64,000 bases of DNA from NCBI GenBank assembly GCA_026706485.1, contig JAPOYR010000011.1, positions 124,001 through 188,000 of the forward strand. Reading direction: 5' to 3'. Positions 1 through 64,000 of the stretch are shown here, piece after piece; within the stretch, counting starts at the first letter, position 1, and the number at the start of each line of letters is the position of its first letter. Below the pieces are notes generated by a model. It did not search any database. It was not told the origin of the DNA and saw only the letters and a list, made by a program, of their open reading frames with translations. Source of the stretch: Chloroflexota bacterium (GTDB lineage Bacteria > Chloroflexota > UBA11872). Position numbers and translations under genes: made by a program.

Positions 1-363
1 GAATCGTTCGATGAGGCGCATCGCCGCGTCTACGGCTACGACCTGGCCGAGCCGATTGAGATCGTCAATCTGCGCCTGGCCGCGCGCGGCGCCACTGACC
101 GGCCGGAGCTCAAGCCGATTGAGGCCGCCGAGCCGGGTTCGCGACTAACGCCCTTTCGCCGGTCGCCGGTCTACTTCGAGGACGCCTATTGCGACACGCC
201 GCATTTCAATCGCGGCGATCTGCGCGCCGGTCACGCACTCAGCGGTCCGGCAATCGTCAGCGAGGCCAGCAGCACGACCGTAATACCGCCGCGCGCACGG
301 CTGACCGTCGACGCCTACGGCTTCTTGATCGTCGACACGGAGGGGGGCGCGCATGGCAGCTGA
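1..363 (+). CDS. Hydantoinase A / 5-oxoprolinase subunit A family, C-terminal part (5' end outside window)
   Basis: The reading frame is open from base 1 to a TGA at 361-363 and gives the last 120 residues of a protein. The tail has the feel of the HyuA/N-methylhydantoinase A C-terminus: a GYDL segment, an R-x-PVYFED segment and a terminal 'L.GPAIVSEASSTTVIPP' block that is typical where the family ends. Its stop overlaps the start of the hydantoinase B gene by 11 bases, the usual hyuA-hyuB arrangement. In this family the A subunit carries the ATP-binding fold and works with the B subunit on hydantoins, 5-oxoproline or acetone-like substrates; the substrate here cannot be told. N-terminal domains are not visible because the gene is cut by the window edge. 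Confidence 0.85.
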   Translation, partial: ESFDEAHRRVYGYDLAEPIEIVNLRLAARGATDRPELKPIEAAEPGSRLTPFRRSPVYFEDAYCDTPHFNRGDLRAGHALSGPAIVSEASSTTVIPPRARLTVDAYGFLIVDTEGGAHGS

Positions 364-2155
364 CGCAGTGACGATCGAGTTGATCCGCAACGCGCTGATT
401 TCGGTGACGGGCGAGATGCGGACCAAGATCATGCGATCAGCGTTCAGCCCGATCATCTACGAGTCGCTGGATTTCTCGGTCGCGTTCTTCAACGAGCGGG
501 TGGAGACGCTGGCCCAGGCCGACGGACTGCCGTACTTCCTGTGCGACCTGCCCAACGCGGTGCGGGCGGTGATCGAGGACGTGGGCGGGGTCGAGCACAT
601 GCACGCCGGCGATGTCTTCCTCGTCAACGATCCCTATCGCTGCTCGCAGCACCCGCAAGACGTCAGCATCGTCAAGCCCGCCTACTACCGGGAGGTGCTC
701 TTCGGCTTCACCGCGGTGCGGGTGCATCTGATCGATCTGGGCGGCAAGGCCGGCTTCGCGAGCACCGACGCCACCGAGATCTTCCAAGAGGGCCTGGTGA
801 TTCCGACGGTACACCTGCACGTCGAAGGGCGGCTCAATGAGGAGATCGTGCGGCTGATGTCGGCCAACAGCCGCATGTCGCGGTCCACCATGCTCGGCGA
901 CCTGCAGGCGCAGGTGGGCGCCTGCATCGTGGGTGAAGAGCGTCTCGTCGAGGTGATCGACCGCTACGGCTACGACCTGTACCGCGAGTGCTGCGACGCG
1001 CTGCTGGTGCAGGGCGAGGCCTACGCCCGCGCCAAGGTCCAAGAGATCCCCGACGGCAGGTACTCGGCGGAGCTGTTCTTGGATGACGACGGAGTCAACC
1101 GCGACGTGCCGGTCCGAATCGAGGTGACGCTGATCGTCGACGAGTCGGACATGGTGGTGGACCTGACCGGTTCGAGCGGCCCGTGCGCCGGGCCCTACAA
1201 CATGAACCCGAACTACACCAACGCCATTTGTCGGATTGCGTTCAAGAGCCTGACGAGCCCGCATGAGCCGTCGAACGAAGGGCACTTTCGGCCCGTTCAA
1301 GCGCAGGTGCCTGCCGAATCGGTCTTCAACGCCCGGCGGCCGTCGCCCGTGTTCTGGGGTTTCAAAACGGCGGGCACCCTGGTCGATTGCATTCGCCGCG
1401 CCGCGACGCAGGCGGTGGTTGAGCAGCCGATGGCGGGCAACTACGGCTGGAGCTGCGGCGCCCACGTGTTCGGTGAAGATCCCTCCGACGGCAGCTTCTT
1501 CGCCATGGTGGACGAAGCCGGCGGCGGCTGGGGCGCGCGGCCAGGCGCCGACGGTGAGGACGCCATGGTGATGGGGGGCATTCGCAACAACCCGGTTGAG
1601 GTCTCCGAGCGAAAGTTCCCTGTGAGGGTGGAGGCCTACGAGCTCCGGGCAGGGTCGGGCGGGGCCGGAGCGTTTCGCGGCGGCCTTGGCGTGCGGCGAG
1701 CGACCCGCCTGCTGGCCGACGTGCGCCTGGTGGCGAACTTCGAACGCTCGCAGTGTCTGCCCTGGGGGTTGCACGGCGGACAGCCGGGGCGGGGCAGCTT
1801 CATCGAGCTTCACTCCCCGGACGACCACGTGGAGCGGGTGCAGAAGTGCACCAACCATGCACTGCCAGCCGGATCGCGCATGGTCTATTTCACCGGTGGA
1901 GGCGGCGGCTACGGGGACCCGCGCGAGCGTGCGATCGAGCGGGTGGTGGACGACCTGCGTCGCGGCCACATCACGCCGGCTGAGGCGGAGTCCGACTATG
2001 CGGTGTGCGTCGACCAGGACACCGGGCAGGTCGATGAGGCGAAGTCGCGCTTGCTGAGAGCCGGACAGGGACGATCTGACGAATCAGGGGAGTTAGCCGC
2101 GGAGGGTGCCATCGAGGCGCGCCACCCGCTCGCTGGAGAAACGAGGGAAGGATGA
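353..2155 (+). CDS. Hydantoinase B / oxoprolinase subunit B family protein
   Basis: A 600-residue protein, the usual length for HyuB. It begins with the family hallmark 'TIELIRNALISVTGEMRTKIMRSAFSPIIYESLDFS', followed by a segment like 'GDVFLVNDPYRCSQHPQDVSIVKP' (about residues 85-110) and a Gly-rich C-terminal region 'FTGGGGGYGDPRERA' (about 514-528). All are characteristic of the hydantoinase B/oxoprolinase family, which pairs with HyuA for ATP-dependent ring opening. The start overlaps the HyuA stop and the end overlaps the next gene by ATGA, so the three genes look like one translationally coupled unit. The specific substrate is unknown. The last 40 residues after the GGGGGYGDP block are probably a lineage-specific tail. 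Confidence 0.9.
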   Translation: MAADAVTIELIRNALISVTGEMRTKIMRSAFSPIIYESLDFSVAFFNERVETLAQADGLPYFLCDLPNAVRAVIEDVGGVEHMHAGDVFLVNDPYRCSQHPQDVSIVKPAYYREVLFGFTAVRVHLIDLGGKAGFASTDATEIFQEGLVIPTVHLHVEGRLNEEIVRLMSANSRMSRSTMLGDLQAQVGACIVGEERLVEVIDRYGYDLYRECCDALLVQGEAYARAKVQEIPDGRYSAELFLDDDGVNRDVPVRIEVTLIVDESDMVVDLTGSSGPCAGPYNMNPNYTNAICRIAFKSLTSPHEPSNEGHFRPVQAQVPAESVFNARRPSPVFWGFKTAGTLVDCIRRAATQAVVEQPMAGNYGWSCGAHVFGEDPSDGSFFAMVDEAGGGWGARPGADGEDAMVMGGIRNNPVEVSERKFPVRVEAYELRAGSGGAGAFRGGLGVRRATRLLADVRLVANFERSQCLPWGLHGGQPGRGSFIELHSPDDHVERVQKCTNHALPAGSRMVYFTGGGGGYGDPRERAIERVVDDLRRGHITPAEAESDYAVCVDQDTGQVDEAKSRLLRAGQGRSDESGELAAEGAIEARHPLAGETREG

Positions 2156-3126
2156 TCATCGACACCCAAGTGCACATCTTGGAGAAGGCCCACGCCAACG
2201 ATCGCGGCGTGCGGATGCACTACACCTGGCACCCGATGTCGGCCGAGCTGCTGCTCGACGAGATGGACTACGCCGGCGTGGATAAGTGCTTCTTCATCAG
2301 CTACACGGCGGAGGACATCTGGCCGGACCTGGGCGACGCCTGGAACGATCCGACGGCCAACCGCATCACCAAGGAATATTTCCTCGACGCGCTGCCCGGA
2401 AACACCGACCGCCTGATCTGGTTCACCGATCACATCAACCCGGATCGACCGGGGTATCTCGACCGGATCCGGGAGGACCTCGACGCAGGGGCTGTGGGGC
2501 TCAAGATGTTCCCGGCCTATAGGGGACACTTGCCGTCCGATCCCGGCCTGTGCAAGGTCTACGAGCTGTGCGCCGAGCGCGACGTGCCGATCATCATGGC
2601 ATGGGAACGCTGGAACGATCCGCGCCTGCGGGCCTGTGTGTCGGACTACCAGGAGTTTCTGGACCTGTTCGAGCCGGTCGCGCGTGACTTCCCGACGGTG
2701 AAGTTCCTACTCACCCATTGGGGCTGCTTCACCTGGGGCGACCTGTGGCTGCAAAACTGCCGCCCGCCGTTTCCGCTGCTTGACCCGTTCGTGCGGTTGC
2801 TGAACCGGCACGAGCACCTCTACACCGACATCGCCGCCGTCACGATCTTTTTCGGCGATGAGATGGCGTGGACCAACGGCCGCATGGAAGGCGCGGAGTG
2901 GGAGTACCCCTACGCCAACGGTCTTGCCCTGCTCGAAGGGCTGGTGAAGGGCGCGGGCGCGGAGCGTGTCATGTGGGGCACGGACTGGCCGTGGACCGAC
3001 GGCCGCTGCACCTACAAGCAAAACCTCACTATGGTCTCCACGCATGCGGACTTTCTATCCGACGAGGAGAAGCGGCTCGTCCTGGGCGTCAACGCGGCGA
3101 AGTTCGCCGGGCTGTCTATCGACTGA
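2152..3126 (+). CDS. Amidohydrolase-family metal-dependent hydrolase (TIM barrel)
   Basis: 324 residues starting MIIDTQVHIL, where D-x-x-V-H is the short first-strand metal motif of the amidohydrolase-2 type (DxHxH in many members, here D4-Q-V-H7). Later strands supply 'FLLTHWGC' (about residue 184) and 'RVMWGTDWPWTD' (about 275), the conserved His and Asp blocks of this family. Members hydrolyse or decarboxylate cyclic or aromatic acids and lactones. Coupling to the hydantoinase pair by an ATGA overlap suggests it acts on the ring-opened product or a related compound, but that is inference. No signal peptide is visible, so it is probably cytoplasmic. Confidence 0.85.
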   Translation: MIIDTQVHILEKAHANDRGVRMHYTWHPMSAELLLDEMDYAGVDKCFFISYTAEDIWPDLGDAWNDPTANRITKEYFLDALPGNTDRLIWFTDHINPDRPGYLDRIREDLDAGAVGLKMFPAYRGHLPSDPGLCKVYELCAERDVPIIMAWERWNDPRLRACVSDYQEFLDLFEPVARDFPTVKFLLTHWGCFTWGDLWLQNCRPPFPLLDPFVRLLNRHEHLYTDIAAVTIFFGDEMAWTNGRMEGAEWEYPYANGLALLEGLVKGAGAERVMWGTDWPWTDGRCTYKQNLTMVSTHADFLSDEEKRLVLGVNAAKFAGLSID

Positions 3127-3137
3127 GGGCTGATTGC

Positions 3138-3156
3138 GGCCGCGGTAACAGCGGCC
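3138..3156. terminator. GC hairpin between convergent genes
   Basis: GGCCGC (3138-3143) pairs with GCGGCC (3151-3156) around a 7-base loop. It lies between the amidohydrolase stop and the end of the opposing exporter permease. There is no T-tract, so a role in termination is only plausible. Confidence 0.3.
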
Positions 3157-3255
3157 ACGGTCACGGCGCTAAAGCCATGCGTTTCTGCCCACGGGCCAAA
3201 GCCGCCGACGTCGACGCTACGGACCGCTGGTGCTCGGAGGAGGGAAACGCGAGGT

Positions 3256-6096
3256 CTACTCGTCCCCGAACTTGATGGCGGCATGCGTGCGGATGCCCCA
3301 CAGCCTCCGCATGGTCACGGCCAGCACCAACGCAAGCGCGATGCCGAGCACCACGAATAGCTTGCCCAAGTCATCCCAGGCCGTGACAGCCACGAAAGGC
3401 GGCATTCTGTCCAGTCGTTCTCCGTGGAGCTGCATGAATGGCGTAAACAGCGCGCCCGTGAGGATCCCCAGCGCGGTGCCGGCCGCCGTTCCCAGCACGA
3501 CCAGGAAGCCGTGCTCGAAAACGATGAGCGCCACCATCTGGCGCCGTGCAATCCCCATGGCGCGCAGGATTCCGAATTCCGGGAGTTGACGCCGGAACGA
3601 TATGAGGGCGTAGGTCGCGAGGCTGGCCACCGTCAGCAGCACGGAAATCACAAACCCTGCCGAGAGAATCCCGAACGTTCCGATCCGCGTGGCGTCGTTG
3701 CGGGCGCTCGCGAGCAATTCCCGCGCATCGAACGCCTTAATCACGCGGTAGCCCAGCTCTCGAAGACCGCTGACAAGCTCGCCGGCTCCCACGCCAGGAT
3801 GAAGTCGCGCGAGCACGTTCCACGGAGATTCCCCCAAGTACCGTTCGAGGCGCCCGAGGTCCGCCACCACGAAGAAGCCGTCGTTGGGAAAGTGGGTGGG
3901 GAACGTGTCGATGACGCCCGCCGCAAAAAACCCCAGCTCAACCTCGCCGACTGCGACGTTCACGGAGTCGCCCACTTGCAGATCGGGGAGCTCCGCCAGG
4001 AGTCGGCGATCGACCAGCAAGGCCCGATCGTCGATGATCATCGCGTTCATCAGCGCCTCGAGTGACGCGGGTGCGAAATCCCGGCGCCACGCCACCGTCT
4101 GGGCGAACGGACCCGGGTCCACGCCGTAGACCGTCACCGTGCGGGAGTAGGCCAAGGGTCCGCCCAACAGTCTGACCACAGCGTCATCGCGCCAGAGGCG
4201 AGCCGCCCGGTCCACCGCGGCAGCGCCCCCGGCGTTGGCGTCCAGATGCCCCTCGATCGGGGGCATGTGCCAGATCCCCTGGCCGTCATCGAACTCGCCG
4301 TACTCCTCGAAGAAGGCATCCGCGCCGATCTGGTAGTACGCGCCGTCTTCCAGATTCCGGTTGATGGTGGCCGCCATCGACGCGCCGAACGTGCCGGTGG
4401 CAAAGGTCAACATGAGCAGGATCATCAGTCCCGTGAATGGACCCGCGCGCCGTCCCATCTGCCGCAAGCCCAGAAACAACACGACGCCACCCATGCGCGA
4501 CGCCGCCCATGTCAGGCAACGGACGATCCACGGGACCAGCCGCAGGAAGACCAAGGCGCTCGCCAGGATGAAGACGATGGGGATGAGCACAAGCAGGGTT
4601 CGCGAGAAGGGTTCGGCCTCGGGACCTAAGTCCGGCAGGGCATCCCAACTGCGCAACGTGGCGTAGCCATAGAGAGCCAGCCCCAGCAGCCCGAGGTCAA
4701 GAAAGAATCGCTGATAGAACGGCCCGCGCCGGGCCCGCGCGACCTGCTGCCGATGGGTCACGATCGATCGACGCGCGGCGCCGACTACCGGCGCCAGGAT
4801 GGCGAGAATCCCCAACCCCGCGGTGGCCGCGGCCAGCCCAAAGTGGCCTGCCGTCAGCTCCAGTCGCAGGTCGGCCCGATTCGTAAACTCGAGGAAGCCG
4901 AGCGTCTTTCCAATCGCCTGGGCGATTCCCATGCCCAGAAACGGCCCCACGGCGATCGCCAGTCCGGCCAGCGGAAGAGTCTCAAGGAGATAGACGGCGA
5001 CGACTTGCCGCGTGCTGGCGCCGCGGCTCTTGAGCACGGCGATCTCGGCACGTTGCCCGTCCACGACCATCCCGGTCGAGAGCGCCATGAAATAGAGGAC
5101 GAGGCCCACGACGGGAGCGCTGAGGACGAACAACGTGAGCTCGACCGTCATTCGCTGCTGGTCCGCGGCGACCAGAATGCGGTCCAGGCGCGTTTCCACC
5201 CTCGCGTTGGGTGCCACGGTCCCCGCCAGCGGGTCGAGTTGGCGCAACCCGCCGATGATGCGCTGGTAGTTGGCGGCACGAATGGCGTCCGGGTCGAAGT
5301 TCGAGTACCAGACCGCCTCGCCGTAGAGGCTGGGTCGAAGGACGAGGAGACCGCTCACGAACGCATCGCGGTCAACGATCACCGCGCCTTGGTCGAAATC
5401 GCCGGGCTCTTTGAACCAAAAGATCGAGTCGGAGTCCGTGGGGACGAAGCGGCCCACGATCTCCACACGGACGACAAATGACCCGGTGGCGCGGGCGTCG
5501 CTGTGGGTCAGCTCGATGTGGTCGCCAAGCAGCAGACCGTGGTCATCCATCGCGCGCGACGACATCATCCCTTCGAGGAGCACGAACCGCGCGCCGGATG
5601 CGCCCTGGGCCGTCCTGACCGGATCGGCCGGCAGCCGCCCTTCCAGCAGCTCGACGTTGTCGGCCATCCCCGTCATGGTGGCGAGGTATCCGAAAATGAA
5701 TGAGGACGGCCGCAGCGGCTCACCGGTCGACGCAAACGCTTCGACGGGCATCCGGTCCGACTCGAGATAGCTCACCCGTTGGCGTTCGGGCAGTCCGACG
5801 CGATCGGCGAGCTGCGTACTCAACACCTCGGAGGCGCGCTGATACCCCTCTCGCCCCATCGCCGGCTGGCGGGTCCGGCCTTCGGAGTGGCGCACGACGA
5901 CGCTGGACGCCAGCGGGAGGCGCGCGTGCTCGATCTCGCGTCTGAGCAAGGCATCGCTGAAACCCGCGGCAAACAGCGGCACCGCGGTCACCAGGGCCAC
6001 GCTGACCCACATGCCGACGGCCACGATCAGGATCGCGGGCCCACTGCTGCGCAGGCGCCGAAGCACCAGTGCCGCGAGCGCCCGCGTGAACGTCAC
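3256..6096 (-). CDS. ABC transporter permease of the FtsX/MacB type (large two-module form)
   Basis: 946 residues with a GTG start 2 bases after the adaptor gene's stop. Architecture: an N-terminal membrane segment (about 18-42) and an extracytoplasmic domain. A first FtsX module (about 315-465) contains 'RAEIAVLKSRGASTRQVV'. Further membrane segments lie near 495-575, followed by a second extracytoplasmic domain. A C-terminal FtsX module (about 800-940) contains 'ISFRRQLPEFGILRAMGIARRQM'. The two EIxxLKxxGA-like cytoplasmic loops are the signature of this superfamily, which couples ATP hydrolysis to periplasmic or envelope work rather than to classical transport. The upstream HlyD-like lipoprotein is the natural partner. 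No ATP-binding subunit lies next to it, so the ATPase must be encoded elsewhere. Confidence 0.88.
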   Translation of the reverse strand: MTFTRALAALVLRRLRSSGPAILIVAVGMWVSVALVTAVPLFAAGFSDALLRREIEHARLPLASSVVVRHSEGRTRQPAMGREGYQRASEVLSTQLADRVGLPERQRVSYLESDRMPVEAFASTGEPLRPSSFIFGYLATMTGMADNVELLEGRLPADPVRTAQGASGARFVLLEGMMSSRAMDDHGLLLGDHIELTHSDARATGSFVVRVEIVGRFVPTDSDSIFWFKEPGDFDQGAVIVDRDAFVSGLLVLRPSLYGEAVWYSNFDPDAIRAANYQRIIGGLRQLDPLAGTVAPNARVETRLDRILVAADQQRMTVELTLFVLSAPVVGLVLYFMALSTGMVVDGQRAEIAVLKSRGASTRQVVAVYLLETLPLAGLAIAVGPFLGMGIAQAIGKTLGFLEFTNRADLRLELTAGHFGLAAATAGLGILAILAPVVGAARRSIVTHRQQVARARRGPFYQRFFLDLGLLGLALYGYATLRSWDALPDLGPEAEPFSRTLLVLIPIVFILASALVFLRLVPWIVRCLTWAASRMGGVVLFLGLRQMGRRAGPFTGLMILLMLTFATGTFGASMAATINRNLEDGAYYQIGADAFFEEYGEFDDGQGIWHMPPIEGHLDANAGGAAAVDRAARLWRDDAVVRLLGGPLAYSRTVTVYGVDPGPFAQTVAWRRDFAPASLEALMNAMIIDDRALLVDRRLLAELPDLQVGDSVNVAVGEVELGFFAAGVIDTFPTHFPNDGFFVVADLGRLERYLGESPWNVLARLHPGVGAGELVSGLRELGYRVIKAFDARELLASARNDATRIGTFGILSAGFVISVLLTVASLATYALISFRRQLPEFGILRAMGIARRQMVALIVFEHGFLVVLGTAAGTALGILTGALFTPFMQLHGERLDRMPPFVAVTAWDDLGKLFVVLGIALALVLAVTMRRLWGIRTHAAIKFGDE

Positions 6097-6098
6097 GG

Positions 6099-7712
6099 TC
6101 AGTAGGACTCGAAGATGACGGCGCCTTCCTCGACCCCGTCAATGATCTCGATCTCGGAGTCACTGCGAATGCCGGTGCGCACCGGCAGGCTGCGGCGCCG
6201 CCCATCGATGAGCGCCTCGACGAAGTGGCGCAAGTTCACGGTACGGACGGCCGTGATGGGGACCTTCAGGACGTGATCCTTGACCTGCAGGGTGATCGTC
6301 ATGAACGCGCGCATCCCGATCTCGACATCCGCGTCGGCCCAATCCGCGGTGATCTTCGCTTCGTCGATGCGCACGGTGCCGCCGCCCGGCGTCCCGACCT
6401 CGTGCGGCAACACGGCAACCCGTCCCTGGAAGACCGTCCCCTCCAGTCCACCCACGACCACGTCCACCGCCTGGCCCACCGCAAGCTGGGACTGATACCC
6501 GCGAGGCACGCTGGCGCGCACCACCAGCGTGCTTGCATCGGCCATCTCAACGATCGCCTCACCCGGTTGCACTTGGGTGCCGGGCACGCGCGGCACGTAC
6601 GTCACCACGCCGTCGAACGGAGCCGTGAGTTGGTGGTCGTCCGTGGGCGCGGTCAACTCCGCCAGCCTCGAACGGGCAGCCACAGCCGCTTCGCGTAGCG
6701 TCGCGACATCATGAGCCGCACCAAGCTCGGCATTCTCGATAGCAGCGAGGGATCGCTGGGCCGCGTCGCGCCGGAGAACGGTGGCCTGCTGGACCGTCCG
6801 CGCATGCTTGATCGTGGCCTCGTCCGCTCCGGACCGGAGGGCTTCCAATTCGGCTTCGGCGCTGGCAAGCAAAGCCTCGGCGCTTGCCGTCGACGCCCGC
6901 GCGACCTGCAGCGCGGGCGGACCCTCCGAACGCTCAAGCAGGGAGAGTTCGTAGCGCGCGCCGGCCAAGGCGAGCGTGACGGCGGCCACGGACTGCTCGG
7001 CCGCTGCCAACGCTTCGGCGGAAGCCGGCGGGCTCTGGCCTTGCAGGCGCCGCAGCTCGTCCTGGGCGCTCATCAGCCGGAGCGCATGGAACTCAACGTC
7101 GGCGCTGGCGGCGTCGATGGCCGCCGGCAGCGTCTCCTCGATGCGGCGCACCTCCGCCCGGCGACCGGCAACCGCAGCCTCCGCCGTGGCAACCGCTGCC
7201 TGCGCGGAGGCAAGGCTTGCCGCCGAAGGTCCGGCGAGCAACGCCTCAAGCGCTTGCTGCCGGGCAAAGACTTGGCTCTGGGCCAGCAGCAGCGCCTCTT
7301 CGGCCGCCGCCTGTTGCTCGAAGAGCTCGGTTTCGGCGGTGGTGAGCTGCTGCTCGGCGCTCTCGAGCTCCTCCCGCGCCGCCGCGATTTCTTCCGCCCT
7401 GGCACCGGTGTCCAGCTCCGCTACCACCTCCCCGGCCCGCACCGCATCGCCACGCCGCACGTGGACCACGTCGAGCAGTCCCGGGACGTCGAACGCGAGA
7501 GCCGTCTCCAGTTCGGCCGCCACTCGGCCGTCCAGCCGGATGTCTTGCTGGATGCGGCCTCGCTGGACCTCGACCGTGGGACGGTCGAGATAGCTCGGGG
7601 GCGCCATGATCAGCGCCGGGGCGCTCGATTCGCTCTCGGTAACGAAGTCGCAGCCGGTCACAGCGAGACACGCCAGGGCCAAAGCCCCGAGGGCGCGGAT
7701 GCCATTCCTCAC
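6099..7712 (-). CDS. HlyD/MFP-family efflux adaptor lipoprotein
   Basis: 537 residues when started at GTG 7712. I prefer this over the longer open frame to 7898 because it puts a clean lipoprotein signal at the N-terminus (VRNGIRALGALALAC then lipobox VTGC, acylated Cys21). It contains a long Ala/Glu-rich coiled coil (about 105-330) flanked by lipoyl-like half motifs, followed by a beta-barrel region with 'LTAPFDGVVTYVPRVPGTQVQPGEAIVEMADASTLVVRASVP'-type features spread over about 350-400. This is the layout of MacA/HlyD adaptors. It sits directly upstream of the FtsX-type permease and probably bridges it to the outside. A candidate promoter lies at 7768-7796 on the minus strand. Confidence 0.85.
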   Translation of the reverse strand: MRNGIRALGALALACLAVTGCDFVTESESSAPALIMAPPSYLDRPTVEVQRGRIQQDIRLDGRVAAELETALAFDVPGLLDVVHVRRGDAVRAGEVVAELDTGARAEEIAAAREELESAEQQLTTAETELFEQQAAAEEALLLAQSQVFARQQALEALLAGPSAASLASAQAAVATAEAAVAGRRAEVRRIEETLPAAIDAASADVEFHALRLMSAQDELRRLQGQSPPASAEALAAAEQSVAAVTLALAGARYELSLLERSEGPPALQVARASTASAEALLASAEAELEALRSGADEATIKHARTVQQATVLRRDAAQRSLAAIENAELGAAHDVATLREAAVAARSRLAELTAPTDDHQLTAPFDGVVTYVPRVPGTQVQPGEAIVEMADASTLVVRASVPRGYQSQLAVGQAVDVVVGGLEGTVFQGRVAVLPHEVGTPGGGTVRIDEAKITADWADADVEIGMRAFMTITLQVKDHVLKVPITAVRTVNLRHFVEALIDGRRRSLPVRTGIRSDSEIEIIDGVEEGAVIFESY

Positions 7713-7767
7713 GTCGGCCACCCGAGTCACGGACCGCCCGGCAACGCTGTTCTCGCCGGTGAAGTCG

Positions 7768-7796
7768 ATTCTACCGGCAGGCCCGGTGCCGCAGAA
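7768..7796 (-). promoter_or_regulatory. Candidate promoter of the adaptor/permease operon
   Basis: On the minus strand TTCTGC is separated by 17 bases from TAGAAT (7768-7773), and transcription would start about 50 bases before the GTG at 7712. Identified by eye only. Confidence 0.4.
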
Positions 7797-7949
7797 TCCG
7801 TGGAGACCGCGTTTGCTCGCCGCCGCTAGAAAGCCCGTGGTGTACGCGAACGGAACGTCCCGGCGCCTGGCGGACCCTCCAGCAAGTACTCTCCACATGC
7901 GGATCCCGCACGAGAGTCAACGACCGTGCGGCCGGGTCTGGAGTCGCTG

Positions 7950-9899
7950 ATGACGCACCCTGAATCGCCGCAGGCTTGGACGCCGCTGACGACGGCCGAG
8001 GGCGGCACGGTGACGACACTGGCAGCTGGCCCGCCCGGTGCGGACGGCCAGGTCGTGATCGCCGGAACCCTTGGTGGGCTATTTGTAGGGCGCGACTGTG
8101 GGAATTCATGGGAGAAGGTGGGTGCGCTGGGCGGCCGCTTCATACAGGCGGCTGCCGTCTCACCCGCGTTTGACGCTGATTCCACGCTGATTGTCGGCAC
8201 CGCCGGCTCTGGCGCCTTCCTCTCGGTGGACGGCGGAGCGTCGTGGCGTGTGCAGGAGTTCTGGGGCCAAAGGCCCGACGTCACGGCCCTGGCGTTCTCA
8301 CCGACTTTCGCGAGCGACGGCATGATCCTGGCTGGTACCAGCGAGGACGGCGTGTACGTCACCACCAACCGGGGGCGCACCTGGAATGCCGCCAACCTTG
8401 GTCTCGCCAATCTATCCGTCAATGCGCTCGCCGCTTACCTCGCGCCTGAGGGGGACGGGTTGCTGTTCGCCGGCACGTCGACTGGCCTGTATCAATGGGT
8501 CGGCGAGGCACGGCAATGGTTCGCCGTCGCGGGCTATCCGGCCGGCCAGCCAGTCCAGGCCATCGTCTTCGCGCCGAGCCCAAGCGAGCGTGCGCTGTTC
8601 GTGGGAACCGAGGGTAGGGGGCTCTGGCGGTCCATCGACGGCAACGCGGTGCATCGGCTGGAGACCGTGGACGCCGATTCCAGCGTCAATGCCATCGCCG
8701 TGTCGGCGGACTTCAGCGCCGACGGGACACTGATGATTGCCACAGCCGAGCGTGGCCTCATGCGGTCGCACGATCGAGGGGACTCGTGGCAGCCGCTGGC
8801 GGGTGCCGCGGATGCGAATGCGGCCCTCGCCCTTCTTAGCTGCGGCAGCCCGGACGGCCCGGTGTGGCTGGCCGGTCTGCATGAGCGCGGCGTCTTGCGT
8901 TCGGCGGACTGGGGCAAGTCTTGGCAGCCTTCAAACGTTGGTGTGTCGAGCCGGCCAGTCCTAGCGCTGGCGTTGTCCCCTGGCTTTGCGTCCGACGGCA
9001 CGCTCCTTGTCGGCACGGCGGCCGAAGGCGTGCTGAGATCCATCGACGACGGACTGACCTGGTCCCCCGCCAGTGACGGGTTGGAGGAACCGAGCATCAC
9101 GTCGCTGGCCTTCTCACCGACGTTCCCGGCTGATCGCCGGGTATTGGCGATCGCCGGGGCGAGCCTCGTGGAAAGCCGCGACGGCGGGCAGGCGTGGGCG
9201 CCGGTGGCCGGTCTGCCAGGAGACGTCATGCCGCTGAGCCTGGCCGTCGCATCGGATGCACCCGCCGGCCATGCCATCGCGGTTGGGGGCTCGGACGGCG
9301 CCTTGGCGCTATCGCGCGACGGCGGCAAGTCGTGGTCGCGGTCCGCTGAGGACTTCGCCAGCAAGAGCTTGGTGACCGTGGCGTTCTCGCCGAACTACGC
9401 CTTCGACAGCACGCTGTTTGCGGCCACCGCGGGCGAGGGAACCGTTGCGGTGTATCGCTCAACGAATCGCGGCGCCACCTGGAGTCAGATCCTCGAACAC
9501 GCCGGCGACGGCTGGGTCTCGCTGGCAATCCCAGTCGCCTACCGCGCCAAAGACGACTTCATAGCCGTCGCCACCGGTCGTGCGGTGATCACACCGGCTG
9601 GGCGCCAGGTGCAGTCCTGGCACGCGACGCGACTAACCGAGGAGCGCCCATCCGTCCTCGCGGTGAGGGCTTCGGCGCGGTTCGCCACCAACGACACCCT
9701 ATATGCCGCCACGAGCCGCGGCGTCTGGCGATCGTCGGACCGCGGCCGCAATTGGCGCCGACTCTCGGCCGGCATGGGAGCGCCGCCGGTGACCAGTCTG
9801 GCCCTCGCGCCTGACCAAGCGGGCAAGGACATGCTGGTCGCCGGAACACTCCAGGGCAGCGTGTGGCGCCTGCGGGATGCCAGTGCGTCGCGGGACTAG
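7950..9899 (+). CDS. Asp-box (BNR/YCF48-like) beta-propeller repeat protein
   Basis: 649 residues from ATG 7950, chosen because GGAG sits 6 bases upstream; an in-frame GTG at 7926 lacks a comparable site. The whole protein is repeats of about 45-50 residues, each with an Asp-box-like turn such as S-x-D-G-G-x-x-W: SVDGGASW, TTNRGRTW, SHDRGDSW, SADWGKSW, SIDDGLTW, SRDGGQAW, SRDGGKSW, STNRGATW, SSDRGRNW. About eleven copies, enough for two propellers or one large one. Each repeat also carries 'ALAFSPTFASDGT.LVGT'-like strands. No signal peptide or membrane segment is seen. Such folds bind proteins, glycans or ligands, and no specific function can be given. Its TAG stop overlaps the opposing permease's stop by four bases (CTAG). 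Confidence 0.8.
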   Translation: MTHPESPQAWTPLTTAEGGTVTTLAAGPPGADGQVVIAGTLGGLFVGRDCGNSWEKVGALGGRFIQAAAVSPAFDADSTLIVGTAGSGAFLSVDGGASWRVQEFWGQRPDVTALAFSPTFASDGMILAGTSEDGVYVTTNRGRTWNAANLGLANLSVNALAAYLAPEGDGLLFAGTSTGLYQWVGEARQWFAVAGYPAGQPVQAIVFAPSPSERALFVGTEGRGLWRSIDGNAVHRLETVDADSSVNAIAVSADFSADGTLMIATAERGLMRSHDRGDSWQPLAGAADANAALALLSCGSPDGPVWLAGLHERGVLRSADWGKSWQPSNVGVSSRPVLALALSPGFASDGTLLVGTAAEGVLRSIDDGLTWSPASDGLEEPSITSLAFSPTFPADRRVLAIAGASLVESRDGGQAWAPVAGLPGDVMPLSLAVASDAPAGHAIAVGGSDGALALSRDGGKSWSRSAEDFASKSLVTVAFSPNYAFDSTLFAATAGEGTVAVYRSTNRGATWSQILEHAGDGWVSLAIPVAYRAKDDFIAVATGRAVITPAGRQVQSWHATRLTEERPSVLAVRASARFATNDTLYAATSRGVWRSSDRGRNWRRLSAGMGAPPVTSLALAPDQAGKDMLVAGTLQGSVWRLRDASASRD

Positions 9900-11035
9900 G
9901 TGTATGGATCGGCTGCGTCGCGCAAGCCATCACCCATGAAGTTGAATAACAGCACCACGACGATCACGAAGATGCCCGGAATGAGCATCCAGGGATAGAG
10001 AGCAATGCTGCGCACGTTCTGGGCGTCTTGCATCAGGCTTCCCCAACTCACCGAGGGCTCACGAATCCCCAGCCCCAAGAAGCTCAGCGAGGTCTCGGCG
10101 AGGATCATGTTCGGCACCGTCAATGTCAGGCTGACGATCAAGTAGCTCATGAAACCGGGGACCATGTGGTCGAAGATCAGCCGCATGTGCCCAGCGCCGG
10201 CGACCTTGGCCGCCATGACGTAGTCGTGCTCGCGCAACTCAAGAATCTTGCCCCGCACCACGCGCGCCAGGCCGGCCCAGCCGATCACCGACAGCACCAC
10301 CGTGATTGCGAAGTAACGCTGGATGGGTGTCCAGAACGGCGGGATTGCCGCACCGATGGCCATCCACAGCGGGATCGACGGAATGGAGATCACGACCTCG
10401 ATAAACCGTTGAATCAGGATGTCGGTCGTGCCGCCGATATAGCCGGACACGGAGCCGATGACCACGCCGAGCACAAAACTGAGCAAAACTCCGATGAGAC
10501 CGATCGAGAGACTGATCCGAGCACCCGCCATGACGCGCGAGAACAGATCGCGTCCCAGCCTGTCCGTCCCAAAGAGAAATACCTTGCCATCCTCTACACC
10601 AAAGAAGTGGAGGTCCATCTCCCAAAGGCCCCAAAATTTGTACGGCTCACCGCGTTGAAAGAAGACAATTCTGTTTATCACGGAAAGATCGTCTTCGTAG
10701 ACTCGCTTGAACTCCACCGGGTCCAGCTCCGACTTGATCCCGTAGACGAACGGTCCCTGAAAGTTGCCTTCGCTATCCCAAAGGTGGATGCGCGAAGGCG
10801 GAGAGTTCAGAAATCCGTGGTCTGAGGTCTCCTTATATGGAATCCAAAAGTCATAGGTCAGCGCAAAGAAGTAGGCGATCGCCAGCAGGCACAGGCTAAC
10901 CATGCCCAGCCTGTGCCGACGCATTTTGCGCCACATGAGCGTCCATTGGCCGGCGGTGTAGTGGCGTTCCTCGTCGGTGAATTCGCGAATGTTCACCCGC
11001 TCAGACGCAACCTCGGTGTCCGCAGAAACTGCCAT
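9896..11035 (-). CDS. Peptide/nickel-type ABC transporter permease, DppC/OppC family
   Basis: 379 residues. The N-terminal OppC_N-like region has a membrane segment around 46-66 (RRHRLGMVSLCLLAIAYFFAL). It is followed by a periplasmic insert and the permease core with 'LFGTDRLGRDLFSRVMAGARISLSIGLIG' (about 155-182), and the EAA loop 'YVMAAKVAGAGHMRLIFDHMVPG' (about 290-312). The final 'ETSLSFLGLGIREPSVSWGSLMQDA' block is diagnostic of DppC/OppC. It imports oligopeptides or similar solutes as a heterodimer with the DppB-like protein, whose stop lies one base upstream. The periplasmic insert (about 70-150) is longer than in E. coli DppC. ATP-binding subunits are not in the window. Confidence 0.92.
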   Translation of the reverse strand: MAVSADTEVASERVNIREFTDEERHYTAGQWTLMWRKMRRHRLGMVSLCLLAIAYFFALTYDFWIPYKETSDHGFLNSPPSRIHLWDSEGNFQGPFVYGIKSELDPVEFKRVYEDDLSVINRIVFFQRGEPYKFWGLWEMDLHFFGVEDGKVFLFGTDRLGRDLFSRVMAGARISLSIGLIGVLLSFVLGVVIGSVSGYIGGTTDILIQRFIEVVISIPSIPLWMAIGAAIPPFWTPIQRYFAITVVLSVIGWAGLARVVRGKILELREHDYVMAAKVAGAGHMRLIFDHMVPGFMSYLIVSLTLTVPNMILAETSLSFLGLGIREPSVSWGSLMQDAQNVRSIALYPWMLIPGIFVIVVVLLFNFMGDGLRDAADPYT

Positions 11036-11036
11036 C

Positions 11037-12047
11037 TCAGACAGCCGTTCTTTCCTGCCGAATTCGAGGGTCCACGATCACCAGCAGCACGTCCGAAAGG
11101 AGGGTGCCAAAGATCGTGAGCGCCGCCTCGACCATCAGGATGCTGCCGGCCAAGTGCATATCCTGAACACGCAACGCCACCAGCAGGACCGCCCCGGTCA
11201 TCGGGATGTTGAGCACGATGGCTGTGATGGCGCTGCCCGAGACAATGGCCGGCAACGTCCATCCCACGGTGCTGATGATGGGGTTCAATGCCATGCGGAC
11301 CGGGTACTTGAACAGTAGTCGTCGCTCAGGAACGCCTTTGGCGCGCGCCGTGATGACGTATTGCTTGCCCAGCTCATCCAGAAGCACGCCCCGCATCACA
11401 CGAATAAGGCCCGCCGTTCCGGCTGTGGCGACGACGAACACCGGAACCCAGAGGTGATTGATCATGTCCCAGAGCTTCGCAAGACTCCATGGCGCAAGGA
11501 GATATTCGGGCGAAAAGAGCCCGCCTGGACTGACATTGAATACTTGAAATAAGAAATACATGAGCATGAGTGCAATCATGAAATTAGGAGTAGCAAGTCC
11601 AATAAAGCCAATCGCAGTGAATGCATAGTCTCCAATGCTATATTGATTAGTTGCTGAGTAGATGCCTATTGGCACGGCGATCAAATACGTCAAGGTGAGA
11701 GAAATCGACGTAACCAGCATCGTTGGTGGCACTACTTCTTGCAGGATCGAGAGCACGGTGCGGCGCGAGCCTCCACCGTAGCTTCCGAATGACCGCCCCA
11801 TGTCGCCCCGCACGAAACGCGTGATCCAATTCACGTACTGTTCGACGGGGGTTCGGTCCAATCCATAGTAGATGCGCAGATTCTCAATCTCTGACTCGTT
11901 GAGGGTTAATCCCTCAGCCTTGAGTGCAGCGAGGTGGGTCGAAAGGTAGTCGCCCGGAGGCAGCTGAATGACAATGAATATCAGAGCGCTCAGAATCCAC
12001 CAGGCGAGCACCATGTAGCCGATGCGCCGAACAAGGTAAGCCCTCAC
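11037..12047 (-). CDS. Peptide/nickel-type ABC transporter permease, DppB/OppB family
   Basis: 336 residues with a GTG start at 12047. It begins 'MRAYLVRRIGYMVLAWWILSALIFIVIQLPPGD', the usual DppB opening with the first membrane helix. Next come a DppB-type periplasmic segment with 'YGLDRTPVEQYVNWITRFVRGDMGRSF' features (about 60-86), five more helices, and the EAA loop 'YVITARAKGVPERRLLFKYPVRMALNPII' (about 225-253). It forms the translocation pore with the DppC-like protein encoded one base downstream. A 494-base spacer with a strong hairpin separates it from the binding-protein gene upstream, so its expression may be lower than that of the binding protein. Confidence 0.92.
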   Translation of the reverse strand: MRAYLVRRIGYMVLAWWILSALIFIVIQLPPGDYLSTHLAALKAEGLTLNESEIENLRIYYGLDRTPVEQYVNWITRFVRGDMGRSFGSYGGGSRRTVLSILQEVVPPTMLVTSISLTLTYLIAVPIGIYSATNQYSIGDYAFTAIGFIGLATPNFMIALMLMYFLFQVFNVSPGGLFSPEYLLAPWSLAKLWDMINHLWVPVFVVATAGTAGLIRVMRGVLLDELGKQYVITARAKGVPERRLLFKYPVRMALNPIISTVGWTLPAIVSGSAITAIVLNIPMTGAVLLVALRVQDMHLAGSILMVEAALTIFGTLLSDVLLVIVDPRIRQERTAV

Positions 12048-12541
12048 GGCGCTAGGTCAATGAGCCTGGCGAAATCGTCCGGGCGCCGCGCGGCACGTGC
12101 GACTCCATGCCAATTTGGGAATGAGGGCTCGGCGGCGCGCAAATCTTGGTTGGATGGTCGGCACTCGAGGTCACCTCGGCGAATGCGCCGACTGGACCTG
12201 CACTGCCACGGCGCCGCCGGAGGTTCGGCAGACCGGCATCGATCCACGAGGGGCGTCGGTCCGACCAACGACGGAAGCCGACAATTTCCCTGGCAAGAGG
12301 CTGGCTCGACGGTCGACGGCCGACCACGGGCAGCATCGCCTCAGATTGGCGATGTCTCCAGAATCTCCGGGGATTGGTCGCGCCGCTCATGTTCACGTCC
12401 CCCTGACACCACCGATATCGTGACCGCCGTTGGTTTCATGCCCCGCTCGTCGGCACCGTGAGCGGCCCCGCGTCGGTCGCGCCCCCCGCCCTTGGAACTC
12501 CAAGGACGGGGGACGCAGCGAGCCTATTCAGCCGACCGACT
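12048..12541. other. 494-base spacer between binding-protein and permease genes
   Basis: No convincing gene on either strand; the open frames here lack ribosome sites and do not resemble known proteins. The only clear structure is the hairpin at 12483-12512. A long untranslated intercistronic leader is unusual in this otherwise tightly packed window. Confidence 0.5.
12483..12512. terminator. Strong intercistronic stem-loop downstream of the solute-binding protein gene
   Basis: CCCCCGCCCTTGG (12483-12495) pairs with CCAAGGACGGGGG (12500-12512) around the loop AACT: 13 positions with one C-A mismatch. It lies 30-60 bases after the binding-protein stop (12542) on the minus strand. No U-tract follows, so it may be an RNA-stabilising or attenuating hairpin rather than a full terminator, a common device for making more binding protein than permease. 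Confidence 0.6.
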
Positions 12542-14713
12542 CTACCCGTCGTAGTAGAACTGCGGGAAGCCGTAGGGCCGCACGAAGTTGATCGCGGCAG
12601 CGAAGTTAATGCCTGTCGGCACGTTACGCAGCGACTGATTGACGATGGTCGGCTGCGGCGGATAGCCGACGGTGCCGATAATGGGGTACTGGTCGTAGAA
12701 ATAGGACCAGAACTTCACGCCGAGATCGTCGTACTCGGCTGAGCCCGGCACTGCCCGGCGCCACTCCTCACGCAGGCGCTTGGCCTCTTTCATCCAGTCC
12801 GGCGGCTCCTCGCCTTCCGCGCCGTCGGTTTGGATCCATTGAGCCCAACTGCCGGCCCAATAGCTCTCATACGTGTCCATGCCGTAGTGCCAGGACGCCC
12901 AACGTGTGAAGTAGGCCGCCGCTTCACTGATGTCCTGGGGCATCATCACTTCGGTAAACGTCTTCGCCCGTTCGCGGAAGAGCGCTTCCTCTTCAAACTG
13001 CCACTCGGCATGGAGACCCACCGCTTGCCAGTCCTTCACGATCAACGTGGCCATGTCTTCCTTGGGGCCCTCTTGGTCGGAGACCGTCAGCAAAATGCTG
13101 AACCGCTCACCGTCGGGCCTCAGGCGCCAGCCATCGCTGTCGCGCTTGTCGAGCCCAATCCCATCGAGCAGGCTATTGGCCTGGTCGGGATCGTACTCGG
13201 TGTGGAGCGTGCCCCACTCCGGCTTGAAGAAGCTGTACGACTCAAGCAGGTAGGGCGTGAACGGCCGCGCCAAGCCAAAGAACAAGGTCTCGTTGATGGC
13301 CTCGCGGTTGATGGCCACTGAAGCCGCGACCCGGAAGTCCTTCTCCCGAAAGATGGCGGCGACCGCCGGATCCTTGTACGTCTGGTTCGGGAACAGGGAC
13401 ATGGCCGACGTTCGCAAGCTGGAAGCAACCAACGTGCGGTATCCGCCGCGGTCCTCCTCCGCCCGATACAGCTCCATGTTCTTGAGGTCGAGCACGAACT
13501 GTGCAAAGTCAAGCTCACCAGCCGTGACCTTGATCTGGTAGACCTCCTTGTCCTTGATCCAGAAGTGGTTGACGTAGTCGATGTACGGCAACTGGTTTCC
13601 GGCCGTATCGACCGCGTGGTAGTAGGGGTTTCGCGCGAACTGCGTGACGTCGGGCGAGGCGCCGACGTTGACCCAGGGTCCAAGCGCAGGCCGGAAGGCC
13701 GCATCCTCACGCGACAGCGACGTGCTGGGCCCGTAGTAGAACTTGGACTTGAAGTGATCGGCCCAGGTTTCAAATCCGGCTTTCTCGGCGAGCCGCTGCG
13801 CGTCCGAGTTGTACTTCTCGTGGAAACGCTCGAGGTAGTGCCGCGGTGAGAACACCCATGGATCGCCGGAGTACCGTCCCATGCGATCCAGGTACTGGGG
13901 CGCGGGCCGGTCGAACTTGAACTCGACCACCGTGTCTTCGACCTTCACGATCTCGCGGAGTCCGATCCTCTCGGCGCCGTGCTGAAGACTGCCGCTCGGG
14001 TTGGCGAGGTCGTTGCCCCAAAAGTCCTCGTAGGTGAACATGAAATCGTCAGCCGTAAACGGCGCGCCGTCGGACCACTTGTGGCCTTCCCGAATCTCGA
14101 AGGTGAACGTCTGCAAATCACTGGAGACATCGAGGTTCTTGGCGAGGTCGAGAAACAGCTCGGTACCCGTCATGGCGTAAGCCATGAGACTGGCGTCGCC
14201 CCCGTAGCCGATCTCAATCGATCGGCGAATGCCGCCCAGCCGCAGCGTGCCGCCGTAGTTCCCGACTTGCTCGACCGGCTCGATAACCCACGGGTCCTTC
14301 GGCAGACGGCTATCGACTGGAGGCAGCGAGCCCGCCTGGACCCTGGCTGCCAGCATCGGCGCCTCCGAGAAGCGGGACGGCGTCGCCACTTCCTTGATGA
14401 CGACGCGCTCGACGGGAATTTCCTTGACGACTTCCTTCGTGACAATCGTCTCGACCTGAACCTCCTTGACGACCTCGACCGGAACTTCCTTGATGATTTC
14501 CTTGGTCACCACCGTCTCGATCGGGACTTCCTTGATGACCTCTTGCCTCACCACGGTCTCGACCGGAACTTCCTTGATGACCTCTTTGACTTCGGTGACC
14601 GTCACCGTCACGGTCTTTTCAGTGACCTCGGCCTCGCCGCATGCCGCCAACACGGACATGGCCGCTGTCCCGGCGGTCATGGTCAGAAATCTTCGACGAC
14701 TGAGCTTTGGCAT
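12542..14713 (-). CDS. ABC transporter substrate-binding lipoprotein, family 5 (peptide/oligosaccharide type), with repetitive KEV.VE spacer
   Basis: 723 residues. The N-terminus combines a twin-arginine motif (SRRRFL, residues 5-10) with a lipobox (LAAC, Cys25), so it is probably Tat-exported and lipid-anchored. Residues about 28-115 are a low-complexity spacer built from units such as KEVPVETVVTKE, rich in V, E, K and T. The SBP_bac_5 domain then follows (about 130-720) with 'FTFEIREGHKWSDGAPFTADDFMFTYED' (about 205-232) and 'VAASVAINREAIN' (about 465-477). It would deliver solutes to the DppB/C permeases encoded downstream. GGAGGA lies about 10 bases before the ATG. The length is greater than the typical 500-600 residues, mainly because of the spacer. 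Confidence 0.93.
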   Translation of the reverse strand: MPKLSRRRFLTMTAGTAAMSVLAACGEAEVTEKTVTVTVTEVKEVIKEVPVETVVRQEVIKEVPIETVVTKEIIKEVPVEVVKEVQVETIVTKEVVKEIPVERVVIKEVATPSRFSEAPMLAARVQAGSLPPVDSRLPKDPWVIEPVEQVGNYGGTLRLGGIRRSIEIGYGGDASLMAYAMTGTELFLDLAKNLDVSSDLQTFTFEIREGHKWSDGAPFTADDFMFTYEDFWGNDLANPSGSLQHGAERIGLREIVKVEDTVVEFKFDRPAPQYLDRMGRYSGDPWVFSPRHYLERFHEKYNSDAQRLAEKAGFETWADHFKSKFYYGPSTSLSREDAAFRPALGPWVNVGASPDVTQFARNPYYHAVDTAGNQLPYIDYVNHFWIKDKEVYQIKVTAGELDFAQFVLDLKNMELYRAEEDRGGYRTLVASSLRTSAMSLFPNQTYKDPAVAAIFREKDFRVAASVAINREAINETLFFGLARPFTPYLLESYSFFKPEWGTLHTEYDPDQANSLLDGIGLDKRDSDGWRLRPDGERFSILLTVSDQEGPKEDMATLIVKDWQAVGLHAEWQFEEEALFRERAKTFTEVMMPQDISEAAAYFTRWASWHYGMDTYESYWAGSWAQWIQTDGAEGEEPPDWMKEAKRLREEWRRAVPGSAEYDDLGVKFWSYFYDQYPIIGTVGYPPQPTIVNQSLRNVPTGINFAAAINFVRPYGFPQFYYDG

Positions 14714-15249
14714 ACTAAAAATTCCTCCCCAGACTATTAGCCGGTCATAATCATACGTGAGCCGGGCAAACTCGGCGAGCGAAGCGGCTCGTCGCCGGCG
14801 GACCCGTGAGCCCAGATCTCGCGGCCCGCTTCTCTGGTGAACGAGGCTCTGCTTGAGCTCCGAGGCTCGTCGTCTCTCGACGGTGAAGGTCGTGTCCCCG
14901 AGTCTCGCGTCGGCGTCCCCGAGGCGCCGCAGCCGTGGGGCTGGTGAGCTCGGGCGCGTTGTTGATCACCGCGGTGGCAGAATGGCTGACCGGGTTGCAA
15001 TGCGGCAGGTCGACTGCGGCCAGCCGAGAGCGACCCGCACGCCCGTGATCGTCGGCATGCGGCGACGGGTAGCCACCGTCCGCGTCGCAACCGCCCCACA
15101 GCGTGCGAGACCGGCGCCAGGGCGATTCCGAGGGCAACGACCACCCTGAACAGTTATCACAGTTATGGTGTGGCCAAGCGCTGTGGCAGGTTCTCCCACC
15201 ACGCCGCTGGTGGCGAACAAAGCTTTCCAAACCTGTTAGGGCTGCTGGG
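14714..15249. other. 536-base intergenic region upstream of the solute-binding protein
   Basis: No gene recognised on either strand. On the minus strand it holds the candidate promoter of the binding-protein gene near 14750-14755 and a GGAGGA ribosome site. The remainder is GC-rich without clear repeats. Confidence 0.5.
14750..14755 (-). promoter_or_regulatory. Candidate -10 element (TATGAT) of the binding-protein gene
   Basis: TATGAT on the minus strand about 40 bases upstream of the ATG at 14713, in an AT-rich patch unusual for this window. No good -35 at the standard spacing was found. Confidence 0.35.
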
Positions 15250-15322
15250 AGCCCACACCCGGAATTGAACCGGGGACCTCGTCCTTACCAAGAACGCGCT
15301 CTTCCAACTGAGCTATGTGGGC
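15250..15322 (-). tRNA. tRNA-Thr (anticodon GGT)
   Basis: Read on the minus strand, all four arms fold. The acceptor GCCCACA pairs with TGTGGGC, and the D arm is GCTC/GAGC. The anticodon stem is CGTTC/GGACG with loop TTGGTAA, so the anticodon is GGT. The T arm is CCCGG/CCGGG with loop TTCAATT. The discriminator is T and the following bases are CCCA, so CCA is not encoded exactly. 73 bases, no intron. Confidence 0.95.
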
Positions 15323-15362
15323 CTGGCGCCGAGACTGCCGTGAGGCGGCAGAAGCGCGTGGA

Positions 15363-15827
15363 CTAGGCGTCGAGGGCTTGCACCACCTCCTCGGCATGGT
15401 CGTCGGGCTTCACATCCGGCCAAACGGCGCTCACCATGCCGTCCTCATCGATTAAGAACGTGGCGCGCTGGGTGCCCATGAATGTCCGGCCACGCATAGT
15501 CTTCTCCACCCACACGCCGTAAGCTTCGATGGCCTGGCGCTCCACGTCGGCCAGCAGCGGAAAGTTCAGGTTGAACTTGCTGCTGAAGCGCTCGTGCGAT
15601 TCGACCGGGTCGTCGCTGACACCGAACACGGCGGTCCCGCGGTCCGCAATCTCGGACATCCGATCCCGAAAGCCGCACGCCTCGCGGGTGCAACCGGGAG
15701 TGTCGTCGCGCGGGTAGAAGAACAGCACCACCTTCCGACCCCGCTGCTCATCGAGCCGAACGAGGCTGCCGTCGGTCGACTGGAGCTCGAAGTCGGGGGC
15801 GCGGTCGCCCACGCGCGGCATCGCCAT
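15363..15827 (-). CDS. bcp: Thiol peroxidase of the Bcp/PrxQ family
   Basis: 154 residues from ATG 15827, chosen because GAGGGG lies 8 bases upstream and the length matches Bcp; the open frame continues further but without family similarity. It starts MAMPRVGDRAPDFELQSTDG and has the peroxidatic block 'FYPRDDTPGCTREACGFRD'. The two cysteines spaced by four residues are the peroxidatic and resolving Cys of atypical 2-Cys PrxQ enzymes. It reduces hydroperoxides using thioredoxin-like donors in the cytoplasm. It stands alone, next to tRNA-Thr and divergent from the SDR gene. Confidence 0.93.
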   Translation of the reverse strand: MAMPRVGDRAPDFELQSTDGSLVRLDEQRGRKVVLFFYPRDDTPGCTREACGFRDRMSEIADRGTAVFGVSDDPVESHERFSSKFNLNFPLLADVERQAIEAYGVWVEKTMRGRTFMGTQRATFLIDEDGMVSAVWPDVKPDDHAEEVVQALDA

Positions 15828-15898
15828 GCGCAAACCCCTCAGGACGTAACGTCCCATCATCGCATCCTCGACCCTCCAGGGCCGACCCTCGCCGGAGG

Positions 15899-15912
15899 TC
15901 TGTGCGACCATC
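15899..15912 (+). promoter_or_regulatory. 14-base motif shared with the mogA upstream region
   Basis: CTGTGCGACCATCG occurs here, 40 bases before the SDR start, and identically at 17619-17632 upstream of mogA on the same strand. Flanks are also similar (CGCCGRRGG before it). Could be part of a promoter or a regulator site, or a small dispersed repeat. Confidence 0.4.
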
Positions 15913-15952
15913 GGCGACACCAACCCCCGCCCCCACCGAAACGCTGACGCGC

Positions 15953-16729
15953 ATGAGCACCTCCGCCTCTGGACCGTCATTCGATCTGACCGGCCGCGTG
16001 GCCCTGGTGACCGGCGGCGGTCGCGGCATCGGGCGCGGCATGGCCCTGGCGCTGGCGCACGCGGGCGCGGACGTCGTGCTGGCGGCACGCTCAAAAGACC
16101 AGCTCGAATCCACCGCCGACGAGATCGAGGGCATGGGGCGCCGGGCCCTGGCCGTACCCACGAATGTACGGGACCTGGACGAGTTGGCCGCCCTCTTCGA
16201 CAAGACGGACAACGAATTCGGCCGTCTCGACATCCTGGCGAACAACGCCGGCATCGGTCTGCGCACGCCGGTGCTCGAGGTCACGCCCGAGGAGTGGGAC
16301 CGGGTGCTCGACATCAACCTGCGCAGCCTGTTCTTCGCGTCGCAATACGGGCTGCGCCTGATGGTGCGCGGCGGCTATGGCCGCATCATCAACACCGGGT
16401 CGCTGACCAGCTTCCTGGGATTCAAGCCCATCTCGGTCTACGGCGCGTCGAAGGGCGGCGTGGCGCAACTGACCAAGGCCCTCGCCGTGGAGTTCGCCGA
16501 ACAGAACATCACCGTCAACGCCATCGCGCCCGGCTACATCCTCACCGACCTCACCCAGCCGCGCTACGACGATCCGGTGTGGAGCAACTGGATTCTCGGG
16601 CGCACCCCGATGAACCGCTGGGGTATGCCGGATGATCTGGCCGGTGCGGTGGTGTTCCTGGCGTCCGAGTCTTCCGCGTTCGTGACGGGCCACGTCCTGC
16701 CGATCGACGGAGGCTGGCTGGCCGGGTAG
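15953..16729 (+). CDS. Short-chain dehydrogenase/reductase (3-oxoacyl-ACP reductase/gluconate 5-dehydrogenase-like)
   Basis: 258 residues from ATG 15953. Classical SDR: nucleotide motif TGGGRGIG (about residues 21-28), NNAG near residue 98, and the catalytic tetrad Ser-Tyr-Lys with 'GSLTSFLGFKPISVYGASKGG' (Tyr and Lys in YGASK). The C-terminal 'VTGHVLPIDGGWLAG' is the family end. It uses NAD(P)(H) on an alcohol/ketone; the substrate cannot be told from sequence. Divergent from bcp and monocistronic. An in-frame GTG at 15902 would add 17 residues and overlap the shared 14-base motif; I consider it less likely. Confidence 0.88.
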   Translation: MSTSASGPSFDLTGRVALVTGGGRGIGRGMALALAHAGADVVLAARSKDQLESTADEIEGMGRRALAVPTNVRDLDELAALFDKTDNEFGRLDILANNAGIGLRTPVLEVTPEEWDRVLDINLRSLFFASQYGLRLMVRGGYGRIINTGSLTSFLGFKPISVYGASKGGVAQLTKALAVEFAEQNITVNAIAPGYILTDLTQPRYDDPVWSNWILGRTPMNRWGMPDDLAGAVVFLASESSAFVTGHVLPIDGGWLAG

Positions 16730-16772
16730 AGGCCCGGGGACAAACTGGTGACCCGCGCTGCCCGTCCGGTGG

Positions 16773-16794
16773 CCCATGCTGCGTGCAGCACGGG
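16773..16794. repeat. Palindromic repeat / hairpin, copy A
   Basis: CCCATGCTGC and GCAGCACGGG form a 10-position stem with one mismatch. A closely similar, perfectly palindromic copy lies at 54661-54682, and both are preceded by CCGGT and followed by GAT. Each lies just downstream of a gene or operon end, so it may serve as a terminator. Confidence 0.6.
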
Positions 16795-16864
16795 ATCTTC
16801 AGTCACACACAGTTGACGACGAACTGGACTCCGGCTCAGGCCCGAAGCGCCGAACCCCGCGGTC

Positions 16865-17284
16865 CTAGCCGGCGGCGGTCGGCTCGATCCAGACCGCCCC
16901 GTCCCGGTACCACTCCTTCTTCCAGATCGGGACGGTGGTCTTGAGCGTGTCGATGATGTAGCGGCAGGCCTCGAAGGCCTCGGCGCGGTGCGGCGCGCCG
17001 ACCGCAATCACCACGCTGGCCTCGCCGATCCCCAGCTCGCCGATCCGGTGCACGATCTCCACGTCCGTCAGGCCCCAGCGCTCCTCCGCCTGCCGCCCGA
17101 TGCGCTCCAACTCCTGCAGTGCCATCGGCTCGAACGCCTCGTACTCCAGCTTCACGACCGGGCGGCCGTCCATGTTGTCGCGCACGATGCCGTGAAAGGT
17201 GCATATGCCGCCATTTCCGGGCAGCGTCACCCGCTGGATCAGCGCGTCGGCGTCGATGGGCTCATGCGTGAGCTTGATGTTCAT
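16865..17284 (-). CDS. moaE: Molybdopterin synthase catalytic subunit MoaE
   Basis: 139 residues. Matches MoaE along its length: 'GGICTFHGIVRDNMDGRPVVKLEYEAFEPMA' features near 25-55, 'VEIVHRIGELGIGEASVVIAVGAPHRAEAFEACRYIIDTLKTTVPIWKKE' features near 75-123, with the catalytic lysine region KTTVPIWKKE. It inserts the two dithiolene sulfurs into cyclic pyranopterin monophosphate using the thiocarboxylated MoaD. Its ATG overlaps the moaD stop (ATGA), so the two subunits are translationally coupled. Molybdopterin made here probably serves the molybdenum hydroxylases encoded at 54.8-61.2 kb. Confidence 0.95.
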   Translation of the reverse strand: MNIKLTHEPIDADALIQRVTLPGNGGICTFHGIVRDNMDGRPVVKLEYEAFEPMALQELERIGRQAEERWGLTDVEIVHRIGELGIGEASVVIAVGAPHRAEAFEACRYIIDTLKTTVPIWKKEWYRDGAVWIEPTAAG

Positions 17285-17586
17285 GCGCCCCCCGAAACCG
17301 GCGGGATCACCGCCAGCTCATCGCCATCCGCAAGGACCGTGTCCGGCGGCACGAACTGCTGGTTGCGCGCGAAGGAGACGTGATCGGCGCGGCCCGCCAG
17401 CGCCGGCACGTCGGCCGCCAATTGTTCAAACAGGCCGCGGGCCGTCGTGCCCTCGGGCACGCGCACCTCACGCCGGCGCTCGCCCACGGCTTCGGCCACC
17501 GAAGCGAACAGCAGCAGCGAAACCCGGATCGCCGCGCCGGCCGGCGCGGCGTCCGTGGCCGCCTGCGGCGCCCTTGAACCACTCAT
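17281..17586 (-). CDS. moaD: Molybdopterin synthase sulfur carrier subunit MoaD, ending Gly-Gly-Ala
   Basis: 101 residues of ubiquitin-like fold: 'VSLLLFASVAEAVGERRREVRVPEGTTARGLFEQLAAD' features near 22-60 and the C-terminal 'GDELAVIPPVSGG' that is normally activated by MoeB and converted to a thiocarboxylate. The protein ends GGA rather than GG: codons GGG GGC GCA TGA, in which the extra Ala codon is forced by the ATGA overlap with moaE. Either the Ala is removed or tolerated, or the carrier is impaired. The ATG is preceded by TAGGCT then 6 bases, consistent with a leaderless transcript. The N-terminal 18 residues are Ala/Gly/Pro-rich and probably disordered. Confidence 0.9.
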   Translation of the reverse strand: MSGSRAPQAATDAAPAGAAIRVSLLLFASVAEAVGERRREVRVPEGTTARGLFEQLAADVPALAGRADHVSFARNQQFVPPDTVLADGDELAVIPPVSGGA

Positions 17587-17592
17587 ACTTCG

Positions 17593-17598
17593 AGCCTA
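17593..17598 (-). promoter_or_regulatory. Leaderless-type promoter element of moaD
   Basis: On the minus strand TTGCTAGGCT ends 6 bases before the moaD ATG and no ribosome-binding site is present. The TAnnnT element with a 6-7 base gap recurs at the starts of def, the TlpA-like gene at 25171 and the ABC exporter at 61284. Confidence 0.5.
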
Positions 17599-17618
17599 GC
17601 AACAACCCCGCCGAGGGG

Positions 17619-17632
17619 CTGTGCGACCATCG
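17619..17632 (+). promoter_or_regulatory. 14-base motif shared with the SDR upstream region
   Basis: Second identical copy of CTGTGCGACCATCG (see 15899-15912), located 28 bases before the mogA start in the moaD-mogA divergent region. Confidence 0.4.
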
Positions 17633-17660
17633 ACGTGATCGCAGCCGACAGGCCACGCCA

Positions 17661-18191
17661 ATGACGCACGCGCACCACGGGTCCCGCTCAACCCAGGAGC
17701 ACCGTCACGAGTCCGAGCGCATCGGCGCCGTCAAGTGCGCGGTGCTCGTCATCAGCGACTCGCGCACCGAGCGCACCGACCGTTCCGGGCGCACGGCCGA
17801 GCGGCTCATCACCGACGGCGGGCACGAGATCGTGCACCGGGATCTGGTGGTCAACGACGCCGACCTCATTCGCGGCGCGATCGACGCATCGCTGGCGGCA
17901 GGCGCCCAGTTCGTGTTCTGCACGGGCGGAACGGGGCTGGGCGACCGCGACATCACCGTGGACACGGTGACGCCGATGCTCGACAAGGTGCTCGACGGCT
18001 ACGGCGAGTGGTTCCGCCGGGCCAGCTGGGACCAGATCGGACCCGCGGCCATCCTGTCGCGGGCCGTAGCGGGCAAGCTGGGCCGGGCGCTGATCGTTTG
18101 CTCACCGGGATCGACGGCTGCGGTGGAGCTCGCGTTGGGCGAACTGCTGGTGCCCGAACTGCGGCATTTCATCCGCGAGGTCTCGCGCTAG
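17661..18191 (+). CDS. Molybdenum cofactor biosynthesis protein, MogA/MoaB family
   Basis: 176 residues from ATG 17661. Core fold motifs: 'VKCAVLVISDSRTERTDRSG' (about 25-44), 'FVFCTGGTGLGDRDITVDTV' (about 92-111) and 'LIVCSPGSTAAVELAL' (about 146-161). These are the molybdopterin-binding GGTG and SPGS loops of the family. It adenylylates molybdopterin before molybdate insertion (MogA role); MoaB-type naming is equally possible from sequence. The first 24 residues are His-rich (HAHHGSRSTQEHRHESE), an unusual extension that may bind metal. Divergent from moaD/moaE, so the three cofactor genes share one intergenic control region. Confidence 0.9.
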   Translation: MTHAHHGSRSTQEHRHESERIGAVKCAVLVISDSRTERTDRSGRTAERLITDGGHEIVHRDLVVNDADLIRGAIDASLAAGAQFVFCTGGTGLGDRDITVDTVTPMLDKVLDGYGEWFRRASWDQIGPAAILSRAVAGKLGRALIVCSPGSTAAVELALGELLVPELRHFIREVSR

Positions 18192-18200
18192 CGCAAAGAC

Positions 18201-18752
18201 CTACGCGGCTTCGGCCTCTGCCTCTTCGGTCCAGTCCAGCATTTCGGGCGGAATCTTCTCCAGGTCCAGCAGCGAGTTGAGATGGTCGATGAAGAGCACG
18301 CCGTTGAGATGATCGGCCTCGTGCTGCACGGCATGGGCGAAAAGCCCGCGCGCGTCGAGCGAGACGCGCGACCCGTCGAGCTGCGTGAACGCCACCGTCA
18401 CTCCCTCGGCGCGATTGACCATCGCACGGAATCCGGGCAGTGACAGGCAGCCTTCCACCATCTCCTTGCGCGCGCCGGTCAGTTCAATTTCGGGATTGAT
18501 CAGCACGAACCGGCGGCCCGACAGCGAGTCCTCATCGTCGGGCGGCAGCTCCAGCACGAACAGGCGCGCGTGCACCCCGACCTGCGGCGCGGCGAGCCCA
18601 ACTCCGGCATTGGCGTGCATGGTGTCGAACATGTCGCCCGCCAGGCGCACGAGGTCGGGCGTGATCTCGGCAACCGGCGCGCACGGTTCACGCAGCCCCG
18701 GGTCCGGTATTTCAAGAATTCGGCGGATCACCGGGCCAACGCGGGAGAGCAA
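18201..18752 (-). CDS. def: Peptide deformylase
   Basis: 183 residues. All three deformylase motifs are present: GVGLAAPQVG (about 51-60), EGCLSLPG (about 99-106, Cys is a metal ligand) and QHEADHLNG (about 142-150, HExxH zinc/iron site). It removes the formyl group from nascent proteins. The start is TTG 18752, placed 7 bases after TAGACT on the minus strand, with no ribosome-binding site. This fits a leaderless mRNA. The C-terminal tail 'EEAEAEAA' is acidic. Divergent from the aminotransferase/GNAT operon. Confidence 0.95.
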   Translation of the reverse strand: MLSRVGPVIRRILEIPDPGLREPCAPVAEITPDLVRLAGDMFDTMHANAGVGLAAPQVGVHARLFVLELPPDDEDSLSGRRFVLINPEIELTGARKEMVEGCLSLPGFRAMVNRAEGVTVAFTQLDGSRVSLDARGLFAHAVQHEADHLNGVLFIDHLNSLLDLEKIPPEMLDWTEEAEAEAA

Positions 18753-18759
18753 GCGGGCG

Positions 18760-18765
18760 AGTCTA
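18760..18765 (-). promoter_or_regulatory. Leaderless-type promoter element of def
   Basis: TTGCTAGACT on the minus strand, then 7 bases to the TTG start of def. It nearly matches the moaD element TTGCTAGGCT. No good -35 at 17 bases, so it resembles an extended -10 promoter. Confidence 0.5.
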
Positions 18766-18777
18766 GCAACGGCCCTT

Positions 18778-18806
18778 TTGGCATCCGGCAGCGCCGGCGC
18801 TACCTT
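18778..18806 (+). promoter_or_regulatory. Candidate promoter of the aminotransferase-GNAT operon
   Basis: TTGGCA (18778-18783), 17 bases, TACCTT (18801-18806): a good housekeeping-type match. Transcription would start about 55 bases before the GTG at 18868, leaving a leader with an AAAGGCGG ribosome site. Confidence 0.5.
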
Positions 18807-18867
18807 GAACCTGCGCTCCCGGCAATGGCAACCCTATTCCCGTACCCATCGGCAAAGGCGGCATGAC

Positions 18868-20235
18868 GTGAAAGACCCCCGCACGCACAACGTAGCCAGT
18901 TCGTACGCGCTGTGGGAGCGCGCCAACCAGATCATTCCGGGCGGCTCGCAGCTCATCAGCCGCCGGCCCTATGCCTTTTCCAATGGATTCGCCCCGGTAT
19001 ACGCCGAGCGCGGCAAGGGCTCGCGCATCTGGGACGACCAGGGCGTGGAATACATCGACTTCGGGATGTCGGTGACCTCCGCCATCCTCGGTTACGCCGA
19101 CGACGTCGTGGACGAGGCCGTGATCGAGCAGATCGGCAAAGGCGCGACCTACTCGCTCAACAGCGAGCGCGAGATCGAGCTGGCCGAGCTGCTGATCGAC
19201 CGCATTCCGTGCGCCGAGATGGCGCGGTTTTCCAAGGGCGGCGGGGAGTCGTGCGCCATCGCGGTGCGCATCGCCCGCGGGGCCACGGGCCGGGACGTGG
19301 TGCTGTTCAGCGGCTACCACGGCTGGCACGACTGGTACCTGGCCGCCGGCCACCTGAAAGAGGGCGCGTTCGATCCGTTCGCCCTGCCGAACATCCGCGC
19401 CACCGGAGTGCCGAAGGCGCTCGAAGGCACCTCGATTCCGTTCCCCTGGGGCGAGCTCGAGCCGCTGGAGCGGCTGCTGGAGCAGCATCGCGGCCAGGTG
19501 GCCTGCATCATGATGGAGCCGATCCTGCTCGCCACTCGCCCGCCCGAGGGCTATCTGGAGGGCGTCCGCGAGCTGGCGACGCGCGAAAACGTGGTGCTGA
19601 TCTTCGACGAGGTCACCACAAACTTCCGCTACGGCGCCAACGGCATCCAGGACTTCGTGGGCGTGGTCCCGGACCTGGCGTGCTTTGCCAAGGCCATCTC
19701 GAACGGCTACGCCATGGGCGCGGTGGTCGGCAAGCGCTGGGTGATGGAGCCGGCGGCGGACATGTTCGTCAGCAGCACCTATTGGAGCGATCTGGTGGGC
19801 ATCACGGCGGCGATCACCACGCTCACCGAGATCGAGCGTCGGGACGTGCCGGGGCAACTGGCCGACTTCGGCGAGCGCTTGCAGTCGGGCATGCAGGAAG
19901 TGCTGGATGAGGTCGATCTGCCGGTGACGATCTCGGGCATGCCAGCGACTCCGGGCATCACCTTCACCGATCCGTTCGACGCCGACGAATCCAAGAAGCT
20001 GAACGCGCTGGTGGCGCAGGAAGCCGCCAAGCGGGGCATCTTGTTCAACACGCACCCGCGCCACAGCACAGCGCACGACGACCGCGACCTCGGCATGACG
20101 CTGGAGGTATTCCGCAAGGCCCTGCTGGTGACCAAGGAAGCGATCGGTCGGAACGCCGTCGACGACGTGCTGGAGGCCAGCCTGGCGCCGGCGATCATTC
20201 CGCGACCGACCTTGAAGCCAAGCAATTCGGGATGA
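18868..20235 (+). CDS. Class III aminotransferase (glutamate-1-semialdehyde aminomutase-like)
   Basis: 455 residues from GTG 18868, selected because AAAGGCGG lies about 6 bases upstream and the family similarity starts at once (SYALWERANQIIPGGSQL). Fold-type I PLP enzyme: 'SGYHGWHDWYLA' (about 150-161), 'LIFDEVTTNFRYG' (about 246-258, Asp binding the PLP ring nitrogen) and 'CFAKAISNGYAMGAVVG' (Lys Schiff base, about residue 275). The layout is that of HemL-like aminomutases, but many relatives are amino-acid or amino-sugar aminotransferases, so HemL activity should not be assumed. Its stop overlaps the first of five GNAT genes (ATGA), making it the head of that operon. Confidence 0.88.
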   Translation: MKDPRTHNVASSYALWERANQIIPGGSQLISRRPYAFSNGFAPVYAERGKGSRIWDDQGVEYIDFGMSVTSAILGYADDVVDEAVIEQIGKGATYSLNSEREIELAELLIDRIPCAEMARFSKGGGESCAIAVRIARGATGRDVVLFSGYHGWHDWYLAAGHLKEGAFDPFALPNIRATGVPKALEGTSIPFPWGELEPLERLLEQHRGQVACIMMEPILLATRPPEGYLEGVRELATRENVVLIFDEVTTNFRYGANGIQDFVGVVPDLACFAKAISNGYAMGAVVGKRWVMEPAADMFVSSTYWSDLVGITAAITTLTEIERRDVPGQLADFGERLQSGMQEVLDEVDLPVTISGMPATPGITFTDPFDADESKKLNALVAQEAAKRGILFNTHPRHSTAHDDRDLGMTLEVFRKALLVTKEAIGRNAVDDVLEASLAPAIIPRPTLKPSNSG

Positions 20236-20804
20236 CTTCCGAGGAGTGGCCGCCGCTGCCGGAGTCCATCCAAACGCCGCGGCTGCTCCTGCGGCGGTAC
20301 AGACTCAGCGACGCAGAGGATGCCTACGCCTACGCGCGCGACCCGGAGTGGGGACGCTTCCTCCCCCCTGTCCCACAGCCCTATGAGCGGCATCACGCCG
20401 ACGAATTCGTCGCCGGGCAGGTGTTAGCGAATTGGAGCAAGGAGCCCGCCTGGGCGATTGAGCATGACGACCGGGTCGTCGGCGGCGTAAGCCTGCGGTT
20501 GTCTCCCCGAAATGGGCTGGCGGAGCTCGGCTATTCGATGGCCCGGTGGCTTTGGGGCCGCGGACTCACAACCGAAGCCGTGTCGGCAGTCATCGACGCA
20601 GCGTTCCGATGCCTCCCGCTTCGCAAGATCGCCGCCCGCGCGGCAGCCGCGAATCTCGGTTCGATTCGTGTCATGGAGAAGGTCGGGATGCAGTACGAGG
20701 GTCATCTGCGGCAGCACTGGGTTGTCCACGGCCAGACGTACGACTCCGTGCACTACGGCCTTTTGCGTGAGGAGTGGGAGCAGCAAGCGGACGCCGCGGA
20801 ATGA
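20232..20804 (+). CDS. GNAT N-acetyltransferase, RimJ/RimL type, array member 1
   Basis: 190 residues. Acetyltransf_3 layout: 'ESIQTPRLLLRRYRLSDAEDAYAYARDPEWGRFLPP' at the N-terminus (about 11-46) and the acetyl-CoA pyrophosphate loop 'RWLWGRGLTTEAVSAVIDAAF' (about 105-125, the R/QxxGxG/A motif). 'NLGSIRVMEKVGMQYEG' (about 142-158) is the usual 'NxxSxxVxEKxGF' element. RimJ/RimL relatives acetylate protein N-termini, antibiotics or small amines; the target here is unknown. First of five tandem paralogs, each joined by an ATGA overlap, and itself overlapped by the aminotransferase stop. Visually it is closest to member 4. Confidence 0.9.
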   Translation: MTSEEWPPLPESIQTPRLLLRRYRLSDAEDAYAYARDPEWGRFLPPVPQPYERHHADEFVAGQVLANWSKEPAWAIEHDDRVVGGVSLRLSPRNGLAELGYSMARWLWGRGLTTEAVSAVIDAAFRCLPLRKIAARAAAANLGSIRVMEKVGMQYEGHLRQHWVVHGQTYDSVHYGLLREEWEQQADAAE

Positions 20805-21391
20805 CCACCGGCGACTGGCCGCTGCTGCGGGAATCGATCCAGACGCCGCGGCTGCTCTTGCGACCGTTCAGGTTCGACGACGCGGATGACATATACGCCT
20901 ATGCCAGCGACCCGGAATGGGGACGCTTTCTTGCCCACGAGCAGCCCTACGAACGCCGTCATGCGGAGGCCTTCTTGGCCGAGCGCGTGTTGGCGAAATG
21001 GCGCAAGAATCCTGCCTGGGCGATGGAGCAGGACGGTCGAGTGGTCGGCGGGTTGAGCTTGTGGCTGGCTCGCCGGAATCGACGGGCGGAGATTGGCTAC
21101 GAGTTGGCCCGGCGGCTGTGGGGCCGCGGTCTCGCAACCGAGGCTGCGGCGGCGGTCATCGACGAGGCGTTTCGCCTGCTTCCGATCCGCAAGGTGACCG
21201 CAACCGCGAGCGCAGCCAACGTCCGATCAACGCGGCTACTTGAAAGACTCGGCATGCAGCGCGAAGCCCTGCTTCGACAGCACTGGGTACATCGCGGCGA
21301 ATCCCTGGATGAGGTTCGCTACGGGCTACTCCGTGAAGAGTGGCAGCCGCTAGCCGGGCCCGCTTCCACCGAGCGACGCGCTTCACGATGA
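20801..21391 (+). CDS. GNAT N-acetyltransferase, RimJ/RimL type, array member 2
   Basis: 196 residues from the ATG embedded in the preceding stop (ATGA); the reading frame extends 27 bases further upstream but the array pattern and N-terminal alignment (MTTGDWPLLRESIQTPRLLLR) fix the start. It has the acetyl-CoA loop 'RRLWGRGLATEAAAAVIDEAF' and 'NVRSTRLLERLGMQREA' near the C-terminus. It diverges from the others in the 40-45 region, where 'WGRFLAHEQPYERRHAEAFLAE' lacks the PPVP of members 1 and 4, and at the acceptor-side strands, so it may differ in substrate. Same operon as the aminotransferase. Confidence 0.9.
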   Translation: MTTGDWPLLRESIQTPRLLLRPFRFDDADDIYAYASDPEWGRFLAHEQPYERRHAEAFLAERVLAKWRKNPAWAMEQDGRVVGGLSLWLARRNRRAEIGYELARRLWGRGLATEAAAAVIDEAFRLLPIRKVTATASAANVRSTRLLERLGMQREALLRQHWVHRGESLDEVRYGLLREEWQPLAGPASTERRASR

Positions 21392-21981
21392 CCACCGGCG
21401 ACTGGCCGCTGCTGCGGGAGTCGATCCAGACGCCGCGGCTGCTCCTGCGGCGGTTCAGGCTCGCCGACGCCGAGGACGTGTATGCCTATGCGCGGGACTC
21501 GGAATGGCGGCGCTTTCTCTTCACGGTTCCGCAGCCCTACGAGCGGCGGCACGCCGACGAATTCGTGGCGGCAAACGTACTCACCGACTGGCGCACCAAG
21601 CCGCAGTGGGCGATCGAGCGCGAGGGCCGGGCCGTCGGAACGGTCGCGCTGTGGATCCAGCGCCGGCATGAGCGGGCGGAATTCGGCTACACCCTGGCGC
21701 GTTGGCTGTGGGGGCGCGGCCTGATGACCGAAGCCGTGTCGGCGCTCATCGACGAGGCGTTCGCCACGCTCCCGCTGCGCAAGGTCGCCGCCCGTGCGCT
21801 TGCCCCCAACATTGGATCGATTCGAGTGATGGAGAAAGCCGGTATGCAATTCGAGGCGGTGCTTCGCCGGCATTTCTCGCACCGCGACGAGGTATTTGAC
21901 CTGGTGCACTACGGGCTCTTGCGCAAGGAGTGGGAGCAGCGGACGGGCACCGCTCGAAGCAAGCCCGGGTCTCAGCAATGA
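21388..21981 (+). CDS. GNAT N-acetyltransferase, RimJ/RimL type, array member 3
   Basis: 197 residues, started at the ATG overlapping the previous stop; an earlier in-frame start at 21340 is disfavoured by the array pattern. N-terminus MTTGDWPLLRESIQTPRLLLRRFRLADAEDVYAYARD is nearly the same as member 2, suggesting recent duplication or conversion of that part. The middle (EREGRAVGTVALWIQRRHERAEFGY) and the C-terminus (RHFSHRDEVFDLVHYGLLRKEWE) differ. Acetyl-CoA loop 'RWLWGRGLMTEAVSALIDEAF'. Same family and unknown target as its neighbours. Confidence 0.9.
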   Translation: MTTGDWPLLRESIQTPRLLLRRFRLADAEDVYAYARDSEWRRFLFTVPQPYERRHADEFVAANVLTDWRTKPQWAIEREGRAVGTVALWIQRRHERAEFGYTLARWLWGRGLMTEAVSALIDEAFATLPLRKVAARALAPNIGSIRVMEKAGMQFEAVLRRHFSHRDEVFDLVHYGLLRKEWEQRTGTARSKPGSQQ

Positions 21982-22550
21982 CCACCGACGACTGGCCACC
22001 GCCGTCGGAGTCGATCGAAACGCCGCGGCTACACCTGCGACGGTATCGGCTCACCGACGCGGAGGATGTCTTCGCCTACGCGCGCGACCCGGAGTGGGGG
22101 CGCTTCATGCCCCCAGTCCCGCGGCCCTACGAGCGGCGCCATGCGAGTGTCTTTGTGGCCGGCCAGGTGTTGGCGAATTGGCGGCAAGAGCCTGCCTGGG
22201 CGATCGAGCACCAAGGTCGGGTGGTTGGCCGGGTGAGGCTGCGTCTGGCGCCGCGGCATGGGCGGGCGGATCTCGGCTATTCGATCGCCCGGTGGCTCTG
22301 GGGACGCGGCCTCACCACCGAAGCCGTATCGGCAGTCATCGACGAGGCATTCCGATGCCTGCCGCTGCGCAAGATCGCTGCGGGCGCAATTGCCGAAAAC
22401 GTCGGGTCGATTCGAGTCATGCAGAAGGTCAACATGCAGCGCGAAGGAGTGATGCGTCGGCACTGGGTGTGCCACGGCCAGACTTGCGACTCGGTGCACT
22501 ACAGCCTGCTGCGCGAAGAGTGGGAGCAGCGAGCGGGCGCCGCCGAATGA
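21978..22550 (+). CDS. GNAT N-acetyltransferase, RimJ/RimL type, array member 4
   Basis: 190 residues, ATGA-coupled to member 3. Reads almost as a copy of member 1: same length, 'ARDPEWGRF.PPVP.PYER' and 'FVAGQVLANW..EPAWAIEH', acetyl-CoA loop 'RWLWGRGLTTEAVSAVIDEAF', and 'HGQT.DSVHY.LLREEWEQ' at the end. A few positions usually conserved in the array are changed (TPRLHLRR for TPRLLLRR; QKVNMQREG for EKVGMQYEG), which may reflect relaxed selection or altered specificity. Confidence 0.9.
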   Translation: MTTDDWPPPSESIETPRLHLRRYRLTDAEDVFAYARDPEWGRFMPPVPRPYERRHASVFVAGQVLANWRQEPAWAIEHQGRVVGRVRLRLAPRHGRADLGYSIARWLWGRGLTTEAVSAVIDEAFRCLPLRKIAAGAIAENVGSIRVMQKVNMQREGVMRRHWVCHGQTCDSVHYSLLREEWEQRAGAAE

Positions 22551-23143
22551 CCACTGACGACTGGCCGCCGCTTTCGGAGTCGATCCAAACGCCGCGGCTG
22601 CTCCTGCGGCGGTATCGACTCAGCGACGCGGAGGACGTCTTCGCCTATGCCCACGACCCGGTGTGGGCGCGCTTTCTCCCCGGGGTCCCCGAGCCCTACG
22701 AGCGGCACCATGCCGACGAGTTTGTCGCGTCGCACGTCCTGAAGGACTGGCGCACCGAGTCTCATTGGGCGCTCGAGCACGCGGGCCGCGTGGTCGGACA
22801 CGTGGGGCTAACACCGGCGCCTCGGCATGGACGGGTGGAGCTGGGCTACGAACTGGCCCGGTGGTTGTGGGGCCGCGGTCTCATGACCGAAGCCGCGTCG
22901 GCGGTGATCGACGAGGCGTTCCGAAAGCTCCCACTCCGCAAGATCCTCGCCCACGCGATTGCCGCCAACGTCGGCTCGACGCGGGTGATGGAGAAGGTCG
23001 GCATGCGGCACGAGGTAACGCTGCGCCAGCACTGGGTCTTCCGCGGTCAGGCCTATGACGCGGTGAACTACGGCCTCATACGCGAAGAGTGGGAACGGAT
23101 CGCGGGGAATCCGAGCGGCGGGGAAAACGCACAACGTCCGTAG
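22547..23143 (+). CDS. GNAT N-acetyltransferase, RimJ/RimL type, array member 5
   Basis: 198 residues from the ATG at 22547 that overlaps the previous stop; the open frame continues far upstream through the antisense-free region but that part is only a shadow of member 4. Motifs: 'ESIQTPRLLLRRYRLSDAEDVFAYAHDPVWARFLPG', acetyl-CoA loop 'RWLWGRGLMTEAASAVIDEAF' and 'NVGSTRVMEKVGMRHEV'. Last gene of the operon; the tail 'GNPSGGENAQRP' is unlike the others and runs into a repeat-rich spacer. Confidence 0.9.
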   Translation: MTTDDWPPLSESIQTPRLLLRRYRLSDAEDVFAYAHDPVWARFLPGVPEPYERHHADEFVASHVLKDWRTESHWALEHAGRVVGHVGLTPAPRHGRVELGYELARWLWGRGLMTEAASAVIDEAFRKLPLRKILAHAIAANVGSTRVMEKVGMRHEVTLRQHWVFRGQAYDAVNYGLIREEWERIAGNPSGGENAQRP

Positions 23144-23209
23144 ATTCCTCACGGCGTTTGGAAGAACGCAGCTGGCGCCTCACCGTTGTCATTTCGAGCG
23201 CACTACTCC

Positions 23210-23289
23210 GTCATTCCGAGCGCAGCGAGGAATCCAAGGCGCGAAAAAAGCGCAACGCCCTTAGATTCCTCACATTCGTTCGGAATGAT
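23210..23289. repeat. Dispersed inverted-repeat element (TCATTCCGAGCG type)
   Basis: TCATTCCGAGCGCAGCGAGG plus AATC on the left (23211-23234) is answered by the imperfect inverse copy at 23264-23289 (GATTCCTCACATTCG then TTCGGAATGAT). Degenerate pieces of the same type precede it (TAGATTCCTCAC at 23142-23153; GTCATTTCGAGCG at 23188-23200). Such GGAATC/GATTCC palindromic elements are common dispersed repeats in bacterial genomes. It lies between two convergent operons and could also end transcription. Confidence 0.65.
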
Positions 23290-23309
23290 CAGGGCGAATG
23301 GCTATTCGA

Positions 23310-24176
23310 CTACAGGAACACCCCGAAAATGTCGGCGAAGACCAGCCAGTACCAGATGAGGTAGGCGCCGGCGCCGAGCATGAAGAATGAACTGGCGCGG
23401 TGGACGTGCGGCAGCGCGCCGCGCAGCCAGCGTGATATCGCGTCGCGAAACAGCGCCGCACCCAGCGTCACCGCCACGATCACCACGCCCATGCCCAGCG
23501 AATAAGCCACGTATTGGCTGAGGGACTCGAAGAATCCCTCCGTCGCGAGCGACCCGCCCACCACGACCATGAAAATCGGCAGCGTGCAGCTGAGCGATCC
23601 GACGGCGTAGGCGATTCCGAAGACGAAGGCGTTGCCAAGGTTGCGGCGCGGCGTCACCTGAATGCGGCTGGCCGCGAGGATGCCTACGTAGCGATGGGAC
23701 ACGAGTAGAAAGACCCCGAACCCGACCATCGCGATCCCAATGACCAATCCCAGGTAGGGAAAGACCTGACCAAGCGCCGAGCCGCCCGCGGACACGACCG
23801 CTCCGAACGCAACGAAGATCAGCACGAACCCCAGGGTCGCCGTGATGGCCACACCCAAGGCGCGGGCCAGGCGTAGTGGCGCCGCAATCTTGTCGTAGCC
23901 GGCTTCCTCGGTGCCCAACTGATAGGCGATGTACGACGGCAGCATGAAGAAGCCGCACGGATTCACGCTGGCGACAAGTCCTGCCGCGGCGGCAAACCCG
24001 ATGGGCAGCGCCCCGGCAAAGTCGGCCAGTGCGGCTTCAGCGTTTCCTTGAACGGAGACCAGGACGCCGATCAGCGCCCCGACCACCGCGGCCGGGATGG
24101 CATAGGCCAGGATCGCGGCGCTCTTGGGGCGCTTGCGCGGCTTCGACATCGCCGCCGAGGCGTCGCCGGCGCTCAT
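23310..24176 (-). CDS. CcdA-type cytochrome c biogenesis / thiol-disulfide transmembrane protein
   Basis: 288 residues from the ATG at 24176 that overlaps the TlpA-like gene's stop (ATGA). After an initial hydrophobic segment come six helices typical of the CcdA/DsbD-beta family, with the two redox motifs 'ASVNPCGFFMLPSYIAYQLG' (NPCxxxxP) and 'VGSLSCTLPIFMVVVGG'. It carries electrons from cytoplasmic thioredoxin across the membrane to extracytoplasmic TlpA-like proteins. Paired with the lipoprotein thioredoxin encoded upstream, it would keep apocytochrome c thiols reduced for heme attachment by the Ccm system encoded at 43-50 kb. The N-terminus has an additional membrane segment (about 25-45) relative to short CcdA proteins. 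Confidence 0.9.
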   Translation of the reverse strand: MSAGDASAAMSKPRKRPKSAAILAYAIPAAVVGALIGVLVSVQGNAEAALADFAGALPIGFAAAAGLVASVNPCGFFMLPSYIAYQLGTEEAGYDKIAAPLRLARALGVAITATLGFVLIFVAFGAVVSAGGSALGQVFPYLGLVIGIAMVGFGVFLLVSHRYVGILAASRIQVTPRRNLGNAFVFGIAYAVGSLSCTLPIFMVVVGGSLATEGFFESLSQYVAYSLGMGVVIVAVTLGAALFRDAISRWLRGALPHVHRASSFFMLGAGAYLIWYWLVFADIFGVFL

Positions 24177-24982
24177 TGGCCCGCCTCCGAGGCCTCTTCC
24201 AGCTCGGCGACCAGGTCGAGCAAGCCGTTCTTGTCGAGCACGCCGTTCCAGGTGCGGACGATCGTGCCGCGCGGGGTGATGAAGACGGTGGCGGGCATGC
24301 CGAGGATGCGGTACTCGATCAGGATCTTGTTGTGGAATGTGGTCCCGAGCGGATAGGAAATTCCCAACTCCGACATCAGGTTGACGGCGTCTTCGGTGGA
24401 GCCGAGGTTGACGAACGGGCCGACGTCCACGCCGAAGAGGATGACGCGGTCCTTGAACTCCTCGTAGGCCTCCTGGAACTCGGGCATCTCGCGGCGACAC
24501 GGGGGACAGAGTCCGGCCCAGAAGTTCAACACCACGGGCTTTCCGATTGCCAGGATGTCGGTGAGATTCATAGACATGCGCCCCAGGGACTCGCTCGGCG
24601 CGTAGTGCTCCCAGGTGAAGTCCGGGGCCGTCATCTGGTCACCGGCCGGGAAGCTTCTGACGTCGGATTCCGATGTCGAGGACTCTTCGGGTTCAGGGGC
24701 GGCCGTGGGCGTTGGCGTCGGTTCGGGAGCGGTCGTTGGTGTCGGCTCGGGGGCAGCCGTAGCCGTCGGCTCGGGCGCGGCCGTAGTCGCCGCGGTCGTC
24801 GCAGCGGCTGTCGCCACTGCCGTGGCCTGCGGAGTCGCGGCAACCGTCGCTTCCGCCTCGGCGGCGACCTGCTCGTCGTCTCCGGTCTCACCGCACGCCG
24901 CCAGCGCGGTCGCGGCGACCACCGCCCCGCCGATCAGGAATCGGCGGCGCGACATCCACCGCACCGGCATCACCGTAGTCAC
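24173..24982 (-). CDS. TlpA/ResA-like thioredoxin lipoprotein with Tat-type signal
   Basis: 269 residues from GTG 24982, preferred over TTG 25015 because GGAGGGGG lies just upstream. Signal: MSRRRFLIGG twin-arginine motif and lipobox LAAC (Cys30). Residues about 35-105 are an Ala/Thr/Pro/Glu-rich linker (PEPTATAAPEPTPT type). The thioredoxin fold has 'VVLNFWAGLCPPCRREMPEF' with the active-site CPPC at Cys159/Cys162 and the cis-Pro loop 'GMPATVFI'. It reduces disulfides outside the membrane and is coupled to CcdA (ATGA overlap), its likely electron donor. The inverted repeat ATTGG-N6-CCAAT at 25001-25016 lies just upstream and may be an operator. Confidence 0.9.
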   Translation of the reverse strand: MTTVMPVRWMSRRRFLIGGAVVAATALAACGETGDDEQVAAEAEATVAATPQATAVATAAATTAATTAAPEPTATAAPEPTPTTAPEPTPTPTAAPEPEESSTSESDVRSFPAGDQMTAPDFTWEHYAPSESLGRMSMNLTDILAIGKPVVLNFWAGLCPPCRREMPEFQEAYEEFKDRVILFGVDVGPFVNLGSTEDAVNLMSELGISYPLGTTFHNKILIEYRILGMPATVFITPRGTIVRTWNGVLDKNGLLDLVAELEEASEAGQ

Positions 24983-25000
24983 TGCGCATCCCCCTCCGGG

Positions 25001-25016
25001 ATTGGTTCTATCCAAT
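25001..25016. promoter_or_regulatory. Short inverted repeat in divergent TlpA promoter region
   Basis: ATTGG TTCTAT CCAAT, a 5-6-5 inverted repeat about 20 bases upstream of the TlpA/CcdA operon start. Could be an operator; seen only once. Confidence 0.3.
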
Positions 25017-25157
25017 AGTGCCTGGTTCGCAGGCGTGCCGTCTCAGCCGACCCACTCCGCCTACGCCGAAGCCGATTCATGAGATTACGCCCTGCGAGGT
25101 TCCCGTTCAGAGAGGAATACGTAGCCGGGCCGCGATCGGTGCTCGCCGGACCGTGGG

Positions 25158-25163
25158 TATATT
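25158..25163 (+). promoter_or_regulatory. Leaderless-type promoter element (TATATT)
   Basis: TATATT followed by 7 bases (CACAAAC) and the ATG at 25171, with no ribosome-binding site. The same arrangement is seen before def, moaD and the exporter at 61284. Confidence 0.55.
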
Positions 25164-25170
25164 CACAAAC

Positions 25171-25806
25171 ATGCGCGAGTCCGAGCCGGCGGAAGCGATT
25201 TCGCCCAGCGACGCGGGAAGCATGACGGACCAAACCCCCGTACTTCCCGTGCGCCTGCGCGTGGCAATTGCGGCTGTCTCGGTCGCCCTGCTGCTGGCGT
25301 TCATCGTTGTGATGGCGTTGGCGTTGCGCGGACAGACCGACCAGGGGCAGTTCGGCATCTTCGCCACCGGGCGCACGGTAGATCTGGAGCCGCGTCCGGC
25401 GCCGGACTTCGTGCTGACCACCTACGACGGAGAGCAGCTGCGACTCTCCGACTTCCGCGGGCAGGTCGTGCTGCTCAACTTCTGGGCGTCCTGGTGCCCG
25501 CCCTGCCGGGTGGAAGCCCCGGTGCTGCAGAGCGCCGCCGAGCGCCTGGGCCCGGCGGGACTGGTGGTGATCGGGATCGACGTGTGGGACGACGAGGCGC
25601 AAGCCCGGGCCTTCCTGGACGAATTCGACATCACCTATCCCAACGCTGAGGACACCACGCGGTCGATCCCGGTCGAGTACGGGGTGACCGGACTGCCGGA
25701 GACATTCGTCATCTCGCGCACCGGCGTGCTCGTGCGGCGCTGGGTAGGTCCGATCGACCACGAACAGCTGGCCGACCTGGTGGCGCCGCTGCTGGAAGGC
25801 AACTAG
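25171..25806 (+). CDS. Membrane-anchored TlpA/ResA-type thiol-disulfide oxidoreductase
   Basis: 211 residues from ATG 25171, supported by a TATATT element 7 bases upstream. An N-terminal helix (about 29-52, RVAIAAVSVALLLAFIVVMALAL) anchors it with the thioredoxin domain outside. Active site 'LLNFWASWCPPCRVEAPVL' with Cys109/Cys112, and the cis-Pro loop 'GVTGLPETFVISRTG' (about 168-182). The extra 'GIDVWDDEAQARAFLDEFDITYP' insertion is the ResA/TlpA signature. It probably reduces apocytochrome c or other exported thiols together with the divergent TlpA/CcdA pair. A downstream ATG (25222) is too close to its purine tract to be favoured. Confidence 0.9.
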   Translation: MRESEPAEAISPSDAGSMTDQTPVLPVRLRVAIAAVSVALLLAFIVVMALALRGQTDQGQFGIFATGRTVDLEPRPAPDFVLTTYDGEQLRLSDFRGQVVLLNFWASWCPPCRVEAPVLQSAAERLGPAGLVVIGIDVWDDEAQARAFLDEFDITYPNAEDTTRSIPVEYGVTGLPETFVISRTGVLVRRWVGPIDHEQLADLVAPLLEGN

Positions 25807-25852
25807 ATTTCGTCTATGCGAGCTTTACCCGGTTGGGCGATCCGACTCCGCT

Positions 25853-25925
25853 CGTGGTGAGCCTGTCGAACCACGCGCTTACCGCAAGCTCGTGCAGCGC
25901 CCTTCGACAAGCTCAGGGCGAACGG
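25853..25925. repeat. Dispersed REP-like repeat (CTTCGACAAGCTCAGGG type)
   Basis: CGTGGTGAGCCTGTCGAACC (25853-25872) and CCCTTCGACAAGCTCAGGGC (25900-25919, then GAACGG) are mutually related in inverted orientation, forming a large imperfect hairpin. The second half is the widely known bacterial repeat whose minus-strand translation reads PELVEG. No gene occupies 25807-26011. Confidence 0.7.
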
Positions 25926-26011
25926 ATAGAGCTGGCTGCCGGTCTGCCGAGACTAGAGACGCACACCGGCCAACCTGGCCTAGGGGCAGCAGACAGGCGG
26001 CGTGCCGGGGT

Positions 26012-26323
26012 TCAGGCGTCGTCGGACGACTCCGGCGATGGCGTCTTACGCAACGCGAATCGCGCTCGACCCCCGCGCTGTTCAATGGTCAGCGTATGTC
26101 CGCTCAGCACCGCCGCCGCTTCGGCATCCGCGGCCAGGATGGGCCGGTTGTCGAACGTCACGGTCTTGTCGCCGTCCAGCAGCTCGTCGGGCTCGAGACG
26201 CACGTCCAGCTCGCCGGCGGCGTTGCGAAAGGCATGCGCGCGGATGACACGCTTCTCCGCAAGCGACGCGTCGTCGACGGCGGCGCGCAAGGCAAGGGCG
26301 GCCTGATGGGTGACCACAAGCAT
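26012..26323 (-). CDS. Hypothetical protein, HesB/IscA-like fold without the cluster cysteines
   Basis: 104 residues from the ATG at 26323 (an in-frame ATG at 26353 would add ten). The sequence 'MLVVTHQAALALRAAV' and later 'LLDGDKTVTFDNRPILAADAEAAAVLSGHTLTIE' resemble the A-type carrier (HesB/IscA) fold: an opening VT..A...L segment, a D-G-D-x-x-V-x-x-D-N/G hairpin and an L-x-G-x-x-L strand. The three cysteines that bind the Fe-S cluster in true carriers are absent, so an Fe-S role is unlikely. The acidic C-terminus (TPSPESSDDA) is probably disordered. Neighbours give no hint. Assignment is tentative and the gene sits between dispersed repeats. Confidence 0.55.
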   Translation of the reverse strand: MLVVTHQAALALRAAVDDASLAEKRVIRAHAFRNAAGELDVRLEPDELLDGDKTVTFDNRPILAADAEAAAVLSGHTLTIEQRGGRARFALRKTPSPESSDDA

Positions 26324-26456
26324 GATTGGTTGGCACGGTACCGCAGGCGGCATGTCTGGCTGGGCGCTGCCTCGGCGATTGCGCCGAGGAAGGTCAGCAG
26401 GACGCTCGGGGTTGGAGCCCTGGGAAGATCCGAACGTCCCCAGGCTGACGATGGGT

Positions 26457-26485
26457 GGATTCCCGCCTCCGCGGGAATGACGAAG
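26457..26485. repeat. Dispersed palindromic repeat (GGATTCCCGCCTCCGCGGG type), copy 1
   Basis: GGTGGATTCCCGCCTCCGCG (26455-26474) continuing GGAATGACGAAG: CCCGC and GCGGG form a short hairpin inside the GATTCC...GGAATGAC palindrome. An almost identical copy lies at 29612-29642 inside a gene. In translation such repeats give DSRLRGNDE or SFPRRRES. Confidence 0.7.
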
Positions 26486-26529
26486 TCTCAGCGACCAATC
26501 GGCGAAACTGGCGCCGTCAGGAGCCAGCC

Positions 26530-27297
26530 GTGCGTGTGATGACGGCCAACGTTCGCAACGCCGACCGCGCCGACGACGGCCATTCCTGGGAAAGCCGAAA
26601 GAAAGTCTGCGCGCGCGTGATCGCTGCGTGCAAACCCGATGTCGTGGGCGTGCAGGAAGCGACCATCGACCAGGTCGAGTGGATCGCGGCGGCGCTGCCG
26701 GAGCACGCCTGGCATGGGCTGCGGCAGGATCCGCATGGGCATCCCCGCAACGCAGTCTTTGTCCACAGGTCCCTGGAGCTCGTGGACCGGGGAGGCTTCT
26801 GGCTGTCGGGCACGCCGCATGTGCCGGGCTCGACCGGATGGGGCGCCAAGTACGCCCGCCACGTGAATTGGCTGGTGCTTGCGGACGACTCGGGTAGCGA
26901 GTGGCGGGTCTCCAACACCCACCTCGACCACATGAGCGAGCAAGCGCGGGCGGGCGCGGCGCGGCTGCTGGCCGAGGACGCCGCCGCCTGGCCCGATGAG
27001 ACGCCCCAAGTGCTCATGGGCGATTTCAACGCCGGCGCCGGCAGCACGCCCCTGACGACGCTGGAACGCGCGGGCTGGCGCGACGCCTGGGCGATCGCGA
27101 ACCCACACCAGACGGACTCGGGCCTAACTCGGCACGGATTCGGCCAGGAGGCCGCGGCCCATCCGCAGCGCATCGACTGGATCATGGTCCGGGGTCCGGT
27201 GGAGGTCCGCGCCGTCCAGGTCATCCGCGACCGGCCCGACGGCGCGTGGCCCTCGGACCACTACTTCATGTGGGCCGACGTCGAGGCCGCTCGCTAG
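26530..27297 (+). CDS. Endonuclease/exonuclease/phosphatase family protein
   Basis: 255 residues from GTG 26530, preceded by AGGAG at 7 bases; the longer frame upstream is a translated dispersed repeat and is rejected. EEP fold motifs are 'VRVMTANVRNA' (strand and Asn), 'DVVGVQEATIDQVEWI' (catalytic Glu), 'NTHLDH' and 'VLMGDFNAGAGSTPL' (GDFN). The C-terminus has 'RIDWIMVRG' and 'WPSDHYFMWADV' (SDH catalytic His). It cleaves phosphodiesters of nucleic acids, lipids or small molecules with a divalent metal. No signal peptide. It ends in a CTAG overlap with the opposing oxidoreductase. Confidence 0.85.
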   Translation: MRVMTANVRNADRADDGHSWESRKKVCARVIAACKPDVVGVQEATIDQVEWIAAALPEHAWHGLRQDPHGHPRNAVFVHRSLELVDRGGFWLSGTPHVPGSTGWGAKYARHVNWLVLADDSGSEWRVSNTHLDHMSEQARAGAARLLAEDAAAWPDETPQVLMGDFNAGAGSTPLTTLERAGWRDAWAIANPHQTDSGLTRHGFGQEAAAHPQRIDWIMVRGPVEVRAVQVIRDRPDGAWPSDHYFMWADVEAAR

Positions 27298-28367
27298 TCG
27301 TACAGCTCGCTGACCGAGACGACGCTGCCGCCGTCAGCCGCCGAGCGATAGGCCGCGTCCAGCAGCTCCACGCTGCGCAGGCCGATCGTTCCCGGCGATC
27401 CGTTGGGCGCTCGCCCCAGGCACACGTCGACCAGGTTGGCCGCGGTCTCGAAGCGCGGATAGGTGTCGTCCGGGTTGGGAATGCTCACTTCCTCGGTCGG
27501 ACCGTCGTGGCGGGTGATGGTCAAGTGACCTTTGATCGCATCGAGCAGGACGTACCCGTTCTCGCAGTAGACGCGCACGTCGAGCTGGCCCGCGTCGCCG
27601 GTCGGCATATTGCCGGTTCCAGACACGACGCCCACGGCGCCGCCCTCGAACTGCACGCTCATCGCGTCGACCAGGTCCAGCGGCACGTCGTAGTTGTTCA
27701 TGACCGCCGATACGCGTTCAGCGCGCAGGCCGGAGACGAAGAACATCAGGCCGGACGAGTGCGTGATCTGCAGGTGACCCTCGCCGCCGCCTGACACCCG
27801 GGGATCGTTGTAGACCGCGTCGGGGCCAAGGACCTTCCAGTCAAACACCGGGCGATAGGCCTCGGAGTTGCCGCGAAGGAACTCGATGATCATCGAGGCG
27901 TAGGCGTTCACCACGTGCTGGGGCTCGCCCAACTCGCCGCTTGCGATCACCTCGCGAGCGCGCAAGGCGGTGCGCGTGAAGTGCCAGGGATAGCCGATGA
28001 TCAGCTCCCGCTCGGCCGCGGCGGCCCGGTCGACCAGGTCGCGCGCATCGGTCGCGGTGAGCGTCATGGGTTTCTCGAGCATCACGTGGCGCCCCGCGTC
28101 CAGGCAGGCGGCGGCGACCGCGTGGTGCGCCGCGTGGGCCACGGCGACGATCACGCCGTCAAGCTCCTCTTCGGCCAGCAGATCGTTGACGTTGGAATAC
28201 GTGGCGTGTCCGGGGAACGCATCCGCTGCCTTTTCGAGACGCTCGGGGTTCGCGTCGCAGATGGCGACGAGCTCGGCCAGCGGGTTGTCCCGCAGTCCGG
28301 GAATGTGGGTGTAGGTCGACCACCAGCCGGTGCCGATGACGCCGATGCGTGCGCGCTCGCTTGACAT
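27294..28367 (-). CDS. Gfo/Idh/MocA-family NAD(P)-dependent oxidoreductase
   Basis: 357 residues. N-terminal Rossmann fold 'RIGVIGTGWWSTYTHIPGL' (about 7-25), the DNA/NAD block 'GRHVMLEKPMTLTATDARDL' with the EKP motif (about 92-110), then the C-terminal alpha/beta domain with 'VSGGGEGHLQITHSSGLMFFVSG'. These enzymes oxidise or epimerise sugars, inositols or other polyols. The substrate is not indicated by neighbours. GAGGG sits about 7 bases before the ATG, and a TACGAT/TAGATA-like -10 lies about 30 bases upstream. Single gene convergent with the endonuclease-like gene. Confidence 0.9.
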   Translation of the reverse strand: MSSERARIGVIGTGWWSTYTHIPGLRDNPLAELVAICDANPERLEKAADAFPGHATYSNVNDLLAEEELDGVIVAVAHAAHHAVAAACLDAGRHVMLEKPMTLTATDARDLVDRAAAAERELIIGYPWHFTRTALRAREVIASGELGEPQHVVNAYASMIIEFLRGNSEAYRPVFDWKVLGPDAVYNDPRVSGGGEGHLQITHSSGLMFFVSGLRAERVSAVMNNYDVPLDLVDAMSVQFEGGAVGVVSGTGNMPTGDAGQLDVRVYCENGYVLLDAIKGHLTITRHDGPTEEVSIPNPDDTYPRFETAANLVDVCLGRAPNGSPGTIGLRSVELLDAAYRSAADGGSVVSVSELYD

Positions 28368-28427
28368 GCTCAGGCCCTCGAAACGGTTATCTACGGCGCA
28401 TCGTACGCCGCGCGTCGATCGACTTCA

Positions 28428-28455
28428 GTAGGGGCGACGCATGCGTCGCCCCTAC
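28428..28455. repeat. Perfect 28-base palindrome (GTAGGGGCGACGCA and its inverse)
   Basis: GTAGGGGCGACGCA followed by its exact reverse complement TGCGTCGCCCCTAC. It lies in the 3' end of the lipocalin-like gene and supplies that gene's TAG stop. A widespread type of dispersed palindromic repeat; only one copy is in this window. As RNA it would form a 14-bp stem and may act in termination. Confidence 0.8.
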
Positions 28456-29666
28456 GAGGCCTTGCCGGCGCACGCACGGGCAGGCTTGAGCTCGGCGGAC
28501 ACCCCCGAAACGCCGGGGGCCTTGGCATAGCCCGTGAGCTCGACGTAGCCGTAGCCCGCGGTGCGGCCATTCTCGATTATGTCAACCAGGCCTTCCCAAT
28601 AGATGTTGCCCGTGCTGTGCCGCGTGTCCAACTCCTGGTCGGCCACTACCGGTTGCACGAGCACGTCCAGGCCCAGGACCGGAATCAGCACTCGCCAGGC
28701 CGCGGGGTAGGTCGTGCCGGTTCTGGGACTCATCCAGATGCCGAGCGGAATCGTGGTGAAATCGTCGCCGGTCAAGTGCAGCGGCGGCCCCCGACCGCTG
28801 AGGGTGGCGTACGCCAGCACCTCGCGCCGGCGCTCGTCCCAGATCTCGGTGAGCATGAGGTCGCGTCCGTCGTCGAACCGCAGGCTCATCCAATCCCATC
28901 CACCCGAGCTCACGGAGATGAAATCGCCCCATTGATGGTCGAACCAGGCGGTGCCGCTGACGCCGACCTCGCCGCCGGCATCCACGAGTCGCCCGGTCAC
29001 GCTCATCCGCGGGTAGGAGTAGTAGTAGCTCCAGCCAAGCGGACCGAAGTCGAGCAGGCCGTCGTGGTGCTCGACGGCCGGATACGCGGGATCGAATTCG
29101 AGGCTCACGGCGTAGCCGGGCATGTCGGCGTCGACGCTAAACCGATCGCCGTCGAAGGCGAGCCGCCAGCCGTCGACGCATAGGTCCAGGTCGTCGGGCG
29201 GTCCCGCGCTCAGTCCGAGCGCGGTGCGCTCGTCGAACACCACGCGGTCGCCCGCCGGATCCGTGATCGCGAAGTGCGCCGCATAGGCCGGGGGACCGCC
29301 GCCACGCACCGCTTGAAAGATGACGAATTCGAAGCCCAGGTCGCGGCGGTCGCCGGTGGTCAACCGGCCGGTGAAGTACCACCACTCGCTCAAGTTGTCG
29401 TGCGGCGCCTCGTCGGCGGGCAGGTCGATGGGCGGGAACGTGCGCTCGTCCGAGCTTGGCGTCGGCGCGGCTGTCAGCGGAGTCGGCGCCTCGCCGCAGG
29501 CGGCGGCAAATGCCGCGAGGAGAAGGGCGAATCCCGCCAGGGAAACCCCGGCACGTCTCGGGCCAGCGAAGAACCCGCGAGGAGGTGTTCGTCGCTTCCA
29601 GCTTGAATTGCCGGTGGATTCCCGCCTCCGCGGGAATGACGGAGGGATGGCGCAGCGGCGCGTCAT
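28452..29666 (-). CDS. Lipocalin-like hydratase/AttH-family lipoprotein with repeat-derived N-terminal extension
   Basis: 404 residues from the ATG at 29666, which overlaps the MMPL gene's stop (ATGA). The folded part shows AttH/CrtC-like features: 'DNLSEWWYFTGRLTT.DRRDLGFEFVIFQ' (about 90-120), 'WFDHQWGDF' (about 240-248) and 'WDWMSLRFDDGRDLMLTEI' (about 255-273), typical of the lipocalin-like secreted hydrolase/carotenoid hydratase fold. A hydrophobic stretch with a lipobox (FAAAC) precedes it, so it is probably a lipoprotein. Residues about 10-20 read SFPRRRESTG: a dispersed palindromic repeat inserted into the coding region and lengthening the n-region of the signal. The stop codon comes from another palindromic repeat. 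Activity unknown. Confidence 0.75.
   Translation of the reverse strand: MTRRCAIPPSFPRRRESTGNSSWKRRTPPRGFFAGPRRAGVSLAGFALLLAAFAAACGEAPTPLTAAPTPSSDERTFPPIDLPADEAPHDNLSEWWYFTGRLTTGDRRDLGFEFVIFQAVRGGGPPAYAAHFAITDPAGDRVVFDERTALGLSAGPPDDLDLCVDGWRLAFDGDRFSVDADMPGYAVSLEFDPAYPAVEHHDGLLDFGPLGWSYYYSYPRMSVTGRLVDAGGEVGVSGTAWFDHQWGDFISVSSGGWDWMSLRFDDGRDLMLTEIWDERRREVLAYATLSGRGPPLHLTGDDFTTIPLGIWMSPRTGTTYPAAWRVLIPVLGLDVLVQPVVADQELDTRHSTGNIYWEGLVDIIENGRTAGYGYVELTGYAKAPGVSGVSAELKPARACAGKAS
29612..29642. repeat. Dispersed palindromic repeat, copy 2, inside a coding region
   Basis: GGTGGATTCCCGCCTCCGCG continuing GGAATGACGGAG, almost identical to the copy at 26455-26485. Here it is translated in frame on the minus strand as SFPRRRES. 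Confidence 0.75.
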
Positions 29667-31864
29667 CGCGGGAAGAGCCTTGGCGGCTCGAACAGCCAGG
29701 ACGGCGCCCACCAATTCCACCGTCCCAGCAGCCGCATGGTGGAGGGCACCAGCAGCGAGCGCACGATCGTGGCGTCGACGAATACGGCAACCGCAGCGCC
29801 AAGCCCGATGGCCTTCACCAGCACCACGTCGGCGCTGGTGAACGCCAGGCTCACCACGATCACGACCAGCGCGGCATTGGTGATCACCCGACCGCTGCGC
29901 GCCAGGCCCTGCGCCACGCTGTCGGCGTTGCTCAGCCCTGCGTCGCGGCCCTCCTTGATCCGCGAGAGCAGGAAAACCTCGTAGTCCATGCTCAGCCCGA
30001 AGAGCACGGCAAACAGGATGATCGGCGCCGTGGACTCAATGAAGCCCAGCGGTTCGAATCGCAGCACGTTCTCGAGCCAGCCGTCCTGGAACACGAGCAC
30101 CAGCGCGCCGAAGCTCGCCAGCAGGCTGAGGACGTTCATCACCACCGCCTTGAGCGGCAGCACCACCGAGCGAAACTGCGCGACGAGCGCCACGTAGGTC
30201 ACCAGCAGGATCAGGCCGACCGCCCGCGGAAAATCTCCGTAGAGACGATCGACAAAATCCCCCAGGCTGGCAGCCCCGCCGCCGACGAGCGCATCCAGCC
30301 GGTTGGCGTCGCGGTAGTCGCGGATGGCATGCACGAGTTCGCGTGCCTCGTCCGATGTTGCCGACGCCCGCGGCTCGACGATCATCAAGACGGTCCGGTC
30401 GTTGGTCAGCCCCTCGACGGTGGCGGCGCCGAAGGCGTCCGGAATCGCCGTGGGATCGCGGTAGAGCAACTGGTACTGCTCCAGCGTGATGCGCGGATCG
30501 ATGGTCACGTGGCTGTAGACCCGCGCCACGCGCGGGTCGGCCAGGAGGGACTGTCCCAGGGCGTGCATGCGGGCAATCGATTCGGGCGCGAGCGCCGGAG
30601 CATTCAGCCGGGTCACGATGGCGAGCGGAGCGGGCTGGCCTTGACCGAATTCCTCGCTCATGGCGTCGTAGGCCGCGCGCGCGGGGCTGTTCGACCCAAG
30701 AACCGAGGCGTCGGCGCCGCGGACGCGCACGTGGAGGAACGGCACGCCGAGGAGAATCAACAGCGCGCTCACGGCCAGAAACACCGGCAGCGGCCGCCGC
30801 ATGACGGCGTGCGCCAGTCGGGTCCATCCGTCGCGAACTCTGAATCGCGGGCTCGGCACCGCCCAGCGGTTCACGTTGGGTCCCAGCTCGGCCAGGATCG
30901 CCGGCACCAGCGTCAGCGCCGCCGCAACGGCAATGAACACCGCAATGGCGCCGCCGATGCCGATGGATCGCAGCATCATGAACTCGAACACGCTCAGCGA
31001 CGCCAGCCCCACCAGCACCGCGAGGCCCGAATACACCACCGCGCGGCCCGCCGTCCGCATGGTTACTCGCACGGCGTCTTCAACCTCCCGGCCCCGCCGC
31101 AGCTCCTCGCGAAACCGGCTCACGAGGAATAGCGAGTAGTCGGCGCCGAGGCCGAGGCCGACCAGGGTGACGACGTTGAGGGCAAACACCGAAAAGTCCG
31201 TCACCTGGCCCACCACCCAGACGGCGGCCAGCCCGAGCACGACGGTGGCGCCGCCGGCGACCAGCGGAATCGCCGCCGCCACGATCGAGCCGAAGACGAG
31301 GATCAGGACCACCAGCGCGAAGGGGCCGCCGATGAGCTCCGCGCGGCGCAGGTCGCCTTCGCTCAGGGTCTGGATGTCGCTGTAGAACACGGCGGAACCG
31401 GCCACGTGCGTCTCCAGCTCCGGGGTCGCCACCAGCTCGCGAATCGTGGGCACGAGATGATGGGCCTCTTCGATGTCCAGGCTGATGAACACCGTGGCGT
31501 AGCCCGCGCGGCCGCTGGGCGCGATCTGGGTGAAATTCTGCCAATGGGGAATGACGGCCACCACTTCGGGCAGCGCGGCCAGTGGCTCGAGCGCCGCCGC
31601 GGCCGCCGCGATGAAGCGAGGGTCGGTGGCGTCCAGCTCGTCGCTGCGAAAGAGAACTTCGATCGGCGTGCCGGGGTCGTCCAGGTCGTTGGACAGACGC
31701 TCGAGCGCCAGCTCGGCTTCGAGTCCGGGTGCCGAGAATCCCCCCGCGCGAAGGACCGAACCCACCTGCGTCGCGGCGATCAGCGCAACCGCCGCGACAA
31801 CGATCCATAGCCCGATGACCACCCGGCGCCGGTCGATCACCCACGACGCGAGGGTGTCCAGCAT
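29663..31864 (-). CDS. MMPL/RND-superfamily membrane transporter
   Basis: 733 residues with the two-fold MMPL architecture. Helix 1 lies near 15-35, a large extracytoplasmic loop at 36-180, then five helices (about 180-370) containing 'GLGLGADYSLFLVSRFREELRRG'. A second loop is followed by the mirror-image helix set with 'VLFGLSMDYEVFLLSRIKEG' near the C-terminus. The GxxxDY motifs in helix 4 and its repeat carry the proton-coupling Asp-Tyr pairs of this family. Members export lipids, siderophores or hydrophobic compounds using the proton gradient. Coupled by ATGA to the lipocalin-like lipoprotein, which might bind the exported lipid. A small ORF (31865-32095) ends immediately before the ATG. 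Confidence 0.92.
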   Translation of the reverse strand: MLDTLASWVIDRRRVVIGLWIVVAAVALIAATQVGSVLRAGGFSAPGLEAELALERLSNDLDDPGTPIEVLFRSDELDATDPRFIAAAAAALEPLAALPEVVAVIPHWQNFTQIAPSGRAGYATVFISLDIEEAHHLVPTIRELVATPELETHVAGSAVFYSDIQTLSEGDLRRAELIGGPFALVVLILVFGSIVAAAIPLVAGGATVVLGLAAVWVVGQVTDFSVFALNVVTLVGLGLGADYSLFLVSRFREELRRGREVEDAVRVTMRTAGRAVVYSGLAVLVGLASLSVFEFMMLRSIGIGGAIAVFIAVAAALTLVPAILAELGPNVNRWAVPSPRFRVRDGWTRLAHAVMRRPLPVFLAVSALLILLGVPFLHVRVRGADASVLGSNSPARAAYDAMSEEFGQGQPAPLAIVTRLNAPALAPESIARMHALGQSLLADPRVARVYSHVTIDPRITLEQYQLLYRDPTAIPDAFGAATVEGLTNDRTVLMIVEPRASATSDEARELVHAIRDYRDANRLDALVGGGAASLGDFVDRLYGDFPRAVGLILLVTYVALVAQFRSVVLPLKAVVMNVLSLLASFGALVLVFQDGWLENVLRFEPLGFIESTAPIILFAVLFGLSMDYEVFLLSRIKEGRDAGLSNADSVAQGLARSGRVITNAALVVIVVSLAFTSADVVLVKAIGLGAAVAVFVDATIVRSLLVPSTMRLLGRWNWWAPSWLFEPPRLFPR

Positions 31865-32095
31865 CTAGCGCATATGGGCCCCGGCATGCAGGTTCGGCAG
31901 CACGCGCCGGGCGCCCGTCACTGGGTCCTCCATCACCCGAGCATCCACGTCGAACACCGTTTGGAGCAAGGCGGAGTTGCTGAGATTTCGCGGTTCGTCG
32001 ACCGGCACGACTCGCCGCGCGGCGCAGCCCGGACGTTCGTAGGAAGGTGCCGGGATGTTCGCCTGGGAGTGACGCCGATCGGGTGGCAGCGGCAC
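31865..32095 (-). CDS. Hypothetical small protein upstream of the MMPL transporter
   Basis: 76 residues from GTG 32095, ending with TAG directly before the MMPL ATG. The first 25 residues are low-complexity and doubtful. From 'RRVVPVDEPRNLSNSALLQTVFDVDARVMEDPVTGARRVLPNLHAGAHMR' (written here in pieces: VVPVDEPRNLSNSALLQ, TVFDVDARVMEDPVTGARRV, LPNLHAGAHMR) the codon use is GC-rich at third positions and the composition looks protein-like. I do not recognise the family. The tight junction with the transporter gene is the main support. It overlaps the uncertain 5' end of the divergent MFS gene. Confidence 0.4.
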   Translation of the reverse strand: MPLPPDRRHSQANIPAPSYERPGCAARRVVPVDEPRNLSNSALLQTVFDVDARVMEDPVTGARRVLPNLHAGAHMR

Positions 32096-33336
32096 GAGGC
32101 GTACCCTCTGGTGGCCCAGCGTCTCGGAGCATTTGCGTCAACGACCCGCGTCCCGGCAGTCCGCGCGACCTGCTGAACCGCCAGTACGTCGTCGTCATCG
32201 CCGCCATGTCGATCGGCGTGGCGGGCTGGCTGCCGGTCAACAACTTTCTCTCGCTCTTCGTGCGGGACGAGCTTGGCGGCGACTTGCTGGGCGCCGCCTT
32301 GTTGCTGATCGCCATTCAGGGCGGCACGGCGACGCTAGGTCTCGCAGGCGGTCTGTGGATACACCGGGTCGGCAGCCGCTGGACCTATGCGCTGGGGCTG
32401 GCCGGCATGACGGCGTTCGTGCTCGTGATGACGGTTGCGGCCGGCGCCGCCGTCGTACTGGTCGCGGCGCCGTTCCTGGGCGTAGCGCTGGCGTTGCACT
32501 GGGCCGGATCGCAGACCTACGTGCTGGAGGTGTCGCCCGCGGCCCGCCGCGGGCTTGCCACCGGGATCATGAGCTTCGCCATCATCGCCGCGCCGGGGAT
32601 TGCCGGCATTGCCTTTGGGCAAATCGCCGAGAGCGCCGGACTTCGGGCGATGACCGGGGTCGCCGGCGGAATGATCGGCGGGGCGCTGCTCCTGGTGGCG
32701 CTCTTCCTGCCGTCCACCACACGTCGTCAACGCGGACCAAGCCGCTCCGCCGGTGACGTGTTTCACGCGCTGCGCACCGTTCCGGCTCTCGCCATGGTGG
32801 CGGCTCGGTCCGGAACGACCGTCGCCTTCGGCGTGATCGTGTTGCTGACGGGTCCCAAGCTGGTGGCCGCCGGCGGCGACCTGCGCTCGGTTGGGCTATT
32901 CACGCTGGTCAGCGCGTTGGGCGGCGCGGTCGCGCAGATCGGCATCGGCCGGCTCTCGGACGCCATCGGGCGGACGGCCATATTCGCGCTATCGCTGGTC
33001 GTCGGCGCCGGCGCGGCCATAGGCTTTGCGCTGGCCGACGACGTGGTCGCCTTGCTCACGCTCTCCGGCGTGATCTACCTCGCGTTCGGGACGCACCAAA
33101 CGGTGCTCCCGGCGATCGCCGGCGACATCTCACGCCCCGGCCAGTTGGGCACCATGATGACCTTGCAGACCAGCGCCTTCGCGCTGGGCATGATGTTCGG
33201 CGCGGGCGCCACGGCGGCCCTTGCGGCCACGGCGCCCGACGCGGCGTTCTACGTCGGCGCCGCGGGCATGGGCGTGGCGCTGGCGGTGACGCCCTGGCTG
33301 CGGCCTAGGCCTACAGGTGCATCACCACCATCTTGA
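32047..33336 (+). CDS. Major facilitator superfamily transporter
   Basis: About 390-429 residues depending on the start. GTG 32047 and GTG 32083 are both possible, and the first membrane helix begins near 32190. Twelve helices can be drawn. The cytoplasmic loop between helices 2 and 3 carries 'GGLWIHRVGSRWTYALG', a degenerate MFS motif A, and the second half has 'GRLSDAIGRTAIFALS', a much better copy of motif A. It is a proton- or solute-driven transporter of unknown substrate. The 3' end overlaps the opposing aldehyde dehydrogenase gene by 26 bases. Confidence 0.8.
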   Translation: MPGCSPGSDADRVAAARGVPSGGPASRSICVNDPRPGSPRDLLNRQYVVVIAAMSIGVAGWLPVNNFLSLFVRDELGGDLLGAALLLIAIQGGTATLGLAGGLWIHRVGSRWTYALGLAGMTAFVLVMTVAAGAAVVLVAAPFLGVALALHWAGSQTYVLEVSPAARRGLATGIMSFAIIAAPGIAGIAFGQIAESAGLRAMTGVAGGMIGGALLLVALFLPSTTRRQRGPSRSAGDVFHALRTVPALAMVAARSGTTVAFGVIVLLTGPKLVAAGGDLRSVGLFTLVSALGGAVAQIGIGRLSDAIGRTAIFALSLVVGAGAAIGFALADDVVALLTLSGVIYLAFGTHQTVLPAIAGDISRPGQLGTMMTLQTSAFALGMMFGAGATAALAATAPDAAFYVGAAGMGVALAVTPWLRPRPTGASPPS

Positions 33337-34723
33337 GCTCGGTCATTTCCTCGACGGCGTACTTCGGGCCTTCCTTGCCGAGGCCGCTGTCCTTCACGCC
33401 GCCATAGGGCATCAGGTCGGTGCGCCACTGGGTGCCCCAGTTGATGTGGATGTTGCCCGAGTCCACGTCGCGGATGAATCGCATGGCCGAGTCGAGGCTC
33501 TCGGTGAAGATCGAGGCGCTGAGACCGTAGTTGGAGTCGTTGGAGATCGCGATGGCCTCCTCGATGTCCGCCACGCGCGTGACGCCGACGGCCGGCCCGA
33601 ACAGCTCGTCGCAGGAGAGCCGCATGTCCGGCGAGACGTTGGTCACGAGCGTCGGCTCGAACATCTGGCCGTTGCGGCCGCCGCCCACCAGCACCTCCGC
33701 GCCGCCCGCCTGGGCCTCGTCGATCCACTCGCCGACGCGCACGGCGTCGCTCTCGCGAATCATGGGGCCCATGCCCGTGGACTCGTTGAGCGGGTCGCCG
33801 GTGGCGATGGCTTCAACCTTGGGCTTGAGCGCGTCGATCAGATCGCCGTAGACGGAGCCGGTCGCCAGCAGACGCTGGGTCGAAATGCACACCTGGCCGG
33901 CGTTCGCGAACGCCGTCTGCGGCAGAACCTCCGCCACCTTGTCGAGGTCGGCGTCGGGCATCACGATCGCCGCCGAGTTGGACCCCAGCTCCATCGTGAC
34001 CTTCTTGATGCCGGCGGCCTTGCAGATGCGCTCGCCGATGTCGCGGCTGCCGGTGAACGTCACTTTGCGCACGCGCGGGTCGGACACCAGTGCGTCGCCG
34101 ATCTCCGAGCCCGGACCCGTGATGATGTGCACCGCCTCTTCCGGCACGCCGGCCTCGAGCAGCAGCTCGATCACGCGCACGCCCATCAGCGGGGTGTCGG
34201 TGGCCGGCTTGACGACCACGGCATTGCCCGCCGCAATCGCGGGGCCGACCTTGTGGCAGACCAGGTGCAACGGGAAGTTGAATGGACACACTGCGGCCAC
34301 GACCCCACAGGGCACGCGCACGGTGAATCCGAACTTGTCCTTCACGCCCGGGCCACCGTCGAGCGGGATCACCTCGGCGCCGAGGCGCTTGGCCTCCTCG
34401 GCGGACAGGTACAGGATCTCGGCAGCGCGAGAGACCTCGAAGCGGGCCTCCGAGATGATCTTGCCCTCTTCCTGGGTCAGCATGCGCGCCAGCGACTCCT
34501 GGTCACGCAAGATCAGATCGCCCGCCCGATGCAGGATCTCGTAGCGCTCGAACCCGGTCAGCTCGGCCATGACTTTGGCGCCGCGCTCGGCGCTCGCCAG
34601 CGCGCGGTCGACGTCATCCGCCGAGCCACGGGGCACGGTGTCCACCACCGACCCGTCGTACGGGTTCAGCACGTCAATCGAGTCGCGACCATTCGTCCAC
34701 TGACCCGCCACATACATCTTCAT
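33311..34723 (-). CDS. NAD(P)-dependent aldehyde dehydrogenase
   Basis: 470 residues, the standard ALDH length. Motifs: 'VAAVCPFNFPLHLVCHKVGPAIAAGNAVVVKPA' around 135-167 (Asn transition-state and cofactor binding), 'VTFTGSRDIGERI' (cofactor), 'VTMELGSNSAAIV' (catalytic Glu) and 'AGQVCISTQRLLA' (catalytic Cys). The C-terminal 'GGVKDSGLGKEGPKYAVEEMTE' is also typical. It oxidises an aldehyde to the acid; related sequences include lactaldehyde, succinate semialdehyde and non-phosphorylating glyceraldehyde-3-phosphate dehydrogenases. A single-gene unit upstream of, and divergent from, the respiratory island. Confidence 0.93.
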   Translation of the reverse strand: MKMYVAGQWTNGRDSIDVLNPYDGSVVDTVPRGSADDVDRALASAERGAKVMAELTGFERYEILHRAGDLILRDQESLARMLTQEEGKIISEARFEVSRAAEILYLSAEEAKRLGAEVIPLDGGPGVKDKFGFTVRVPCGVVAAVCPFNFPLHLVCHKVGPAIAAGNAVVVKPATDTPLMGVRVIELLLEAGVPEEAVHIITGPGSEIGDALVSDPRVRKVTFTGSRDIGERICKAAGIKKVTMELGSNSAAIVMPDADLDKVAEVLPQTAFANAGQVCISTQRLLATGSVYGDLIDALKPKVEAIATGDPLNESTGMGPMIRESDAVRVGEWIDEAQAGGAEVLVGGGRNGQMFEPTLVTNVSPDMRLSCDELFGPAVGVTRVADIEEAIAISNDSNYGLSASIFTESLDSAMRFIRDVDSGNIHINWGTQWRTDLMPYGGVKDSGLGKEGPKYAVEEMTELKMVVMHL

Positions 34724-34870
34724 CAGGCGTCATCCCATGGCAATCGGATCCGATAGCGAATGGTGGCACATGTACGGGCCGCGCGCCGCCCCGCACACCT
34801 ACCCGGCAGGCGGTCGACTGCTTGCAGCCCGCCTGCATTTGTGAAACATTTTGCAAACGGTGCAGAACGC

Positions 34871-34876
34871 TAGGTT
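34871..34876 (+). promoter_or_regulatory. Candidate -10 (TAGGTT) of the ACIII operon
   Basis: TAGGTT preceded by TTTTGC at 16 bases (34849-34854), about 130 bases before the first recognised operon gene and 10 bases before a 40-codon ORF. The region 34845-34870 is relatively AT-rich for this window. Confidence 0.45.
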
Positions 34877-34886
34877 CAGGGCACTG

Positions 34887-35009
34887 ATGTGGTCTCGCGC
34901 CGCATCTCCCGCACGCAGCTTCCTGAGCGACGCTCGCGTGCCGCTACGCACACTCTTGGACAACTGCGCCGGTTGCGCGCGCTCGCATGAGGCGGTGGTG
35001 TGGAGCTAA
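34887..35009 (+). CDS. Possible 40-aa leader peptide with a CxxC motif
   Basis: ATG 34887 to TAA 35009. The C-terminal part reads LLDNCAGCARSHEAVVWS, with CxxC but no CxxCH heme motif. It follows the candidate -10 closely and overlaps the start of the 98-aa gene by 10 bases, so its translation could control the operon. No ribosome site and no recognised family: speculative. Confidence 0.3.
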   Translation: MWSRAASPARSFLSDARVPLRTLLDNCAGCARSHEAVVWS

Positions 35010-35296
35010 GGGAGCTCACCGCGAGCGACTGGGCCCAGTTGACCGAGTTGAACGTGCATCTCTGGATTCTGGCGGCCGTGCTCATTGGAACCGGGCTGGT
35101 GTACGCGCTGGCCCATGCCCTGATTCCGTCGCTGGTGCTTACCGGCGACATCGAGCCACAGCATGGGCGCATGATGCGCGCGCCGCTTTACGCCGTCATG
35201 ACCGCCGGTCTCGGCGCTCTGACGGCCATCATCATCAAGGCCACGCTGCTGGCCCTGGACTTTCTCCCGACGTTGCTCCCGCGGCTGGCCATTTGA
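35000..35296 (+). CDS. Small two-helix membrane protein at the head of the ACIII operon
   Basis: 98 residues with a GTG start. Two predicted membrane helices, about 21-43 (WILAAVLIGTGLVYALAHALI) and about 62-86 (LYAVMTAGLGALTAIIIKATLLAL), joined by a polar loop with TGDIEPQHGRMM. I do not recognise it from sequence. Its stop abuts the actA start (TGA then GTG). Position suggests a small ACIII subunit or assembly factor; the small membrane subunit ActG of filamentous phototrophs is a possible analogue, but I see no clear similarity. Confidence 0.65.
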   Translation: MELRELTASDWAQLTELNVHLWILAAVLIGTGLVYALAHALIPSLVLTGDIEPQHGRMMRAPLYAVMTAGLGALTAIIIKATLLALDFLPTLLPRLAI

Positions 35297-35926
35297 GTGT
35301 TGGACTCATTCCGGGCGCTCCTACCTCGCCTCTCCCCGAAGCAGTTGATCGTCATCAGCGGCCTCGGGGCCGTGCTGGGCGGCGGCGCCATTGCGCCGGT
35401 CATCCTGCTGATCGTGCTTGGGGCCATGGGCGGAACCATCACCGGGCCGCCGGAGCAGCCGATCGCGTTCGACCACGCCGTGCACGCCGGCAAGGCCGGC
35501 ATCGCCTGCGAGTTCTGTCACCGCGGCATCCCGGTCGTCGAAAACACAGCGACCGCGCTGGGTACGCCGGTTTCCGCCGCGGCCACCATCCCTTCCGTGG
35601 AGCAGTGCATGTTCTGCCACTCGGTGGTCGCCACCGAGAGTCCCGAGGTGCAGAAGATTCGCGCCGCGTGGGAGACCGGCACCCCCATCGAGTGGATTCG
35701 AGTACACCGCCTCCCGGACCACGTGGACTTCGTGCACGACCCCCACATCCGCGCCTTGGCCGAAACCCATCCGAGCTTCAGCACGGCGCAGATTTGCGCG
35801 ACGTGTCACGGCGACGTGGCGTCCATGACCGAGGTCGAGCAGGTGCGGGCGCTCAACATGGGCGACTGCCAGGGCTGCCACCGCGAGAACAGCGCCCCGC
35901 TGGATTGCGCGGTATGTCACAAATGA
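35297..35926 (+). CDS. actA: Alternative complex III subunit ActA, pentaheme cytochrome c
   Basis: 209 residues with an N-terminal membrane anchor (about 17-45) and five CxxCH heme sites at Cys71, Cys104, Cys167, Cys191 and Cys204 (CEFCH, CMFCH, CATCH, CQGCH, CAVCH). Additional histidines in 'IAFDHAVHAGKAG', 'VHRLPDHVDFVHDPH' and elsewhere can serve as sixth ligands. This is the layout of ActA, which passes electrons from the ActB/C core to the monoheme ActE or a soluble carrier. GTG start immediately after the preceding stop. Heme attachment requires the Ccm genes located 8 kb downstream. Confidence 0.93.
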   Translation: MLDSFRALLPRLSPKQLIVISGLGAVLGGGAIAPVILLIVLGAMGGTITGPPEQPIAFDHAVHAGKAGIACEFCHRGIPVVENTATALGTPVSAAATIPSVEQCMFCHSVVATESPEVQKIRAAWETGTPIEWIRVHRLPDHVDFVHDPHIRALAETHPSFSTAQICATCHGDVASMTEVEQVRALNMGDCQGCHRENSAPLDCAVCHK

Positions 35927-35939
35927 TCGAGGCCAGGCG

Positions 35940-38144
35940 ATGAGCGGAATCGCACGACGTCGATTTCTCACCGGTGCGGCGGCGCTGGCCGGCGGCGCCA
36001 CCGTGGTCGCCTGCGCGGCGCCCGAGCGCGAATCGCGCGTGCAGAGCTTCGTGCACTCGCCCGAGCAGACCCTGCCCGGCCAGGAGCTGTGGTTCGCCAC
36101 CGCCTGCGCCCATTCCACGGGCGGCAACAGCGTGGTGGTACGCACGGTGGATGGCCGCGCCAAGAAGGTGGAGGGCACGAAGGGCTTCCCGGTCAACCTG
36201 GGCAAGACCAACGTGCGTGGGCAGGCAGGCGTCCAATCGCTGTACAACCCGGACCGGCTCAAGACCCCCCTGCGCCGGCGTGGCACGCGCGGCGAGGGCC
36301 GGTTCGAGGCCATCGGCTGGCCCGAGGCGCTCGATCTGCTGACGGAGAACTTTGGCTCCGCGAAGAATCCGCTTGTCGTCACCGGGCCGATCAGCGGCAC
36401 GCGCCTGCACGTGCTGGCGCAATTCCTCGCCAACAGCGAAGGCCGTCACCTTGTCTACGAGGCGCAGGACACGACCACCATCCGCGAAGCCGCGCGGCTG
36501 ATATTCGGCTACACCCAGCTGCCGCACTTCGACATCGCCAACGCGGGGGCGGTCCTCTCGTTCGGCGCGGACTTCTTGGGCACGTGGCTGTCGCCCGTCC
36601 ACTACAGCACCGCCTACGGCAAGTTCCGCGAGGAGCCCAAGCGGGGCCGGTTGATCCAGATCGAGTCCCACATGTCGCTGACCGGAGCCAACGCGGACCG
36701 GTGGATTTATGTCAATCCGGGACACGAAGGCGCGCTGGCGCTCAGCATCGCCCAGGTCATTGCCGCCGAGAACCTGACCGGCGACGACCGCTGGTTCGAT
36801 CCGGTCAACGCCGTGGGCGGCATTGACGCCCTCAACGCCTATGCGCCCGAGCTGACGGCGGCGCGCACCGGCGTGGCGCCCGACACCGTGCGCGAGATCG
36901 CGCGGGACTTCGCCACCCATCCGCCCGCGCTGGCCATCGCCGGCGGCGCCGCGCTCGCCCAGACCAACGGCCTCGACAACGCCGCGGCCGCCTTGCTGCT
37001 CAACCGCATCGTCGGGAGCGCCGGTGCGGCAGGCGGCGTGCGACCAAATCCCGCCGCCCCGGCGGCGGTGCCGGCTGCGGCGGCGGGAACGCCGTTCAAC
37101 CAATGGGGCGCGCTGGCTACCGGGCTACTCGACGGCAGCGAGGAAATCGACGCAGCCTTCTTCTATGACGTCGATCCGGTCTACGGATTGCCCGCGTCAA
37201 CGCGCTTCGCGGACGCCCTCGGCAAGATGTCGTTCGTGGTCGGCATGGGCACGTTCCTCAACGAGACGCTCGCGCGCGCCGACCTGGTGCTACCCGCCAC
37301 CCATCCCTTCGAGGAATGGGGCGACTATGTGGCCGATCCCGCGCCCAACATGCAGGTCGTCGGCTACCAGCAGCCCGTGGTCACCTCGTGGACCAATGCG
37401 CGCAGCTTTGGCGACGTGATGCTGGCGTTGACCTCGGAGCTCTTCCCCGACGCGCCGCCGCCCTGGACGACCATGCGCGACGCCGTCCGCGACGGCGCCC
37501 AGGCGCTGATCGGCCAAGATGGCTTCGACCGCGGCTGGATCGAGCTGCTGCGCACCGGCGGTCGATGGCAGGACGGAGAAGGCCGCGAGGCCCAGGCCGA
37601 CCAGCCCGATTGGCACATCGGCCTGCTGGCCGAGCCGGCGTTTGCCGGCGACACCACGGAGTTCGATCTGCACCTCATGCCCTTCGAGAACGTGGCGTTT
37701 GGCGCCGGCAGCGAGTCGGCAAACCCCTGGCTGCAGGCCACGCCCGACCCGCTGACGACCGTCACCTGGACGACCTGGGCCGAGCTGAACCCGGCGACGG
37801 CCCAGCGCCTGGGCGTGAAACGCAACGATGTGGTGCACATCGACACGCCGAATGGCACGCTGCGGGCGCGCGTGTACGAATCGCCGGTGGCGCCGCCCAA
37901 TGTCGTGGCCGTCCCAATCGGGCAAGGCCGCGAGTTCGGCAGCCGGTGGAATGTCGATCGGGGAGCGAACGTCATGCAGACCCTGGCCGCCCAAGCCGTT
38001 GCCGGCTCCGGGTCGCTGGCCTGGGGAGCGACGCTGGCGCGCGTGCGACCGGCCGGCGAACACGAGCGGCTGCCAACACTTGAAGTCATCGAAGATCCGC
38101 GCAACGACGGGGAGGCGCCACCAGTGCGAGTAACCAGTGGCTAG
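35940..38144 (+). CDS. actB1: Alternative complex III subunit ActB, molybdopterin-oxidoreductase-like half (B1)
   Basis: 734 residues beginning with a twin-arginine signal (ARRRFLTGAAALAGGATVVAC). The body is related to MopB-family catalytic subunits but lacks the N-terminal 4Fe-4S cysteine cluster: the corresponding segment is 'LWFATACAHSTGGNSVVVRTVDGRAKKVEG' in pieces near 43-75. This agrees with ACIII, whose B1 domain holds no molybdenum. Later blocks resemble 'FFYDVDPVYGLP' and 'LVLPATHPFEEWGDYV' of the ACIII family. In Rhodothermus-type complexes B1 and B2 are fused; here they are separate genes overlapping by 8 bases. Confidence 0.9.
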   Translation: MSGIARRRFLTGAAALAGGATVVACAAPERESRVQSFVHSPEQTLPGQELWFATACAHSTGGNSVVVRTVDGRAKKVEGTKGFPVNLGKTNVRGQAGVQSLYNPDRLKTPLRRRGTRGEGRFEAIGWPEALDLLTENFGSAKNPLVVTGPISGTRLHVLAQFLANSEGRHLVYEAQDTTTIREAARLIFGYTQLPHFDIANAGAVLSFGADFLGTWLSPVHYSTAYGKFREEPKRGRLIQIESHMSLTGANADRWIYVNPGHEGALALSIAQVIAAENLTGDDRWFDPVNAVGGIDALNAYAPELTAARTGVAPDTVREIARDFATHPPALAIAGGAALAQTNGLDNAAAALLLNRIVGSAGAAGGVRPNPAAPAAVPAAAAGTPFNQWGALATGLLDGSEEIDAAFFYDVDPVYGLPASTRFADALGKMSFVVGMGTFLNETLARADLVLPATHPFEEWGDYVADPAPNMQVVGYQQPVVTSWTNARSFGDVMLALTSELFPDAPPPWTTMRDAVRDGAQALIGQDGFDRGWIELLRTGGRWQDGEGREAQADQPDWHIGLLAEPAFAGDTTEFDLHLMPFENVAFGAGSESANPWLQATPDPLTTVTWTTWAELNPATAQRLGVKRNDVVHIDTPNGTLRARVYESPVAPPNVVAVPIGQGREFGSRWNVDRGANVMQTLAAQAVAGSGSLAWGATLARVRPAGEHERLPTLEVIEDPRNDGEAPPVRVTSG

Positions 38145-38943
38145 CGCCACCGACACGGCAGAGCTTCCGGTGGTCGCAGCCGCCGCGACCCTGCCCACCG
38201 ACGATCCGCATCCGGAGACGGACGGGCATCGATGGGGCATGGTCATCGACGCCGACAAGTGCACCGGCTGCCAGGCCTGCGTGGTGGCCTGCCAGTCCGA
38301 GAACAACCTGGCCCTCAACGAAGAAAACCGCGTCATCGAGCGAAGGGCGAAGACCTGGATTCGCATCGAGCGCTACTGGGAAGGCGAATGGCCCAACGCC
38401 AAGGCGCGCTTCCTCCCCGTGCTCTGCCAGCACTGCGGCAACGCGCCCTGCGAGACGGTATGTCCCGTGTGGGCGACCTACCACAATCCCGACGGGCTGA
38501 ACGTGCAGGTCTACAACCGCTGCATCGGCACGCGGTTCTGCGCCAACGCCTGCCCTTACTCGGTGCGCTACTTCAATTTCTGGGAGCCCGAGTGGCCGTC
38601 GCCGATGGACCGGCAACTCAACCCGGACGTGACGGTTCGCACCAAAGGCATCGTCGAGAAGTGCACCTTCTGCATCCATCGCATCAATCGCACCAAGCGT
38701 CAGGCGGATCGCGACGGCCGACCGGTGGCCGACGGCGAGGTCGAGCCGGCGTGCGTGCAGGCATGCCCGACCACGGCGCTCGTATTCGGCGACTTGAACG
38801 ACTCGGACAGTAAGGTCAGCGAGCTGTCCCACTCCAAGCGCGCCTACTCGCTGCTGGATTCGCTCGGCACGGCCCCCGCCATCACCTACCTGAAGAAGGT
38901 TGATCCCAGCCACGTCGACGAGCATGAGGAGCACGGCCATTGA
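38137..38943 (+). CDS. actB2: Alternative complex III subunit ActB, iron-sulfur half (B2)
   Basis: 268 residues with a GTG start inside the B1 end. Four cluster motifs: Cys42-45-48-52 (CTGCQACVVAC), Cys97-100-105-109 (CQHCGNAPCETVC), Cys129/Thr132/Cys135/Cys139 (CIGTRFCANAC), and the last group KCTFCIH with ACVQACP. The Thr in the third motif replaces a cysteine and is the known ACIII sign of one 3Fe-4S cluster among three 4Fe-4S. It carries electrons from quinol oxidation in ActC towards the hemes. The C-terminus is Asp/Glu/His-rich (HVDEHEEHGH). Confidence 0.93.
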   Translation: MASATDTAELPVVAAAATLPTDDPHPETDGHRWGMVIDADKCTGCQACVVACQSENNLALNEENRVIERRAKTWIRIERYWEGEWPNAKARFLPVLCQHCGNAPCETVCPVWATYHNPDGLNVQVYNRCIGTRFCANACPYSVRYFNFWEPEWPSPMDRQLNPDVTVRTKGIVEKCTFCIHRINRTKRQADRDGRPVADGEVEPACVQACPTTALVFGDLNDSDSKVSELSHSKRAYSLLDSLGTAPAITYLKKVDPSHVDEHEEHGH

Positions 38944-40298
38944 TTAAGCCCGAAGCCGTCGGCCTCAGCTTGACGCTGCGCCCGCCGTATCGGCCGTCGA
39001 CCATCGCCATCAACCGCAAGAGTGCGGCGGTGGTTGGCGTGGGCCTGCTCGCGGCGCTCGGCGTAGTGATGTACGTGGTGAAGCTGTTCAACTGGGGGGA
39101 CCGGGCCGAGTGGGCCTATCCGGCGGCGATCACGCTGTTCGTGCTCTCAAGCGTGTCGGCCGCGCCGTTGGTCGCCTTTGCCTCGCGCATGGCGCGCGGC
39201 TATTGGGGTCTGCCAGCCCGTCGCGTCGTCGAGCTCTTCGCGCTCCCGTCGATGCTGCTATTCGCCCTGCTCATCCCAATCCTGGGCTCGCTCCCACCGT
39301 TCGAGCAGGACGGCGTCACGCGAGCGAATCTGTGGTTCGGGTGGGGCGGCGGCGCACCGTTTCTCACGGATCAGTTGGCCGTTTCGGTGATGCTGCTGGC
39401 GGGCGGCGCCCTCATGTGGTTCGCCGCCGTGCCCGATCTCGCCGGCCCACCCAGCCGAGTCCGCGCCATGCCGGCCTGGAAGCGCTTGCTGTTCCTGAAT
39501 TGGACCGGCACCAAGCGGCAGTGGATCGTCTTGCGCACGTCCATGCGCTGGATCAGCGCCTTCTACCTGATGATGTACGTCTTCGTCACGATGATCCTGA
39601 CCACGGATCTCGGCCAGAGCCTGCTGCCCGGCTGGCGATCGGGAATCTTCCCGGCCTATCACGTGATCACGTCCTTCCAGGGCGCGATCGCGCTCATCGT
39701 CATCACGCTGTTCCTGCTGCGCCGCTACGCGCCGAGCGTGGGCCAGTTCATCGGCGACGAGCAGGCCGCCAGCCTGGGCAAGTTCTTGCTGGCGCTGACG
39801 CTGTTCTGGTTCTACTTCTTCTGGTCGGACTTCCTGCTCGTCTGGTACGCGCGCCTGCCCAGCGAGGTGGCGGCCGTCCAGACCAACGTGGCGGTCACCT
39901 ACATCGTGCCCTTCCTCATCGCGATGTTCGGCCAATTCCTCATTCCCTTCGTCACGCTCATCTTCAACCCCATCCGCCGAAAGCTGGCGCGGCTGACCGC
40001 GGTGTCCGTCGTCGTACTGATCGGGCTGTTATTCGACCGAATCCGGCTGTTCGTGGCGTCGATGTCCAGTGAGAATCCGTTCTCGCATGGCCTGGCCGAG
40101 CTGCCGGAGCCGTACTACCCGAACGCGATCGACATTCTGTTCATGATCGGCGTGGTCGGCATGGTGGCCGCGATCTACCTATGGGTGCTGACACGCATCC
40201 CCACGCCCGGCGGCTGGGAGATGCGCGAAGGGGCCATGTACCGCCGGGAGCAGAAATACATGCACGCCGAAGTGCTCGTGCTCGGCAAGCCGGACTGA
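38940..40298 (+). CDS. actF: Alternative complex III membrane subunit ActF-like (NrfD superfamily)
   Basis: 452 residues with about ten membrane helices and a TTG start overlapping the B2 stop. ActF-like features include the 'YHVITSFQGAIALIVITLFLLRRYAP' helix and 'LGKFLLALTLFWFYFFWSDFLLVWYARLPSE' (written in parts near 275-305), typical of the second quinol:cytochrome c oxidoreductase membrane subunit. In the common ACIII order this gene comes last (A-B-C-D-E-F); here it lies before actC. The first 25 residues are a cytoplasmic segment. The C-terminal tail after the last helix carries 'GGWEMREGAMYRREQKY'. Confidence 0.8.
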   Translation: MIKPEAVGLSLTLRPPYRPSTIAINRKSAAVVGVGLLAALGVVMYVVKLFNWGDRAEWAYPAAITLFVLSSVSAAPLVAFASRMARGYWGLPARRVVELFALPSMLLFALLIPILGSLPPFEQDGVTRANLWFGWGGGAPFLTDQLAVSVMLLAGGALMWFAAVPDLAGPPSRVRAMPAWKRLLFLNWTGTKRQWIVLRTSMRWISAFYLMMYVFVTMILTTDLGQSLLPGWRSGIFPAYHVITSFQGAIALIVITLFLLRRYAPSVGQFIGDEQAASLGKFLLALTLFWFYFFWSDFLLVWYARLPSEVAAVQTNVAVTYIVPFLIAMFGQFLIPFVTLIFNPIRRKLARLTAVSVVVLIGLLFDRIRLFVASMSSENPFSHGLAELPEPYYPNAIDILFMIGVVGMVAAIYLWVLTRIPTPGGWEMREGAMYRREQKYMHAEVLVLGKPD

Positions 40299-40305
40299 TC
40301 CAGGC

Positions 40306-41682
40306 ATGCAAGAACCCGTAACCGTCGATCGGGAAACCGCAAACCGCGAGTTGCTGGACTTCGTGTTCGCCTGGCCCAAGTGGTTCTTCGCAACCACCGG
40401 CCTGCTCGGCGCCGTGATCACGCTGGGCCTCATCATCTTCCTGCTGCTGATGATCTTCGGCCTGCAGCTGTTCGGCTACGCCCATCCCGTCTATTGGGGC
40501 TTCCCGGTGGTGAACTTCGTGTTCTGGATCGGGGTCAGCCACGCCGGAATCATGGTGTCGGCCATTCTGCGGCTGGCGCAGGCCGAGTGGCGGCGTCCGG
40601 TCACCCGCGCCGCGGAAGTCTTGACGATCTTCTCGCTGATGACCGCCATGACCTTCCCGATCATTCACAGTGGACGCCCCTGGCGCACGCTGTACTGGGA
40701 GTTCCCCTACGACTGGATGCGCGGCATTTGGCCCAATCCGCGGTCGCCGCTGGTGTGGGACCCCGCCGCGATCTTCACCTACCTGACTTCGACGGTGATG
40801 TTCGTCTACATCGCCCTGCTGCCCGACTTGGCCTTGGCCCGCGACCGCGTCAAGAACCCGATCGGCAAAGCCGTTTACGGGGTGCTGTCGCTGGGCTTCC
40901 GGGGCACGTCTCGGCAGTGGCGCATCCAGGCCATCGCCGGCATCTTGCTCTCGGCGCTGATTCTTCCAATCTTCGTCTCGGTGCACAGCATCGTGTCGTG
41001 GGACTTCGCCGTCACGATCATCCCTGGATGGCACAACACGGTGTTCGCGCCGTACTTCGTCATCGGGGCCGTCCACTCCGGCGTGTCCGCCGTGGTGACC
41101 GTGATGATCGTGATGCGCTACGCCTTCGGGCTGAAGAACTTCATCACCAAGGACCACATCGACTCGCTGGCTCGCCTGCTGATCATCGTGGCCACGGTGT
41201 GGCTGTTCTTCTTCATGCTGGACTTCATGTTCGGTCTGTACGGCACCGAGCCCGCCGAGGTCGACACCTGGCAGCGCCGCCTGATGGAGCCGCCGTGGAC
41301 GGCCATCGCCATCATCTTCATCATCACCGGCTACATCATTCCGGTCGGCGCCTGGCTGTTCCGCCGCGTGCGTCGCAACTTCTTCCTGATGTTCGTGACG
41401 ACGGTGCTGGTCAACATCGGCATGTGGCTCGAGCGCTACATGATCGTGATCCCGGGCCTCGAGCGGAAGTCGAACCTCACGTTCCAGTATGGCGACTACC
41501 TGCCGTCGGCGGCGGAGTTCGGCATCATCGCCGCCCAGCTGGCGTTGGTGATCGCCGGGTTCCTCGTGTTCTCCAAGCTGCTGCCGATCATGCCGGCGGC
41601 GGACATCAAGGAAGGTCAGATTCTGCGTGACGAAATCAAGGTCGGCCGTGCACGGGTCCCGGCCACGATGCGCGAGGCGTAA
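40306..41682 (+). CDS. actC: Alternative complex III quinol-binding membrane subunit ActC (NrfD/PsrC family)
   Basis: 458 residues, about ten helices. The NrfD-family core is obvious: 'YWGFPVVNFVFWIGVSHAGIMVSAILRLAQAEWRRPVTRAAEVLTIFSLMTAMTFP' (residues about 65-120) and 'HSGRPWRTLYWEFPYDW' (about 121-137), followed by 'VSVHSIVSWDFAVTIIPGWHNTVFAPYFV'. These contain the conserved His/Asp/Arg residues of the proposed quinol site. Seven bases after actF, same operon. It oxidises menaquinol or ubiquinol and passes electrons to ActB2. Confidence 0.93.
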   Translation: MQEPVTVDRETANRELLDFVFAWPKWFFATTGLLGAVITLGLIIFLLLMIFGLQLFGYAHPVYWGFPVVNFVFWIGVSHAGIMVSAILRLAQAEWRRPVTRAAEVLTIFSLMTAMTFPIIHSGRPWRTLYWEFPYDWMRGIWPNPRSPLVWDPAAIFTYLTSTVMFVYIALLPDLALARDRVKNPIGKAVYGVLSLGFRGTSRQWRIQAIAGILLSALILPIFVSVHSIVSWDFAVTIIPGWHNTVFAPYFVIGAVHSGVSAVVTVMIVMRYAFGLKNFITKDHIDSLARLLIIVATVWLFFFMLDFMFGLYGTEPAEVDTWQRRLMEPPWTAIAIIFIITGYIIPVGAWLFRRVRRNFFLMFVTTVLVNIGMWLERYMIVIPGLERKSNLTFQYGDYLPSAAEFGIIAAQLALVIAGFLVFSKLLPIMPAADIKEGQILRDEIKVGRARVPATMREA

Positions 41683-41691
41683 GGGGGACTC

Positions 41692-42249
41692 ATGAGCGCG
41701 AGAGATTCGGACCGAAAGCGCGAGCTGCTCGGGCTGTATAACGAGCCCGACGACGCCGCCGACGCCGTGTCGCGGCTCCGCGGCGCGGGCTTCGGCGGCA
41801 ACGACATCGAGATCATCTCGGCCACGCCTTACCCCGAAGGCGCGTTCGGCGAGCAGCACGCGAAGCATCGGTTGTTCGCGTTCCCATTCGCGGGCGCGGC
41901 CTGTGGGCTGGCCGTCGCCATCGCCTGGCACATCGGCGCCCAGATCGCCCTGCCCATCGTGACCGGCGGAAAGCCGATCGTCGCGGTCCCGGCCATCATC
42001 CAGGTGCTCTATGAGGGCACTATGCTCGGCGCGGTGCTGTTCACCGTGCTGGGCGTGCTGTTCGAGTCCCGCCTGCCGGACGGCATCGGCGTCTACGACG
42101 ACCGCATTGCCGACGGCCTCATCGGCGTATCGGTGATGGCGCGCGAGCGCCGGATTCCGGACGCCCAGATCGCGCTGGAAGAAGCCGGCGCAGTCGACGT
42201 GCTCAGCAAGGACGGCAGCCTCATGCGCCCGGCGGCGGCCTCACCCTGA
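41692..42249 (+). CDS. actD: Alternative complex III subunit ActD (DUF3341 family)
   Basis: 185 residues, with a GGGGGA ribosome site just before the ATG. The N-terminal part 'LLGLYNEPDDAADAVSRLRGAGFGGNDIEIISATPYPEG' is the soluble ActD domain. Two membrane helices follow at about 61-83 and about 102-124. It is a peripheral/membrane subunit of ACIII packed near ActC; a catalytic role is not known. Ends one base into the actE start (TGATG). Confidence 0.92.
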   Translation: MSARDSDRKRELLGLYNEPDDAADAVSRLRGAGFGGNDIEIISATPYPEGAFGEQHAKHRLFAFPFAGAACGLAVAIAWHIGAQIALPIVTGGKPIVAVPAIIQVLYEGTMLGAVLFTVLGVLFESRLPDGIGVYDDRIADGLIGVSVMARERRIPDAQIALEEAGAVDVLSKDGSLMRPAAASP

Positions 42250-42782
42250 TGTCCGCCGCACGCCGCGCCGGACGCGCCACCAGCCTGACCGTTGGGCTGG
42301 TGTTGGCGGCGTTTGTGATCGCGGCGTGCGAAACCGGGGCCTATCCGGCAGACCTGTTCCCCGAGATGCACTACCAGCAGTCCTACCGCACCCAGGAACC
42401 GCCGTACGAGGCGCCGCCCGAGGGCCAGGTGTCGACGCTCGGCGCCGAGCTGCCGGTGACGGACTTTGTCGCAACTATCCAGCTCGAGAATCCCGTGCCA
42501 TTCGACGGTCCGTCCATTGATCGCGGAAAGGCGCTGTTTGCCGTCAACTGCGCCATGTGCCACGGCGCCGACGGCCAGGGCGACAGCTACGTCGCGGACG
42601 CCTTCGAGAGCTACGGCGACAAGCGCCCGGCGCCCCTGGTGTCGGACAACGTGAAGGCCCAGGCGGACGGCGCGCTCTACTGGACGATCACGAACGGCGT
42701 CAACAACATGCCGTCCTGGCAGTCACTCCTCACCGAGGAAGAGCGTTGGCTGCTCGTCACCTACATCCGATCGCTTAACTAG
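42249..42782 (+). CDS. actE: Alternative complex III subunit ActE, monoheme cytochrome c lipoprotein
   Basis: 177 residues. Lipoprotein signal with lipobox IAAC (Cys27), and one heme site CAMCH (Cys101, Cys104, His105) with the probable axial Met154 in 'VNNMPSW'. The 'MHYQQSYRTQEPP' segment after the lipobox is characteristic of ActE. It takes electrons from ActA and hands them to a soluble carrier or directly to an oxidase. No terminal oxidase gene follows in this window. Confidence 0.92.
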   Translation: MSAARRAGRATSLTVGLVLAAFVIAACETGAYPADLFPEMHYQQSYRTQEPPYEAPPEGQVSTLGAELPVTDFVATIQLENPVPFDGPSIDRGKALFAVNCAMCHGADGQGDSYVADAFESYGDKRPAPLVSDNVKAQADGALYWTITNGVNNMPSWQSLLTEEERWLLVTYIRSLN

Positions 42783-42918
42783 CGCCGGCCGGCACTCCCG
42801 GCAGCGGGACGGCAGCCTGCCGCCCAAATCACGCGATTGCGCTGGCGAACTTGGCGCGCCTCTGATCGAATCGGCCAAACTGGTCCGCGGGCAGTCACCA
42901 ACGAAAGGCGCCAGTTGA

Positions 42919-43383
42919 ATGGCTGAAAGCCCGGCGGTCTTTCTCGTCATCCTGCGCTGGCTGCACGTCGTGGCCGCCGCGCTCTGGCTGGGCGGGGGGC
43001 TGCTGCTGCTGGCGCTGCGCGCCGGCGGACTTGGTCCGGGCGCCTCCCCGGCGATGCCATGGGGGAGGGCCGCCGGCCACACGCTGCGACTCGGCGTGGG
43101 GGTCTTCATCATCACCGGCGCGCTGCTCACGGCGGCGCGGCTCAGCGAGCCGAACGTGCCGGCCGCCTACGTCGTCCTGCTCGCCGGCAAGACCGCGCTG
43201 GCCTTTGCCATGTTCTGGCTGGCGCTGCCCCGATCGCGCCGCGGCCCAGAGCCGCCGGCCGAAGGTTGGTCGAGGTGGACGCGGGACCGCACGTTTTGGA
43301 TTGTGGTCATCGCCCTTGCCGTGTATTTGCTGTCGGTGATCCTCAACGAGCTGATCGAACGCGCCGTGCTGTCGATCGGCTAG
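42919..43383 (+). CDS. CopD-like four-helix integral membrane protein
   Basis: 154 residues with four predicted helices (about 6-30, 52-72, 78-100, 124-148). The opening 'ILRWLHVVAAALWLGGGLLLLAL' has the His in the first helix that typifies the CopD/DUF2269-like families, possibly a heme or copper ligand. An AAAGGCG site lies upstream. Position between the ACIII operon and the Ccm genes suggests a role in respiratory-chain or copper assembly; that is inferred from context only. Its TAG stop forms the start of a TAGGCT element (43381-43386) that could be a promoter for ccmE. Confidence 0.65.
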   Translation: MAESPAVFLVILRWLHVVAAALWLGGGLLLLALRAGGLGPGASPAMPWGRAAGHTLRLGVGVFIITGALLTAARLSEPNVPAAYVVLLAGKTALAFAMFWLALPRSRRGPEPPAEGWSRWTRDRTFWIVVIALAVYLLSVILNELIERAVLSIG

Positions 43384-43415
43384 GCTAATTTCGACCGCTC
43401 GCACGTACTGACGCC

Positions 43416-43883
43416 TTGACCGACGCCTCCGAACCCGCCAGCGCCACCGCGCCCGAGCCCATCCGGAATCGGCTCTTGTCCGGCAAGTTCCTTTTCGTCG
43501 GCGGCGCACTTGCCGCGGCGCTCGGCTTCTTGATCTGGACTGCCACCCAGGGCGCCGCCGTCTACTACCACACCGTGAGCGAGCTGCACGCCAAGGGGGA
43601 CGAGATCGAAGGCCGCCTCGTGCGCGTGAACGGGATCGTCGTGGACGGATCCATCGAGGAGTCGGCGGACGGGGTCATCCGCTTCGAAATCGAGGACGCC
43701 ACCGGCGTGCTGCCCGTTGAGTTTCGCGGGTCGCCGCCCGATCTCTTTGGCTATGCCGAGGAAGATAAGTACTCCGACGTGATCGCCGAAGGTCGCCTCC
43801 TCGGCACCGGCGTGTTCGAGGCGCGCAACCTCATCGTCAAGCACGGCCCGGAGTTCGAGCCTCGCGAGATCCCAGCCCAGTGA
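43416..43883 (+). CDS. ccmE: Cytochrome c maturation heme chaperone CcmE, HxxxF variant
   Basis: 155 residues from TTG 43416. One N-terminal membrane helix (about 23-43, LLSGKFLFVGGALAAALGFLI), then the OB-fold: 'YYHTVSELHAKGDEIEGRLVRVNGIVVDGSI' near 50-80 and 'GVLPVEFRGSPPDLF' near 96-110. The C-terminus has 'ARNLIVKHGPEFEP'. In known CcmE the heme-binding motif is HxxxY (H covalent ligand, Y axial). Here it reads His143-x-x-x-Phe147, so the covalent histidine is kept but the tyrosine is replaced. Weak ribosome site; a TAGGCT element lies 29 bases upstream. Overlaps the next gene (GTGA). Confidence 0.88.
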   Translation: MTDASEPASATAPEPIRNRLLSGKFLFVGGALAAALGFLIWTATQGAAVYYHTVSELHAKGDEIEGRLVRVNGIVVDGSIEESADGVIRFEIEDATGVLPVEFRGSPPDLFGYAEEDKYSDVIAEGRLLGTGVFEARNLIVKHGPEFEPREIPAQ

Positions 43884-45301
43884 ATCCGGTTGCCACGCGG
43901 CCGACGCCGCTGGCAACGGCTAAACCGATCATGCAGCCATCCGTCCTCACCCTGAATCGACTGACGGTTGGATTCGGTCGACGCCACGTGGTTCGCGACG
44001 TCTCGCTGTCCCTGCGCCCCGGCGAGCGAGTGGCCTTGCTGGGAGCCAATGGCGCCGGCAAGACGACCCTGCTGCGCACGCTGGCGACCCTGCAGCCGCC
44101 GTTGGGCGGGCAGGCGACCGCCGGCGGCGCGGATGTCGTGCAGCGCAAGCGCGAGGCGCGCCGTCACGTCGGCTTTGTCGGGCACACGCCGCACCTGATC
44201 AGTCACCTCACGGCCCGCGAGAACCTCGCGTTTCTGGCCTCGCTCTACGGGCTGTCAAACGCCGGCGCGCGGGTCTCCGAATCCCTGAGCGTGGTGGGGC
44301 TCGATGAGATCGCCAACCGACGCGCCCGCGAGCTTTCACGCGGTCAGCTCCAGCGGCTGGCCCTGGCGGCGGCAGGGCTGCATCACCCGGCGGTGCTGTT
44401 GCTGGACGAGCCCGACGCCAGCCTCGACCGCGACGCCGTCCGCGAGCTGCCCGCCATGCTGGACGCGCTGTGCCCAGGCTCGGCCGTGCTGCTGAGCACG
44501 CATGATCCCGATGTGGCCGCACGGGCGGCCGGGCGAAGCATTCTTGTGGACCAGGGCCGGGTCATCGAACCGGATTCGCCCGGAACGCCAGCGCCGGAGC
44601 TACCGCTTCCGACCGGAGCAACGGACGTGTCGTTCATCACCACGGCGTGGACGCTCCTCCGCAAGGACGCGCTGGTGGAGTGGCGCGCACGTGAACAGGC
44701 GCCGGCGCTGCTGGCCTTCACGCTGCTCATCACCGTGCTGTTCGACATGGCGTTCGTCATCCTGGCGCAGGCCGACGCGCCGGCGGTGGCCGCTGGCGTG
44801 GCCTGGTCCACGCTCTTGTTGGTGGCCAGCCTGTCGGGCGTCCGGCTCTTTGGATCCGAGCGGGACGCCAACACGCTCACCTGCTTGCGCCTGGCGCCCA
44901 TCGATCAGAGCGCCGTGTTCGTGGCCAAGTACCTCCTGCTAGCCGCGCACGTGCTGGCCGTTGGACTGGTGCAGTTGGCGCTGCTGAGCGTCCTGCTCGA
45001 TTTGCAGCTCTTCCAGGGCGGGATGCTGGCCACCTTGGTTCTCGTGACCATCGCCTTGAGCGCGGTAGCGGCCATGCAGAGCGCCCTGGCGTTGGAGAGC
45101 CGCGCGCGGGAGGTCCTGATGCCGCTACTGGCGGTGCCGCTGGCGATACCCGTGATGCTGGCCGGTGTCGGCGCGACCCTCGAAACGCTGCAGGGCGCGC
45201 CGGCGGGGGGCGCCGCGCCGTGGCTGGGTTTGCTGGCGGTGGTGGCCGCCGTATTCTTAGCCTTGAGCGTCCTGCTCTACCCGCTCGCGGTCGACGGCTA
45301 G
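43880..45301 (+). CDS. ccmAB: CcmA-CcmB fusion, heme exporter ATPase plus membrane subunit
   Basis: 473 residues with a GTG start overlapping the ccmE stop. N-terminal ABC ATPase: Walker A GANGAGKT (55-62), signature LSRGQ (152-156), Walker B AVLLLDEP (171-178) and H-loop His208. From about 255 onward six helices form a CcmB-like domain beginning 'TTAWTLLRKDALVEWRAREQ' (CcmB openings are usually '...RDL..E.R.....'). The two proteins are normally separate genes. The fused unit would form the ATP-driven part that releases holo-CcmE from CcmC. Confidence 0.88.
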   Translation: MNPVATRPTPLATAKPIMQPSVLTLNRLTVGFGRRHVVRDVSLSLRPGERVALLGANGAGKTTLLRTLATLQPPLGGQATAGGADVVQRKREARRHVGFVGHTPHLISHLTARENLAFLASLYGLSNAGARVSESLSVVGLDEIANRRARELSRGQLQRLALAAAGLHHPAVLLLDEPDASLDRDAVRELPAMLDALCPGSAVLLSTHDPDVAARAAGRSILVDQGRVIEPDSPGTPAPELPLPTGATDVSFITTAWTLLRKDALVEWRAREQAPALLAFTLLITVLFDMAFVILAQADAPAVAAGVAWSTLLLVASLSGVRLFGSERDANTLTCLRLAPIDQSAVFVAKYLLLAAHVLAVGLVQLALLSVLLDLQLFQGGMLATLVLVTIALSAVAAMQSALALESRAREVLMPLLAVPLAIPVMLAGVGATLETLQGAPAGGAAPWLGLLAVVAAVFLALSVLLYPLAVDG

Positions 45302-45313
45302 GAGATCCTTCGC

Positions 45314-46090
45314 ATGAGCCTTGCCAGCTTCGTGCTGCGCCGCCGGGCCAGCAGGCAACCGCCGCTCTTCGGGTGGCGGGGCCTTGTGGTCTATGCGTCG
45401 CTGCTGGTCCTGATGTCGGCGGCGCTCTACATGATCTTCATCTACGCGCCGGCGGAACGCGTCCAGGGTGACGCCCACCGCCTGCTCTACGGCCACGTCG
45501 CGGTGGCCTGGCTTGCCTTTCTCGCGTTCGGCATCGTCGCCGTCGCCAGCGTGCTGTACCTGTGGCGGCGAAATGCGCGCTGGGACAGCCTGGCGGTGGC
45601 GTCCGCCGAGGTTGGCGTGCTGTTCACCACGCTGACGCTGGCCTCCGGTTCCATCTGGGGTCGCCACGTGTGGGGCGTCTGGTGGACCTGGGACCCGCGG
45701 CTGACCACCACGCTGGTGCTGTGGTTCATCTACGTGGCTTACCTGGCGCTCCGGATGTACATCGACAACGTCGACACCCGCCGGCGCGTCGCGGCCATAT
45801 TCGGCATCGTGGGCGTCGTTGACGTGCCCATCGTGTGGTACTCGGTGGAATGGTGGCGCAGCCTGCACCCGGTGCAGTCGGTCACGCGCGCGGGACTGAC
45901 CCCGGAGATGGTGCTCACGATGCTGGTCACCGTGGTCGCGTTTACCGTCTTTTGCTTCGTGCTTATCCGCCAGCGCTATCTCTTAGAGCGTGCCAGCGAC
46001 GAGGGAGAGGATCTAAGGGATATCGTCCGCAATCGGCTTGAGGAATTGCGGATGACAGGCGCCAAGTCGACGCCGGAGGCTGGGAAATGA
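45314..46090 (+). CDS. ccmC: Heme exporter/handling protein CcmC
   Basis: 258 residues, AGGAG about 9 bases upstream. Six helices and the WWD heme-binding motif 'GVWWTWDPRLTT' at about 121-132. His61 in 'YGHVAVAWLAF' and a second His in 'WWRSLHPVQS' (about residue 187) are the conserved axial ligands. CcmC loads heme onto CcmE. Its stop overlaps the small ccmD-like gene (ATGA). Confidence 0.93.
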   Translation: MSLASFVLRRRASRQPPLFGWRGLVVYASLLVLMSAALYMIFIYAPAERVQGDAHRLLYGHVAVAWLAFLAFGIVAVASVLYLWRRNARWDSLAVASAEVGVLFTTLTLASGSIWGRHVWGVWWTWDPRLTTTLVLWFIYVAYLALRMYIDNVDTRRRVAAIFGIVGVVDVPIVWYSVEWWRSLHPVQSVTRAGLTPEMVLTMLVTVVAFTVFCFVLIRQRYLLERASDEGEDLRDIVRNRLEELRMTGAKSTPEAGK

Positions 46091-46248
46091 CGCAAGAGCT
46101 CGTGTATCTGCTCATCGGATACGGGGTTATCTGGGTGCTGCTGTTCGGCTACCTGGTGTTCGTCACGGGGCGGATCCGCAGCGTGCAGGACGCGGTCCGC
46201 GACATGCGGCAGGAGCTCGACGCTCAACGTCACAAGACCTCGGAGTAG
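46087..46248 (+). CDS. CcmD-like small membrane protein
   Basis: 53 residues, MTQELVYLLIGYGVIWVLLF then GYLVFVTGRIRSVQDAVRDM. One membrane helix (about 5-27) followed by a charged coiled-coil-like tail ending RQELDAQRHKTSE. Its ATG overlaps the ccmC stop. Small CcmD proteins have the same layout and gene position (after ccmC, before ccmF) and help release holo-CcmE from the CcmABC complex; sequence similarity is too short to prove the identity. Confidence 0.75.
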   Translation: MTQELVYLLIGYGVIWVLLFGYLVFVTGRIRSVQDAVRDMRQELDAQRHKTSE

Positions 46249-46381
46249 CCTCGACATCACGCGTCCTCCACGCGGCGGCGCCGGAAGCGCGCTCCGGCAT
46301 TGGAATGGGCATGTCAGTGCATAGCTCCGGTCGGGCATCCGCATTCGCCGTCACCTCTTCGAATTGCCGGGAGCTGAAACT

Positions 46382-48379
46382 GTGATCGACCTAGTGGTGG
46401 TCGGCCGCCTGGCGCTCGGGCTGGCGTTCGGCGTGGCGGTGCTGCAACTCACGATGAGCGGACTCGCCGTCTGGCGTCGCAGCCCGGACTTCACGGACGC
46501 CGCGCGCAACGCCGCCGTCATCCTGGCCGCCGTCGTGACCATTGCCGTCTCCACGCTCGCCGCCGGATTTCTCAGCCAGGACTTCTCGATTGCCTTCGTC
46601 GCCGACACGTCCAGCCGCTCCATGCCGCTCGGCCTCACAATTTCCGCCCTGTGGGGCGGCCAGGAGGGCTCGCTGCTCTTCTGGGCCTGGGGGCTCAGTC
46701 TTTTCAGCGCCCTCGCGGCCTGGCGCATGACCAAGCGCGACGACGCGCTCGCGCCCTGGGGCATTGGCACGCTGGCGGCCATCGCGCTCTTCTTCATCGG
46801 TGTGCTCGTATTCGTTTCCAGCCCGTTTCAGCGGCTGGTCGTGGCGCCCGTCGACGGACGCGGGCTCAATCCCTTGCTCTGGGACAGCGGCATGCAGGTG
46901 CATCCGCCCATGCTGCTCACCGGGTACATGTCGTTCACGATTCCCTTCGCGTTCGCAGCGGCCATGCTGGCCGCGGGGCGCCTCTCCCAGGATTGGCTGC
47001 GCGAGATGCGCAATTGGATGCTCGTGGCCTGGGCCATCCAGGGCGCCGGCCTGTTGCTGGGCGCCTGGTGGGCCTATCGCGTGCTGGGTTGGGGCGGCTA
47101 TTGGGGCTGGGATCCGGTCGAGAACGTCGCGCTGCTGCCCTGGCTCGCGGCCACGGCTTACATCCACTCGGCGCTGGCGCAAGAGCGGCGCGGACAGTTG
47201 CGGGCCTGGTCCGTGGGACTGGTGCTTTTGGGATTCGCCCTGGCCGTTTTCGGCACGTTCGTCGTGCGCAGCGGGATTCTCACTTCGGTGCACTCGTTCG
47301 CGCTGTCGGACGTGGGGCCGATCTTTCTCACGTTTGTCGGCATCGTCATGGTGATCGCCGTCCTGGCCTTCCTCTATCGGCTCCCCATGCTGCGGGCCCC
47401 GATGGCCATCGAGTCGCTGGCGTCCAAGGAAGCCGGAGTCCTGCTCAACAATCTGCTGCTCATGGCGGTGCTGGTGGCGGTGCTCTGGGGCACCGTGTTC
47501 CCGATCTTCTCGGAGCTTGTGCAAGGGGTGCGCATCGCGGTTGGGCCGCCGTTCTACGCCCAGGTCACCGTGCCGTTGCTGCTGATCATGCTCGGGCTGT
47601 TGGGCATCGGGCCGCTCCTGGCCTGGCGGCGCACGACGGGGCGCGCCGCGTGGCGGGCCACCCGCTGGCCGATCCTCGTCGCCATCGTGGTCTCTGCCGT
47701 CTTGCTCGCCGTGGGCATGCGCGCCGGGCTGGCCGTGCTGGGGTTTGGCCTTGCAGGTCTCGTGGCCGCCGGCGCCTTGCTCGAGCTGGCGCGAAGCGTC
47801 CGCGCCCGAGCACCGCAGTCAGCCGGCGAGCCGCGCATCGCGCTCAGCCTGGTCGGCAGCCGGCGACGCCTGGGGAGCCACCTGGTGCACTTCAGCGTCG
47901 CGGTCTTTGCCATCGGGATCGTCGGCTCGTCGTCCTTCGGGCAGGAAAGGGCCGTGCGCCTGGCCCAAGGGGAATCGGCGACCGTCGACGGCCACACCGT
48001 CACGTTTCGCGGCCTCCGTCCCCTGTCGCAGCCCGGTCTGACGACCGTTTACGCCGACCTCGACGTGGAGCGCGGCGATCAGCCCCCGGCGCGCCTCGCA
48101 CCCTCGCGCCGGATACACGTCGGGTGGGAGAACCAACCCACGTCCGACGTGGCGATTCGCACCACCTTCCCTGGGCTCGACGACCTCTACGTCCTGCTCG
48201 ACGATTGGGAGCCGGACGGATCGGCGGCGTCGTTCCGCATCCTGGTGAATCCGCTCGTACCGCTGCTATGGGTTGGCGGCGTGCTGTACTTCGTTGGCGT
48301 GCTCGTGATCGCCTGGCCCACCGCCGCACGACAGCCGGCGCAGGCTCCGGCGCCCGCGGGGCATCCGGTGACGCCGTGA
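46382..48379 (+). CDS. ccmF: Heme lyase CcmF
   Basis: 665 residues from GTG 46382, chosen for the GGGAG 8 bases upstream; TTG 46364 would add six residues. CcmF/NrfE family with about 14 helices. The WWD domain 'WAYRVLGWGGYWGWDPVENVALLPWL' (in parts, about 230-255) binds heme from holo-CcmE; conserved His in 'HPPMLLTGY' (about 175) and 'IHSALAQERRG' are the usual ligands. It attaches heme to CxxCH cysteines of apocytochromes with CcmH. Overlaps ccmH by GTGA. Confidence 0.93.
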   Translation: MIDLVVVGRLALGLAFGVAVLQLTMSGLAVWRRSPDFTDAARNAAVILAAVVTIAVSTLAAGFLSQDFSIAFVADTSSRSMPLGLTISALWGGQEGSLLFWAWGLSLFSALAAWRMTKRDDALAPWGIGTLAAIALFFIGVLVFVSSPFQRLVVAPVDGRGLNPLLWDSGMQVHPPMLLTGYMSFTIPFAFAAAMLAAGRLSQDWLREMRNWMLVAWAIQGAGLLLGAWWAYRVLGWGGYWGWDPVENVALLPWLAATAYIHSALAQERRGQLRAWSVGLVLLGFALAVFGTFVVRSGILTSVHSFALSDVGPIFLTFVGIVMVIAVLAFLYRLPMLRAPMAIESLASKEAGVLLNNLLLMAVLVAVLWGTVFPIFSELVQGVRIAVGPPFYAQVTVPLLLIMLGLLGIGPLLAWRRTTGRAAWRATRWPILVAIVVSAVLLAVGMRAGLAVLGFGLAGLVAAGALLELARSVRARAPQSAGEPRIALSLVGSRRRLGSHLVHFSVAVFAIGIVGSSSFGQERAVRLAQGESATVDGHTVTFRGLRPLSQPGLTTVYADLDVERGDQPPARLAPSRRIHVGWENQPTSDVAIRTTFPGLDDLYVLLDDWEPDGSAASFRILVNPLVPLLWVGGVLYFVGVLVIAWPTAARQPAQAPAPAGHPVTP

Positions 48380-48852
48380 GCCCGCGCGCGGCCCTGGTGC
48401 TGACGCTGGTCATCGCGAGTTTCGGCGTCGCGATCGCCTACGCCGACGAGCACGATGCCGACGCGTTGTATGCCCGCCAATCTCGCATCGCCGACAAGCT
48501 GGACTGTCCCGTCTGCCAGGGCCAATCGGTCAAGGAGTCGAACGCCCCGTTGGCCCAGCAGATGCGCGCGCTCATCACCGAGAAGATCTCGGACGGCGCA
48601 TCCGATGAGGAGATCTTCGATTTCTTCGAGACGCGCTATGGCGTCGGCGTGTTGCGCGATCCACCGAAGCAAGGCCTGGCGCTGGGCGTTTGGCTGGGGC
48701 CGATCGTCGCCGCCTCCGCGGGGGTCCTGGCCGTGGGGGTGGTGCTGCTGCGACGCCGGCCGCAACCGGCCCCAAGGGCCGACGAGAACCTGCACGAGCT
48801 CGAAGCCCGAATCGACAGCCTGCGGCAGCCGCCCGACGGCGAGCGCACGTGA
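48376..48852 (+). CDS. ccmH: Cytochrome c maturation thiol protein CcmH/CcmL
   Basis: 158 residues from GTG 48376. Signal helix (about 3-22), then 'LDCPVCQGQSVKESNAPLAQQMRALI' with the redox pair Cys44/Cys47 (usually LRCPVCQ; here Asp replaces Arg). 'DEEIFDFFETRYGVGVLRDPP' follows, and a C-terminal helix (about 103-125) anchors it. It reduces apocytochrome disulfides in the CcmF complex and would draw electrons from the TlpA/CcdA proteins at 23-26 kb. The long tail after the second helix contains 'ENLHELEARIDSLRQPP', a coiled-coil-like segment. Overlaps the next gene by GTGA. Confidence 0.92.
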   Translation: MSPRAALVLTLVIASFGVAIAYADEHDADALYARQSRIADKLDCPVCQGQSVKESNAPLAQQMRALITEKISDGASDEEIFDFFETRYGVGVLRDPPKQGLALGVWLGPIVAASAGVLAVGVVLLRRRPQPAPRADENLHELEARIDSLRQPPDGERT

Positions 48853-50102
48853 CGCCGGCCGTCCTGCTGGTTGGGCTGGCCCTTGTGGCTGTCGGCGGGC
48901 TGGCCTGGATCTCGACGCCGCTGCTGCGCGACACGGCCCGGCGCGTTCGTCCCCGACGCCAACCGCTCAGCGACGAGGTGCGGCGTTCCCTGGACCTATT
49001 GGCTGATCTCGATCTCGAGCGCCTTCGCGGCGCGATCAGCGACACCGAGCACGCCGAGCTGACGGCCGAGTCCCGCCGCCAGGCCGCGCTCGAGCTCGGG
49101 GCACACGAGCAGCGGCGCGCCCGCGCCGAGGCGCAGGTCGAGCACCTGCTGGCCGATCGGCCGCGAATGCCCGAGCGCGCCGCGCCCAGCCTGCCGCGAG
49201 CGTCGGCGCGCCGCCCGCTGGTCTGGCTGCTCACGGGGGCAACGTTGGTCGTGGGGCTTGTTGCGGTGGTCCTGGTCGTGACCTTGGGCGCGCGCGAGGG
49301 CATAGGCGAGCAAACCGCCGTGGGAAGCGTGGGCGTTCCGGCCATCGGGGCCGTGGCAGCCTCACCGACGGACGCTGCCACCCTGGTCGCCGCGCATCCA
49401 TCGGGGCTGCAAGTCAGCCGCGACGGCGGAGCCACCTGGCGGCCCGCCGACTTTCCGCGCGCGACCCGCTCGGTGGCCGCAACACGCACCGGATTCGTCG
49501 CCATCACCGACGACGGGCCGTTTCGCGGCGACGGCACGGCAGCCAGCTGGACCGAGGGCACGTCGTCGCTTGACCTAGCGCGGATTGCGTCCGCGTCCCG
49601 CTCCGATCTCCTGGTGGCGATTGACAGCGCCGGAGCAATCCACGCGTCGGACGACCACGGCACGACCTGGCGTTCGCTGCCAATCTCCGCGCCGCCCAAC
49701 GTGACCGGAATGGCCGTCGTCGAGCAACCGGTACTACAGATTGTGGTGAGCACGTCGTCCGAGGGCGTGCTGGCCGCGGGCTTGGACGGGAGGTGGCGCA
49801 GCGCCAACGGCTTCGTCAACGGCGCGCTGCCGACCGTAAACATTCGCTCCCTGCACTATGAGCCAAACTCCGGCGACCAGTACGTGTCTCCCACCGGCCA
49901 GGAATTCCAGGGCGCGGTATACGTCGCCACCGATGCCGGGGTCTTCAAGTCCGTCGACGGCATGCAGTCCTGGAACCGCCTGACGCTCGCCGCCGACATC
50001 GTCGTCGTCACCGGAAGCGCGGCGGCGCCGCGCGAGCTGTACGCCGTCGCCCGCGACGGCACGGTGTTTCGCAGCCGCGACCTGGGCGCGTCATGGGGCT
50101 AG
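48849..50102 (+). CDS. CcmI-like domain fused to an Asp-box beta-propeller
   Basis: 417 residues from GTG 48849. The N-terminal helix (about 2-20) and 'EVRRSLDLLADLDLERLRGAISDTEHAELTAESR' in parts (about 40-75) resemble the membrane part of CcmI, where an 'LRDLEFD..G.IS..DY' segment follows the first helix. A second helix lies at about 118-143. Beyond it, residues 165-417 are repeats with Asp-box turns: [36 protein letters not shown]. True CcmI has TPR repeats instead. The gene directly follows ccmH, which supports a role as apocytochrome chaperone. The C-terminal propeller replaces the usual TPR module; that swap is inferred. Confidence 0.75.
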   Translation: MTPAVLLVGLALVAVGGLAWISTPLLRDTARRVRPRRQPLSDEVRRSLDLLADLDLERLRGAISDTEHAELTAESRRQAALELGAHEQRRARAEAQVEHLLADRPRMPERAAPSLPRASARRPLVWLLTGATLVVGLVAVVLVVTLGAREGIGEQTAVGSVGVPAIGAVAASPTDAATLVAAHPSGLQVSRDGGATWRPADFPRATRSVAATRTGFVAITDDGPFRGDGTAASWTEGTSSLDLARIASASRSDLLVAIDSAGAIHASDDHGTTWRSLPISAPPNVTGMAVVEQPVLQIVVSTSSEGVLAAGLDGRWRSANGFVNGALPTVNIRSLHYEPNSGDQYVSPTGQEFQGAVYVATDAGVFKSVDGMQSWNRLTLAADIVVVTGSAAAPRELYAVARDGTVFRSRDLGASWG

Positions 50103-51301
50103 TCATCTCCGGGCCGTCCCGCCGGTCGGTGCCGCGGCTGCTCGCGGCGCTGGCGCTAGCCGCCACTCTGACCGCGGCCTCGCATCCGGCGGTCAGCGCC
50201 CAGGACTCGGGGGGGATCCGCGGCACGGTGGTCAACGGCACTTCGGGCGCGGCCATCCCGACAGACCTGGTGGTGGCGCTTGTCGGTCGTCAAGGCCCCG
50301 ACGCGCTTCCCACTCGCACGACCGGCGTCAATGATGACGGGACCTTTGTTTTCACGGATCTCCCGCGAACGGCGGATGCGGCGTACTTCGCCCACGTCGA
50401 CTACCAGGGCGTGTCGTATGCCACGGACGGGGTCAGCTTCGACGGCCGAACGGAAGTAGAGACGACGCTCACGATCTACGAATCCACTGCCCAGAATCCG
50501 GGCATTTCGCTGCAATCCGTGTCGCGGCTCATGCGGCATCAGACCGCCGACGCCATTGCCATCCTGGACGTGATCGACGTCCTGGTTCCCGGCGACCGAA
50601 CGTTCCTGTCTACCGCCTCGACGACCGCCCCACCGCCGCTGCGGTTCGCCGTGCCCGACGGCGCGTTTGGCCTCCAGCCCGTGAGCGGGTTCACTTCAAA
50701 TGAGCTGGTCATTGGGGGACCGGGATTCGCCGTGCTGGCTCCGCTGCGACCTGGCGTCACGACTATCGCCTACGCCTATCAGCTGCGTCTCGTCGACGGC
50801 GCGGCCTCGTTCGACTGGCTCATCGGGCTGCCCGCAGGCGTCGTGCGGCTACTCAGCGAGCAGGACGTATTGGTGACGACTCCGCAGGGCTTGGCGCCGG
50901 GCGACGCCACTTCGTTTGCGGGGATCGCGGTGGACCGCTGGGAAGCCCGAGACGTCGCGGCCCGGACGACGTTCGCCATAGAGGTTGCCGACACCACGCT
51001 GCCCGGCATCGTGCGCGCCATTCGCACCACCACGGCCGACCGTTGGGCGCTCATTGCGGCCGGAGTCGGTATCGTCCTGACGCTCATCGTCGCGGTGCAG
51101 CGGCGCGTCTGGCGCGCGCGCCCCGCGCCGGACGACCTCGCGCGGGCGCGGGGACTGCTGGCAAAGCTGCACGACTCACATCAACGCACCGACCCTGAGC
51201 ATGAGGCCATGCGCGAGGAGCTTGTCGACTTGATCGAGCGTCGCCCCGACCTCGCGGTCGAGCTGCGCCGCGACCGGGCGGCGCAAGGGCCGGGGTCTTA
51301 G
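50093..51301 (+). CDS. Secreted membrane-anchored protein with carboxypeptidase-regulatory-like domain
   Basis: 402 residues. Signal peptide (about 13-36, ending AVSAQD), then a beta-sandwich '[26 protein letters not shown]' with '[28 protein letters not shown]' features (about 40-115), typical of carboxypeptidase regulatory-like/Cna-B domains. A long extracytoplasmic region and a C-terminal membrane helix (about 304-325) follow. The cytoplasmic tail '[19 protein letters not shown]' with '[17 protein letters not shown]' recalls the CcmI/CcmH cytoplasmic segments. It overlaps the CcmI-like gene by 10 bases and may be part of the same maturation complex. Function unknown. Confidence 0.7.
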
Positions 51302-51330
51302 CTTTGCAGCGCGCTAACGAGCTACCTACC

Positions 51331-53130
51331 ATGAGCGCCGTGGACCAACTGCAGCACGACGTGCTCATCATCGGCGGCGGCGGCGCCGGCCTGCGCGCCG
51401 CCATTGCCGTGGCCCAAGAGCACCCCGACCTCAGCATCGGCATCGTGTCCAAGGTCTATCCGATGCGCAGTCACACCGTCGCCGCCGAGGGCGGCATGGC
51501 GGCGGTCATCAAGGACAACGACAGCGCCGAGGACCACATCTACGACACCATCAGCGGCTCGGACTGGCTGGCCGACCAGGACGCCGTCGAGATGTTCGTC
51601 GAGGAAGCGCCCCGCGAGCTGATCCAGCTGGAGCATTGGGGCTGCCCTTGGTCCCGCGAGGCGACCGGCCACGTGGCCGTGCGCCCCTTCGGCGGCATGA
51701 AGCTCCAGCGCACCTGGTTCGCCACCGACAAGACCGGCTTCCACGTCCTGCACAGCCTGTTTCAGACCTGCTTGCAGTTCCCGTCCATCACCCGCTACGA
51801 CGAGTGGTTCGCGACCAAGCTGCTGGTTGACGACGGCCGCTGCCAGGGCTGCACGGCCATCGAGCTGCGCACCGGCCAGCTGCGGCCCATCTACGCCAAG
51901 TCGGTGATCATCGCCACGGGCGGCTTCGGGCGCATCTTCCCCTTCACCACCAACGGCGCCATCAAGACGGGCGACGGCCTGGCCATCGCCTATCGCGCCG
52001 GCGTGGCGCTCAAGGACATGGAGTTCGTGCAGTACCACCCCACCGGCCTGCCCGGCACGGGCATCCTCATCACCGAGGCGTCGCGCGGCGAAGGCGGCGT
52101 GCTCCGGAACAACAAGGGCGAGCGGTACCTGGCCGACTACGACCTGGGCGAGCCGTTGCCGCTGGACGACCCGCGGCATCCGCAGCTTCGGACCATGGAG
52201 CTCGGCCCGCGCGACCGTCTGTCGCAGGCGTTCATCAAGGAGCAGGAGAAGGGGAATACCTACTCCGGGCCGTATGGCGACTACGTGCACCTGGACATCC
52301 AGCACCTCGGCGAGCACCGCATCGACACCAAACTCCCCTTCGTGCGCGAGCTGGCGCGGAACTACGGCGGCATCGACCCCGTCACGGAGTCGATTCCGGT
52401 GCGGCCGGTGGTGCACTACATGATGGGCGGCATCGACACCGACATCGAAGCCGCCACCACTCTCCCGGGGCTCTACGCCGCCGGCGAGTGCGCCTGCGTG
52501 AGTATCAACGGCGCCAACCGGCTCGGATCGAACTCGCTCACCGAGCTGGTGGTCTTCGGCGCGCGCGCCGGGCGCAATGCGGCCAAGTTTGCGCACGCGT
52601 CCGATCCGGCGGCGGTCGATCGCTTGGAGTCGCAGGTCGATGACGAGCGGGCCCGCATCCGCCGCATCCTGGAGCAGCCGTCCGGCGGCGAGCGAGTCGC
52701 CGAGCTGCGGCGTGAGATGACCACAACCATGGAGGAAGGCGCCGGCATCTACCGCACGCAGGCGGGCATCGAGCAGACGTACGCCACTCTCAGCGACCTG
52801 CGCGAGCGCTTTGGCAGCGTCGATCTCGACGACCGCACCAACGTCTACAACACCGATCTGATCAGCGCGCTGGAGCTCGACTACATGCTCGAAATCTCGC
52901 TGGCCCTGGCCGCGAGCGCCCGCGACCGCACCGAGTCGCGCGGATCGCACCAGCGCACCGACCACCCGGATCGGGACGACGACCATTTCCTGAAGCATTC
53001 CCTGGCCATGCGCGGGGACGACGGCACGCCCGAGGTGTCCTTCCGCGACGTGGTGATCACAAAATGGCCACCCGGATCGCGGACGTACGGATCCTCCAAT
53101 CAAGCAAAGGCGGCGACGACCGAATCATGA
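51331..53130 (+). CDS. sdhA: Succinate dehydrogenase/fumarate reductase flavoprotein subunit
   Basis: 599 residues from ATG 51331 (a TTG nine codons earlier is possible). FAD fold '[19 protein letters not shown]' (about 9-27), covalent-FAD histidine in '[14 protein letters not shown]' (His48), substrate-binding '[25 protein letters not shown]', and '[14 protein letters not shown]' with the catalytic His/Arg region. The C-terminal domain ends with '[23 protein letters not shown]', as in SdhA/FrdA. It oxidises succinate to fumarate (or the reverse). Overlaps the iron-sulfur gene by ATGA. Confidence 0.95.
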
Positions 53131-53885
53131 GCACGGCCATCGAAACCACGATCAAGTTCGAGGTGTTTCGCTACCAGCCGGATTGGGACGAGCCGACCTA
53201 CCAGGTCTACGACGTGCCCTACCGCGAAGACTGGGTCGTGCTGGACGCGCTCAACTACATCAAGGACACGGTGGACGGAACGCTGACCTACCGCTGGTCG
53301 TGCCGCATGGGCGTTTGCGGATCGTGCGGGGCCATGGTCAACGGCTACCCCAAGCTCACCTGCGCCGCCTTCCTCTCGGAGTACATGCCCGGACCGATTC
53401 GGGTTGAGCCGCTGGTCAACTTCAACGTCGAGCGCGATCTGGTGACCAGCATCGAAAGCTTCATGGAGAAGCTGGAGAGCGTCCAGCCGTGGATCATCCG
53501 CGAAGACGGCGCCACGGACGACCTCAAGTCCGAATACCTGCAGACACCCGCCCAGCACGCCGCCTATCAGCAGTTCAGCATGTGCATCAACTGCCTGCTG
53601 TGCTACGCGGCCTGTCCGGTTTCTTCGCACAGCGACGAGTTCATTGGACCGGCGGCGCTGGCGCTGGCCCAGCGCTACAACCTCGACAATCGCGACGAGG
53701 GGGTAGAGCAGCGCCGCGACGTGATTCTGAAGGACGAGGGCATCTGGGAGTGCTCGTTCGTCGGCGAGTGCTCGGCCGTCTGTCCAAAGCACGTGGACCC
53801 GGCCGGGGCCATTCAGCAGGCCAAGATGACCGGCGCCATCGACTACTACCGGCGGCTGCTCATGCCCTGGACGGTGAAGTCTTGA
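53127..53885 (+). CDS. sdhB: Succinate dehydrogenase/fumarate reductase iron-sulfur subunit
   Basis: 252 residues from the ATG in the sdhA stop. The 2Fe-2S site is Cys59, Cys64, Cys67 and Cys79 ('[16 protein letters not shown]'). A 4Fe-4S site '[12 protein letters not shown]' (about 171-182) and a 3Fe-4S/4Fe-4S site '[17 protein letters not shown]' (about 230-246) follow. Electrons pass from FAD to the quinone site in the membrane subunits. The length and the 'PWII' region match SdhB/FrdB. TTGA overlap with the next gene. Confidence 0.95.
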
Positions 53886-54277
53886 CGCAGCCGTTGTTCC
53901 GCTCCCTGGGATGGACGTGGTGGACCAAGCGGCCCTCATATCTGCTGGTGTTTCTGCGCGAAACCTCGTCGGTGTTCATCGCCATTCAGGTGGTGCTGGT
54001 GCTGGTGCTGCTGCACAAGGCCGGTCAGCCGGCGGCCGACTACCAGGCCTACCTGGACTTCCTCTGGAATCCGGGCATGGTCGTCTTCCACGTCGTGTCC
54101 ATCGTCTTCGCGCTGTTGCACACCTACACCTGGTTCAACCTGCTGCCGCAGACGGTTGCGATTCGGATCCTGGGCCGGCGCATTCCCGCGCTGCTGCTCG
54201 TGGCGCCACAGTTCGGCGCCTGGGCCGTGGTGACCGGGCTGATCATCGCCTGGGTCTGGTGGGTCGGCGCAGGATGA
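53882..54277 (+). CDS. frdC: Fumarate reductase subunit C-type membrane anchor
   Basis: 131 residues from TTG 53882 overlapping the sdhB stop. Three helices (about 24-46, 65-86, 106-128). 'TWWTKRPSYLLVFLRETSSVFIAIQVVLVLVLL' (in parts near 12-44) is the FrdC opening with the conserved W and R/E residues, and 'FHVVSIVFALLHTYTWFNL' carries a helix-2 His. FrdC/FrdD-type anchors (E. coli type D) lack heme b and bind menaquinone. Thus the complex may work in either direction; under aerobic respiration with ACIII it probably oxidises succinate. Confidence 0.88.
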   Translation: MTQPLFRSLGWTWWTKRPSYLLVFLRETSSVFIAIQVVLVLVLLHKAGQPAADYQAYLDFLWNPGMVVFHVVSIVFALLHTYTWFNLLPQTVAIRILGRRIPALLLVAPQFGAWAVVTGLIIAWVWWVGAG

Positions 54278-54636
54278 AGGGCCGGTCGCACGAGCCGATC
54301 TGGTGGTCGCTCTTCGGCATGGGCGGGATCATCGCTGCGGTGTTCGTGCCGGTCATCATCTTCGTCACCGGCATCGGCGGCGCCGCCGGGTGGGATGCGG
54401 TTACCGGAGCCCTGGCCCACGGCGAGGACGGCATCGGCGCACTGCTGCGGCACGCGCCCGTGCGAGCGGTGCTGGGCCTGATTCTGGCGCTGGCCGCGGT
54501 CCACGCCGCGCACCGCATCCGGCACACGCTGATCGACCTGCACGTGCACGCACCGCCGGCAGTGCTCATCGTGGCGAGCTACGGCGCGGCGGCGGTCGTG
54601 AGCGTGCTGATAGCCATCGTCCTGGCGCTCTTTTAG
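54274..54636 (+). CDS. frdD: Fumarate reductase subunit D-type membrane anchor
   Basis: 120 residues from the ATG overlapping the frdC stop. It begins 'MKGRSHEPIWWSLFGMGGIIAAVFVPVIIFV', a clear FrdD opening (the RSxEPxxWxxFxxGG motif). Three helices (about 13-34, 58-80, 94-118), with 'AVHAAHRIRHTLIDLHVH' between helices 2 and 3 containing the conserved HRIRH. It completes the quinone site with FrdC. Last gene of the respiratory island; the palindrome at 54661-54682 follows. Confidence 0.9.
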   Translation: MKGRSHEPIWWSLFGMGGIIAAVFVPVIIFVTGIGGAAGWDAVTGALAHGEDGIGALLRHAPVRAVLGLILALAAVHAAHRIRHTLIDLHVHAPPAVLIVASYGAAAVVSVLIAIVLALF

Positions 54637-54660
54637 GACCGTCCGTCACTCGACTCCGGT

Positions 54661-54682
54661 CCCACGCTGCGCGCAGCGTGGG
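54661..54682. repeat. Perfect 22-base palindrome, copy B, probable terminator of the sdh/frd operon
   Basis: CCCACGCTGCG followed by its exact inverse CGCAGCGTGGG. As RNA it forms an 11-bp GC stem 25 bases after the frdD stop. Similar to the copy at 16773-16794, including flanking CCGGT and GAT. No T-tract. Confidence 0.65.
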
Positions 54683-54839
54683 ATGCGTTCCTAGCCCGCC
54701 TGGGGCCCATGACGGTCGCCCGCAGCCCGCGAGTGCCGCTCCCGGAGCAGCGCCCGCGCAGGCGCACTAGCCGACGCCGGTCGGTTTCGGCAACAATGCA
54801 GGCGCACTCGCCGTCCTCGCCCCAGAACGGAGCGCTCTC

Positions 54840-55727
54840 GTGCACGCGATTTCCTACGCCGCGCCCACGACAGTCGCGGACGCGGTTTCCATCCTCGCCG
54901 AGCATGGGGCGAACGCCCGCATGCTTGCCGGTGGCACGGACCTCATCGTGCAGGTCCGTGAAAAGCTCCGCGACACCACGGTTTTCGTGGATGCCAAGCA
55001 CATCCCGGACCTGATGCAGTTGTCAGTCAATGCCGATGGCTCGGCCACGCTCGGCGCGGCCGTTCCCTGCCATCAGATCTACGGTGACGACGCGTTCTCC
55101 GCGCAATATCCCGCGCTGGTGGACGCGTGCCAGATCATCGGCAGCACCGGGATCCAAGGACGCGCCTCGGTAGGCGGCAATCTTTGCAACTCAGGGCCCG
55201 CGGGCGACACCATCCCGCCGCTGATCGTGCACGGCGCCGTCGCCAACATCGCCGGAGCCAACGGCGGGCGCACCCTGGCGGTGGAAGACTTTTGCACCGG
55301 CCCGTCGCAGAACGTGCTCGGTGACGACGAGCTGCTCGTCTCGCTGTTGCTGCCCAAGCCCGCCGCGGGCTCGGGATCGCATTACCTGCGGTTCATTCCC
55401 CGCAACGAGATGGACATCGCGGAAGTCGGTGCCGGCGCATCGGTCACGCTGGACGGCGACACCATCACTGCCGCCCGCATCTCGATCGGGGCGGTCGCTC
55501 CGACGCCGCTGTTCGTCGCCGAGGCCGGTGAGGCGCTCATCGGGCAGACGGCCGGCGAGGCCGCCTACGAAGTCGCGGCCAACATTGCCCGCGACGCAGC
55601 CACCCCGATCAACGACATGCGCGGCACCATCGCGCATCGCAAACACCTCAGCTTCGTCCTTACGCAGCGTGCCTTGCGCGGCGCGGTAGCCCGCGCGCGT
55701 GGAATGGAGGTCGGCCATGGCCACTGA
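54840..55727 (+). CDS. Xanthine dehydrogenase-family FAD-binding subunit (CoxM/XdhB-like)
   Basis: 295 residues from GTG 54840 with GGAG about 6-7 bases upstream. FAD_binding_5 fold: 'AGGTDLIVQVREKLRDTTVFVDAKHIPDLMQL' near 31-62 and 'IGSTGIQGRASVGGNLCNSGPAGDTIPPLI' near 99-128, the two FAD pyrophosphate loops (AGGTD and GGNLCN.GPAGDT). The C-terminal CO_deh_flav_C domain has 'ARISIGAVAPTPLFVAEAGEAL'. It transfers electrons from the 2Fe-2S subunit to an acceptor. First gene of the molybdenum hydroxylase operon. Confidence 0.92.
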   Translation: MHAISYAAPTTVADAVSILAEHGANARMLAGGTDLIVQVREKLRDTTVFVDAKHIPDLMQLSVNADGSATLGAAVPCHQIYGDDAFSAQYPALVDACQIIGSTGIQGRASVGGNLCNSGPAGDTIPPLIVHGAVANIAGANGGRTLAVEDFCTGPSQNVLGDDELLVSLLLPKPAAGSGSHYLRFIPRNEMDIAEVGAGASVTLDGDTITAARISIGAVAPTPLFVAEAGEALIGQTAGEAAYEVAANIARDAATPINDMRGTIAHRKHLSFVLTQRALRGAVARARGMEVGHGH

Positions 55728-56214
55728 GATTCTCAGCGGCAAGGTGCATGTCAGCACCACGATTAACGGGGAGTCGACCGACTTCCTTGCCGAGCCGCGC
55801 GAAAGCCTGCTCGAGGTCCTGCGCGAAACGCTGGGCCTCACGGGCGCCAAGGAAGGCTGCAACGACGGCAACTGCGGCGCCTGCAACGTCATCATGGACG
55901 GGCGCCTGGTGAATAGCTGCTGCGTGCTGGCGGTCGAGGCCGGCGGCGCGGATGTCACCACCATCGAAGGTCTGGCCGGCCCGTCGGGGCTGCACCCGCT
56001 GCAGGAGAAGTTCCTGGAGCACGCGGCGCTGCAATGCGGTGTCTGCACGCCGGGATTCCTGGTCTCGGCCAAGGCCATGCTCGACAGCAACCCCAACCCG
56101 ACGGAAGACGACGTGCGGTGGTGGCTGGCCGGCAACCTCTGCCGCTGTACCGGGTACGACAAGATCGTGCGCGCGGTGCTGGACGCCGCCGCATCCATGC
56201 GCGGGGAGGGCTGA
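55717..56214 (+). CDS. Xanthine dehydrogenase-family 2Fe-2S subunit (CoxS/XdhC-like)
   Basis: 165 residues from ATG 55717 with GGAGG 7 bases upstream, overlapping the FAD-subunit end by 11 bases. Two 2Fe-2S clusters: Cys48, 53, 56 and 68 (plant-ferredoxin type, 'EGCNDGNCGACNV'), and Cys107, 110, 142 and 144 ('CGVCTPGF' and 'NLCRCTGYDKI'). It relays electrons from the molybdenum site to FAD. The only small subunit in the operon although two large subunits are present, so it may be shared. Confidence 0.94.
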   Translation: MATEILSGKVHVSTTINGESTDFLAEPRESLLEVLRETLGLTGAKEGCNDGNCGACNVIMDGRLVNSCCVLAVEAGGADVTTIEGLAGPSGLHPLQEKFLEHAALQCGVCTPGFLVSAKAMLDSNPNPTEDDVRWWLAGNLCRCTGYDKIVRAVLDAAASMRGEG

Positions 56215-56216
56215 CG

Positions 56217-58529
56217 ATGGCTGTTGAAACGCGCGAAGAAGCCGTAACCATCAAGCACCATTCCGAGGACTACAGCGTCGTCGGGACGCGCCCCATCCGG
56301 CACGACGGCGTGGACAAGGTCACCGGCGCGGCGCGCTACGGGTCCGACGTGAGCCAGCCGGGGCAGATCTACGGGGCCGTGACGCGCAGCCCGCACGCCC
56401 ACGCCCGCATTCGGTCCATCGACACCAGCAAGGCCGAGGCGTTGCCGGGCGTGCACGCAGTGATCACCAGCGCCGACCTCGCCGATCCGGGCGAGAAGGT
56501 GACCGGCGGCGGCGAAGCCACGGCCGTCCCGTTGAAGCACAAGAGCGCCAACGTCCTGGCGCGCGGCAAGGCCCTCTATCACGGTCACGCGGTCGCCGCG
56601 GTGGCGGCGGTTGACGCCCATACGGCCGGCGAGGCCGCGGCGCTGATCGAGGTCGACTACGAGGTGCTGCCGCCGGTGATGGACGTGCTCGAGGCGATGA
56701 AGCCCGACGCCACGCTCCTGCACGACGACCTGCACACCGACATCGCGGGCGAAGCGTCCGAGGAGCCCAGCAACGTCGCCGCCAAATTCCTCTTCGAGGA
56801 AGGCGACGTCGAGGCGGGGTTCGCCGAGGCCGCGGTGGTCGTCGAGCGCGAGTTCACCTTCGCCACGGTTCACCAGGGCTACATCGAAAACCACAACGCC
56901 CTCGCGCTATGGCATGGCGACGGCGAGCTCACCGTGTGGTGCAGCAGCCAGGGCCACTTCACCATCCGCGCCGAGGTGGCCGACATCCTTGACGTGCCCA
57001 TCTCGAAGGTCAAGGTGATCCCCACCGAGATCGGTGGCGGGTTCGGCGGCAAGACCACGTGCTACCTGGAGCCGCTGGCAGCGGCGCTCGGCCGCAAGGC
57101 GGGGCGTCCGGTCAAAATGTCCATGGGCCGAGCCGACATCCTGAAGGCCACCGGTCCGACGCCGGGCGGCTACATCCGGGTGAAGATGGGCGCCGACAGC
57201 GACGGCAAGCTCACGGCCGGCGAGGCGTACATGGCGTTCGAGGCGGGCGGATTCCCCGGATCGGTCGTGGCCGCCGGCTGCATGTGCGTGTTTGCGCCCT
57301 ACAACCTCGCCAACGTGAAAATCGAGGGCGACGACGTGGTCGTGAACCGGCCCAAGACCCACGCCTACCGCGCACCAGGCGCCACGCAGGCGGAGTTCGC
57401 CAGCGAAACGGTGGTGGACGAAATCTGCGAGCAGCTCGGGATCGACGTGCTCGACTTTCGCACGATGAACTCGGCGGAAGAGGGCACCTGGCGCGCCGGC
57501 GGTCCGGCTTACGGTCGGATCGGTCACATAGAGTGCGTGCAAGCCGCGCGCGACTCCGAGCACTGGAACTCGACGCTCGAAAAGCCGGCGGGCACCTACC
57601 GCGGACGCGGCGTGGCCTCCGGGTTCTGGTTCAACATCGGGTTCACGTCATCCGCCATCGCCCGTCTGAACCCTGACGGCACGGTGACGCTGCTCGAGGG
57701 CTCGCCCGACATCGGCGGCACGCGCTCGTCGATCGCCATGCAATTCGCCGAGACCCTGGGCATCGGCTTCGACGACGTCATTCCGATGGTCGTCGATACC
57801 GACTCCGTTGGGTACACCGACGTCACGGGCGGCAGTCGCGTGACGTTCGCCACCGGCTACGCCGCGCATGAAGCCGCCAACGACATGCGCCGGCAGATGA
57901 TCGAAGGCATGGCCGACGTCTGGGACGTGGCGGCGGACTCCATCACCTACGAGAACGCGACCTTCACCGCCAACGGCGAGTCGGCCTCGTTCAAGGAGGC
58001 CGCGCATCTTCTCAACGAAGACACCCAGCAAATCATCGGCAAGGCCACCGTCACGCCAGAGAAGGAAGGCAACGCCTTCGCGGTGCACATCGCCGACGTG
58101 GAGGTCGACGTCGAGACCGGCAAGGTGACGGTCCTGCGCTATACGGCCATTCAGGACGCCGGCGTGGCGATTTACCCGCCGTACGTCGAAGGCCAGATGC
58201 AGGGCGGCGCGGTGCAGGGCATCGGCTGGGCGTTCAACGAGGAGTACTTCTACGACGACGACGGTCGTCTGCGGAACGCCACGCTGCTGGACTACCGCAT
58301 GCCGACCACGCTCGACGTGCCGATGATCGAAACGATCATCGTCGAGGTACCGCATCCGGGCAGCCCGTTCGGCGTTCGCGGCGTGGGCGAGGTGCCCATC
58401 GTGCCGCCGCCGGCCGCGCTGGCCATCGCCATCTACGACGCCGTCGGCATCCGCTACCGCGACCTGCCCATGTCGCCCCACCGCGTCTACGCGGAGTTGG
58501 CGGCGAGGCAGAACGGCGCTGAAGCGTAG
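56217..58529 (+). CDS. Xanthine dehydrogenase-family molybdopterin-binding large subunit, copy 1
   Basis: 770 residues from ATG 56217, GGGGAGGG about 8 bases upstream. N-terminal a/b hammerhead domain 'VGTRPIRHDGVDKVTGAARYGSDV' (about 21-44). Mo-binding domains contain 'PTEIGGGFGGKTTCYLEPLAAALGRKAGRPVKM' in parts (about 265-297), 'THAYRAPGATQAEFASE' (about 380-396) and the catalytic Glu in 'RGVGEVPIVPPPAAL' (about 720-734). The AYRAPG segment, rather than AYRCSFR, places it with xanthine/aldehyde/nicotinate-type hydroxylases and not with CO dehydrogenase. The first 20 residues are an extra polar leader relative to copy 2. Substrate unknown. Confidence 0.92.
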   Translation: MAVETREEAVTIKHHSEDYSVVGTRPIRHDGVDKVTGAARYGSDVSQPGQIYGAVTRSPHAHARIRSIDTSKAEALPGVHAVITSADLADPGEKVTGGGEATAVPLKHKSANVLARGKALYHGHAVAAVAAVDAHTAGEAAALIEVDYEVLPPVMDVLEAMKPDATLLHDDLHTDIAGEASEEPSNVAAKFLFEEGDVEAGFAEAAVVVEREFTFATVHQGYIENHNALALWHGDGELTVWCSSQGHFTIRAEVADILDVPISKVKVIPTEIGGGFGGKTTCYLEPLAAALGRKAGRPVKMSMGRADILKATGPTPGGYIRVKMGADSDGKLTAGEAYMAFEAGGFPGSVVAAGCMCVFAPYNLANVKIEGDDVVVNRPKTHAYRAPGATQAEFASETVVDEICEQLGIDVLDFRTMNSAEEGTWRAGGPAYGRIGHIECVQAARDSEHWNSTLEKPAGTYRGRGVASGFWFNIGFTSSAIARLNPDGTVTLLEGSPDIGGTRSSIAMQFAETLGIGFDDVIPMVVDTDSVGYTDVTGGSRVTFATGYAAHEAANDMRRQMIEGMADVWDVAADSITYENATFTANGESASFKEAAHLLNEDTQQIIGKATVTPEKEGNAFAVHIADVEVDVETGKVTVLRYTAIQDAGVAIYPPYVEGQMQGGAVQGIGWAFNEEYFYDDDGRLRNATLLDYRMPTTLDVPMIETIIVEVPHPGSPFGVRGVGEVPIVPPPAALAIAIYDAVGIRYRDLPMSPHRVYAELAARQNGAEA

Positions 58530-58598
58530 TCCCCAACCGCGGCGCGGCGGCCCTTGCCGCCGCGCCGCGGGGACCACGCGAACCGGCGAGGCGTAGCC

Positions 58599-58940
58599 GT
58601 GGCGAGGGTGCATATCCCCACGCCGCTGCGTGAGTTCACCGACGGCCAGATCAAGGTCGACATTGAGGGCGCCACCGTGCGCCTGGTCGTCGAGAACCTG
58701 GAAGCCCGCTTTCCGGGGCTCAAGAACCGACTGGTGCAGGAGGGTGAATTGCGCGCCGGGCTGGCCGTCTTCGTGGACGGGGCCAACAGCCGCCGCGGCC
58801 TGCGCACCAAGTTGCGAGAGGACAGCGAGCTGTTTTTCCTGGAATCCATCGGCGGCGGCGCTGGCAACCGTCGTGAAATCCAGCACAATTGGTCAGGACA
58901 ACATCACGTGCGACCGGACGCCGGCATCGCACGCGCGTAG
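58599..58940 (+). CDS. MoaD/ThiS-like sulfur-carrier protein with a C-terminal extension
   Basis: 113 residues from GTG 58599, GAGG 7 bases upstream. The first 87 residues match the ubiquitin-like MoaD/ThiS fold: 'VHIPTPLREFTDGQIKVDIEGATVRLVVENLEARFPGLKNRL' (in parts, about 4-45) and 'ELFFLESIGGG' at 77-87. Normal carriers end at this Gly-Gly; here 26 more residues follow (starting AGNRREIQHN). Either the tail is cut off by a protease before activation, or the protein is not a functional carrier, or a frameshift has extended it. It lies between two molybdenum hydroxylase large subunits, pointing to sulfur delivery to their cofactor, which is inference. Its TAG stop lies in the GGAGGA-containing ribosome site of the next gene. 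Confidence 0.75.
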   Translation: MARVHIPTPLREFTDGQIKVDIEGATVRLVVENLEARFPGLKNRLVQEGELRAGLAVFVDGANSRRGLRTKLREDSELFFLESIGGGAGNRREIQHNWSGQHHVRPDAGIARA

Positions 58941-58952
58941 GAGGACGCCTGC

Positions 58953-61223
58953 ATGGCGGAAACGAACGGCAACTACAACGTCATAGGCACTCGACCCGTC
59001 CGGCACGACGGGGTCGACAAGGTCACCGGACGCGCGATCTACGGAGTCGACGCGCACATGCCGGGCATGCTGTGGGGTCAGGTGCTGCGCAGTCCGCACG
59101 CGCACGCGCGGGTCCTCTCGATCGACACCTCCCGCGCCGAGGCGCTGGAGGGCGTTCATGCCGTCATGACCGCGGCAGACATCCCCGATCCAGGCGCCGG
59201 CGTCGCCGAAGCCAACGAGTCGGGCCTCCAGAGCAAGCGCTACAAGAGCGCCAGCCTGATGGCCCGCGACAAGGTGCTGTTCGAGGGCCACCCCATCGCC
59301 GCCGTCGCCGCCACCAACAAGCACGTGGCCGAGGAAGCTCTTGAGCTGATCGATGTCGAGTACGAGCTGTTGCCCGTGGTGCTCGACGTCCGCGAGGCCA
59401 TGAAGCCCGACGCGCCGCTGCTGCTCGACGACCTCCACATGGACACCGGGGGCGAGCTGGCCGACGAACCGAGCAACATCGCCTCGCGCACGATCCACGA
59501 GGAAGGCAATATCGAGGCGGGGTTTGCCGCCGCCGACCGCGTGTTCGAGGGCGAATACACCATGTCGATGGTGCACCAGGGCTACATCGAGCCGCACAAC
59601 GCCCTGGCTTACTGGAGCGCCGACGGGCACTTGCGCGTCGAGTGCAGCTCGCAGGGACAGTTCGGCATTCGCAGCGAGCTTGCCGACCACCTGCAATGGC
59701 CCATCTCAAAAATCAACGTCTTTCCGTCGGAGATCGGCGGCGGGTTCGGAGGCAAGACCACCATCTACCTCGAGCCGCTGGCGGCCATTCTGTCCCGCAA
59801 GTCGGGACGCCCCGTGAAGCTCACCATGAGCCGTTCCGACATCCTGCGCGCCACCGGACCGGCGCCCGGCGGCTACGCCTGGGTCAAGATCGGCATCACC
59901 AACGAGGGACGGATCACGGCCGCGCAGGCCATGTTCGCCTTCGAGGCCGGCGGCTACCCGGGGTCCGCCGTCGGCGCGGCCTGCCTGTGCGCCTTCGGGC
60001 CTTACAAGCTGACCGATTTCCGCATCGACGGCTACGACGTGGTCGTGAACATGCCGAAGTCCCACGCCTACCGTGCGCCGGGAGCGCCACAGGGCGAGTT
60101 CGCCGTGGACAGCCTGGTCGACGAGATCTGCGAGGAGATGGGATTCGATCGGCTGGAATTCCGCGCCATGAACGCCTCGGAGGAAGGCGATCTGCGCGCC
60201 AACGGCACGCGGTACCACTGCATCGGCAACCACGAGGTCATCGAGGCGGCGCGCACCTCGGATCACTGGCGCTCGCCCATCGGGTCGGCGCCCGGACGGC
60301 GCCGAGGGCGCGGCATCGCCTCGGGCTTTTGGATGAACGGCGGCGGGATGTCAACCGCCGTGGCTCAGCTGAACGCGGATGGCACGGTGACGCTGCGTGA
60401 AGGCTCGGTGGACATCGGCGGCACGCGCACATCGGTCGCCATGCAGGCCGCCGAGACGCTGGGGATTCCGGTCGAGGACGTCGACCCCATCGTTCCCGAT
60501 ACGGACAGCATTGCCTTCACGGGTGTGACCGGCGGCAGTCGCGTCACGTTCGCCACCGGCTGGGCGGCGATCGAAGCCGCCCGCGACCTGCGGCAGCAGA
60601 TGATCGATGGGCTGGCCGACCACTGGGACGTGGCCAGCGAATCCATCGTCGCCGACGAGGACGGCACGTTTCGTCAGAACGGCGAGACGGTGTCCTTCAA
60701 GGAAGCCGCCGGCATTCTCGACGGCGATGACCTGCGCCTTGTCGGCTCCGCCACGGTGGTTCCCGAAGGCTCGGGCAACACCTTCGCCATTCACATCGCG
60801 GACGTGGACGTGGATCTCGAGACCGGCAAAGTCGACGTGGTGCGCTATACGGCCATCCAGGACGCCGGAACGGCCATCTACCCGCCATACGTGGAAGGGC
60901 AGATGGAAGGCGGCGTGGCGCAGGGCATCGGCTGGGCGCTCACCGAGGAATACGTCTACGACGACGAGGGCCACATGCGGAACGTGAGCCTGCTGGACTA
61001 CCGCATGCCCACGACGCTGGACGTGCCGATGATCGAGAGCATCATCGTCGAGGTGCCGAACCCCGGGCATCCCTACGGCGCCCGAGGCGTCGGCGAGGTT
61101 CCCATCGTGCCGCCGCTGGCGGCGATCACCAACGCGATCGCCGACGCCACCGGCGCCCGCATGCGGGACCTGCCGGCCTCGCCGCCCAAAGTTCAGGCCG
61201 CAATCGCCGCGCTCGATTCATAA
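58953..61223 (+). CDS. Xanthine dehydrogenase-family molybdopterin-binding large subunit, copy 2
   Basis: 756 residues, TAGGAGGA ribosome site about 8-10 bases upstream. Clearly paralogous to copy 1 over its whole length: 'YNVIGTRPVRHDGVDKVTGRAIYGVD' at the start, 'PSEIGGGFGGKTTIYLEPLAAILSRKSGRPVKL' in parts near 257-289, 'SHAYRAPGAPQGEFAVD', and the catalytic Glu in 'RGVGEVPIVPPLAAI' near 709-723. Differences in the substrate-pocket segments suggest a different substrate. No second FAD or Fe-S subunit is nearby, so it probably shares those of copy 1. Confidence 0.92.
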   Translation: MAETNGNYNVIGTRPVRHDGVDKVTGRAIYGVDAHMPGMLWGQVLRSPHAHARVLSIDTSRAEALEGVHAVMTAADIPDPGAGVAEANESGLQSKRYKSASLMARDKVLFEGHPIAAVAATNKHVAEEALELIDVEYELLPVVLDVREAMKPDAPLLLDDLHMDTGGELADEPSNIASRTIHEEGNIEAGFAAADRVFEGEYTMSMVHQGYIEPHNALAYWSADGHLRVECSSQGQFGIRSELADHLQWPISKINVFPSEIGGGFGGKTTIYLEPLAAILSRKSGRPVKLTMSRSDILRATGPAPGGYAWVKIGITNEGRITAAQAMFAFEAGGYPGSAVGAACLCAFGPYKLTDFRIDGYDVVVNMPKSHAYRAPGAPQGEFAVDSLVDEICEEMGFDRLEFRAMNASEEGDLRANGTRYHCIGNHEVIEAARTSDHWRSPIGSAPGRRRGRGIASGFWMNGGGMSTAVAQLNADGTVTLREGSVDIGGTRTSVAMQAAETLGIPVEDVDPIVPDTDSIAFTGVTGGSRVTFATGWAAIEAARDLRQQMIDGLADHWDVASESIVADEDGTFRQNGETVSFKEAAGILDGDDLRLVGSATVVPEGSGNTFAIHIADVDVDLETGKVDVVRYTAIQDAGTAIYPPYVEGQMEGGVAQGIGWALTEEYVYDDEGHMRNVSLLDYRMPTTLDVPMIESIIVEVPNPGHPYGARGVGEVPIVPPLAAITNAIADATGARMRDLPASPPKVQAAIAALDS

Positions 61224-61271
61224 GGCGGCGCCATAGTCCACGCCGGGCACTCGCCGAAGTCCCGAACGCGC

Positions 61272-61277
61272 TAGGCT
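61272..61277 (+). promoter_or_regulatory. Leaderless-type promoter element (TAGGCT)
   Basis: TAGGCT, then 6 bases (GCGTCC), then the GTG start at 61284; no ribosome-binding site. Same pattern and nearly the same hexamer as at moaD and def. Confidence 0.5.
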
Positions 61278-61283
61278 GCGTCC

Positions 61284-63050
61284 GTGACGTTCTTGCGCCG
61301 GCTTCACGTCTTCCTGCGCGGCCAGCACCGCCTCATGGCCGCGACGATCGTGTTCGGAATCTTGTTCGCGGGCACGGGACTCATCGCCCCGCTGCTCGTG
61401 CGCCAGATTCTGCTGTGGCACGCCGAGGGCGCCGTCGAGACGGGCGCGCTCAGCATCATCATCGTGGTGCTGGTTGGTTCGTTCGTGCTGCGGGCGGTGG
61501 GACGTTACGGCTACGGCGCCATCTCGCACATCGTGGCCTACCGCGCCCAGCACCTGATGCTGGTCACGCTCTATCGACACATCCAGTCACTGCCCCATCG
61601 ATTCTTCGAGCAGCGCCGCACCGGCAACCTCATCTCGCGTGCCGTCGGCGACGTCGAGGCTGTCGAGGACTTCATCGCGCACGGCATTCCGGAAGCGACC
61701 CTCGCCGCGACCATCCCAACCGCGATGGTCATCGCCCTGGGGATCATCAACTGGCAATTGATGCTCATCAGCCTCATTCCCATGCCGCTGATCCTGCTGC
61801 TCACCTGGTTCGTGATGCCCCGGCTGCGAGCCGAGTGGGGAGGCGTGCGTCAGCGCATGGCCGAGTTGACCGGCGCGGTTGCGGAGGGCATTTCAGGGTT
61901 CGCCGTGGTGAAGGCCTTCGGCCGAGAGCCCGAGCGGCGAGCGGAAATCGACCGCGCCGGCGCCCAGTTCCGCGACACCATCGTGCGCACCCAGGCGCTC
62001 ACGCTGATCCCGGTCGGCCTACTGGAAATCATCGCCGGACTCGGGCTGATCCTAATCGTGGCCGTCGGCGGCAACTGGACACTCGAGGGCATCGTGCCCG
62101 TCGCCGACTTGTTCGTGTTCGTGGTGTATCTGGGGATGATCTACCAACCGATCATCCAGGTCGCGGCAATCGGCGAGGACATTCAAAAGGCCATCGCGAG
62201 CACCGACCGCATCTTCGCGCTGCTGGACGTGCGCAGCAACATCGTGGACCGTCCCAACGCCCGTCCGCCCGAGAATCCTCGCTGGACCGTGGAGTTCGAC
62301 CACGTGGAGTTCGCCTACGACCGCGGCGCGCCGGTGCTGCATGGCGTGGACTTCACCGTGCCGGAGGGATCGCTCGTTGCGCTTGTCGGGCCCACGGGCG
62401 CCGGCAAGACCACCTGCACCAGCCTGATCCCGCGCTTCTACGACATTGACGGGGGCGCCGTGCGCATCAGCGGCGTGGACGTGCGCGACCTGCCGCTGGC
62501 CTGGCTGCGCTCCAACATCTCGATGGTGCTGCAGGACGTCTTCCTCTTCGAGGGCAGCATTTGGGACAACATCGCCTTCGGCCGACCCGGCGCGAGCGAC
62601 GCCGACATCCTGGCAGCCGCGCGGGCGGCCAACGTCGACGAGTTCGCCGAGCGCCTGCCCGGTGGCTACGACGCCCGCGTCGGCGAGCGCGGCGTGCGCC
62701 TATCAGGGGGCCAACAGCAACGCATTTCCATTGCGCGGTCCATCCTCAAGGACGCCCCGATCCTCATCCTCGACGAAGCCACCTCGTCGGTGGACACCGA
62801 GACGGAAGGCCTGATCCAGGAGTCGTTGTCCCAGCTGACCAAGGGCCGCACCACGATCGTCATCGCCCACCGGCTCTCCACCGTCCGCAGCGCCGACGTC
62901 ATCGTGGGGCTGTCGGATGGGACGGTCGCGGAAACGGGCTCACATGAAGGACTCCTCGCGCAGGGCGGCTGGTACGCCCGCATGTTCGAGATTCAGGCAG
63001 GCACGGCGCGCTGGCAGCTTGGCGAGCGCCAGACCGTGCCGCAGGCATGA
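61284..63050 (+). CDS. ABC exporter half-transporter (MsbA/MDR-like, fused membrane and ATPase domains)
   Basis: 588 residues from GTG 61284. Six membrane helices in the first 320 residues, with the exporter coupling helix features 'LPHRFFEQRRTGNLISRAVGDVEAVEDFI' near 104-132. The ATPase has Walker A 'GPTGAGKTT' (about 371-379), a Q-loop in 'SMVLQDVFLFEGSIWDNIAFG', signature 'LSGGQQQRISIARSIL', Walker B 'ILILDEATSSVD' and H-loop 'VIAHRLSTV'. It works as a homodimer or heterodimer exporting lipids or drugs. Expression may be independent of the molybdenum hydroxylase operon because of the promoter-like element directly upstream. Confidence 0.92.
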   Translation: MTFLRRLHVFLRGQHRLMAATIVFGILFAGTGLIAPLLVRQILLWHAEGAVETGALSIIIVVLVGSFVLRAVGRYGYGAISHIVAYRAQHLMLVTLYRHIQSLPHRFFEQRRTGNLISRAVGDVEAVEDFIAHGIPEATLAATIPTAMVIALGIINWQLMLISLIPMPLILLLTWFVMPRLRAEWGGVRQRMAELTGAVAEGISGFAVVKAFGREPERRAEIDRAGAQFRDTIVRTQALTLIPVGLLEIIAGLGLILIVAVGGNWTLEGIVPVADLFVFVVYLGMIYQPIIQVAAIGEDIQKAIASTDRIFALLDVRSNIVDRPNARPPENPRWTVEFDHVEFAYDRGAPVLHGVDFTVPEGSLVALVGPTGAGKTTCTSLIPRFYDIDGGAVRISGVDVRDLPLAWLRSNISMVLQDVFLFEGSIWDNIAFGRPGASDADILAAARAANVDEFAERLPGGYDARVGERGVRLSGGQQQRISIARSILKDAPILILDEATSSVDTETEGLIQESLSQLTKGRTTIVIAHRLSTVRSADVIVGLSDGTVAETGSHEGLLAQGGWYARMFEIQAGTARWQLGERQTVPQA

Positions 63051-63087
63051 GGCAGGCGACCGCGCCTGCGCTCGCGGGGAGGAATCA

Positions 63088-63846
63088 ATGAGCGATCTCT
63101 CAGGACGCGCGGCCGTCGTCACCGGCGCGGGCACGGGGATCGGCGTGGGCATTGCCCGGCGCCTCGCCAAACACGGGGCACGAGTCATCGTCTCGGCATC
63201 GAGCAGCTTCGAGGGCGCCGAGCGTCTGGCGGCCGAGCTCCGCAGTGCGGGCGCCGACGTGCGCGCGGTGCAGTCGGACTTTCGCCGCGCCGCCAACGCC
63301 GCACACGTCGTGGAGGCGGCGCTGGACGCCTTCGGCCAGGTCGACATCCTGGTGAACAACGCCGGTCGCACCATGGTGAAGCCGTTCCACGAGTGCAATG
63401 AGCGGGACTGGGACGACCTGTTCAACGTCAATATCAAGTCCATGTTCGTGACCTGCCAGACCGCGCTCCCGGGCATGCTCGAGCGCGGCTTCGGACGCAT
63501 CATCAACATCAGCTCGGTGCACTCGCAGGTGCACGCGAAGGGCTACGTGATCTACTCGGCCACCAAGGGCGCCATCAACGAGTTCACCCGCAACCTGGCC
63601 GTCGATATCGGGCGCGACAACATCACGGCGAACGTCATCGCGCCGGGAGCCATCCACGTCGAGCGGTACGAGCGGGACAACGTGGACGAGTCGAACATGA
63701 TTCGCGGCATCCCGTCGGCTTCCGTCGGTACGCCCGCCGACATCGCCGGCGCCGCGGCCTTCCTGGCATCCGAGGACGCGCGCTACGTCAACGGCGCGGT
63801 GCTGTTCGTTGACGGCGGCCTCACCGCACGCATGAGCATCGAGTAA
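63088..63846 (+). CDS. Short-chain dehydrogenase/reductase
   Basis: 252 residues from ATG 63088 with GGGGAGG 5-6 bases upstream. 'VVTGAGTGIGVGIARRL' (about 10-26) binds NAD(P); 'ILVNNAGRTMVKPFHE' (NNAG, about 88), 'INISSVHSQVHAKGYVIYSATKGAI' with catalytic Ser, Tyr and Lys (YSATK), and the terminal 'GAVLFVDGGLTARMS'. Substrate unknown. The longer frame upstream overlaps the exporter gene and is not used. 154 bases of unassigned sequence follow to the window end. Confidence 0.9.
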   Translation: MSDLSGRAAVVTGAGTGIGVGIARRLAKHGARVIVSASSSFEGAERLAAELRSAGADVRAVQSDFRRAANAAHVVEAALDAFGQVDILVNNAGRTMVKPFHECNERDWDDLFNVNIKSMFVTCQTALPGMLERGFGRIINISSVHSQVHAKGYVIYSATKGAINEFTRNLAVDIGRDNITANVIAPGAIHVERYERDNVDESNMIRGIPSASVGTPADIAGAAAFLASEDARYVNGAVLFVDGGLTARMSIE

Positions 63847-64000
63847 GGCCGACCCGTCCGGTAGAAAACGGTACATCTCGGGCGGCGGCTGTCGAGTAGC
63901 ATTGGGCAGCCCCTGAAGGCTCACTCAAGCGAGGTCCCGACGACGCCTGACACCGGCTACACACGCGATGGCTTTAGGGCCAGTATTGGTGTATCGGGTA

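What the first reader, a model, noticed from the sequence alone, without database searches (positions are those of the whole stretch)
20232..23143. Array of five tandem, ATGA-coupled GNAT acetyltransferases behind one aminotransferase
Five full-length RimJ/RimL-type paralogs (190, 196, 197, 190, 198 aa) follow one another. Each start codon lies in the previous stop, and the first lies in the stop of a class III aminotransferase. All keep the acetyl-CoA loop (RLWGRGL.TEA) and the TPRLLLRR opening, but differ in the acceptor-side strands. Members 1 and 4 look most alike, and the starts of 2 and 3 are nearly the same, so the array seems to have grown by repeated unit duplication with later divergence. 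Keeping five intact enzymes in one transcript is unusual. It suggests either a family of related amine substrates (the aminotransferase may make one) or a hetero-oligomeric acetylating system.
Basis: partly seen in the sequence, partly recalled or inferred. Interest (0 to 1): 0.75.

Follow-up and report, generated by a model that had tools for sequence, protein, structure and literature searches.

The report
Recombining five-gene acetyltransferase array in Chloroflexota
An uncultured Chloroflexota bacterium, from a genus whose sequenced relatives are metagenome genomes (two apparently from sponges), carries five related acetyltransferase genes overlapped end to start behind an aminotransferase; the five are old, functionally constrained lineages that are gained, lost and spliced by recombination at their shared start sequence, a tidy example of tandem gene-family turnover whose substrates are unknown.

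Summary
A class III aminotransferase (18868-20235) is followed by five intact GNAT genes, each start overlapping the previous stop as ATGA. The copies share 59-78% amino-acid identity, so they are not assembly duplicates. The same five-gene order occurs in an independent genome of the same genus, and 4, 3, 3 and at least 2 copies occur in four others. A tree resolves five orthologous lineages (A-E) older than the genus. Each is under purifying selection (dN/dS 0.1-0.6, mostly 0.15-0.35). D and E are kept everywhere; A, B and C are lost differently, and one B copy has an in-frame TGA. The sister genus has one GNAT behind the same aminotransferase. The new mechanistic point is that the first ~50 bases of each gene track array position rather than lineage, and two first-position genes are chimeras (A-type start, B or D body). 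So copies are deleted and spliced by recombination in the conserved start, which keeps full length and ATGA coupling. Function: most likely AcCoA-dependent N-acetyltransferases of the RimJ/RimL-YdaF/SpeG superfamily with diverged acceptor sides; substrates unknown. An obligate five-subunit complex is disfavoured because array composition is not fixed. Ordinary enzyme family, unusually clear array dynamics.

The parts
18868..20235 (+). Class III PLP aminotransferase, glutamate-1-semialdehyde-aminomutase-like (455 aa, GTG start); likely first gene of the operon
   Evidence: Pfam Aminotran_3 E 1.5e-41; best NCBIfam PRK06209 at 278 bits, below its 486 cut-off; 94-97% identical and next to the array in the relatives; dN/dS 0.06-0.10
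20232..20804 (+). GNAT copy 1, lineage A, 190 aa; ATGA overlap with the aminotransferase
   Evidence: orthologs in G001 and G002
20801..21391 (+). GNAT copy 2, lineage B, 196 aa; ATGA overlap
   Evidence: orthologs in G002, G003 and G001 (TGA-interrupted); groups with the single aminotransferase-coupled GNAT of the sister genus
21388..21981 (+). GNAT copy 3, lineage C, 197 aa; ATGA overlap
   Evidence: orthologs in G002 and G004
21978..22550 (+). GNAT copy 4, lineage D, 190 aa; ATGA overlap; kept in all six genomes
   Evidence: AlphaFold2 pLDDT 93.3
22547..23143 (+). GNAT copy 5, lineage E, 198 aa; ATGA overlap; kept in all six genomes
20232..20285 (+). Position-specific 5' segment of the first array gene (about 54 nt, 'EEWPPLPES' type)
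   Evidence: EEW motif in 5/5 first genes of whatever lineage and 0/16 others; nt 1-30 difference 0.053 among first genes vs 0.198 first-to-rest
20801..20860 (+). Start of copy 2, 97% identical to the start of copy 3: homogenised tract
21388..21447 (+). Start of copy 3, partner of the homogenised tract

Best explanation
The locus is an operon of one PLP aminotransferase and a tandem family of RimJ/RimL-YdaF-type GNAT N-acetyltransferases that evolves by birth, death and splicing. Shown: five lineages older than the genus, each under purifying selection; variable copy number and order between species; recombination in the conserved first ~50-60 nt that joins the start of one copy to the body of another, so products stay full length and ATGA-coupled. 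Inferred: each protein binds acetyl-CoA at the invariant WGRGL.TEA loop, uses the invariant Ser144 (aligned with RimL Ser141) as general acid, and acetylates a primary amine. The lineages differ at acceptor-side positions because they serve different, related amines, probably small molecules or peptides met or made by a symbiont. The ancestral state is one GNAT behind the aminotransferase, which may make or consume one of the amines.
For: Intact genes and ATGA overlaps. GNAT fold predicted with pLDDT 93 and PDB matches to RimL, MccE, SpeG and YdaF relatives. Five ortholog groups with strong support, dN/dS 0.12-0.57 within lineages. Lineage-fixed differences at 165, 172, 170, 174, 158 and 46, six of the top ten in acceptor-side segments (p 0.02), while the AcCoA loop differs by only 0.05. 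Variable arrays in the genus. First-position 5' ends shared across lineages A, B and D; codons 1-18 carry no lineage signal (within 0.142 vs between 0.149). Single aminotransferase-GNAT pair in the sister genus.
Against: No substrate evidence. The acceptor-side enrichment fades when the top 20 or 30 positions are taken (p 0.12), so divergence could be mostly drift. RimL's general base Glu160 is Trp/Phe here. The aminotransferase is kept without an intact GNAT in G011 and in more distant families, so the metabolic link may be weak. dN/dS was computed gene-wide with a simple method on partly saturated dS for paralogs.
Confidence: 0.55

Rival explanations
1. Detoxification or self-protection array: the copies acetylate amine-bearing antibiotics or sponge/microbial toxins, as MccE or bleomycin acetyltransferases do, and variable copy number reflects changing chemical exposure.
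For: Structure and profile matches include MccE and bleomycin acetyltransferase; copy repertoire differs between species; the relatives named in the public collection carry the labels RHO3 and COS3, which fit sponge hosts.
Against: No biosynthetic or export genes beside the array; housekeeping neighbours (deformylase, MoaE/MogA-like, DsbD/thioredoxin) in all relatives; the MccE/RimL general base Glu is absent; weak scores to every named resistance model, far below cut-off.
Confidence: 0.2
2. Mainly neutral tandem birth-and-death: recombination-prone repeats keep making and removing copies, one or two (D, E) matter and the others are passengers.
For: A, B and C are lost in different species, one B copy has a TGA, conversion tracts are frequent, fused two- and three-domain GNATs elsewhere show that duplication is common in this lineage.
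Against: A, B and C orthologs still show dN/dS 0.12-0.34 and intact frames over dS 0.2-0.6; order A-B-C-D-E is identical in two species.
Confidence: 0.17
3. Hetero-oligomeric acetylating enzyme: the coupled genes make subunits of one complex, for example D with E.
For: ATGA coupling suits equal synthesis; relatives of this fold (RimL, YdaF, SpeG) form dimers to dodecamers (PMC4964394; established knowledge for SpeG); natural two-domain fusions exist in the genus.
Against: Composition is not fixed: A-B-C-D-E, A-D-(B)-E, B-D-E, D-C-E; the fusion model was too uncertain to show domain packing (pTM 0.66).
Confidence: 0.08

Closest known systems
RimJ/RimL-YdaF-type GNATs (Pfam PF13302 Acetyltransf_3; PDB 3fbu, 1nsl, 2z0z, 1s7l)
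   Same: Same fold, AcCoA loop, invariant Ser aligned with RimL Ser141, conserved EW C-terminal end; best profile matches in the PDB.
   Different: 18-22% identity to E. coli RimL and RimJ; RimL base Glu160 is Trp/Phe; five coupled paralogs instead of one gene.
MccE / bleomycin acetyltransferase (BlmB, TlmB) self-resistance GNATs
   Same: Same GNAT subgroup in structure and profile searches.
   Different: Scores far below the curated cut-offs (about 24-40 vs 625 bits for TlmB/BlmB); no antibiotic cluster at the locus; the Glu base that MccE shares with RimL is Trp/Phe at the RimL-aligned position.
Lineage-specific GNAT expansions, e.g. Deinococcus (PMC1978522)
   Same: A bacterial lineage with an expanded GNAT family.
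   Different: Here five members form one translationally coupled array with traceable orthologs, losses and chimeras; I did not test whether the Deinococcus members are arrayed.
Type V tandem GNAT proteins such as Eis (PMC8556138)
   Same: Tandem duplication of a GNAT unit; fused two- and three-domain relatives exist in this order.
   Different: Window copies are separate full proteins, all with intact AcCoA loops; in Eis the second GNAT domain is reported as inactive.

Membership tests
GNAT superfamily, PF13302 Acetyltransf_3 | Score over the curated Pfam cut-off (25.4 bits) across the domain | tested here: met
   97-110 bits for all five
GNAT superfamily, PF13302 Acetyltransf_3 | Conserved pyrophosphate loop (WG.G..TEA) and GNAT fold | tested here: met
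   WGRGL[TAM]TEA in all five; AF2 pLDDT 93.3 and hundreds of GNAT matches
GNAT superfamily, PF13302 Acetyltransf_3 | Acetyl transfer from acetyl-CoA | not testable with these tools
   needs enzyme assay
RimL / RimJ ribosomal-protein N-acetyltransferase | Score over the NCBIfam equivalog cut-off (184 / 190 bits) | tested here: not met
   at most 29 / 32 bits
RimL / RimJ ribosomal-protein N-acetyltransferase | RimL general acid Ser141 | tested here: met
   invariant Ser144 (residue roles from PMC4964394)
RimL / RimJ ribosomal-protein N-acetyltransferase | RimL general base Glu160 | tested here: not met
   Trp in copies 1, 2, 4, 5 and Phe in copy 3
Antibiotic acetyltransferases BlmB/TlmB, AAC(6') | Score over NCBIfam cut-off (625 / 250 bits) | tested here: not met
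   at most 40 and 21 bits
GNAT toxin-antitoxin pair | Antitoxin gene (RHH/DUF1778-type) adjacent and coupled | tested here: not met
   neighbours are the aminotransferase and, downstream, a DsbD/thioredoxin-like pair on the other strand; the six array proteins show no PADLOC match, though short ORFs under 100 aa were not searched
Glutamate-1-semialdehyde aminomutase (HemL) | Score over TIGR00713 cut-off (527 bits) | tested here: not met
   236 bits: a class III aminotransferase of unassigned substrate

The most novel reading that the evidence does not exclude
The array is a slow diversity-generating cassette: an invariant, position-bound start segment anchored by the overlap with the aminotransferase, behind which recombination swaps acceptor-specificity bodies, so that a species changes its acetylation repertoire while expression and coupling stay fixed.
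Probability: 0.12. Interest if true: 0.6.

Novelty: new member of a known kind. Interest (0 to 1): 0.4.

Why it matters
GNATs are among the largest enzyme families and substrate assignment is their main open problem. A set of five natural, constrained paralogs with orthologs in six genomes, a single-copy outgroup and known specificity-position differences is a compact test bed for how acceptor specificity evolves. The start-anchored chimeras show a simple route by which a translationally coupled array can change copy number without breaking frames or coupling.

Tried and rejected
Assembly duplication: rejected, copies differ by 22-41% at protein level and the same order occurs in an independent genome. 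Recent duplication of copies 2 and 3: rejected, only the first 60 nt agree. Expansion confined to this genus after the split from the sister genus: not the best tree, an AU test rejects one clade of all array genes (p 0.017), but long outgroup branches make this unsure. Anti-phage defence: no PADLOC match. Domain packing of the natural two-domain fusion: AF2 too uncertain (pTM 0.66). First aminotransferase comparison used a wrong reading frame and is replaced. Promoter/terminator scan found nothing above chance. Paper searches gave no report of such a coupled GNAT array; the library is open-access only.

Full report
Observation. A class III aminotransferase ORF (likely GTG start at 18868, stop at 20235) is followed by five GNAT genes of 190, 196, 197, 190 and 198 aa; each start codon overlaps the previous stop as ATGA. 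All five exceed the Pfam Acetyltransf_3 cut-off. Amino-acid identities are 59-78% and pairwise dN/dS 0.18-0.39. The genome, 3.37 Mb in 13 contigs, holds 13 PF13302 domains, five of them here.

Relatives. All six held genomes of the genus have the array next to the aminotransferase or split by a contig end. The window genome and G002 have five, G001 four, G003 and G004 three, and G005 at least two, with the break inside the array. In the public collection the hits are Chloroflexi MAGs, two labelled RHO3 and COS3; I take these as sponge sample labels by inference. Flanking genes are conserved on both sides: bcp, SDR, MoaE, MogA and deformylase-like before; DsbD and thioredoxin-like after.

Five lineages. 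The tree groups the copies by lineage and not by genome: A (copy 1), B (copy 2), C (copy 3), D (copy 4), E (copy 5). D and E occur in every genome. A is seen in three, B in four (one with an in-frame TGA at codon 88, G001) and C in three. Orthologs within lineages have dN/dS 0.12-0.57, mostly 0.15-0.35, against 0.06-0.10 for the aminotransferase. Lineage D has unusually low dS between some species (0.09-0.15, aminotransferase 0.30-0.37), which suggests exchange between species.

Ancestral state. In the sister genus the aminotransferase (83-85% identical) is followed by a single GNAT overlapping it as GTGA, at a different chromosomal place. This holds at nearly all aminotransferase loci; G011 has the aminotransferase without an intact GNAT. 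More distant aminotransferases (46-51%) have no GNAT beside them. The single copy groups with lineage B, and one clade of all array genes is rejected (p 0.017). This would put the duplications before the split of the genera, with the caution that outgroup branches are long. The slot between deformylase and DsbD holds a different ATGA-coupled GNAT pair in the sister genus (L049, L050) or a single one (L055).

Turnover mechanism. Codons 1-18 carry no lineage signal (nt difference within lineages 0.142, between 0.149; 112 of 500 shuffles reach it), whereas segments from codon 25 onward do (0 of 500). The start follows array position instead. The five first genes, of lineages A, A, A, B and D, all begin with the EEW type; none of 16 others does. 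First genes differ by 0.053 over nt 1-30 against 0.198 to the rest. G003 copy 1 and G004 copy 1 are A-type at the start and B or D in the body; the G003 switch lies near nt 50-70. Other tracts join A with D, B with C and C with D. Recombination in the shared start therefore deletes or splices whole units and leaves full-length, coupled genes. Gene order differs in G001 and G004 (D before B or C), which also group together on the aminotransferase tree (92/98).

Function. The AF2 model of copy 4 is confident (pLDDT 93.3). PDB matches are 2z0z, 3fbu, RimL, MccE, SpeG and PA3270; profile matches are led by 3fbu, YdaF (1nsl) and PA3944. Ser144, aligned with the RimL general acid Ser141, is invariant, but RimL's general base Glu160 is Trp or Phe (roles from PMC4964394). 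Lineage-fixed differences are strongest at 165, 172, 46, 89, 63, 170, 158, 87, 136 and 174. Six of the ten lie in acceptor-side segments (p 0.02), but the enrichment is lost with more positions. I conclude that these are working N-acetyltransferases with probably different amine acceptors; this last step is inference.

What it is not. It is not an assembly artefact, not a RimL, RimJ, MccE, BlmB or AAC ortholog by curated cut-offs or catalytic residues, not a known defence system, and probably not an obligate five-part complex.

Noticed in passing
window 23212-23234 and surroundings 23183-23300: Intergenic repeat CATTCCGAGCGCAGCGAGGAATC just downstream of the array: 59 copies with up to 2 mismatches in the genome, 0 for the reversed control. 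REP-like element.
   Followed up: partly
L056 2895-4106, L057 8614-9825, L058 7838-8992; L051 3467-5065; L052 10481-11521: In-frame fusions of two or three GNAT domains of the same subgroup in genus relatives and in another family of the order.
   Followed up: partly
L009 649-2037 (G000 C11): 462-aa protein with an N-terminal GNAT and a C-terminal methyltransferase domain.
   Followed up: no
L045 8802-11207: An 801-aa ORF, with RCC1-like repeats and a sugar-dehydrogenase-like part as judged by eye, lies between the array and DsbD in G002 but not in the other relatives.
   Followed up: no
L049 8379-9523, L050 7552-8690, L055 9011-9589: The same deformylase-DsbD slot holds a different ATGA-coupled GNAT pair or a single GNAT in the sister genus: a recurrent place for GNAT genes.
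   Followed up: partly
lineage D of the array (window 21978-22550 and orthologs): dS between species is 0.09-0.15 for some pairs against 0.30-0.37 for the neighbouring aminotransferase, suggesting exchange between species.
   Followed up: no
window 14388-14586: Imperfect 42- and 66-bp tandem repeats, possibly coding.
   Followed up: no
window 44001-48000: Strong AT skew (-0.243) compared with the rest of the window.
   Followed up: no
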